A stretch of DNA of 33,081 nucleotides from Lautropia sp. (lineage in GTDB: Bacteria > Pseudomonadota > Gammaproteobacteria > Burkholderiales > Burkholderiaceae_E). A model generated the notes under the pieces. That model saw nothing but the letters and a program-made list of their open reading frames with translations. It was not told the DNA's origin and did not search any database. Position 1 is the first letter of the stretch. Each line of letters begins with the position of its first letter. The position numbers and the translations under genes are program-made. Of this stretch, positions 1-33,081 are shown one piece after another. The stretch is taken from the NCBI GenBank assembly GCA_030532425.1, contig JAUNLD010000034.1, positions 1 through 33,081 of the forward strand. Reading direction: 5' to 3'.

Positions 1-409
1 CCAGGTTCCACCAAAGGCATTCCCGTTCAAACGTCATCCGGTTGTCATCGGTGGGCATCAGTCTGAACTTGTACCCATTGTTGCCAAAAAACAGTTCGGC
101 TGTCAGTGCCTCGGTTCTCTTTCGGCCAAAATGCAGAATCGCGTCCGGCCCTCCAGCCAGGCTGACGTTTTTCTGAAGTTGTTGGTTCAGGATGTCGTTG
201 ATGAACCGGAAAAAGCTGATCAGGTTGGACTTGCCTGCACCATTGGCACCGATCATGACATTGAGTGCGCCAAACGCCAGCTCGGTGTCGGCGATCGATT
301 TGTACCCTTGCAGTTTCAGCCGGGTGAGATGGGAGTGGTCATAGACAGGCTTGATCATGGGGCTGTCTTCAGGGATGGTCGGGCCGGGGGGCAGGTCGTT
401 CGGGATCAT
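1..409 (-). CDS. AAA family ATPase, N-terminal part (cut by window edge)
   Basis: Reading the minus strand gives an open frame with no stop to the window edge. It contains a clear Walker A motif, GANGAGKS, about 50 residues after the first possible ATG, preceded by a segment reading LKLQGYKSIADTELAFG. That is the typical start of RecF/SMC-like AAA ATPases (AAA_21/AAA_23 type), in which a first beta-strand pair leads into the P-loop. Two in-frame ATG codons are possible, at 409 and 358; neither has a good Shine-Dalgarno sequence, and the longer one is given. Walker B and the signature motif lie outside the window, so the subfamily cannot be set. Many such ATPases belong to OLD-like or other phage-defence systems, but nothing here proves that. 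The DNA looks less GC-rich than the pdxH-bet region, a mild hint of acquisition. Confidence 0.8.
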   Translation of the reverse strand, partial: MIPNDLPPGPTIPEDSPMIKPVYDHSHLTRLKLQGYKSIADTELAFGALNVMIGANGAGKSNLISFFRFINDILNQQLQKNVSLAGGPDAILHFGRKRTEALTAELFFGNNGYKFRLMPTDDNRMTFERECLWWNL

Positions 410-564
410 TATCGCTCATGAAGCTGGGGCAGGTTGAGGGTGCGATGCCCCAGTATGAGCCCGACATGCCGCGAATCCGATGGCGAATCTGGAGAAGCAG
501 CTTAGACCAGATGGTTTCCTGATCGGGGGAAAGGTAACGGTTGCACATGCCGGCATTGTGCCAG

Positions 565-1473
565 TCATTCCCTGCCTTGAGGCTTGATGGGGGAGAGGCG
601 TGTCTGTACCGGGTTCGATGTCAGGGGGGCGTCGGTTCCGGTGTCGTTTTCCGTGGCCTGATGGCTGGCCAGCCAGGCTGTCGGTGTCTGGCCGGTCAGG
701 CGCTGGAAGGCACGGGTCAGGGCGGCATTGTGGCTGTAGCCGGTACGTTCGGCCACCCTGGCTACCGGCATGCCCTGCAACAGCAGGTTCTGGGCCACGG
801 CGATGCGCCAGTCGGTCAGATAGTCCATCGGAGAGAGGCCCATCAGTTCGCGAAAGCGTGCCGAAAAGCGGCTGCGGGACATGCCGGCCTTGTCGGCCAG
901 TTCATCCACCTGCCACGGGGTGGCCGGATCCTTCATCATGTGGCGCAGGGCCTCTCCGATATGCCGGTCTGCCATGCCCCGCAGCAGGCCGATGCTGCCG
1001 GGCATCTGTTGCTGGATGCAGCGGAGTACCTGGATGGTGAGGTAGGCACACAGGTACTGGATGGCGACCTGATGACCGCAGGCGCGCTCCGTGCTTTCGC
1101 TGAACAGCCGGTCGGCCAGGGCAGCCAGATCGGGTTCGTCGGCCAGCTGCAGTGGCACCATGCCACGCAAGGTGTGTGTGACGGGATTGCGCACGCCCTG
1201 ACCGAAATCGAAACTGATGCAGAAAATGTCCGCACCGCCTGTATCCAGGGGGGTGATGCTGTGCAGGGTGTGGCCGGGAGAGAGAACCAGCGTGGGCTGT
1301 TCGATTGTCAGTTGTCTGCCCTGGGCGTCGGCCAGCAGGCAGCGCCCCTTGCGGATGATGTGCAGATAGCCTTTCCCTTCGTCACGCAGGCTGTTGATGC
1401 TGCATAACCGTCCGAGGAAGAAGAGATCCGTGCGAAAGGGGAAGGCGGTGAACAGATGGCTGAGGGCATCCAT
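565..1473 (-). CDS. AraC-family transcriptional regulator
   Basis: A 302-residue protein with the two-part AraC layout. The N-terminal ~150 residues look like the cupin-type effector-binding domain (an LVLSPGHTLHSI strand-rich segment). The C-terminal ~100 residues form the double helix-turn-helix DNA-binding domain: first HTH around VDELADKAGMSRSRFSARF, second around VARVAERTGYSHNAALTRAF, with the usual family ending QRLTGQTPTAWL. Start and length fit the family. It is divergent from the exported isochorismatase-family gene, and a 331-bp shared upstream region holds a direct repeat that could be its binding site. The likely role is control of that hydrolase gene, and perhaps of itself, in response to a small molecule. 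The effector cannot be read from the sequence. Confidence 0.92.
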   Translation of the reverse strand: MDALSHLFTAFPFRTDLFFLGRLCSINSLRDEGKGYLHIIRKGRCLLADAQGRQLTIEQPTLVLSPGHTLHSITPLDTGGADIFCISFDFGQGVRNPVTHTLRGMVPLQLADEPDLAALADRLFSESTERACGHQVAIQYLCAYLTIQVLRCIQQQMPGSIGLLRGMADRHIGEALRHMMKDPATPWQVDELADKAGMSRSRFSARFRELMGLSPMDYLTDWRIAVAQNLLLQGMPVARVAERTGYSHNAALTRAFQRLTGQTPTAWLASHQATENDTGTDAPLTSNPVQTRLSPIKPQGRE

Positions 1474-1585
1474 GAAGGTCAGGGCTGGGTCAGGGCTTTC
1501 GGAAAATCCGGCATGAAACCTTGGCCGGGAGGTTGCGGCCGTTCATCGGTGAAAAACGCACGACCGGCGCCTGACGGATCGTTCC

Positions 1586-1654
1586 GGTTAAAAGATCGGC
1601 ATGGCGGGGCAACTGAGGGCTCATCCTGAGGGTTAAGGTAACTGTCATGGCGGG
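1586..1654. promoter_or_regulatory. Direct repeat in the araC/isochorismatase divergent region, candidate AraC-type operator
   Basis: GGTTAA followed 8 bp later by CATGGCGGG (1586-1608) recurs as GGTTAA, 9 bp, CATGGCGGG (1631-1654). The two copies are in the same orientation and about 45 bp apart, roughly four helical turns. AraC-family proteins commonly bind pairs of direct repeats with two short recognition blocks, so this is a reasonable operator candidate for the neighbouring regulator. In the rest of the 331-bp gap (1474-1804) I see only a short GGATCG-rich stretch near 1740-1760, and no clear promoter or gene. Confidence 0.45.
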
Positions 1655-1804
1655 TATGGGGTTTCAGACGGGACCGTGCCCGCCGGGCGAGCCCCTTCTG
1701 GACCGTGCTGCGTGAACGGCCCAGGCCATCGTGCCGGTTCGGATCGGGGTCGGATCGATCACGCAGCGACAGCCGCTGCATCATTCTCTCCTCCAGACAA
1801 AGCC

Positions 1805-2665
1805 ATGTGCAATCACGATCATCAGAAGTCCGACCAGCAAGCCATCAATCATGACCGACGCCAGTTTCTGGGCAATGATGCCATGCTGGCCACCGCAGCG
1901 GTGGCTGGCATGATGGGCCTGGCCGGTTCGGCCAGCGCCGCCAGCTCGCCGGCGGAGAAGCAGGCGGCCTACGGAGCCGAGCCAGCGCAATATGGCATGC
2001 CTCGCAAGGGCATGAAACTCGATCGAAGCCGGGTGGCGCTGGTCGTCATCGACCCGCAGATCGATTTCCTCAGCCCCAAAGGGGTGGCATGGGGCGCTGT
2101 GGGCGAGAGTGTCACGCGCAACGGGACGGTTCCCAACCTGCTTCGCCTGTTCAAGGCGGCCAAGAAGGCCGATATTCCGGTGGTCGTCTCGCCTCACTAT
2201 TACTACCCGGAAGACCATCACTGGGCCTTTGGTGGCCCGGGCGAACATTTCATGCATGACAGCGGCATGTTCGCCCGCAAGAGCGCCTATGATCTGAAGG
2301 GCTTTGAAGGATCCGGGGCGGATTTCATGCCCGAGTTCAAGCCTTACATTCTTGACGGCAAGACGGTCATTGCGTCGCCCCACAAGATTTTCGGGCCGGA
2401 AAGCAATGATGTCGTCCTGCAGCTGCGCAAGCAGAAAGTGGATCAGATCATTCTCGCCGGCATGGCAGCGAACCTGTGTGTCGAATCCCATCTGCGCGAG
2501 CTGATAGAGCAGGGTTTTGAGGTGACGGTGGTCAAGGATGCGACTGCAGGCCCGCAGCTGCCCGAGGGTGATGGCTACCTGTCGGCACTGGTCAATTTCC
2601 GCCTGATCGCCAACGATCTGTGGACGACGGACGAGACGGTGCGTCAGCTGGGCGTGACGGTCTGA
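1805..2665 (+). CDS. Tat-exported isochorismatase-family cysteine hydrolase
   Basis: From ATG 1805 the protein has 286 residues; the open frame extends further upstream, but this start places a signal peptide at the N-terminus. Residues 17-45 read as a twin-arginine signal: DRRQFLG, then a hydrophobic AVAGMMGLAG stretch ending ASA. The mature part is an isochorismatase-like alpha/beta fold with the Asp-Lys-Cys triad: D83 in VVIDPQIDF, K194 in SPHKIFG and C225 in GMAANLCVESH. Families with this triad hydrolyse amide, ether or ester bonds (isochorismatase, nicotinamidase, N-carbamoylsarcosine amidase types). The substrate cannot be assigned. Export to the periplasm is unusual for this mostly cytoplasmic superfamily, although Tat-dependent members are known. 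The divergent AraC-type regulator probably controls it. Translation has no obvious Shine-Dalgarno sequence. Confidence 0.9.
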   Translation: MCNHDHQKSDQQAINHDRRQFLGNDAMLATAAVAGMMGLAGSASAASSPAEKQAAYGAEPAQYGMPRKGMKLDRSRVALVVIDPQIDFLSPKGVAWGAVGESVTRNGTVPNLLRLFKAAKKADIPVVVSPHYYYPEDHHWAFGGPGEHFMHDSGMFARKSAYDLKGFEGSGADFMPEFKPYILDGKTVIASPHKIFGPESNDVVLQLRKQKVDQIILAGMAANLCVESHLRELIEQGFEVTVVKDATAGPQLPEGDGYLSALVNFRLIANDLWTTDETVRQLGVTV

Positions 2666-2679
2666 TCGCCTGCCAGGAT

Positions 2680-2701
2680 CGAGGGCCTGGAAGAGCCCTC
2701 G
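2680..2701. terminator. GC-rich hairpin between convergent genes
   Basis: CGAGGGC (2680-2686) and GCCCTCG (2695-2701) form a 7-bp perfect stem with an 8-base loop, 15 bp after the hydrolase stop and before the convergent pdxH stop. There is no T-run, so it is only a probable terminator; its position suits both genes. Confidence 0.45.
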
Positions 2702-2773
2702 CCGGGCGTCGCCAGCCGGTGGCGCCATGCCGTGTGAACACGTCGCCGGTGCTTTGCCACCGCCGGTCTGCTC

Positions 2774-3415
2774 TCAGGGCGACAGCCGTTCCCGGATCCA
2801 TTGTTCGCCATCGAGGCGGTACTGGATGCGGTCGTGCAGCCGGCTGGGGCGGCCCTGCCAGAATTCGACGAGGCGTGGGGTGACGACGTAGCCACCCCAG
2901 TGGGGTGGGCGGGGGACATGCAGCGGATGGCGGGCGCCGACGAGGGCGGCGCGGGCCATCAGGTCGGCCTTGCTGGACAGGACCTCGCTCTGGTGGCTGG
3001 CCCAGGCGCCGAGACGGCTGGTGTAGGGCCGGCTCTCGAAATAGGCATCGGACTCGGCTTCCGGGAGTTTTCCGATGCTGCCTTCGACGCGCACCTGCCG
3101 CTCCAGTTCGGGCCAGAAGAAGGTGAGGGCCACGTGCGGGTGACGGGCGATGGCCCGGCCCTTGCGGCTCTGGTAGTTGGTGAAGAAGACGAAGCCCCGA
3201 TCGTTGACCTCCTTCAGCAGGACGATGCGGGCATTGGGGTGGCCGTGCTCATCGACCGTGGCGACATTCATGGCGGTGGGTTCGTGCACCTGGGCATGCA
3301 GGGCGGCGTCCAGCCACTGACGGAACTGTTCCAGCGGCCGGTCGGCGCATTCGGTTTCGGACAGTGCCTGCTTGCTGTAGTCCTGGCGGATGTCGTGCAG
3401 GTCGAGTGTGCTCAT
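2774..3415 (-). CDS. pdxH: Pyridoxamine 5'-phosphate oxidase PdxH
   Basis: A 213-residue protein matching PdxH over its full length. This FMN enzyme oxidises pyridoxine or pyridoxamine 5'-phosphate to pyridoxal 5'-phosphate in B6 synthesis and salvage. Family landmarks, in order: an N-terminal DIRQDY segment; the FMN-binding core with [21 protein letters not shown] and [28 protein letters not shown] with SRLGAWAS; and a C-terminal half with [16 protein letters not shown] and RLHDRIQY, ending in an RLSP tail, the usual PdxH terminus. It lies 221 bp downstream of betT on the same strand, with a hairpin in between, so it is probably a separate transcript. Confidence 0.97.
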
Positions 3416-3534
3416 GGTGCAGTTCCTCGTGATGGCTGACGCTATTGTGCACCCGCCTGATCGGGGAGGGGTGCGCGCCGTCTGGCGGCCGATGCGGGGT
3501 CTGCGGTCTGTGCCGTGAGCAGGGCGGGCGCCGT

Positions 3535-3558
3535 GCCCCGGCCGGTCCGGTCCGGGGC
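3535..3558 (-). terminator. Hairpin after betT
   Basis: GCCCCGG (3535-3541) pairs with CCGGGGC (3552-3558), giving a 7-bp GC stem in the gap between the betT stop and the pdxH start. It lacks a T-run. Its place just after the bet operon suggests transcription termination, but this is inference. Confidence 0.4.
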
Positions 3559-3636
3559 AGTGGTGGGCGGCACGCCGATGGGGCTGGCACCTGCGGTGCG
3601 GCTCATGCCCGGCAGGGCGCCGCCGTCCAGGTCATT

Positions 3637-5661
3637 TCAGCGTTCCAGGTGCAGGAACTGCATGTGGCGCTCGTACTGGTTGAGGATGTCGCCGATGATC
3701 TGGTCCTTGCTGTAGCCGACCAGGTCGTATTCCTGGCTGCCCTCGCGCAGGAAGACTTCGGCGCGCCAGTAGCGTTCGTGTTCGTCGTCCGGATCGAGGT
3801 TGGAGGCCTGGCCCAGGGCAAAGACGGGCATCAGGGCCGAGACCAGATGCACCTGGTAGATGAAGTCGACTTCATCGCCGTGCAGCACTTCCAGGGTCAG
3901 GCAGTGGTTGTCGTCGTCCTGGCTGACGTGGGTCTGCACGCCCTGTTTTTCCAGCTCCTGCTGCACTTCCTTCATGGCGGGCAGCAGGGTACTGTTCATG
4001 AAGCGCAGGACCTGGGGCCGGCTGGGAAAGTTGAGGATGCGGCCGAGGCGGTCTCGCCAGCTGTGGCCGGGTTGCAGGGCGGGCGGGGCCATGTCGATGG
4101 TGCTGGCCTTGCGCTTGTTGCCTTCCTGGCGCAGGCTGTAGGCCATGGCGATCATGTAGATGACGAGCACCAGCGAGAACGGCAGGCCGGCTGCCACCGA
4201 GACGGATTGCAGCGCGCCGAAGCCGCCGGAGAACAGCAGGCCCAGGGTGATGAGGCCGGTGGCGGCGGCCCAGAACAGGCGCAGCCAGACGGGGGCGTCA
4301 TCGCCCGAGCCCAAGCCCTTGCTGGAGAGGTTGGCCAGCACCAGGGCGCCCGAGTCGGCCGAGGTGACGAAGAAGATCAGGCCGATGATGACGGCAAAGA
4401 AGGACCAGACACCGGGCCAGGTGTAATGCTCGAACAGTGCAAACAGCCCCATGGCCGGGGTTTCGAGGGCGACCCTGGCCAGCTCGGGGTCGCCGTCGAC
4501 CAGGGCGATGCCGCTGTTGCCGAAGATCGAGAACCAGGCAAAGATGAAGCCCAGCGGGATGAACATCACGCCGAAGACGAACTCGCGCAGGGTGCGCCCG
4601 CGCGAGATGCGGGCGATGAACAGGCCGACGAAGGGGGCCCAGGCCACCCACCAGGCCCAGAAGAAGATGGTCCAGGCGGATTTCCATTCGGCGCCCTTGG
4701 CACCTTCGTAGGCATAGACCTCGAAGGTCTTGCGCGGCAGGGTCTGGAAGTAGTCGCCGATGTTCTGCACCAGTGCATTGAGCAGGAACTGGGTGGGACC
4801 GGAAAACAGCAGGGCGATCAGCATCAGCGTGGCCATGCCCATGTTGATCTCGGAGAGCCGGCGCACGCCTTTCTCGACGCCGGACATGGCCGAGAGGCCG
4901 GCCCCCACGGTGACGCCGACGATGATGAGCGCCTGCGTGAGCTTGCTGGATTCGATGCCGAAGACATGGCTGAGGCCGGCATTGGCCTGCAGCACGCCGA
5001 TGCCCAGGCTGGTGGCCAGGCCCAGCAGCGTGCAGACCACGCCAAAGACATCGACGCTGTGACCCAGCCAGCCATCGGCGCGTTTCTGCCCAAATACCGG
5101 GACCAGCGCCGAGCGCAGCGCGAGTGGCAGGTGGTGGCGGTAGGCGAAGTAGGCCAGGGCCATGCCGATGAGGGCGTAGATGCCCCAGCCGTGCAGCCCC
5201 CAGTGCAGGAAGGTCTGGGCCAGCGCGGCCTGGGCCGCGGCCGGGGTCTGGCCGGGGCCCAGGTTGGGGGTGAGGTAGTGGGTCAGGGGCTCGGAGACGC
5301 CGAAGAACAGCAGGTCGATGCCGATGCCGGCCGAAAACAGCATGGCCGCCCAGGCCAGGAAGGGGAAGTCGGGTTTCTCGTGATCCTGGCCCAGCTTGAT
5401 GTCACCGTACTTGGAGAGGCCCACGTAGGTGGAGAAGATGCCGTAGGCGGCCACGATCAGCATGTAGTACCAGCCGAAGTGGTCGGATACCCAGGCCAGC
5501 GCGTGGCCCAGCACCGCTTCGCTGAGGGCGGGAAAGAACAGCGTGAAGGCGATGAGCACCAGCGAGGCGGTGGCCGAGATCAGGAAGACCGTCCGGTTGA
5601 TGGTGACGGGTGGGGCAGCATGGCCATGGCCCGAGGGGCTGGGTGAAGCAGGGCTCTGCAT
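3637..5661 (-). CDS. betT: BCCT-family choline transporter BetT
   Basis: A 674-residue integral membrane protein of the betaine/choline/carnitine transporter family, almost exactly the length of E. coli BetT. About twelve hydrophobic segments occupy residues ~20-490. The BCCT signature is present in FFWAWWVAWAPFVGLF followed by IARISRGRTLREF. Residues from ~500 to the end form the long cytosolic C-terminal domain that marks BetT-type, osmotically regulated, proton-driven choline transporters rather than short BCCT members. The start is supported by a GGAG Shine-Dalgarno sequence a few bases upstream of ATG 5661. It is the last gene of a betB-betA-betT operon, 44 bp after betA, so it supplies choline for oxidation to glycine betaine. 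Confidence 0.95.
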   Translation of the reverse strand: MQSPASPSPSGHGHAAPPVTINRTVFLISATASLVLIAFTLFFPALSEAVLGHALAWVSDHFGWYYMLIVAAYGIFSTYVGLSKYGDIKLGQDHEKPDFPFLAWAAMLFSAGIGIDLLFFGVSEPLTHYLTPNLGPGQTPAAAQAALAQTFLHWGLHGWGIYALIGMALAYFAYRHHLPLALRSALVPVFGQKRADGWLGHSVDVFGVVCTLLGLATSLGIGVLQANAGLSHVFGIESSKLTQALIIVGVTVGAGLSAMSGVEKGVRRLSEINMGMATLMLIALLFSGPTQFLLNALVQNIGDYFQTLPRKTFEVYAYEGAKGAEWKSAWTIFFWAWWVAWAPFVGLFIARISRGRTLREFVFGVMFIPLGFIFAWFSIFGNSGIALVDGDPELARVALETPAMGLFALFEHYTWPGVWSFFAVIIGLIFFVTSADSGALVLANLSSKGLGSGDDAPVWLRLFWAAATGLITLGLLFSGGFGALQSVSVAAGLPFSLVLVIYMIAMAYSLRQEGNKRKASTIDMAPPALQPGHSWRDRLGRILNFPSRPQVLRFMNSTLLPAMKEVQQELEKQGVQTHVSQDDDNHCLTLEVLHGDEVDFIYQVHLVSALMPVFALGQASNLDPDDEHERYWRAEVFLREGSQEYDLVGYSKDQIIGDILNQYERHMQFLHLER

Positions 5662-5705
5662 GGAGTCTCCTTGTGCCGCCTAAAGGCGTCTTGTTGTTGT
5701 CGGGA

Positions 5706-7391
5706 TCAGTCGCGTCTGGGCGTGCCTCGTATCGGGGCTCCGTCGGCCACGTGATAGGAGGCATCGGAGGGCGGCAGCGGTTCGCGGCCGCGGATGCGGT
5801 CGGCGATCTTTTCGGCCAGCATGATGGTGGTGGCGTTGAGATTGCCGGTGATGATGTCGGGCATGATCGAGGCATCGACGACACGCAGTCCTTCCAGCCC
5901 GTGCACGCGGCCCTGGCCGTCGACGACGGCGTTCTCACCCGTGCCCATCGCACAGGTGCACGAGGGGTGGTAGGCGGTTTCGGCATGCTGGCGCACGTAG
6001 GCATCCAGCTCGGCATCGCTTTGCAGGTCGTCGGTGGGAGTGATGACCTTGCCGCGGTAGGCGTCGAGTGCGGGCTGGCGGAAGATGTCGCGGGTGATGC
6101 GGATGGCGGCCCGGAATTCTTCCCAGTCCTGCGGGTGCGACATGTAGTTGAACAGGATGCTGGGGGCTTCCTGCGGAAAGCCCGAGCGCAGCCTGACGCG
6201 ACCGCGGCTGGGCGAGCGCATCGAACCGACGTGGGCCTGGAAGCTGTGACTGCTGGCGGCGTTGCGACCGTCGTAGCGCACGGCAATCGGCAGGAAGTGG
6301 TACTGGATGTTGGGCCAGGCGAACTTGTCGTGGCTGCGGATGAAACCGCCGGCCTCGAAGTGGTTGGTGGCGCCCAGGCCCGTGCCCATCAGCATCCATT
6401 CCAGACCGATGGCGGGCTTGTTGTACCAGCGGGTGGCGGGGGCGATCGAGACCGGCTGGGTACACTCGTACTGCATGTACAGCTCCAGGTGGTCCTGCAG
6501 GTTGTTGCCGACGCCGGGCAGCGCGTGCCGGACGTGGATGCCGGCCTCGTGCAGCCATTCGCCAGGACCGATGCCGGAGCGTTGCAGGATGGTGGGCGAG
6601 GCGATGGCGCCGCCGCACAGCAGCACCTCGCGGGCAGCGTGCGAGCGGCGCTTCCTGCCCTGCCAGGTGTAGTCGACGCCGATGGCGCGGGTGCCTTCGA
6701 AGACGATGCGGTCGACCAGCGCCCGGGTGCGGATGGCCAGGCCGCTGCGGTCGCGGGCCATGTCGAGGTAGCCACGGGCGGTGGAACTGCGCCGGCCCCG
6801 CGGGGTGACGAAGCGGTCCATCGGCCCGAAGCCTTCCTGCTGATAGCCGTTGAGGTCATCGGTGCGCGGGTAGCCGGCCTCGACGCCTGCCTCGATCATC
6901 GCCTCGAACAGCGGGTTGACGCCGTGGCGGGCGGTGGTGACGTGGATCGGGCCGTCACCGCCGTGGTAGTCGTTGGGGCCGGCATCGCGGCATTCGGCCT
7001 TGCGGAAATAGGGCAGGCAGTCGTGGTAGCGCCAGTCGGCCAGGCCGTCCTTGCGGGCCCAGTGGTCGAAGTCGAGCGCGTTGCCGCGGATGTAGCACAT
7101 GCCGTTGATGAGCGAGGAGCCGCCCAGCCCCTTGCCGCGGCCACAGTCCATCCGGCGGTGATCCATGTGGGGCTCCGGGTCGGTCTTGTAGGCCCAGTTG
7201 TAGGTGGTGCCCTGCAACGGCATGGCCAGGGCGGCCGGCATCTGGGTGCGGAAGTCGAACCGGTAGTCGGGCAGGCCGGCTTCCAGCAGCAGCACCGAGA
7301 CGTTGGCGTCCTCGGTCAGGCGGGCGGCCAGCACGTTGCCGGCACTGCCGGCGCCGATGATGATGTAGTCGTAGGTGTCGCTTGGGGTCAT
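5706..7391 (-). CDS. betA: Choline dehydrogenase BetA (GMC oxidoreductase)
   Basis: A 561-residue GMC-family flavoenzyme that oxidises choline to betaine aldehyde, membrane-associated in the bet pathway. The start at ATG 7391 puts the FAD Rossmann motif IIGAGSAG at residues 11-18, as in E. coli BetA (about 556 residues); a longer frame upstream adds only a low-complexity stretch. Other marks are the GMC signature region [20 protein letters not shown] near residue 84, a second GMC signature [16 protein letters not shown], and the C-terminal catalytic histidine segment [11 protein letters not shown]. It sits between betB (90 bp upstream) and betT (44 bp downstream) on the same strand. Confidence 0.96.
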
Positions 7392-7481
7392 GGGTCGGGA
7401 TCGGGGGTGAGGGGCCGGCGCACGGACGCCGGACAAGGTGGCCCGCCCGGGCCGGGGCCGCCGGGAGCCGGGCGGCTGGTG

Positions 7482-8945
7482 TCAGAACACGGAGGCGAAG
7501 TCGCCCAGTTCCACCTGCACCGACTTGGTCTGGGTGTAGTGCATCAGCGTCTGGATGCCGTTCTCGCGGCCGATGCCGGACTGCTTGTAGCCGCCGACCG
7601 GCATCGGCGCCGGGGATTCGCCCCAGGTGTTCAGCCAGCAGATGCCGGCCTGGATCTGGCCGATGACCCGGTGGGCGCGTTTGAGGTCGGGGGTGACGAC
7701 ACCGGCGGCCAGGCCATAGGTGGTGTCGTTGGCGCGGCGGATGACCTCCTCCTCGGTGTCGTAGGCCAGGATGCTCATCACCGGGCCGAAGATCTCCTCG
7801 CGCACGATCTTCATGTCGTCACGGCAGTCGCTGAAGACCGTGGGGGCGACATAGGCGCCACGGCCCAGTGCACCGTCGGTAAGGCGCTCACCGCCGCAGA
7901 GCAGACGGGCACCCTCGGCCTTGCCACTTTCGATGTAAGCGATCACTTTTTCCATGTGCGCGAAGCTGACGAGCGGGCCGAAGTTGGTGGCCTCATCCAG
8001 CGGGTCGCCGATACGGATACGGGCCACACGTTCGAGCACGGCTGTTTCAAAGGCCTTCTTCATGGAAGTGGGCACAAACACACGTGTGCCGTTGGTGCAG
8101 ACCTGGCCGCTGCTGTAGAAGTTGGCCATCAGGGCGATGTCGGCGGCAAGATCGAGGTCGGCGTCGTCGAGGACGATCAGTGGCGACTTGCCGCCCAGCT
8201 CCATCGTCACATCCTTGAGGGTGGAGCCGCCGGCCTGGGCCATGACCTTCCTGCCGGTGCTGACGCCGCCGGTGAAGGAGACCTTGGCGATGTCGGGGTG
8301 CTGGCTGAGCGCCTCTCCCACCCGCCAGTCACCCTGGACGACGTTGAAGACGCCGGCCGGCACACCGGCTTCGAGGAAGATGTCGGCCAGCAGGGGGGCG
8401 CTGAGTGGCGTGACCTCGCTGGGCTTGAAGATCATTGCATTGCCGGCGGCCAGGGCGGGGGCGGCTTTCCACATGGCGATCTGGATCGGGTAGTTCCAGG
8501 CGCCGATGCCGGCGACGATGCCCAGCGGCTCCTGGCGGGTGTAGACGAAGCTGGTGTCGCGCAGCGGGATCTGGCGGCCCTCGATGGCCACGGCCAGGCC
8601 GGCGTAGTACTCGATGACGTCGGCGCCGGTGACGATGTCGACGGCCAGGGTCTCGCTCAGGGGCTTGCCGGTGTCGCGGCTCTCGATCCGTGCCAGCTCG
8701 TCGTTGCGGCTGCGCAGGAGGGCGACGGCCTTGCCGAGGATGCGGCCACGCTCGACCGGGGCCAGGGCGGCCCAGGCCGCCTGGCCCTCACGGGCGCTGG
8801 CGACGGCAGCGTCGATGTCGGCAGGCGTGGCTGCCTGGACCGTGGCCAGCACCTCGCCGGTGGCGGGGTTGATGGTGTCGAAGACATCGGCATCCGGACG
8901 GGCGGGCACATGGCGGCCGCCGATGTGAGAGCTGAGAAGGTTCAT
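7482..8945 (-). CDS. betB: Betaine aldehyde dehydrogenase BetB
   Basis: A 487-residue NAD(P)-dependent aldehyde dehydrogenase that converts betaine aldehyde to glycine betaine. The ALDH landmarks are intact: cofactor segment [34 protein letters not shown], the general base E249 in MELGGKSP, the nucleophile C283 in [11 protein letters not shown], and [10 protein letters not shown]. The open frame runs far upstream, but ATG 8945 is clearly the start: AGGAG (8951-8955 on the plus strand as CTCCT) lies five bases before it, and the protein then begins as the family does. It is the first gene of the betB-betA-betT operon. The usual TetR-type repressor betI is not next to it. Confidence 0.96.
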
Positions 8946-9848
8946 GCGGTCTCCTGGTGGGTGAGAGCGGGACGCTGTCGGGGGACGGCGCCGTGAATCG
9001 TGTGCCGTGGCCGGTGCAGGCCCGGGGCACCTGCTGGCGGCCGTGCGGCCAGCCGGGGGCTGGATGGCCGGTAGGGAAGGCTGCCCGGCTTCCTGACGGG
9101 CTGGGGCCGGCTGGCGGAGGCGCCCGGTGCTCCCGGCGGGCCGAAGCAGGTGGCCCGCCCGCAGGCTGGCGGACTGCCTGGGCTGCTCCGAAGGCGGCTG
9201 TACGGGCCAGACCGGCGGCCCCGATACGGCGTGAAGAGCGGGCTGGCAAGGGATCGGCCATGTCCGGTGGGCTGTGGGCGCCTGCCGGGCAGGACGCCAG
9301 GTTGCCGGCGCAGCCAGGCCGACGCAGGCCGGGACCGGTCCGTCAGCCTGGCTGCGCCCGTGCGCCCCTGCCGTGCACCCCTGGATTGCAGGCCTGCCGC
9401 GGTTCCGGGGAGGCTGCCCTGTGCACCATCGCGGGCGGCATGCACGCCGTGCGGCGACCCGGCCCGGAGCATCGGCAGGCCGCTGGCCGAAGTCATGATG
9501 CCGTGTTTCAGGGGGGTTTGTTGCAATACCGAGGCAGTTTGTAGTGGCATTGTGTGCCCAGCCCTGGTGGTGGGGCGCGGGTGTCATGGCTGACTGGCCA
9601 CGGGTTTCCCCTGATTTGCGTGCGCACCGACCGGGTCGGAACATCCGGGGGCGTCCTGCCGCCGGTCACCCCTGTTTTCCGGCGTCCGGCATGACGCAAC
9701 ACGCATCTGACGGGCGGTCGGCGTCGTACAATCGCCGGCATCATCCTGTCGTCGGCTGCCTGCAACAGGGGGCTTGCCGATGCCTGCAGCCGTTGTTCAC
9801 CCGATCTCCTTGGGCCTTGCCCCCGGCCCTGTTGCCACGAGTCTCATC
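8946..9848. other. 0.9-kb region without a convincing gene, between divergent betB and ABC transporter genes
   Basis: This stretch is very GC-rich and open in several frames on both strands, but none of the translations resembles a known family: they are rich in Gly, Pro, Arg and Ala, as expected from noncoding GC-rich DNA. In particular no BetI-type TetR repressor is seen. The end near the transporter is less GC-rich and has a TACAAT hexamer at 9727-9732 that could be a -10 box, with no good -35. The region must hold the promoters of both divergent operons; I could not place them firmly. Confidence 0.6.
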
Positions 9849-10619
9849 ATGAAAATCATGCGCACGGTTCTTGCTGGTGTTGTCCTTGCTGTTGCCGCAT
9901 CAGGCGCCCAGGCCCGCCCCTGGGCCGACATCCAGAAAAGCGGCACGCTGATCGCCGCCACCGGCGGTGACCTGAAGCCCTTCAACTACTTCGAGGGCAA
10001 GAAGCTGACCGGCTTCGAGGTGGAGCTGACCGACGCCATCGCCCAGCGCATGGGGCTGAAGGTCGAGTGGAAGGTGCTGAGCTTCGATTCGCTGCTGGCC
10101 GGCCTGCAGCGCGATCGCTGGGATCTGGCGATCTCCTCGCATGGCGTGACCGAGGAGCGGGCCAGGGTCGTGGACTTCTCCGACAACCACTATTGCGGTG
10201 GCGCCACCATAGTGGCGAAGGACCCGGCCATCAGCCGGAAGGCCGACCTGGCCGGCAAGACCGTGGCCGTGCAGACGGGCACCACCTTCCTCGCAGCCAT
10301 GCAGCAGGACAAGTCGATCGGCTCGGTGCGCAACTTCCCGCAGGACCGTGATGCCCGCGCCGCGGTCGTCAGCGGCCGGGCCGATGCCTGGGTGACGGAC
10401 AAGTTCGTGGCACTGGAGGCGATCAAGCTGATCCCCGAGGCCGGCCTGAAGATGGGTGAGCAGCTCTTCGTCGAGCGGATGGCCGCTGCCGTGGCCAAGG
10501 GCAACACCGAGCTGCTGGCGGCCTTCAACAAGGGGCTGGCCGAGGTGATGGCCGACGGCACCTACGAGAAGATCTCGAAGAAGTACTTCGACGCCGACAT
10601 CCGTTGCCAGGCCGAGTGA
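9849..10619 (+). CDS. Amino acid ABC transporter substrate-binding protein (family 3)
   Basis: From ATG 9849 this is a 256-residue periplasmic binding protein. Residues 1-22 are a Sec signal peptide (MKIMRT, hydrophobic VLAGVVLAVAAS, cleavage around AQA-RP). The mature domain starts with SGTLIAATGGDLKPFNYFEGKKLTGFEVEL, the standard opening of family 3 (polar amino acid) binding proteins, and continues with VEWKVLSFDSLLAGLQRDRWDLAI and LAGKTVAVQTGTT. A longer frame begins at 9774, but the ATG chosen places the signal peptide correctly. It is followed 39 bp later by the permease. The ligand is probably an amino acid or related amine. Divergence from the bet operon invites a link with choline or betaine, but the family argues for amino acids. 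Confidence 0.92.
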   Translation: MKIMRTVLAGVVLAVAASGAQARPWADIQKSGTLIAATGGDLKPFNYFEGKKLTGFEVELTDAIAQRMGLKVEWKVLSFDSLLAGLQRDRWDLAISSHGVTEERARVVDFSDNHYCGGATIVAKDPAISRKADLAGKTVAVQTGTTFLAAMQQDKSIGSVRNFPQDRDARAAVVSGRADAWVTDKFVALEAIKLIPEAGLKMGEQLFVERMAAAVAKGNTELLAAFNKGLAEVMADGTYEKISKKYFDADIRCQAE

Positions 10620-10658
10620 GGCTGCCCCGATCCCTGCTGACCCTGCGCCCCCGCCACC

Positions 10659-11447
10659 ATGATTGATCTGTTTGCGAAGTGGCCGGCTGGCTGGTCCCGT
10701 CAGGGGCGCAGCACGCTGGCGATCGCCCTGGGCGTGGCCCTGTTGATGCTGGTGCTCTCCTTCATCGACGTGCCGCTGGCCCACCTGCCCGAGCCGATCG
10801 GCTCCAGTGCCGAACAGTTTGCCGAGGGCAGCCGCACCACGGTGATGCTGACGCTGGTCTCGGGGGTGTTCGGCCTGCTGCTGGGCGTGCTGGGGGCGCT
10901 GGGGCGGCTCTCGCGCGTGGCACCGGTGCGCTGGCTGGCCTCCTTCTACATCTGGGTCATCCGCGGCACACCGCTGCTGGTGCAGGTGCTTTTCGTGTTT
11001 CTGGCGCTGCCCGAGCTGGCGCCCTGGCTGAAGCTGAGCGATTTCAGCTCGGCCTGCGTGGCGCTGGCCTTCAATGCCGGCGCCTACAACGCCGAGGCCA
11101 TCCGGGCCGGCCTGCTGGCCGTGCCGAAGGGACAGACCGAGGCGGCACGTTCGCTGGGGCTGTCGAAGTGGTACACCTTCAGGGACGTGGTCTTCCCGCA
11201 GGCCTTCAAGATCAGCCTGCCGGCCCTGGTCAACAACTTCATCGCGCTGCTGAAGGATTCCTCACTCGCCTACGCCATCGGCGTGGTCGAGCTCACCAAC
11301 GTGGCCAACCGCATCCAGTCGGCCACCTTCCAGCCCATCCCGGCGCTGGTCACGGCAGCCGTCATCTACCTGGTGCTCACCACGGTGCTGACGCAGATTT
11401 CCACGGCGGTGGAGCATCGGATGGATGTGGAGGATCGGCGCGCATGA
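10659..11447 (+). CDS. Amino acid ABC transporter permease (HisM/GlnP family)
   Basis: A 262-residue inner-membrane permease of the His/Glu/Gln/Arg/opine family. After an N-terminal hydrophobic helix (~22-38) the transport domain begins at [19 protein letters not shown]. It includes [20 protein letters not shown] and the EAA-loop region [22 protein letters not shown], which docks on the ATPase, then [23 protein letters not shown]. The spacing to the binding-protein gene is 39 bp. Its stop codon overlaps the ATPase start (ATGA at 11444-11447), so the two are translationally coupled. There is one permease only, so it presumably acts as a homodimer. Confidence 0.94.
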
Positions 11448-12211
11448 GCGATCAGGAAAAATTGCAGGACCAGAAGCCGCTGATCGTCGTGCGCGATGTC
11501 TGCAAGGCCTTTGGCCCGCACCAGGTGCTGAAGGATGTCAGTGCCGATTTCATGGCAGGCGAGGTGGCGGTCATTGTCGGCAGTTCCGGCTCGGGCAAGA
11601 GCACCTTCCTGCGGATGCTGAACCGGCTGGAGACGCACGACAGCGGCCGGATCACCATCGACGGCATCCAGGTCGACGACAACCGGCAGCATCTGGACGA
11701 GCTGCGCAAGGAAGTCGGCATGGTCTTCCAGCAGTTCAACCTGTTCTCCCACCTGACGGTGCTGGAGAACCTGACCCTCGCGCCGCGCCGGGTCCGGAAG
11801 CTCTCGAAGGCCGAGGCCGAGGAGCGGGCCATGACGCTCCTGAAGCGCGTGGGCCTGGCCGAGCATGCCCACAAGTACCCCTTTGCCCTCTCGGGCGGCC
11901 AGCAGCAGCGTGTGGCCATCGCCCGGGCGCTGGCCATGCAGCCGCGGGTGATGCTCTTCGACGAGCCCACCTCGGCACTCGACCCCGAGATGGTGCAGGA
12001 GGTGCTGGACGTGATGCGCCAGCTCGCGGCCAGCGGCATGACGATGCTGGTCGTCACGCACGAGATGGGCTTTGCCCGCGAAGTGGCCGACCGCGTGATG
12101 TTCTTCGACGAGGGCCGCATCGCCTTCCAGGCTCCCCCGGCCGAGTTCTTCGGCTGCCAGCACGACCACGCACGGGTCAAGGGCTTTCTCAGTCGGGTGA
12201 TGAGTCACTGA
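11444..12211 (+). CDS. Amino acid ABC transporter ATP-binding protein (HisP/GlnQ family)
   Basis: A 255-residue ABC ATPase with all motifs intact: Walker [10 protein letters not shown] (46-54), Q-loop VFQQFNLF, signature LSGGQQQR, Walker [13 protein letters not shown] and the switch histidine in VVTHEMGFA. It is closest in style to GlnQ/HisP of polar amino acid importers. It starts with ATG 11444 overlapping the permease stop. The C-terminus reads [14 protein letters not shown]. The coding end and following bases (12192-12224) are repeated exactly at 15474-15506, on the other side of a cluster of toxin-antitoxin genes, so this gene's 3' end is the left boundary of an inserted or duplicated region. 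Confidence 0.95.
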
Positions 12212-12224
12212 GGGGCGGGCTTTC
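12192..12224 (+). repeat. Direct repeat, copy 1: 3' end of the ABC ATPase gene
   Basis: These 33 bases, from the codons for the last residues (RVMSH) through the stop codon and 13 bp beyond, are identical to 15474-15506. Weaker similarity extends about 30 bp upstream into the coding region. The copies bracket the AbiE-type and PIN-type toxin-antitoxin genes. Confidence 0.9.
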
Positions 12225-12345
12225 TGGCGGCCGGCATGAGGGAGCGTTTCCGGTGCCGATGGTGATGTACCCCGATTGATCGGCAGGTGGCTCACGGGTA
12301 GCCGCCATGTGCATGAATCAATGAGGAGAAAGAGAGGAGATCCAC

Positions 12346-13254
12346 GTGGCAAGGGGGAAGACCGCGGAAGTGCCGGACGAAGACCGTTTGCGCATCATCA
12401 AGCAGACCGTCATTCTGGCCATGTTCACGGATGATGAACTCTTCGATCAGCTGGTGCTCAAGGGCGGCAATGCGATGGATCTGATTCATCAGACCCATGC
12501 TCGGGCTTCCGTGGACGTGGATTTCTCCATGAGCGGAGATCTGGATAAGGAGGCTGTTCGGCCCCGCATCGAGCGGGCGCTGAAAGAAAGGTTCGCAGAG
12601 CAGGGGTATCTGGCCTTTGACATTTCCATGAGGGAAAAGCCGCGCAGCGGGTTATCCGAGGATCTGGCCCGGTTCTGGGGTGGCTACGAGATTGCATTCA
12701 AGCTCATTTCTCAGGTCAGAGCCAGAGAGCTCAAACAGGATCGGGAGGCGATGCAGCGGGAGGCGATCCGTCTGGCGGGTGTCAGCACGAGGTTTACCAT
12801 CGATATCAGCCGTCATGAATATACGGAGGGCAAGCAGGCTTACGAAATCGAGGGCATGACCATCTTCGTTTACCCGCCGGCCATGATCGTTTGTGAAAAA
12901 CTGCGGGCCATCTGCCAGCAGATGCCGGACTATGGCCCGGTGATCGGGCGTGACGGTGCCGGTTCCCAGCGAGCGCGAGACTTCATCGACATTCATGTCC
13001 TGCTGAATGACCCCCGTTTCCGGGTGGATCTTGCCGATCCAGGTGTTCAGGACATGCTGCGCAAGGTGTTTGAGGCCAAGCGTGTACCGCTGGGGTTGCT
13101 GGGCAATATCCGGGAGACCAGGCTCTTTCATGGCACAGGTTATCCGGGAGTGAAGGCGACCATGCGACCAGGCGTGCCTGTTTTCCCCTTCGATACTTAC
13201 TTCGACGCTGTCCTGGATGCCTGCAAGGCTTTAGAACCCCTCTGGCACGTATAG
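12346..13254 (+). CDS. AbiEii/AbiGii-family nucleotidyltransferase toxin
   Basis: A 302-residue protein of the AbiEii (DUF1814) nucleotidyltransferase-like toxin family. The key motif near the N-terminus reads LKGGNAM (38-44), then RASVDVDFSM (53-62): the GG and D57-x-D59 pattern that binds nucleotide and metal. Later family segments are YPPAMIVCEKLRAICQQ and RARDFIDIHVLL. Known members (AbiEii, MenT) transfer nucleotides to tRNA or other targets and halt growth. The start is GTG 12346, with AGGAGA a few bases upstream; no in-frame ATG precedes it. It lies 134 bp after the ABC ATPase gene on the same strand. The antitoxin-like gene converges on it and the two coding ends overlap by 24 bp, unlike the usual antitoxin-toxin operon. 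Confidence 0.88.
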   Translation: MARGKTAEVPDEDRLRIIKQTVILAMFTDDELFDQLVLKGGNAMDLIHQTHARASVDVDFSMSGDLDKEAVRPRIERALKERFAEQGYLAFDISMREKPRSGLSEDLARFWGGYEIAFKLISQVRARELKQDREAMQREAIRLAGVSTRFTIDISRHEYTEGKQAYEIEGMTIFVYPPAMIVCEKLRAICQQMPDYGPVIGRDGAGSQRARDFIDIHVLLNDPRFRVDLADPGVQDMLRKVFEAKRVPLGLLGNIRETRLFHGTGYPGVKATMRPGVPVFPFDTYFDAVLDACKALEPLWHV

Positions 13255-14118
13255 GCGCCAGCGTTCGTCATAGCGGTTCTTTCCCATGGCATGAGTGAGG
13301 TAGAAGTCCTGCTCCCTGGGGTAGCTTCGGAACAGCTCGATGGCGCTGGCCCTGTAGCCGGCGCGTTCCAGGTAGAAACCGATGGCCTGGTGATAGGGGT
13401 AATGGGGTTTCAGCCTCTTGTAGAGGGCGTTCATGGCATTGACGGAGACCCTGCCCAGGGCGGCCTCGAAGGCCTTGGCCACTTCATGAACACCTCCGGC
13501 ATAGACGGGGCGGATGACGATATCGATCAGCGTGCGTTCCAGACTGGTATAACGCAGATCAAGAGGCCGCTGGCCTCCCAGATTGACCTGATCGCTGATG
13601 ATGCCGGCCCCCTCATGGGCCATGGCATCCAGCAACACGACACGAACCCCCTCTTCCGGCACATCCGCCTGGTTGGTGGACTCCCTCATTGGCTTTCTGA
13701 AACTGGCGTCGATGTCAGCCTGACCGAGAAGAGGTAAGGCTTTGGGGGCACCCCGTTTCTTTTCCTGGCTCAGATAGAGTGTTTTGGGCACCTGCTCGGT
13801 CAGACCGTGCAGGCGAACAGCCGTGTAGTGGCTGTAGTAGCTGCCGGGTACGAGCTGAAGCAGTGTTTCCATCAGCGGAACCCTGCCCCAAGTGTAGCCC
13901 CTGATGGGACGTCGCACCAGATCAATGCTGATCTGGTGAAGCGCAGACTGCTCACGCAGGAAGTCGACAAAGACCTTCTGTGTCTCTTGCTTGCTCAAAC
14001 GCCAGAACCTTCGGTTTTTGCGAACAATATCCTGAAGCGCTGCTTCGCTGAGCACAGACGGACCTTCGGAAAAGGATCGTTCGATATCCGGCAGAGCGAT
14101 CTTCAGTCGTTCAGTCAT
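13231..14118 (-). CDS. AbiEi-like antitoxin of a type IV toxin-antitoxin pair
   Basis: A 295-residue protein resembling the AbiEi family: an N-terminal winged-helix-like region (about residues 15-90, with VLSEAALQDIVRKN and SKQETQKVFVDFLRE), then a conserved core with YYSHYTAVRLHGLTEQVPKTLYL, RPLDLRYTSLERTLIDIVIRP, YAGGVHEVAKAFEAAL, YPYHQAIGFYLERAGY and a C-terminal RYDERWRLYVPEGF. AbiEi proteins neutralise the AbiEii toxin and repress their own promoter through inverted repeats. Two perfect palindromes upstream fit that. There is no Shine-Dalgarno sequence before ATG 14118, and the predicted transcript start leaves only a ~30-base leader. Its 3' end overlaps the toxin gene tail to tail by 24 bp. 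The pairing with the convergent toxin is inference from family and proximity. Confidence 0.85.
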   Translation of the reverse strand: MTERLKIALPDIERSFSEGPSVLSEAALQDIVRKNRRFWRLSKQETQKVFVDFLREQSALHQISIDLVRRPIRGYTWGRVPLMETLLQLVPGSYYSHYTAVRLHGLTEQVPKTLYLSQEKKRGAPKALPLLGQADIDASFRKPMRESTNQADVPEEGVRVVLLDAMAHEGAGIISDQVNLGGQRPLDLRYTSLERTLIDIVIRPVYAGGVHEVAKAFEAALGRVSVNAMNALYKRLKPHYPYHQAIGFYLERAGYRASAIELFRSYPREQDFYLTHAMGKNRYDERWRLYVPEGF

Positions 14119-14129
14119 GTGCCATTAAA

Positions 14130-14161
14130 GTATCGTAAAGGCGTTAACGCCTTTACGATAC
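14130..14161. promoter_or_regulatory. 32-bp perfect palindrome, candidate AbiEi operator 1
   Basis: Each strand reads the same: arms GTATCGTAAAGGCGTT and AACGCCTTTACGATAC meet at 14145/14146 with no mismatch. The core GGCGTTAACGCC is shared with a second palindrome 80 bp away. It covers the -10 box of the leftward promoter for the antitoxin gene and ends 11 bp before its ATG. It fits autorepression by the AbiEi-like protein. Confidence 0.8.
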
Positions 14162-14183
14162 CATTTTGAACTTGTTTTGTCAA
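14155..14183 (-). promoter_or_regulatory. Sigma70-like promoter for the AbiEi-like gene
   Basis: On the minus strand, consensus TTGACA (14183-14178), a 17-bp spacer and TATCGT (14160-14155). The -10 box lies inside palindrome 1. Predicted transcription begins near 14148, about 30 bases before the start codon. Confidence 0.7.
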
Positions 14184-14216
14184 GAGGGTAAGTAATTGAA
14201 TCCATTGATAATCCTG

Positions 14217-14245
14217 TTGACATGACAAGGTTTTTGTATTACATT
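14217..14245 (+). promoter_or_regulatory. Rightward sigma70-like promoter with no intact gene directly after it
   Basis: TTGACA (14217-14222), a 17-bp spacer and TACATT (14240-14245). The -10 box overlaps the left edge of palindrome 2, mirroring the leftward promoter. Downstream there is only a 20-codon frame (ATG 14277, stop ending 14339) and then an antisense hipA remnant. The next real gene is the antitoxin of the PIN module near 14654, which has its own promoter. Confidence 0.65.
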
Positions 14246-14271
14246 AACAGGGCGTTAACGCCCTGTTAATG
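14242..14271. promoter_or_regulatory. 30-bp perfect palindrome, candidate AbiEi operator 2
   Basis: Arms CATTAACAGGGCGTT and AACGCCCTGTTAATG meet at 14256/14257 without mismatch. The core GGCGTTAACGCC equals that of palindrome 1; the outer arms differ, but both contain TAA/TTA blocks. It overlaps the -10 and start region of the rightward promoter. The two centres are 111 bp apart, so one protein could bind both and shut both promoters. Confidence 0.8.
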
Positions 14272-14367
14272 CTTATATGATGTGTGCCAGATATCGTACG
14301 GGGGGTGACTTGATTGCCCATGCTGCCAGCACTTCATGACGTTCTTCGGGCGGCTGCAGGGCCGGCT

Positions 14368-14620
14368 TCATGTGCCAGCTGGCAGCATGTGCTGGACGGC
14401 TTTCATCAGCCTCCTGATCGTGGTCTTTCGGATCGGAGGATCCTGGGCCAGTGCCATCAAACTATCTGTCAGGGCTTCGGCTATCCGCTGCTGACGTGGG
14501 CCGATGGCAGCCCATCGCGTTGCTGCAGGCCGTCGCGGGATGGGAGCAGGCTCAAGCGCGGATGCGTCTTGCGATGAGGCGTCATTGCCAGCTGCTTGAA
14601 GGAGTCCACCGAGGAGACGT
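14368..14620 (-). pseudogene. Decayed 3' end of a hipA gene
   Basis: On the minus strand the last ~40 codons read PRQQRIAEALTDSLMALAQD, then PPIRKTTIRRLMKAVQHM. They match the C-terminus of the intact HipA encoded at 15622-16848 (PRQRAEAIIDRMLTQADSLM, then ALAQDLPIRKATIRRLMKTV), with a short internal deletion. At DNA level 14374-14460 matches 15634-15720 with only a few differences (57 of 60 in 14401-14460). Further upstream the frame stays open to about 14620 with at best faint HipA similarity, and there is no start codon. It is a remnant, not a gene. The differences suggest it came from a related hipA rather than a very recent copy. Confidence 0.8.
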
Positions 14621-14641
14621 ACAATTGATAATCAAGTGTAC
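14596..14641 (+). promoter_or_regulatory. Promoter and operator of the PIN-type toxin-antitoxin module
   Basis: TTGAAG (14596-14601), an 18-bp spacer and TACAAT (14620-14625) form a good sigma70-like promoter. An almost perfect 23-bp palindrome covers 14619-14641: arms GTACAATTGAT and ATCAAGTGTAC around a central A, with one mismatch. It overlaps the -10 box and start point. That is the usual place for autorepression by a VapBC-type complex. Confidence 0.65.
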
Positions 14642-14653
14642 GTCAGTCTGTTC

Positions 14654-14905
14654 ATGCAAACCAAGCTCACCCTGCGGCTGGATGCCGAGCTGATTGCCAT
14701 TGCCAAGGCGCAGGCCCGGCGCAATGGCAAGTCGCTGTCGGCTTTTGTGGCCGACTATTTTGCACAGTTTGCGCCGCCACCCGAAGCGTCTTCACTGTCC
14801 CTGCCGCCCATCACATCGTCGCAGGTGGGCGTGCTGAGAAAAGGCAACGCTGCTCCCCTCGATGAGGCCGATTACCGGCGCCATCTGGAGGACAGATACC
14901 TGTGA
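14654..14905 (+). CDS. Small DUF6364/RHH-like antitoxin of a PIN module
   Basis: An 83-residue protein beginning MQTKLTLRLDAELIAIAKAQ, followed by ARRNGKSLSAFVADYFAQF. This is a short beta-strand followed by two helices, the ribbon-helix-helix pattern of DUF6364/VapB-type antitoxins. The C-terminal half (PPITSSQVGVLRKGNA and on to LDEADYRRHLEDRYL) is the flexible toxin-binding tail typical of such proteins. ATG 14654 is chosen because it places the strand at the N-terminus; an in-frame GTG at 14636 lies inside the operator palindrome. No strong Shine-Dalgarno sequence is visible. The stop overlaps the GTG start of the PIN gene (14902-14905). Confidence 0.85.
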   Translation: MQTKLTLRLDAELIAIAKAQARRNGKSLSAFVADYFAQFAPPPEASSLSLPPITSSQVGVLRKGNAAPLDEADYRRHLEDRYL

Positions 14906-15354
14906 GCCTGCTGCTGGATACCAACGTGATCCTGGATGTCTGGTTGCAGCGAGAACCGCATGTCGAGGACAGTGCGCGGGTGATGGCGCTGGTGGAAGAA
15001 GGCGAGGTTCGGGCAAGCCTGTGTGCCACCACGCTGACCACGCTGTTCTATCTGGGGCAGCGCGTCCTCGGTGCGGATGGGGCCCGTCGTCAGATCGAGG
15101 CATTGCTCAGGCTGTTCTCGGTGGCGCCGGTGAATCGGGCGGTGCTCAGCGAGGCACTGGGCAGCCGGTTCGCCGATTTTGAAGATGCGGTACTGCATGA
15201 AGCGGCGCGCCATGCGGGCTGTCAGGCGATCATCACCCGCAACACGGCCGATTTTGCCAGCGCATCACTGCGCATCCACACGCCAACCCAGTATCTGCAA
15301 ATGCACCGGATGAGCCTGCATGAGAAAGCAGCCCGGTATCGTTCAGAGGGCTGA
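14902..15354 (+). CDS. PIN-domain ribonuclease toxin (VapC-like)
   Basis: A 150-residue PIN-domain protein. The acidic metal-binding residues are visible: D6 in LLLDTNVILD, the DFEDAVLHEAA segment (D92, E94, D95), and D117 in ITRNTADF. VapC-type toxins cleave tRNA or rRNA and are silenced by the antitoxin encoded just upstream. The GTG start at 14902 overlaps the antitoxin stop, so translation is coupled. The protein is somewhat longer than the ~130-residue VapC norm, with a C-terminal HTPTQYLQMHRMSLHEKAAR extension. The active site looks intact. It lies between the hipA remnant and a duplicated end of the ABC ATPase gene. Confidence 0.92.
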   Translation: MSLLLDTNVILDVWLQREPHVEDSARVMALVEEGEVRASLCATTLTTLFYLGQRVLGADGARRQIEALLRLFSVAPVNRAVLSEALGSRFADFEDAVLHEAARHAGCQAIITRNTADFASASLRIHTPTQYLQMHRMSLHEKAARYRSEG

Positions 15355-15440
15355 GGGAGATCCAGAAAAGGCCAGGGGCGACGACACTTCTGGCTGCGCC
15401 AGAGCCTGTGCCGGTTCTGAACTGAGGTCTCTCTGCTGCG

Positions 15441-15506
15441 GGCAGGACAACGCCCACGTCAAGGTGTTTTTCTGTCGGGTGATGAGTCACTGAGGGGCGG
15501 GCTTTC
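15441..15506 (+). repeat. Direct repeat, copy 2: orphan 3' end of an ABC ATPase gene
   Basis: In frame this reads DNAHVKVFFCRVMSH and stop, against [15 protein letters not shown] and stop in the intact ATPase. The last 33 bp (15474-15506) are identical to 12192-12224, while the upstream part has diverged. No ATPase gene precedes it, so it is a fragment left by duplication or recombination. It marks the right border of the AbiE/PIN segment. Confidence 0.85.
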
Positions 15507-15621
15507 CGCCAGTTCATGTTGGCCAGTCAGGACGGGAGCGAGATCACCCGCGCGAGGCGCCTCGTCAGCATGTGGCCAGTGTGGGGGGCGAATCAGCACA
15601 TGACACGTTCCATCATGACCG

Positions 15622-16848
15622 TCATGCGCCGGCTGCCAGCTGGCAGCAGTGCTGGACGGTTTTCATCAGCCTCCTGATCGTGGCCTTTCGGATCGGAAGA
15701 TCCTGGGCCAGTGCCATCAGGCTGTCAGCCTGGGTCAGCATCCGATCGATGATGGCTTCGGCACGCTGGCGGGGTATCGAGCTTTCTGCCGCCAGTTGCA
15801 GCAGGTGGTCGCGTGTCACCTGGCTAGCCTCTCCACAGACATCCATGTGGTGCTGTCCTCTGGGCCCCTCGCTGAACGTCAGGTCGAAGGCAGGGGCCAG
15901 GTGCCAGTGTCCGTCCGAAGACAACCGCCAGGCGACATTCTTGGGGTGGTCGTCACGATTGTGAAACAGTACGTTGAAGACGGTGCGTTCGTAGGCGCGC
16001 TCTACTTCGTGTTCTGAACGGCACAAGGCGCGTGTTGCACGCAGGAAACTGGTGTAGTCCGCGCTGCCGGGCAGACGGAAGTCGATGTGCAGCAGACCCG
16101 CCAGGCTGTGGATGGGCACCCGCAGGCCGTCTTCGCGGTCGAAGCGCGCCGTGCCAAAGGCTGACAGGCGGGGGGACAGGTCAAACACCTGGCTGTCGGG
16201 AACCTCCAGTCCGCACCGGCGTGCCAGCAGCATGTAGAGCTGTTCCAGAGCGCAGACTTCCTTGTGTTCGCCCTGGGCCGGAAACTTCACCAGCCACGGT
16301 TGTGCGGAGGCTTCGGGGACGGTGCTGATACGCCTGCTGTCCGGGTTGTACCAGACCAGCGCCTTGGGACGGGCACCCTGGGGTGAGCCGCCCAGGGTGC
16401 CCAGTTCGCGCAGGGCTGCGTCGGCCTCTCCACGCAGGGTGCGTGCACTTTCTTCGGCCAGGGCCAGCAGACTCCAGTCCGGGATGGGGGTATCGGCCGC
16501 CGTATCGGGCACGAATCGCAAGGCCCCCATGCCTCGATCGCCGATAAAGGCCAGTCGATCCAGCGGACCCGGGTGGCGCACACCTTGTTGACGGAAGAGG
16601 CGGTCCATCAGCAGCAGGCCCCAGCCGTCGGGCAGGCTGTCGGCCACCAGACCGGGCAGGTGATGCTGGTGGGCCGGAAAACCGCCCATGACGCCTGCGC
16701 CCAGCTTCAGCCGCAAGGGCGATAGCATCATGCCCCGGGCCAGAGCCTGTGCTGACCATGAAAAGAGGATGTCATGGCCATCGTCGAGCAACTCTCCCAG
16801 CAGCCAGTCCTCGCCCCAGCCACAGTAATGGACGAATATCTTCTTCAC
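15622..16848 (-). CDS. hipA: HipA-family serine/threonine kinase toxin
   Basis: A 408-residue full-length HipA. HipA kinases phosphorylate targets such as glutamyl-tRNA synthetase, causing growth arrest and persistence. Visible landmarks: the N-terminal subdomain with LPGLVADSLPDGWG; the flexible P-loop LGGSPQGARPK (152-162), where S155 is the likely autophosphorylation serine; K188 in WLVKFP, the likely ATP-binding lysine; the catalytic loop FHNRDDHPKN (295-304); and the metal-binding aspartate D322 in APAFDLTF. All look intact. Its ATG overlaps the end of hipB (ATGA at 16845-16848). The last ~90 bp are duplicated in decayed form at 14374-14460. Confidence 0.95.
   Translation of the reverse strand: MKKIFVHYCGWGEDWLLGELLDDGHDILFSWSAQALARGMMLSPLRLKLGAGVMGGFPAHQHHLPGLVADSLPDGWGLLLMDRLFRQQGVRHPGPLDRLAFIGDRGMGALRFVPDTAADTPIPDWSLLALAEESARTLRGEADAALRELGTLGGSPQGARPKALVWYNPDSRRISTVPEASAQPWLVKFPAQGEHKEVCALEQLYMLLARRCGLEVPDSQVFDLSPRLSAFGTARFDREDGLRVPIHSLAGLLHIDFRLPGSADYTSFLRATRALCRSEHEVERAYERTVFNVLFHNRDDHPKNVAWRLSSDGHWHLAPAFDLTFSEGPRGQHHMDVCGEASQVTRDHLLQLAAESSIPRQRAEAIIDRMLTQADSLMALAQDLPIRKATIRRLMKTVQHCCQLAAGA
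15634..15720. repeat. hipA 3'-end repeat, intact copy
   Basis: These 87 bp, inside the intact hipA, match 14374-14460 with one indel and a few substitutions. Weaker similarity continues past the hipA stop to about 15595 (versus about 14323). The block order (ABC end, then hipA end) occurs twice in this window. Confidence 0.8.
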
Positions 16849-17171
16849 GGGAGGCTCCTGCGTCGGGCGCTGCGGCGTGGTGCGCGCTGGCGCTCGCGTG
16901 CGCTCAGGATGCGTTCGGCTTCGGCCAGGGTTCGTCGCCGAGGCAGGAACAGCGGATCCAGCTGATCGGTGAGGCCGAGAGCCACGGCCACGCGCACGAC
17001 GGTTTCGAGGGAGGACTGGCCGTTGCGCTCCAGCTTGCGCACGGCACCCAGCGACAACCCGGCCATGATGGCCAGCTCCTGCTGGCTGAGTGCCTGCAGC
17101 AGCCGCTGCGTGCGCAGGCGTTCGCCCAGCGTTTGCAGGATCTCGGCATGAGAGGCCAGGATAAAGTCCAT
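16845..17171 (-). CDS. hipB: HipB-family antitoxin, HTH XRE type
   Basis: A 108-residue protein with an XRE/Cro-type helix-turn-helix at about residues 28-52 (LSQQELAIMAGLSLGAVRKL, then ERNGQ), and a basic C-terminal tail rich in Arg (RQRAPRRSARRRSL). HipB proteins bind HipA and repress the hipBA promoter. It precedes hipA with a 4-bp overlap, the standard HipBA order. TTTAWNCCGG-like repeats upstream are a plausible binding site. It is longer than E. coli HipB (88 residues) because of the basic tail. Confidence 0.92.
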   Translation of the reverse strand: MDFILASHAEILQTLGERLRTQRLLQALSQQELAIMAGLSLGAVRKLERNGQSSLETVVRVAVALGLTDQLDPLFLPRRRTLAEAERILSARERQRAPRRSARRRSLP

Positions 17172-17181
17172 TTTGATGATG

Positions 17182-17232
17182 TTTAAGCCGGAAATTTGAC
17201 TTTAACCGACATTTTAGTGGTGTTTATCCCGG
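17182..17232 (-). promoter_or_regulatory. Repeated motif upstream of hipBA, candidate HipB operator
   Basis: Three similar blocks lie just upstream of hipB: TTTAAGCCGG (17182-17191), TTTAACCGA (17201-17209) and TTTATCCCGG (17223-17232), spaced 19 and 22 bp, about two helical turns. On the minus strand a TAAAAT hexamer (17216-17211) with AGGACA 17 bp upstream is a possible promoter between them. This arrangement suits an autorepressor, but it is pattern recognition only. Confidence 0.45.
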
Positions 17233-17245
17233 CTGTCCTGGTCAG

Positions 17246-17482
17246 TCACTGCTCACGCTGTTCCATTTGGGGCTTCCTGTCCAGACGCGCCAGAATCGAC
17301 AGCGCCAAGTTGGGATCGCCCTGGGCGGCCATGGCGCGGAACCGACTCTCGGCATCGAAGGCGGCAATCGCCTGCACGTTCAGTTCTTCCTCCAGTTTGT
17401 TCACGCTCAGGCCTCGGCTCTTCGCCAACAGCTTCAGGCGTTGCGCAGTGTCATCCGGCAGGCGGATCGTCAGGGTGCTCAT
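17246..17482 (-). CDS. Orphan ribbon-helix-helix antitoxin-like protein
   Basis: A 78-residue protein starting MSTLTIRLPDDTAQRLKLLA with KSRGLSVNKLEEEL, a clear ribbon-helix-helix fold of the CopG/HicB-antitoxin type. The rest (FRAMAAQGDPNLALSILARL, then DRK) resembles antitoxins usually paired with a PIN-family toxin. No toxin follows: the next gene downstream is hipB, 75 bp away. The ATG lies five bases after the stop of the FUSC-family gene, so it appears to be translated with that gene. Either the partner toxin was lost, or the protein now works as a stand-alone regulator. Confidence 0.8.
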   Translation of the reverse strand: MSTLTIRLPDDTAQRLKLLAKSRGLSVNKLEEELNVQAIAAFDAESRFRAMAAQGDPNLALSILARLDRKPQMEQREQ

Positions 17483-17487
17483 GGTGT

Positions 17488-19731
17488 TCAGGCACGCTGG
17501 CGTTGTGGGCCGCTTGCCTCGGCACTTTCCAGGGCATCTTCCATCAGCATCAGCACGCGGGCGGCGTCGCTGCGGATCTGGATGGCGATGCCGGTGGAGG
17601 CATCGAGCCGGCGCATCAGCCAGGGGTTGATCTGGGTTTCGAAGGGATCGGGGAGGATGGCGCGCTCGCCGAGTGAGCCGGCCGGGGTGGCGTCGCCGAT
17701 GACGTTGGCCAGAGGGACACCGGCCAGTTTGCGCTCGATGCGGTCGACGGCAAAGGCCAGGGCTTCGCTGGCTTCGGGGATGTTGAGGCGGTCGCGCCGC
17801 AGCACCAGCAGGGATTTGACGGCGCTCAGCTGCGCCAGCAGCTGATAGCAGTGTACCTGCATGTGTTGCAGGGCTTCGACCGGCGGGCGCACGGCGCGTG
17901 GCTCGGAGAGCGAGCGCTGGGTGGCCTGCACCAGGGCCGACAGGCTGTCGAAGGCTTCACGGCGGGCGAGGCGCCATTCCAGTTCGGGGGTGGATTCGAC
18001 GGAACCCAGCTGCGCAGGATCAAGAGCCAGGCGGGCGTGGCGCAGCTGGGCATCGAGGGTGCGGCGGACCACGGCCGGGATCTGGCCACGCTCCCACGAG
18101 GGCAGGATGTAGCAGAAGGCCCAGGCGACGGCCGCGCCGATGATGGTGTCGGCCAGGCGCTCGAACAGGGTGAAGGCGGCGGTGTATTCGCCATAGCCGA
18201 CCAGGTGGGCCTGGATCAGGCCCAGCACGGTGCCGGCTACCGAGGTGATGAGGTAGCGGCGCTGGGCAAAGCTGTGGGCGATGCTCTGGGACAGCATCAT
18301 CACCACCACGTAGACGATCAGGCTGGGGTGCAGGGCCATCAGGCCCATCGCCAGGGCGCAGCCGAACAGTGTGCCGGCCACGCGCTGGTTGCGGCGCTCC
18401 AGTGTCTGCGACAGGCTGCCGCGCAGCACCTGTGCGACCGTCAGCAGGATCCAGTAGGGGTGGCTGCCCCCCCAGGGCAGGTTGACCGAGATGGCATAGC
18501 CGACGGCGATGGCCAGGGCGGCGCGGATGGCGTGACGCAGCTGCGGGGTCTTCCAGCTCCAGACCGACAGGATCGGCCCCCAGGACCAGGCGGTGGGGCT
18601 GACGAACATCTGCCATTTGGCGCGGACCACGGCCAGATTGGGGGTCTGTTCACCGCGGGCGGTACCTGAGAGGCGCAGGATTTCGTCGTTGATGTGGCCG
18701 ATGCGGTGGGCAATGCCGCGCACCAGCATGGCAGGGGTGGGGCCAAGCACCATGCCACCGGCTTCGGCATCGCTGATCGAGCGGATGGTGGCGATGCGGT
18801 TGCGGCGATCGATGGCCGGGCGGGGGCGGTAGCCCAGTACCAGTGCATCGGCGATGGCCGTGACTTCATCGGCCAGCTCGTCCAGTATCCGCCGCATCTG
18901 CGCCAGCGCATGACGATGGCGGGGATGGGTGCGCAGGGTCTCCAGATCCAGCTCGCTGGCCAGCAGGTTGTCGCGGATGTCGAAGACGATCACCAGCATG
19001 CCGGCCAGCCGCTGCCGGTAGGGGGTACGGGGCGATTCGAGGACCACGTCGCGGGCGGCCTGCATCTGTTCGGCCAGGGCGGCCTGTGCGCGCAGCAGTT
19101 CACCCAGGAGCGCGTCGTCGGCCTGACGGTCCTCGGTCCTGCGGTGCTGGAACTGCCGGGCCTCGGTGCGGATCAGGCTGGCGAGCGAGGCCAGCGTCTC
19201 GGCCACCATCAGGGCGCGGTAGCGGGCATTGAGGGCCAGGTTGGCGAGGGTGGCCCACAGCACGTACAGGCCCGCGCCGGTGGCAAAGTAGGTGGTGGCG
19301 CGCAGCGAGGGGGAGAGGCCGGGTTCGCCATGCGTGGCCATCGAGAAGATGGCGGTCAGCATCAGTCCCATCGCCACCTGCACGCCGCGCTTGCCCCAGG
19401 CCATGGCCAGAAAGGCCAGGAAGGCCAGCACCGTCAGGAAGATCCCCAGCTCCAGTGGATGGCCATTGAGCATCTGCACGGCGTAGAACACCGGGATGCC
19501 GAAGAGGAAGGCCGGCAGCAGGCTGCGCAGCTTGCCGCGGCGCGGACCGACGACATCGCTTGGGGTGGCGGCGATGACGCCGACCGTGGCCACCGAGGCC
19601 GCATAGGCGCCCAGCCAGTGGTCGACCAGCAGCGAGATGCAGAACAGGCCCAGGCCGGCGGTGATTCCGTTGGTGACGTAATGGCTGAGCAGGATGCGCA
19701 GGACGTCGCGCAGGCGGGAGGCGGGTTTCAT
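17488..19731 (-). CDS. FUSC-family inner-membrane protein (YccS/YhfK-like)
   Basis: A 747-residue membrane protein with two hydrophobic blocks (residues ~15-160 and ~390-530, each with several membrane helices), separated by a long helical cytosolic stretch and followed by a helical C-terminal domain. The second block contains the FUSC-type pattern RAALAIAVGYAISVNLPWGG, then HPYWILLTVAQVLR, and ERRNQRVAGTLFGCALA. This is the architecture of YccS/YhfK and aromatic acid or fusaric acid exporters. The substrate is unknown. The upstream gene on the same strand is a thioredoxin-like protein, 106 bp away with a hairpin in between; downstream is the coupled RHH gene. Confidence 0.88.
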   Translation of the reverse strand: MKPASRLRDVLRILLSHYVTNGITAGLGLFCISLLVDHWLGAYAASVATVGVIAATPSDVVGPRRGKLRSLLPAFLFGIPVFYAVQMLNGHPLELGIFLTVLAFLAFLAMAWGKRGVQVAMGLMLTAIFSMATHGEPGLSPSLRATTYFATGAGLYVLWATLANLALNARYRALMVAETLASLASLIRTEARQFQHRRTEDRQADDALLGELLRAQAALAEQMQAARDVVLESPRTPYRQRLAGMLVIVFDIRDNLLASELDLETLRTHPRHRHALAQMRRILDELADEVTAIADALVLGYRPRPAIDRRNRIATIRSISDAEAGGMVLGPTPAMLVRGIAHRIGHINDEILRLSGTARGEQTPNLAVVRAKWQMFVSPTAWSWGPILSVWSWKTPQLRHAIRAALAIAVGYAISVNLPWGGSHPYWILLTVAQVLRGSLSQTLERRNQRVAGTLFGCALAMGLMALHPSLIVYVVVMMLSQSIAHSFAQRRYLITSVAGTVLGLIQAHLVGYGEYTAAFTLFERLADTIIGAAVAWAFCYILPSWERGQIPAVVRRTLDAQLRHARLALDPAQLGSVESTPELEWRLARREAFDSLSALVQATQRSLSEPRAVRPPVEALQHMQVHCYQLLAQLSAVKSLLVLRRDRLNIPEASEALAFAVDRIERKLAGVPLANVIGDATPAGSLGERAILPDPFETQINPWLMRRLDASTGIAIQIRSDAARVLMLMEDALESAEASGPQRQRA

Positions 19732-19774
19732 CGGGGGCAGCAGGGCTGGCCCGCCCGGCCGGGGTCCGGAGGGA

Positions 19775-19842
19775 GCTGAACGGGTGTTCGTGGAGGTGGC
19801 CCCGCTGATTGGGGCAAGGCCCTTCCACGGGAGGTGTTCAGC
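19775..19842 (-). terminator. Long imperfect inverted repeat between the thioredoxin-like gene and the FUSC gene
   Basis: Nested arms: GCTGAAC (19775) with GTTCAGC (19836), CGTGGA (19789) with TCCACG (19824), and GCCCC (19799) with GGGGC (19811). The structure spans the stop codon of the thioredoxin-like gene. It could end that transcript before the FUSC gene, but no T-run follows. Confidence 0.4.
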
Positions 19843-20176
19843 CTCCCCGGAGGTGATCGGTCAGGCGGGTGATGGGAGCGAGATCGGCCACGCCGGTGGG
19901 GCGCACCACGGTGGCCTGTACCTGGCCATCGTGCAGCAGCACCAGGGTGGGCCAGAGCCTGACGCGGAACGAGCGCCCGAGCGGCCGGCCGCGGCCATCC
20001 TCGATGCGCAGGTGCCTGAGACCCGGGCGGAGGCCGATGGCCTGGGCGATGGCGGGCTGGGCGGCCACGCAGTGCGGGCAGCCGTTGGCGCCAAATTCCA
20101 GCAGCAACCAGCCACGGGCGGCGTCGACATCGGCGCGGCCGAGGGTCTCGGGCAGATAGGGGTGTGTTCCGGTCAT
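19838..20176 (-). CDS. Thioredoxin-like protein with CPHC active site
   Basis: A 112-residue thioredoxin-fold protein. The redox site reads GANGCPHC (C33, C36) after a hydrophobic strand LLLEFGA, and the cis-proline loop is present in RLWPTLVLLHDG. CPHC is the DsbA-like dipeptide, more oxidising than the CGPC of thioredoxin, but there is no signal peptide, so it should act in the cytoplasm. It starts at ATG 20176, 51 bp from the divergent YpfH-like gene. A role in thiol reduction or repair is likely; the partner is unknown. Confidence 0.88.
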   Translation of the reverse strand: MTGTHPYLPETLGRADVDAARGWLLLEFGANGCPHCVAAQPAIAQAIGLRPGLRHLRIEDGRGRPLGRSFRVRLWPTLVLLHDGQVQATVVRPTGVADLAPITRLTDHLRGG

Positions 20177-20227
20177 GGCGTTATTGTGGCAGGATGTCTG
20201 GTTTTGGTGCGACGGGATTCATCGAAT

Positions 20228-20959
20228 ATGGCTATTGCGCAAATCTTTCGTCCGGCACCGCCCGAAGGGGCGCGGCAGCTGTTTTTGCTGCTGGGTGATG
20301 CCGGTGCACCCTGGCAGCAGCTTTCGCCGCTGGGTGATGCCCTGGCCCAGGCCTTTCCGCACGCGGCCATCGTCATCCTGCAGGGGCCGCATGCGCTGGC
20401 CGAGGGGGGCTGCTGGCTGGTGACGGATGACGAGACCGAGCCGCAGGCGCTGGCACTGGCGACGCTGACGCAGGCCGGGCTGGACGCTGCCGTCGAGCGG
20501 GCGCTGCCGGGCTGCATCGGCAGCATCCGCGCCTGGCAGGCCCAGATGAAGGTCCTGCCCGAGGCGACGGCGCTGATCGGGGTGGGCGAGGGTGCGGCGC
20601 TGGCGCTGGCGGCTGCGCTGGCGGGTGCGGGTGACGGGCATCCGGTGTGCGGGCGTGTCAGTACGCTGGGGGGGCGCTTTGCCAGCCTGCCGGATGAGGT
20701 GGCGCCCACGTTGCTGGTGCACTTGCTGCATGGCAAGGCCGACGAGCGGGTGCATTTTGGCGAAACGGTGCGCACGGCCGAGGCACTGGTGAAGCAGGGA
20801 GGTGACGTGGTGGCCGACATCGTGCCGCACGAGGGCAGCCAGCTGGGCGAGGAACTGATCGGCTGGCTGCTGGACCGTTTGCAGAAGCGCGTGCCGCAGC
20901 ACGTGTGGAAGGCGGCGATGAAGGTGGTGGACGACGACGAGGCCAACCGTTGCGGCTGA
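20228..20959 (+). CDS. YpfH-like alpha/beta hydrolase that seems to lack its catalytic residues
   Basis: From ATG 20228, 243 residues that follow E. coli YpfH (esterase of the carboxylesterase/phospholipase family) in length and order: RQLFLLLGD, ATALIGVGEG, GGRFASLPDE, LLVHLLHGKADERV, GGDVVADIV, and a C-terminal RVPQHVWKAAMKVVDDDE. Three functional sites differ from the YpfH I recall. The nucleophile elbow GFSQG is GVGEG, with G120 in place of the serine (codon GGC, one base from AGC). The catalytic histidine position (GHAID) reads GSQLG, with the nearest histidine, H201, three residues off. The oxyanion-side HG is LG. Only the aspartate (D172) is kept. It may be a pseudoenzyme with a binding role. 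A frame open further upstream is not used. Confidence 0.85.
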   Translation: MAIAQIFRPAPPEGARQLFLLLGDAGAPWQQLSPLGDALAQAFPHAAIVILQGPHALAEGGCWLVTDDETEPQALALATLTQAGLDAAVERALPGCIGSIRAWQAQMKVLPEATALIGVGEGAALALAAALAGAGDGHPVCGRVSTLGGRFASLPDEVAPTLLVHLLHGKADERVHFGETVRTAEALVKQGGDVVADIVPHEGSQLGEELIGWLLDRLQKRVPQHVWKAAMKVVDDDEANRCG

Positions 20960-21066
20960 GTGCGGTCGGCGATCGGGCCATGCTGCCCTGAGGGGGCGTG
21001 CCGGCTTGAATGGCCTCCGGGTTTTGGCTATGCTCGGCCTTCCTGCCCGGAACCGAGTCCCGAACG

Positions 21067-21339
21067 ATGTCGCTGCTTCAAGATACGCCCGTCACGCCGG
21101 CACGGCCCGATCTGGCCAAATACGTGCTGCCGGGGCTGGTGCTGCTGAACCTGCTGCTGCTGGCTTCGCTGGCCGGCTGGATGCCGGTGGTGTTTGGCGA
21201 TCAGCCCGACCCGGCCCGGATGGCACGGCAGATCGATGCCGACCGGGTGAAGGTGGTGCCGGCCAGCGCGGCCGACACCGGGGACACCGACAAGCCGGGC
21301 CAGTCTGGCCAGGCCGGGCGGCAAGGTGGCCGCTCCTGA
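21067..21339 (+). CDS. Small single-pass membrane protein, unknown function
   Basis: A 90-residue protein from ATG 21067: a short cytosolic start, one hydrophobic helix (about 20-44, KYVLPGLVLLNLLLLASLAG and on to WMPVV), then a hydrophilic, probably periplasmic tail ending in a Gly/Gln/Ser-rich stretch (DKPGQSGQAGRQGGRS). I do not recognise a family. It lies 107 bp after the YpfH-like gene on the same strand. An alternative start at 21010 would add only low-quality sequence. The clear membrane helix and polar tail make coding likely. Confidence 0.65.
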   Translation: MSLLQDTPVTPARPDLAKYVLPGLVLLNLLLLASLAGWMPVVFGDQPDPARMARQIDADRVKVVPASAADTGDTDKPGQSGQAGRQGGRS

Positions 21340-21391
21340 GGCGCCGGACCGGACGGGGCTGCCGGTGATGGCCTGAGGTTCAGGTCTCCAT

Positions 21392-22153
21392 TCAGGCCCC
21401 CAGCCTGATGCGTTCGTGCCAGCGGCCGATGGTGACTGCGTCCACCACCTCGAAACCCTCGCGTCCCGGCTGGGCCAGATCGCGCATCGCGGTGGCCACC
21501 AGCTCCACCGGCGTCGGCCGGAAGCGCTCCAGCGGCCCGATCAGCAGCGGCCGCAGCAGGCGTCCGGCCCGCAGGGCCATCTCCTCGGCCTTGCGCGCTT
21601 CCTGGCGTTCGCCATCCAGCACCGAGGGCCGCATCGCCACCAGATGGGGCAGCCCCAGATCGCGCAGGGCGTCTTCGGTCTCGCCCTTGGTGCGCAGATA
21701 GAAGTTGTTGGTGTCGACCCGGGCGCCGGCACTGCTGACGAAGATGAAGTGCTGGCAGCGGGCGCGTTGCGCCAGCCGCCCCAGCGTCAGGACCAGATCA
21801 TGATCGACGGCCCGGAAGGCGGCCTGGCTGCCGGCCTTGGCCATCGTCGTGCCCAGGGCGCAGAAGATGGTGTCGATCTGGAAGTCCGGGGTCCAGTCAT
21901 CCAGCCGTGAAAAGTCGATCTCGGCCACCTGCAGGCGCGGGTGCTGCAGGGAGAGCGGCCGGCGGCTGAGCACGATCACCCGCTCGAAGCGCGGGTCTTG
22001 CGGCAGCTGGCTGCACAGGGTGCTGCCGATCAGGCCGGTGGCGCCGGCCAGCAGGGCGATGCGGCCGGGGGTCGGTGTGGTGTCGTCGGTGGTGTGGGCG
22101 GCCAGGGGGGCTGCGGCAGGGGCGGGCGTATCCGGGAAGGCTGCGGGCGCCAT
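21392..22153 (-). CDS. NAD(P)-binding Rossmann-fold oxidoreductase (HTATIP2-like)
   Basis: A 253-residue protein. After a low-complexity Pro/Ala-rich start, residues 30-50 give the dinucleotide-binding motif LLAGATGLIGSTL. Then come VIVLSRRPL, DTIFCALGTTMAKAGS, FIFVSSAGA, a YLRTKGETEDAL segment holding the Tyr-x-x-x-Lys-like YLRTK, and LRPSVL-like MRPSVLDGERQE. This matches atypical short-chain dehydrogenases of the HTATIP2/NAD(P)H-binding group. The substrate is unknown. The true start may be an internal codon nearer residue 28. It converges with the small membrane protein gene and is downstream of phaM on the same strand, 195 bp away. Confidence 0.85.
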   Translation of the reverse strand: MAPAAFPDTPAPAAAPLAAHTTDDTTPTPGRIALLAGATGLIGSTLCSQLPQDPRFERVIVLSRRPLSLQHPRLQVAEIDFSRLDDWTPDFQIDTIFCALGTTMAKAGSQAAFRAVDHDLVLTLGRLAQRARCQHFIFVSSAGARVDTNNFYLRTKGETEDALRDLGLPHLVAMRPSVLDGERQEARKAEEMALRAGRLLRPLLIGPLERFRPTPVELVATAMRDLAQPGREGFEVVDAVTIGRWHERIRLGA

Positions 22154-22205
22154 GAGCGATGGGTATGCAGAGAGGGTGGAGGTTGGGGTGATTATGCCTT
22201 GACAT

Positions 22206-22229
22206 CCCGGCGCCCTGCCGGACGCCGGG
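22206..22229 (-). terminator. Hairpin downstream of phaM
   Basis: CCCGGCG (22206-22212) pairs with CGCCGGG (22223-22229), a 7-bp GC stem in the gap between the phaM stop and the oxidoreductase start. No T-run; a possible terminator for phaM. Confidence 0.35.
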
Positions 22230-22348
22230 GGCAGGCTGGGGCCATGGATGCAGCTGCCGGTGGTGCCTGGCCCTGGCCCCGCGGTGCCGAACAGCCCGGG
22301 CGCGCCCGTTGCGGTTGCGGGCCGGCCCGATGGCCTGCCCTTGGGGCC

Positions 22349-23404
22349 TCAGCCGCGCTTGCGGGGCCTGGGCGCGGTCTGGGCGGCGGATGCGGTTCTG
22401 CCGGTCTGGGCTGTCTTGCCGCGGGGGCGCTGGGCGGGCCGTGCACGGGCGGGGGAGGCATTTTCGGCAGCACCCGCATCCGTGGCTGCTGGCGCCTGTG
22501 CGGTGGCGCTGCCCGACGCGGCGGTTTGCTGATCCTGAGCGTTTGCCGCTGCATCGGTGGTGTCGGCACCGGCTGCGCTGTGGGCAGGGGCCGGCCAGGG
22601 CAGATGCTGGAACGGCGTGTTCAGGAAGGGGTTGCCGGGAAAAGGGGCAGGGGCGGCGCCGGCAGATGGTGTGTCTGGTGCAGCACCGGTGGCGCAGGGC
22701 TGGCCGACAAAGGGGTTGGCGGTGAAGGGGTTGCTGGCCAGCGGATTGCTCTGGAAGGGGTTGCCCGGAAAAGCCCCGCCCTGGAAGGGGTTGGGGCCAA
22801 AGGGGCTGGCTGGCAGGGGCGGCATGCCAAAGGGGTTGGGCGGAAAACCGCCGGGCAGCGGGAACGGAAAGCCCGCTGGCAACAGGCCTGTGGCCTCCGG
22901 GGCGGCGGCTGCCTCGGCCGGCCCGCTGGTGTGGCTGGCGGCACTTGATGAAGTGGGGGCCTGCCCGCTGGAGCCGGCATGGCTGGGCGGCACGGCGTGG
23001 CCCGGGGCGCTGGCGGCGTCGGGGTGGGGCTGCGCGGGGGAGCGTGCGGCCTGTGCGGCGGCCGGGGCCGCGGGCGCTTCGGGCGCTGCCGGTGTGGCGG
23101 CTGCATCGCCCGCCGGCCCTGTGGCCTGGGCGGCACTGCGGAAGGCCGAAGAGAGGTCTTGGAAGGCTTGCAGGCTGGCGCGCTGCATTTCCAGCGTCTG
23201 GATGGTGCCGCGCAGCAGCGTCAGGTTGAAATCCAGCCAGTGCTCGACGGTGCGCAGATCGGCGATGCGCTTGTCGAGTTCGGCGGGGTCCATCATCGGC
23301 TGAAAGGGCGAGCTGCCCTGCCAGGCCTGCTGAAAGGGGTTGAAGGCGTTGAACATGCCGGTGGGGAAAAAGGGGTTGGCCGTGTGGGCGGAATCTTGGG
23401 ACAT
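22349..23404 (-). CDS. phaM: PhaM-like polyhydroxyalkanoate granule protein with expanded NPF-rich linker
   Basis: From ATG 23404, 351 residues. The N-terminal part (about 30-92: SPFQPMMDPAELDKRIADLR, TVEHWLDFNLTLLRGTIQTL, EMQRASLQAFQDL) matches the PhaM domain, which binds PHB synthase PhaC and activates it. The C-terminal tail (320-351) is basic (ARPAQRPRGK, APRPRKRG), as in PhaM of Cupriavidus, where it contacts DNA and ties granules to the nucleoid. Between them lies a long Ala/Pro-rich linker containing a cluster of NPF tripeptides, mainly at 190-260: six there, plus two near the N-terminus and one NPL variant. The Cupriavidus protein is, from memory, about 260 residues, so this one is expanded. 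The open frame extends upstream of the chosen start without PhaM-like sequence. Confidence 0.85.
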   Translation of the reverse strand: MSQDSAHTANPFFPTGMFNAFNPFQQAWQGSSPFQPMMDPAELDKRIADLRTVEHWLDFNLTLLRGTIQTLEMQRASLQAFQDLSSAFRSAAQATGPAGDAAATPAAPEAPAAPAAAQAARSPAQPHPDAASAPGHAVPPSHAGSSGQAPTSSSAASHTSGPAEAAAAPEATGLLPAGFPFPLPGGFPPNPFGMPPLPASPFGPNPFQGGAFPGNPFQSNPLASNPFTANPFVGQPCATGAAPDTPSAGAAPAPFPGNPFLNTPFQHLPWPAPAHSAAGADTTDAAANAQDQQTAASGSATAQAPAATDAGAAENASPARARPAQRPRGKTAQTGRTASAAQTAPRPRKRG

Positions 23405-23618
23405 GGCGCGCTCTCGGTGACGATGATCGGGCGATGGGGCGGCGAGCCGGTTGCAGCCGCTGCCTGGCAGGGCCGATGGTCGCCAGTGCGTTGCCTGCCA
23501 GCCGGGCTTCAGGGCGCCGGGGAAGCCTTGGGGCACGGGGGCGCCACAACCCTGATATTGCATGATCGACGGCAGGTTTTCAGCCGGGCAGGCTACGGGT
23601 TTGCCCGTAATCGTCCCA

Positions 23619-24668
23619 TCAGGCCACCACCACCTGATCGATGCTGCCGAACAGCGAATGCCCCTTGGCGTCGGCCATGTCGATGCGGATGCGGTCGCCG
23701 GGCTGCATGAAGGCGGGGCCGGGCTGATCGCTGCCTTCCAGCTGGCGGCGGGCACGGGCTTCGAGCAGCGAACTCCAGCCGCTGTCGGGGTCGTCGTTGG
23801 CGATGGGGCCACTGGCCAGTACGCAGCCGGCCCCCACGGGTGTCTGCTGCGCCAGTGCCGTCACCAGTTTGCGGAAATCGAAGCGCATGTCGTTGCCGGC
23901 CTGGATGCGTCCGGTGGAGCGTCCGTTGAGGCGGCAGTGCAGCGGGCGGTGGATGCGGCCTTCGCGCCAGTCCTCGCCCAGCTCGTCGGGGGTGAGCAGT
24001 ACCGGCGCCACCGCCATGCCGCGATCGCGGGCATGCTGGCGGGCAAAGGGCGGGGCGGCGTGGATGTGCCAGGCGTTGGCCAGGCCCAGCAGCAGGATGT
24101 GGCGCTCGGCGCTGTCCTCGTCCAGATCCACCGGCAGGTCGTCGCAGATGGCGATCAGCTGGGCGCTGAAATCCAGCCCGCCCAGCATCGGGTCGGCCGG
24201 TGCGGGCCGGGCCGGTGATGGCGGTGGAGGTGGGCTGTCCCCGTCTTCGTCGCCGTCTTCTTCCAGCCCCACCGGAAAGCGCAGCGAAACCGGTGCGTGC
24301 CCCGGCATGAAGGTGTGCGAGGGCGCCACCTGCAGGTGCAGCAGCGTGTCGTCGCCCCCGGCGGGTGCCATCTGGGCCTGACGCAGGCGGCGCTCGGCCG
24401 CGGGCCAGGCGTGGGCCTGCACGCGCTGGAAGGCACGGGGCAGGGGCGCCAGGTATTCGCGCGGATCGAAATCGAAGGCGTTGGGGGCCTTGCCCTGGTT
24501 GAGCCGGTCGTACAGATCCTGCAACTGGGGGGCGATGAAGCGCCAGTCGTCCAGCGCACGTTGCAGGCTGCCGGTGATCTGTTCGGCGATGACGGCATGC
24601 TTCAGGTCGCGGGAGACGACGGTGAGCTGGCCGTCGCGGGTATCGTCTTTGCGGGTGGCAAGTTTCAT
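23619..24668 (-). CDS. Fumarylacetoacetate hydrolase (FAH) family protein
   Basis: A 349-residue protein starting MKLATRKDDTRDGQLTVVSR, with AAGG-like AAGGDDTL, a YLAPLPRAFQRVQA segment and the FAH-fold C-terminal core: FVGLEEDGD-region acidic residues, AQLIAICDDLPVD, LLLGLANAWHI, VAPVLLTPDELGEDW, RFDFRKLVTALAQQTPVGAG and CVLASGPIAND. FAH-family enzymes hydrolyse or decarboxylate acylpyruvates with a divalent metal. ATG 24668 is preferred over a longer frame because the protein then opens like its relatives, and AAGG lies upstream. No tyrosine-catabolism genes are nearby, so the substrate is open. It is divergent from the DUF3014 gene. Confidence 0.85.
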   Translation of the reverse strand: MKLATRKDDTRDGQLTVVSRDLKHAVIAEQITGSLQRALDDWRFIAPQLQDLYDRLNQGKAPNAFDFDPREYLAPLPRAFQRVQAHAWPAAERRLRQAQMAPAGGDDTLLHLQVAPSHTFMPGHAPVSLRFPVGLEEDGDEDGDSPPPPPSPARPAPADPMLGGLDFSAQLIAICDDLPVDLDEDSAERHILLLGLANAWHIHAAPPFARQHARDRGMAVAPVLLTPDELGEDWREGRIHRPLHCRLNGRSTGRIQAGNDMRFDFRKLVTALAQQTPVGAGCVLASGPIANDDPDSGWSSLLEARARRQLEGSDQPGPAFMQPGDRIRIDMADAKGHSLFGSIDQVVVA

Positions 24669-24772
24669 CGGGAGACCTTGAGATGGGCGGGGAGCCGCCG
24701 GCAAGGGTACCATCAGGGGATTGTCGTGTTGAAAACGGTGCCCGGTGGGGCGCCGCTGGCTGATTCAGAGAT

Positions 24773-25852
24773 ATGGCTTTTCCAAAAGGACCTCCCAAGT
24801 CGTCTGGCGCGCCGTTCTGGCTGATCGTGGTGTCGGTGTCGCTGTTGTTGCTGCTGTTGTGGGGCTGGCAGGCCGGCATGCTGGGCAAGGCGGGCGAGTT
24901 TCTGACGAAGCTGGTCTCGCCGGCCAGCTATGATGGCTCGTCCAGCTACGAGCAGCCCCCCCGCCCGGGCAGCGACCGCAGTGCCGAGCGTGAGGCGCTG
25001 GCCCGCCAGCAGCAGGAAGCTGCCCGCCAGGCCGAGGAAGCGGCAGCAGGCGCCCGGCCGGCGGAGGCCGACCAGGCAGGCCCGGCCGATGGGCAGGCCG
25101 CACCGGCCGGGGGCAGCCCGGATGCCGCCGCTGCCGACAGCACCGAGCTGAGCGCGCCGCCGGTGGCCGATGAAAGCCAGGTGGTGGATGTGCCGGTGCC
25201 GCAGGCGGCCGTCGAGGACCTCCCCCCGGAAAAACCGGCCCGCAAGGCCGCCAGGGCCGATCCGCGCCAGATGAGCGAGGCTGCGGTGAACAAGGAGCTG
25301 TCGCGCCACTGGTCGCTGGCGCAGCTGCGCCAGTTCTTCAACCTGCAGGAGCAGGCGCGGCGGCTGGTCGTGACGGTGGACAACCTGCCGGGCACCCACA
25401 TCCCCTCGCAGCTGCGGGTGGCGCGCGGCGTGCCTGGGCTGCTGGTGGTCGACAAGCAGGGCGAGGGCATCACGCTGGACGAGCGCAATTTCCAGCGCTA
25501 CGACGCCTTCATCGGTTTTGCCGAATCGCTTGATGCCAGGACACTGGGCAAGCTCTATGCCAAGTTCTATCCGCTGTTGCAGCACACCTACGAAGACACC
25601 GGTTTTCCGGGGCAGCGTTTTCATGATCGCGTGCTGGCGGCCATCGACGACATGCTGGCCGCCCCCAAGGTGACGGGGCAGATCCGGCTGGTGCAGCCCA
25701 AGGTGCTGTATCGCTTCGAGCATCCCGAGCTGGAAGATCTTTCGCCGGGGCAGAAGATCATGATCCGCATCGGCCCGCGCAATGCCGACCGTGTGAAGGC
25801 AGTGCTCAAGCGGGTGCGGGCGCAGATCGTGGCACGCGCACCGGGGCGCTGA
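24773..25852 (+). CDS. DUF3014-family single-pass membrane protein
   Basis: A 359-residue protein: a cytosolic start, one membrane helix at about 15-33 ([18 protein letters not shown]), an Ala/Glu/Gln-rich probable coiled or disordered stretch (about 65-160), then a compact C-terminal domain from about 170. That domain includes [70 protein letters not shown] and a final [20 protein letters not shown], then [12 protein letters not shown]. This is the DUF3014 pattern found in many proteobacteria. The function is unknown; topology suggests a periplasmic domain. It is followed by a strong hairpin and then copA. Confidence 0.88.
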
Positions 25853-25900
25853 GCGGGTGAGGGCGGGTGCCGGCGCGGGCGTGTGCCGGTGGCGCTTGCC

Positions 25901-25918
25901 GGGGGCATGTCTGCCCCC
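25901..25918 (+). terminator. Hairpin after the DUF3014 gene
   Basis: GGGGGCA (25901-25907) and TGCCCCC (25912-25918) make a perfect 7-bp stem with a TGTC tetraloop, 48 bp after the stop codon. A probable terminator, though the T-run is poor (ATCTTG). Confidence 0.55.
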
Positions 25919-25959
25919 ATCTTGCAGGGATGGAACAGGTGTTGGCCGGGCAACGGCTT

Positions 25960-25992
25960 TGCCAGAGCGATGCCCCGGTGGCCGCTCTGGCA
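25960..25992 (+). promoter_or_regulatory. 10-bp perfect inverted repeat in the copA leader
   Basis: TGCCAGAGCG (25960-25969) and CGCTCTGGCA (25983-25992) are perfect reverse complements with a 13-base loop, ending 35 bp before the copA start. It could be an operator, an RNA hairpin in the leader, or part of a tandem terminator after the DUF3014 gene. It does not match the CueR operator pattern I know. Confidence 0.45.
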
Positions 25993-26027
25993 GGGTTGGC
26001 CCGGCCTTTCGTTTTGGGGAGATTGCT

Positions 26028-28544
26028 GTGGCTGAACGGTTGACGCTGCCCATCGAAGGCATGAGCTGTGCGTCGTGCGTGCGGCGGGTGGAGATGGCGC
26101 TGGCCAGGGTGCCCGGCGTGGATGCCGTGACGGTGAACCTGGCCACCGGCCAGGCCGAGCTGACTTCGGCCAGCCCGCTGGCGGTGGCGCCGCTGCTGGA
26201 GACCATCACCCGCCTGGGTTACGAGGTGCCGCAGGCAGGCATCGACCTGAACGTCAGCGAGATGAGCTGCGCCTCGTGCGTGGGGCGGGTGGAGCGGGTG
26301 CTGAAGGCGGTGCCCGGCGTGACCGGAGCGCAGGTGAACCTGGCCACCGGCCGTGCGCAGGTGACCGGGGTGGCGCAGCTGGATGCGTTGCTGGCTGCGC
26401 TGGACAAGGCCGGCTACCCGGCCCAGCCGGTGGATGCCGACGCCGCCACCCGCGTCGAGGATGAGCTGGACGAACGCCGGGCGGCCGAGCAGCGCAGGCT
26501 GCAACAGGATTTTGTGCGGGCCATGCTGCTGGCAATGCCGGTGTTCGTGCTGGAGATGGGGGGGCATCTGGTGCCGGCCCTGCATCATGCCGTGGAAGCC
26601 ACCATCGGCCGGCAGAACAGCTGGTACCTGCAATGGCTGCTGGCGACGCTGGTGCTGGTGCTGCCGGGGCGGCGCTTTTACCAGAAGGGCTGGCCGGCGC
26701 TGTGGCGTGGCGCACCCGACATGAATTCGCTGGTGGCGATGGGCACGGCAGCTGCCTATGGCTATTCGGTGGTGGCCACCTTTGCGCCTGCCGTGCTGCC
26801 GGCCGGCACCGTGCATGTGTATTACGAGGCGGCCGTGGTCATCATCGCCCTGATCCTGCTGGGCCGCTGGCTGGAGGCACGGGCCAGGGGCCGCACCTCG
26901 GCCGCCATCCGGCGCCTGGCCCGGCTGGCCCCGCGCACGGCCCTGGTGCAGCGTGACGGCACCGAGCAGAGCGTCCCCCTGGCCGAGGTGCGAGTCGGTG
27001 AGCGCGTGGTGGTGCGCCCCGGCGAGCGGGTGCCGGTGGATGGCGAGGTGCTGGAGGGTGACAGCTACGTCGATGAATCGATGATTACCGGCGAGCCGAT
27101 GCCGGTGGCCAAGCAGCCGGGCGCGCCCGTGGTGGGCGGCACCGTCAACCAGAACGGCGCCTTCGTGCTGCGCGCCACCGCCGTGGGGGGGCAGACCGTG
27201 CTGGCGCAGATCATCCGGCTGGTGCAGCAGGCACAGGGCGCCAAGCTGCCGATTCAGGCGCTGGTGGACCGGGTGACGATGTGGTTCGTGCCGGCGGTGA
27301 TGGCGGCGGCGGCCCTCACCTTCGTGCTGTGGATGGTGTTTGGGCCGACGCCGGCCCTGGGCCTGGCGCTGGTGAACGCGGTGGCGGTGCTTATCATTGC
27401 CTGCCCGTGTGCGATGGGCCTGGCCACGCCGACCTCGATCATGGTGGGGATTGGCCGTGGGGCCGAGATGGGTGTGCTGTTTCGCAAGGGCGAGGCGCTG
27501 CAACGCCTGAAGGATGTCCGCGTGGTGGCGCTGGACAAGACCGGCACGCTGACCGAAGGCAGGCCGGCACTGACCGACCTGGTCCTGCAACCGGGTTTTG
27601 CGCGCGCGCAGGTGCTGGCCCAGGTGGCGGCCCTGGAGGCGCGATCCGAGCACCCGGTGGCGCGGGCGCTGGTGGCGGCGGCCGAGGCCGAGGCTGGAAT
27701 CGGGCGTGGGGATGCCGACGGTGCGGGCACAGCTGTGGTGGCCGATGTTGCGAGGGCCGGGGAGGCCGGCCGCTGGGGCAGCCTGAGCGGGTTTGAATCG
27801 GTGACGGGCATGGGCGTGCGTGGCCAGGTGGACGGTGTGCCCGTGGTGGTGGGCGCCGACCGGCTGATGGCCGCGAGTGGCATCGACGTGGGCCCGCTGG
27901 CCGCCGAGGCCGCCCGCCTGGGCGACGGGGGCAAGACCCCGCTGTACGTGGCCGTTGATGGCCGCCTGGCCGCCATGCTGGCCGTGGCCGACCCCGTCAA
28001 GGCCGGCACCCCCGAGGCCATCGCCGCGCTGCACGCACAGGGCCTGAAGGTGGCGATGATTACGGGCGACAACGCCCGCACCGCCCAGGCCATCGCCGGG
28101 CAGCTGGGCATCGATGCCGTGGTGGCCGAGGTGCTGCCTGCCGGCAAGGTGGATGCCGTGCAGCGCCTCCAGGGCGAGCATGGCGTGCTGGCCTACGTGG
28201 GGGACGGCATCAATGACGCACCGGCGCTGGCCCAGGCCGATGTCGGTATCGCCATCGGCACCGGCACCGATGTGGCGATGGAAGCCGCCGACGTGGTGCT
28301 GATGTCCGGCAACCTGCAGGGCGTGCCACGCGCCATCGCCCTGTCGGGCGCCACGCTGCGCAACATCCGCCAGAACCTCTTCTGGGCCTTTGCCTACAAC
28401 GTGGTGCTGATCCCGCTGGCTGCCGGTGCGCTCTACCCGCGCTGGGGCGTGCTGTTGTCACCGATGGCGGCCGCCGGCGCGATGGCGCTGTCCAGCGTGT
28501 TCGTGCTGGGCAATGCGTTGCGGTTGCGGCGCTGGCAGGGGTGA
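26028..28544 (+). CDS. copA: Copper-exporting P1B-type ATPase CopA
   Basis: From GTG 26028 (GGGGAGA a few bases upstream), 838 residues. Two N-terminal heavy-metal-associated domains each carry MSCASC (C14/C17 and C81/C84). Then come the membrane helices and the A-domain with MITGEP; the transmembrane metal site C459-P-C461 in [13 protein letters not shown], the CPC hallmark of Cu(I) pumps; the phosphorylation site D503 in DKTGTLTEG; the nucleotide-binding SEHPVARAL; and [20 protein letters not shown]. All catalytic motifs are intact. It exports Cu(I) from cytoplasm to periplasm. No CueR-type regulator or copper chaperone gene is adjacent. It converges with the TonB receptor gene across a shared terminator. 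Confidence 0.96.
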
Positions 28545-28643
28545 GGTGAAGGGAAGGCCCGGTCCCACGACCTGATCCGATGAGCCTGCGCATGATGGCG
28601 GGGCGCCGGGGGAACCCGGGGGACCGGTGGCGCCGAAACGGAA

Positions 28644-28677
28644 AAGGGCTGCCACATCATGTGATGCGGCAGCCCTT
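28644..28677. terminator. Strong bidirectional terminator between copA and the TonB receptor gene
   Basis: AAGGGCTGCC (28644-28653) pairs with GGCAGCCCTT (28668-28677). The inner CATC/GATG bases extend the stem after one mismatch. On the minus strand the stem is followed by TTTTCCGTTT, a good T-rich tract for the receptor gene; on the plus strand the tail is poorer. Confidence 0.85.
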
Positions 28678-28730
28678 GTGGTTACAGCGTGGCGGCAGCG
28701 ACCCGGGGGTGGGCCGCATGCGTGCAGCGA

Positions 28731-30671
28731 TCAGCGCGGGGTGTAGGACACGCCGAACATGAAGGTGCGCGGTTGCTGGTTGTAGTAGCGCACGGTGCTG
28801 TAGCTGCGGTTGCCCAGGTTGTAGACCTCGCCGTAGAGGCTGATTTCGCGGGTGGCTTTCCAGCTGCTGCGCAGGTTGACCAGCCAGTACGAACCGGTGC
28901 GCTGGGTGTTGGCTTCGTCCGAGAACATCCGGTTGGCCATGACGAGGTCGGCCCCCACACTGGTGCGGTCGTCGAGACCGTAGTCGACGGAGCCGGTGAT
29001 GACACGCTTGGCCACGTTGGGCAGCTCGGCGCCGGTGAGGTTGTTCCTGGGCTTGAGCAGGTCGACGTTTGCCTGCCAGCTCAGACCGGTGGCGCTGTCG
29101 GGGGTGAGGTCCTGGCCAACGCTGAGGGCGATGCCGCGGATGGTGGCCCGGCCGACGTTGAAAATGGAGCAGTTGGCGATGGTGCCGCAGTCACCGGCGG
29201 TGGTGATGCGGTCACGCACGCGGGTGCGGTAGAGGATGGCCTGGGCAAAGCTGCCGGCGTCGGGCTGGTAGCGGGCGCCAAAGTCGACGCTCTGGTTGCG
29301 CTGCTGCCTGAGCCGGTTGCTCGCGGGCGATGCGTAGTAGTCGGCCAGCTCGGGCATGCGGTAGCCCAGACCGAAATTGGTGGTCAGGCGCAGGTCGCTG
29401 CTGAGCTGGTAGGCATAGCCGAGCTGGTAGCTGGTGGTGCGGTTGTAGCGGTTGCTGTCGTCCAGGCGCAGGGCGGCGTTGAGCAGGTGCTGCTCGTGCC
29501 GGGCCTGACCGTTGGCGGTGATCGAGTTGGTGGAGCGGGTGGGGGCGTTGAAGCTCTGGGCACCGCCGCCACCGCTGTCAAAGCTCTCTTCCAGGCGCTC
29601 CAGGGCGACGCGGCCCTTGATGTCGCGGGAGAAGTCGTGGCTGGCGCCCACGCCGTACTCGCGCATCTTGGTCTTGTCGAAGGTGGCGGTGGTGCGCTGG
29701 TTCCGGGTGTTGCTGACCGAGCTCTGGCCGATGCGGGCATCGAGGGTAGTCTCGGGGCTGAGGGCGTGGTTGGCCTTGACGCCGGTGAGTTCGAGGCGCT
29801 TCTTGGCCTGCAGGGCGCTGGCGCCGTCAAAGTCGGCATTGACGGTGTTGCGCATGGCCAGCACGGTCACGTGGGTGGCGGTGCTGAGGCGGGCATCGAG
29901 GCGGCCCGCGAGGTTGTCGCGCTTCCAGCCGTCCTGGTCGTTGTCGGCGAAGGGGGCGTCGGACTGGGCCACGTCGAAGCCGTCACCGCGCTCGCGGCCG
30001 GCATCCACCCAGCCGGTGATGACGTCGTTGCCGGTGGCGAGGCGGCCGCGCATCTGCATGTAGCCGCGGCCGCCGATGCCGGCTTCACCGCTGACGGTGG
30101 TCTGGCGGGTGCCGGGGTCGGAGAGCAGCTGGATGACGCCACCGCCAGCGTTCTGGCCGTAGACCGCCGAGCCGGGGCCACGCAGGATTTCGGTGCGGCT
30201 GCCGTAGGAGACGGGCAGCAGCGAGAAGTCGGTGCCCAGTGCCGAGCTGACACGGAAGCCGTCGATCATGACGAGGGTGTCTTGCAGGGCGCCCCCGCGG
30301 ATGGAGATGCCGGATTCAGAACCGGGCGTGCCCTCGGAGAGCGCCTGAATGCTGCCCAGCGGCAGGAAGGGGGTGGTCTGATAGAGGTTGCGCTCGCCCC
30401 GGTAGGTGGGCAGCACGACGACGTCACTGGTGAGGTCGGCCAGCGGGGTGGGCATGGCCGCCGGCGTGACGACGGTGTGAGCGTGCGGGGCCGTGTCGCG
30501 GCGGGCGGCCTTGCGGATGCGGACGGGCCGGTGGTTGTGGCCTTTGGCGGCTTTGCCGGACTGTGCGTGACGCTCGTGCTTGTGCGGTTGGGTGGACTGG
30601 GCCATGACGGCGCCGCTGCCCAGGGCAAAGACGGCCATCACGGCGGCGGCACAGGCGGTACGTGAATACAT
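28731..30671 (-). CDS. TonB-dependent outer-membrane receptor with His-rich N-terminus
   Basis: A 646-residue receptor. Residues 1-24 are a Sec signal (SRTACAAAVMAVFALGSGAVMA). Residues 30-65 hold seven histidines (QPHKHERH, GHNH, APHAH). A TonB-box-like DVVVLPT follows at about 83-89. The plug domain includes ISIRGGALQDTLVMIDGFRV, GSRTEILRGPGSAVYGQNAG and GGVIQLLSD, and the rest is an antiparallel beta-barrel ending in RTFMFGVSYTPR. The style is BtuB-like (COG4206), but the ligand is not set. The His-rich segment suggests metal binding, and the convergent neighbour is a copper pump. I found no cobalamin riboswitch upstream. The last residue is Arg rather than the usual aromatic. Confidence 0.9.
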   Translation of the reverse strand: MYSRTACAAAVMAVFALGSGAVMAQSTQPHKHERHAQSGKAAKGHNHRPVRIRKAARRDTAPHAHTVVTPAAMPTPLADLTSDVVVLPTYRGERNLYQTTPFLPLGSIQALSEGTPGSESGISIRGGALQDTLVMIDGFRVSSALGTDFSLLPVSYGSRTEILRGPGSAVYGQNAGGGVIQLLSDPGTRQTTVSGEAGIGGRGYMQMRGRLATGNDVITGWVDAGRERGDGFDVAQSDAPFADNDQDGWKRDNLAGRLDARLSTATHVTVLAMRNTVNADFDGASALQAKKRLELTGVKANHALSPETTLDARIGQSSVSNTRNQRTTATFDKTKMREYGVGASHDFSRDIKGRVALERLEESFDSGGGGAQSFNAPTRSTNSITANGQARHEQHLLNAALRLDDSNRYNRTTSYQLGYAYQLSSDLRLTTNFGLGYRMPELADYYASPASNRLRQQRNQSVDFGARYQPDAGSFAQAILYRTRVRDRITTAGDCGTIANCSIFNVGRATIRGIALSVGQDLTPDSATGLSWQANVDLLKPRNNLTGAELPNVAKRVITGSVDYGLDDRTSVGADLVMANRMFSDEANTQRTGSYWLVNLRSSWKATREISLYGEVYNLGNRSYSTVRYYNQQPRTFMFGVSYTPR

Positions 30672-30881
30672 GGTGTGCTCCGTGAAGAGAGTGGGGGGTG
30701 CGCGCGTGGGGCTGGCCAGGGCGGCCCCGCTCCAGAAGGCAGTGCAGTGGCATGGTCAGGACGGGAATCCTTCGAGCAGCCCAGGCCGGATCGCGCGCCG
30801 TGGCGGCCGGGGGCCATGAGCTGTTCGGAGGACCCCACCGGACAGAGGCCGCGGGCTGCCTGAACGCTGTCATGCACAGCT

Positions 30882-30897
30882 TGTGACGAATTTCACA
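30882..30897. promoter_or_regulatory. CRP-type binding site upstream of the TonB receptor gene
   Basis: TGTGA-CGAATT-TCACA exactly fits the CRP/Vfr consensus TGTGA-N6-TCACA. It lies about 210 bp upstream of the receptor ATG in a gap of 340 bp (30672-31011). That gap also holds an imperfect inverted repeat, CTGTTGTTGGC (30969) with GCCACAACAG (30988), near the end of the VbhA-like gene. I see no gene in the gap. Confidence 0.55.
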
Positions 30898-31011
30898 AAG
30901 GCATGCTCTTTCAAGTGTATAGCGACCGTTCGTCGGCCGACAAACGCCGTATGGCGGCTGGTCACATTCTGTTGTTGGCAGACATCAGCCACAACAGCCT
31001 TGAACGGGGTG

Positions 31012-31335
31012 TTACGAAATGCGCATGCGGGAGGTGGCGGCGTGAGGGGTGCCGGCAGAATCCGGGCCATCAGTGGCCGGGGCCACGGCGGATGTGGACG
31101 TGGATGGGGCGGGTGAAGGGCTGGAAGGGCTGTCTTCGGCGGCCAGCTGCTGGATGATCTGCTGGATGCTGAGCTCGCCACGGATGTAGCGTTCGGCCAG
31201 CGCGTGATCGTCGGCGGTGAAGGTGATGCCGTTGGCCCGTAGCGAGACCAGTGCCTTGTTGAAGGCGGCACGGCGCTTGTCCATTTCCTGGGGGCTGAGC
31301 ATGGTGATGTGGGGGGTGCGGACGGTTCGTGTCAT
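31012..31335 (-). CDS. Orphan VbhA-like (Fic antitoxin) protein
   Basis: A 107-residue protein whose residues 15-66 match the antitoxin-VbhA domain: QEMDKRRAAFNKALVSLRAN, then GITFTADDHALAERYIRGEL and SIQQIIQQL. VbhA-type antitoxins insert an [S/T]xxxE[G/N] helix into the Fic active site to block AMPylation. Here the motif reads S31-L-R-A-N35-G36, so the inhibitory glutamate position is asparagine. A Ser/Pro/Thr-rich tail follows. No Fic gene is in the window. The ATG overlaps the stop of the GT9 gene (31332-31335), so it is translated with that gene. It may be an orphan or a repurposed domain. Confidence 0.75.
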   Translation of the reverse strand: MTRTVRTPHITMLSPQEMDKRRAAFNKALVSLRANGITFTADDHALAERYIRGELSIQQIIQQLAAEDSPSSPSPAPSTSTSAVAPATDGPDSAGTPHAATSRMRIS

Positions 31336-32342
31336 GGGGCGGCGACCCCGCCGGCGGACTGCAGGGCGCTGCGGGCGATGGCCTCGACCTGGGCGGCCGA
31401 TGGCCACGGTGTGTGCTGGATGCGTTGCACGTGTGGGCCCAGGGCGCCGTAGCGCTGGGTATCGGTGGGGCCCAGCACCGACAGCAGCCGGGCGCCGACG
31501 GCGGCGGCGATGTGGCCGGGGCCGGTGTCGTTGGCGATCACCAGGCGGCTGTCGGCCAGCAGGGCGGCGTAGGCGTCCAGCGGCAGGTCTGCCAGGATGA
31601 TGGCCTCGGGAAAATTGCTGCGGGCCAGGCCGGTTTCGGTGCCGGGGCCGGGGGCGATCACCACGGGCAGCTGCCGGGCCAGGGCCGCACCCAGCTCGGC
31701 AAAGCCGGGCCAGGCCTTGTTGGCGCCCTTGAGGGTGCCGGTGGCAAAGGGCACCAGGCAGACGTAGGGCAGCGGCTGGCCATCGGTGCCGATCAGGCCG
31801 TGCTCGTGCAGGCGGGCGTGAAGCTGCTGGCGGGCCTGCGGGCTGACGGGCAGCTGGGGCCGGGGGGCGGGCGTGTCGGGGGTGTCGGGGGTGTCGGCGG
31901 TGGGCAGGCCATCGGGGGCCAGCACGCCGGCCAGTTCCAGAAAGCGGCGGCTTTCGTGCAGCGGCTGACGGGGGCGCGGGTGGGCGTGGCGCAGCAGCCA
32001 GCCACGGGCATCCTGCCGGTAGCCCACGGCCAGCAGGCCGGCCAGGCGGGCATCCAGTGCACTGGAGAAGGAGTTGGTGAGCAGCAGGGTGTTGAGCCGC
32101 TTCTGGAAGGTGGGGTCGTGCTCGCGCGCGTCGTGGCCCAGCTGCCGCAGCAGCGTCACCCGCTCGCGCAGCGTGCCGGGCAGCTTGTAGACCGTCCAGC
32201 CACAGGGGGCCAGCAGCGCGCTGGCCCAGCCGCGTCCCACCAGTTTCAGCTGGTAGCCGTGTGCGTGCAGATGCCACAGGGCGGGCAGACTCATGATGAC
32301 ATCGCCGATCCAGTTGGGCAGTCGGACGATCAAGGGCCGCAT
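31332..32342 (-). CDS. GT9-family glycosyltransferase (heptosyltransferase-like)
   Basis: From ATG 32342, 336 residues; a TTG at 32369 is a possible longer start. The N-terminus RPLIVRLPNWIGDVIMSLPA is the heptosyltransferase (WaaC/WaaF/RfaF) opening, and the C-terminal donor domain has KAWPGFAELGAALA, VVIAPGPGTE and LVIANDTGPGHIAAAVGARL, ending LSVLGPTDTQRYGALGP. Such enzymes add heptose or related sugars to the lipopolysaccharide core at the inner face of the inner membrane. A TPDTPDTP repeat lies in the linker between the two domains. It is divergent from the DUF4254 gene and coupled to the VbhA-like gene. Confidence 0.9.
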   Translation of the reverse strand: MRPLIVRLPNWIGDVIMSLPALWHLHAHGYQLKLVGRGWASALLAPCGWTVYKLPGTLRERVTLLRQLGHDAREHDPTFQKRLNTLLLTNSFSSALDARLAGLLAVGYRQDARGWLLRHAHPRPRQPLHESRRFLELAGVLAPDGLPTADTPDTPDTPAPRPQLPVSPQARQQLHARLHEHGLIGTDGQPLPYVCLVPFATGTLKGANKAWPGFAELGAALARQLPVVIAPGPGTETGLARSNFPEAIILADLPLDAYAALLADSRLVIANDTGPGHIAAAVGARLLSVLGPTDTQRYGALGPHVQRIQHTPWPSAAQVEAIARSALQSAGGVAAP

Positions 32343-32395
32343 TTGTGGATAATCCTGATTGAACGCCAATCCCCGATTATGGAGTGAAAAAACAG

Positions 32396-33081
32396 ATGCA
32401 GCAGAAACCAGGACAGCGGGCGCTGAATGGCGCCGCCGTGATCGCCTTTCATCAGCAGTGTCTGGCGGCCGAGGGCTGGCCCAAGGCCGGGCTGGGGCCG
32501 GATGGTCAGCGTCTGGATCAGGCGCCGGCGGCCGATGCCGGCAACGAGGCGCAGCTGTGGCACTGGGTGGGCAACAACCACCGCTTCAACAGCCTGCTGT
32601 GGGACGAGGAGGATCTGGCCCGGCGCACGCAGGTGTCGGCCGAAGAGATCGCCGGCAACAAGCGTGCCATCGACGGCTACAACCAGGCCCGCAACGATGC
32701 GACCGAGCGGGTGGACGAGCTGCTGCTGCTGGCACTGGGGCTGGTGGACCCGGCCTCGGTGGGCGGTGATGCGCCCAGGAGCCTGGCTGGGGCCGATGCG
32801 CGCCTGAACAGCGAGACGGCCGGCAGCATCATCGACCGCATGTCGATCATGGCACTGAAGGTGAAGGCCATGAAGGCGCAGACCGAGCGGTCGGATGTGG
32901 ACGAGGCGCACCGCGAATCGGCCCGTGCCCGGCTGGCGCGGCTGGAAACGCAGCGCGACGACCTGGGCGGCTGCCTGGATGCGCTGATGGCCGATTGCCG
33001 TGCCGGCAAGGCCTATTTCAAGGTGTACCGCCAGTTCAAGATGTACAACGACCCGGCCTTCAACCCGGCGCTGGTGGCTGA
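32396..33081 (+). CDS. DUF4254 family protein, incomplete at the right edge
   Basis: At least 228 residues, still open at the window end. The sequence has the DUF4254 pattern: AVIAFHQQCLAAEGWPKAG, LWHWVGNNHRFNSLLWDEED, LARRTQVSAEEIAGNKRAID, GYNQARNDATERVDELLLLA, then SETAGSIIDRMSIMALKVKA and a helical YFKVYRQFKMYNDPAFNP. DUF4254 proteins are all-helical and often sit beside lipopolysaccharide-sugar transferase genes, as here with the divergent GT9 gene. ATG 32396 has GGAG upstream at 32381; an in-frame GTG at 32384 is the alternative. The enzymatic role is unknown. Confidence 0.85.
   Translation, partial: MQQKPGQRALNGAAVIAFHQQCLAAEGWPKAGLGPDGQRLDQAPAADAGNEAQLWHWVGNNHRFNSLLWDEEDLARRTQVSAEEIAGNKRAIDGYNQARNDATERVDELLLLALGLVDPASVGGDAPRSLAGADARLNSETAGSIIDRMSIMALKVKAMKAQTERSDVDEAHRESARARLARLETQRDDLGGCLDALMADCRAGKAYFKVYRQFKMYNDPAFNPALVA

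Follow-up and report, generated by a model that had tools for sequence, protein, structure and literature searches.

The dissemination of defence genes is often attributed to mobile elements. In islands of the e14/icd type the attachment site is a duplicated gene end, so that the cargo lies between direct repeats of a gene 3' end. Oliveira et al. 2017 (PMC5635113) described hotspots that carry no recognisable mobile elements and whose flanking core genes frequently undergo recombination. The parts of that study drawn on here propose double homologous recombination at the hotspot flanks and report that mobile-element-free hotspots are over-represented in transformable species. For Streptococcus suis, Okura et al. 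2017 (PMC5398294) report a variable defence locus at rpiA-trmE. Our literature search for integrase-independent islands with duplicated gene fragments surfaced only archaeal recombinase work, and a search for Lautropia together with genomic island returned nothing useful.

We analysed a locus of Lautropia sp. that lies between an ABC ATPase gene and a FUSC-family gene. The window, meaning the whole stretch of 33,081 nt, is an entire contig (JAUNLD010000034.1) of the draft assembly GCA_030532425.1 (G000; 125 contigs, 88.8% complete), of which assembly sequence only was used. The comparison set holds nine genomes of the genus including G000, with one genome per species; the species of the window is represented by one genome.

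The ABC-FUSC locus fits a homologous-recombination hotspot as characterised in the consulted parts of Oliveira et al. (PMC5635113). It shares with these hotspots variable cargo, fixed border genes with incongruent trees, the absence of a detected integrase and the presence of defence genes. It differs in that truncated gene ends stay inside the island, and our comparison covers one locus in nine genomes. Like rpiA-trmE of S. suis, it is one site with lineage-specific defence genes, and S. suis is said to develop competence; genes and organism are different, and gene-end scars are not mentioned in the available portion of the S. suis account (PMC5398294). Homology-facilitated illegitimate recombination, in the part of the description used (PMC3240628), is homologous at one end and illegitimate at the other, which would give the structure of the window; here the process is deduced from one contig, and no microhomology was identified at the right joint. 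The e14/icd type shares the direct repeat of a gene 3' end around the cargo. Unlike in that type, no integrase was found here, and a relative that carries the cargo lacks the repeat. An integrase gene together with border repeats on either side that also recur in relatives was not found.

Gene order and duplicated gene ends

A sequence-only reading of the window had given the order as ABC end, AbiE pair, hipA-end remnant, PIN module, ABC end and hipA, and domain searches confirm this order. The features are as follows.

9774..10619, plus strand: substrate-binding protein (SBP) of an amino-acid ABC transporter, resembling G006 from 9905 onwards (PF00497; 94.2% to G006)
10659..11447, plus strand: ABC permease (PF00528; 93.3% to G006)
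11444..12211, plus strand: ABC ATPase, complete, left border gene of the hotspot (PF00005; 94.5% to G006)
12150..12224, plus strand: repeat A copy 1, ABC ATPase 3' end plus 13 nt (12192-12224 identical to copy 2)
12346..13254, plus strand: AbiEii toxin, nucleotidyltransferase family (PF08843, E=1.3e-23)
13231..14118, minus strand: AbiEi antitoxin, convergent with AbiEii (PADLOC AbiEi, E=1e-16; no Pfam match)
14123..14165, no strand: palindrome with core GGCGTTAACGCC, candidate AbiEi operator (from sequence)
14243..14275, no strand: second palindrome, core likewise GGCGTTAACGCC (from sequence)
14373..14474, minus strand: repeat B copy 1, hipA 3'-end remnant (95% to 15634-15719; mostly absent from G006)
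14636..14905, plus strand: DUF6364 protein, by its position the likely antitoxin of the PIN toxin (PF19891)
14902..15354, plus strand: PIN-domain protein (PIN_3), likely toxin (PF13470, E=2.5e-28)
15356..15431, no strand: joint linking the G006-like block to the second ABC end, source not found
15432..15506, plus strand: repeat A copy 2, truncated ABC ATPase 3' end (similarity to copy 1)
15622..16848, minus strand: HipA, complete, with 15634-15734 as repeat B copy 2 (PF07804, PF13657)
16845..17171, minus strand: HipB-type HTH protein (PF01381)
17246..17482, minus strand: RHH protein (weak Pfam matches, at or below cut-off)
17488..19731, minus strand: FUSC-family membrane protein that borders the hotspot on the right (PF12805/PF13515, trees)

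The toxin-antitoxin function of the pairs is predicted from their families. Family searches place an AbiEi-type antitoxin next to an AbiEii nucleotidyltransferase, the constitution of a type IV AbiE system. The two genes are convergent in the window and in G006, unlike the rule of a bicistronic operon with the antitoxin gene first, as stated in the consulted part of the source (PMC3985639). At E<=1e-20, AbiEii was detected in one of the 274 genomes of a class sample, namely in G000 itself; G006, which stood outside this sample, also carries it, and no AbiEii relative was confirmed in the viral contigs searched. HipA domains with a neighbouring HTH gene of HipB type identify the second pair as HipBA, with relatives of HipA at <=68% identity in most of the matches listed. 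A separate Lautropia sequence, L118, has a match to HipB and to the start of HipA, without ABC or FUSC, and says nothing about the window itself.

The 3' end of the ABC ATPase gene occurs twice, with 33 identical bases and divergence upstream as proposed from the sequence alone. Segments 12150-12224 and 15432-15506 (repeat A) are 84% identical over 75 nt, a similarity reached by none of 500 dinucleotide shuffles, and their final 33 nt (12192-12224 and 15474-15506) are identical. The divergence is uneven, with 12 of 42 sites different and then 0 of 33 (Fisher p=0.0007, an optimistic value because the border was picked after the identical run was seen). This change from 42 diverged to 33 identical nucleotides is suggestive of another short exchange. 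In its final 33 nt the second ABC end equals the G006 type. Compared ungapped with the individual lineages, the preceding 42 nt gave 30 for W1, 29 for G003, 28 each for G006, G005 and G001, 25 for G002 and 22 for G007, so that no clear match to a lineage other than G006 emerges. A native gene that was replaced may have left the second ABC end behind, a question for which 42 nt are too short to decide. The second repeat was absent in all five relatives tested (G006, G005, G007, G001 and G003), the longest shared run listed being 11 nt, and in G000 the ABC ATPase gene has a single close copy.

The hipA 3' end is likewise present twice, as proposed for about 14374-14460 and 15634-15720. Segments 14373-14459 and 15634-15719 (repeat B) are 95% identical; an ungapped alignment of 14389-14474 with 15649-15734 gives 90% over 86 nt, and none of 500 dinucleotide shuffles reached the similarity. 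The first hipA end, a remnant in front of PIN, carries a 1-base insertion relative to hipA and remains strongly similar to it up to about 14460-14474. G006 is without most of this remnant and seems to keep a short tail.

Six further similarities around the joints were tested with 500 dinucleotide shuffles each. A 14-nt match of 15355-15431 to the 5' part of hipA was borderline, one shuffle being as good. No significance was found for 14475-14640 against hipA (86/500), for 14277-14372 against the spacer 15507-15640 (112/500) or the ABC 3' region 12000-12340 (42/500), for 15355-15440 against the ABC end (318/500), or for 15507-15620 against 12225-12345 (256/500).

The Pfam scan detected no integrase or transposase family among the scanned island ORFs of the window, and ten further ORFs of 12.6-16.8 kb matched no Pfam family. 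The genome-wide recombinase search covered the phage-type integrases of PF00589; all three PF00589 matches of G000 lie on contigs other than that of the window. Mobile DNA at the site was seen in one relative, G001, as IS66.

The ABC-FUSC site in related genomes

The site could be placed in eight of the nine genomes, own included; G004 is fragmentary, gave no close ABC copy and was not placed at the locus. One site is empty, one is without the operon, and the rest carry toxin-antitoxin, defence-like or metabolic genes. In G002 the site is empty, ABC and FUSC being 40 nt apart. The left border operon is missing from G008, where no ABC gene was found between ALDH and FUSC. G007 carries an NmrA-like gene between ABC and FUSC. 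In G005 a homologue of the RHH protein of the window (17246..17482) follows directly after the ABC gene, about 20 nt past the ABC match, together with an MFS gene. The G001 site contains a hipA pseudogene, lactate permease, IS66, DHDPS, a GntR aminotransferase and two unscanned ORFs. In G006, AbiE and PIN are followed by 13.9 kb with RtcR-like, VWA, kinase, helicase-type AAA_11/AAA_12, AAA and DUF2357 genes. G003 holds a DUF4351 gene, a cassette homologous to that of G006 in five of five genes (40-65% protein identity) and a relative of the G001 lactate permease. Since the contents between ABC and FUSC differ among the placed genomes, the interval is a hotspot of gene content. The content is variable between conserved borders, and the island of the window itself contains no detected integrase or mobile element.

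The sequence-only reading had asked for a strain in which hipA follows ABC within about 120 bp. G001 is such a strain. Its ABC gene ends at L035:14910, and the hipA-end match begins at 14889, about 20 nt past the ABC stop (blastn 6.6e-16; tblastn E=3.7e-8 for HipA residues 348-407). This hipA is broken into pieces that resemble HipA residues 32-51, 303-316, 358-383 and 384-404, in order and in different frames; the first scores 7.2 and the third 7.0 bits, the second and fourth below zero. Its assignment as a pseudogene is carried by the order of the fragments and the blastn match. ABC next to hipA is probably an older arrangement of the genus.

The ancestry of the window switches across the locus. 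The block 9905-15355 with the ABC operon, AbiE and PIN is 93-94% identical to G006 (9905-14276, 93.0% over 4385 columns; 14479-15355, 94.0% over 878 columns), and the second ABC end sits just past it. In the flanks, identity to G006 is 83% in ALDH on the left and 75% in FUSC on the right, where G005 and G006 are 88% alike. When the closest of G006, G005, G007 and G001 was determined in 250-nt windows, G006 was best in 7 of 22 to the left of the block (one more tied), in all nine of the operon (10001-12250) and in one of nine in FUSC, or none if G003 is counted. In the ALDH and FUSC trees G006 joins G005 to the exclusion of the window, and AU tests reject window plus G006 (p=0.0008 and p=4e-7, respectively). 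In the tree of SBP, permease and ABC, the window joins G006 with 98% support, and the AU test rejects G006 plus G005 (p=0.022); SBP alone and permease plus ABC alone each give 89%, weaker than the grouping in the flanks. The border genes are therefore phylogenetically incongruent by AU tests. Sampled background identity to G006 is 84.6% over 13.1 kb (seven matches of at least 800 nt). Other patches of about 94% exist elsewhere. One of them sits in a stretch where conservation is likewise high in G005 and G007, so that such patches alone are no proof of exchange.

Origin of the double structure

We conclude that the ABC-FUSC interval is probably an integrase-free hotspot of toxin-antitoxin and defence-like cargo, which enters with the chromosomal DNA of related lineages, via homologous recombination in the conserved border genes. 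Chromosomal DNA of a G006-like relative carrying ABC-AbiE-PIN would have entered, by recombination, a lineage whose FUSC allele was a different one. On the left the crossover would have been homologous and is bracketed somewhere in 8.9-9.9 kb. The right end would have joined near 15.36-15.43 kb, beside the ABC 3' end that precedes the resident hipA-hipB unit, leaving two ABC ends and two hipA ends behind. In the simplest reading, the second ABC end would be that of the native ABC gene, the rest of which would have been replaced by the incoming operon, and the right joint would be illegitimate. As the assembly has only one close ABC ATPase copy, the import would have replaced the native operon or filled a gap, and we infer replacement. 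The right edge of the import may lie anywhere between 15355 and FUSC, and the hipA unit may have come along; with an edge further right, the double structure could already have been present in the donor.

A tandem duplication in place would offer another origin. The stretch from the ABC 3' end into hipA would have been duplicated, AbiE would have entered the first copy and PIN would have taken the place of most of the first hipA; the scars would then be the duplication ends. The order A-B-A-B fits, and the 14-nt exact hipA 5' match (15398-15411) lies at the expected joint in the right order and orientation. However, six weak similarities were tested and this match was the best among them, and a HipA profile does not back a hipA scrap in 15355-15520 (best E 6.2). 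The duplication also leaves the ancestry switch unexplained, though it could have occurred in the donor, and we regard it as unlikely. The sequence-only reading had seen a unit of ABC end plus hipA end in two copies; both ends are indeed double, but a single clean duplication of such a unit is not borne out.

Site-specific integration would make the 33-nt repeat an attachment core and 12225-15506 a small AbiE and PIN element mobilised in trans. While 33 identical nucleotides do flank 3.2 kb of cargo at a gene 3' end, and similarity stops sharply past them, neither the contig (PF00589) nor the ten further island ORFs (any Pfam family) offered an integrase, and G006 has the same AbiE-PIN cargo without the second copy, which is missing from G005, G007, G001 and G003 as well. 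For 31 of the 33 nt, no exact match was found in viral contigs. We rejected the attachment-site model on the absence of the second repeat in the five relatives and of a viral match, and integration of this kind is very improbable. Hardly any weight falls on an assembly artefact in which the contig joins two species or strains. The assembly is a draft, the window is a whole contig, its ancestry changes twice, and 33 nt, the repeat length, is a k-mer size that some assemblers use. Against this, an artefact would require two false joins made independently, ABC-AbiE-PIN linkage recurs in G006 and ABC-hipA adjacency in G001, and 15.36-15.43 kb has no evident similarity to the continuation of G006.

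The import of chromosomal DNA agrees with the core idea of the sequence-only reading, recombination between related alleles without a visible integrase or transposase. The variable site, the ABC-hipA remnant of G001, the ancestry switch, the contig free of PF00589 and the unrepeated ABC end in five relatives support it, and the integrase or attachment site named there as counter-evidence did not appear. That reading had further taken the diverged hipA remnant and second ABC end as an exchanged copy. Divergence is present but uneven, and exchange is supported, but the clearly imported part is the first, G006-like copy and not obviously the second.

Possible cargo stacking by allele exchange

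Beyond a single import, the 33-nt ABC 3' end might be a recurrent docking sequence at which crossovers stack successive defence cassettes, each brought in behind a related ABC 3' end, leaving a ladder of gene-end scars. The ladder would read ABC end, AbiE, hipA end, PIN, ABC end and hipA, and such a crossover would have left the uneven divergence in repeat A as its footprint. We hold this extension to be doubtful. ComEC domains occur in seven and DprA in all nine of the genus genomes, compatible with transformation, which may take place in the genus.

Integrase-free hotspot growth by exchange is an already known process, and its likely scars are unusually readable here. At one locus, scars and ancestry switch point to an exchange of chromosomal alleles as the route by which toxin-antitoxin cargo arrived. 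Gene-end scars could be searched genome-wide as a record of integrase-free cargo stacking.

Orientation of the AbiE gene pair and palindromes upstream of abiEi

12346-14118, toxin gene abiEii (+) and antitoxin gene abiEi (-): AbiE pair, convergent, gene tails overlapping by 24 bp
14123-14165: long palindrome 1, upstream of abiEi, core GGCGTTAACGCC
14243-14275: long palindrome 2, upstream of abiEi, same core GGCGTTAACGCC

The convergent AbiE pair differs from the bicistronic arrangement that is given as the rule in PMC3985639. Two plasmid comparisons gave matches in 37 and in 38 records, and in all eight records common to the best 10 of each the AbiE genes are likewise convergent. These eight records come from proteobacteria, Bacillota, Bacteroidota and Planctomycetota. 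Convergent AbiE perhaps represents a distinct type.

The core GGCGTTAACGCC has two matches, a number reached in none of 100 shuffles, and palindrome 1 carries compensating changes in both arms in the relative G006. Both palindromes are candidate AbiEi operators.

Short and patchy similarities

At the junction between the PIN gene and the ABC end, 15398-15411 is identical over 14 nt to 16739-16752, within the 5' portion of hipA; the order is the one that a relic of hipA would show. A HipA profile gave no support for such a relic at 15398-15411, and the match itself was borderline.

Elsewhere in the window's own genome, a further patch (G000 C88, L139:5795-8031) is 94% identical to G006, with neighbouring matches at 76-80%; as it is also 90% identical to G005 and 85% to G007, conservation may account for part of the 94%.

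The hotspot in related genomes

G008 is missing both ABC operon and island, and ALDH is followed by FUSC after ~0.5 kb (L163, 3270-3811). Two other relatives carry a five-gene cassette at the hotspot:

G006, L031:12516-18754 and L032:21-3001
G003, L036:8360-18812

It encodes a kinase, a long AAA_11/AAA_12 helicase-type protein with an MkoA-like PADLOC match, a wHTH-type protein scoring slightly below its cut-off, an AAA ATPase and DUF2357. All five genes are homologous between the two relatives, which also share the hotspot position, and the cassette is possibly a composite Mokosh/McrBC-like defence system.
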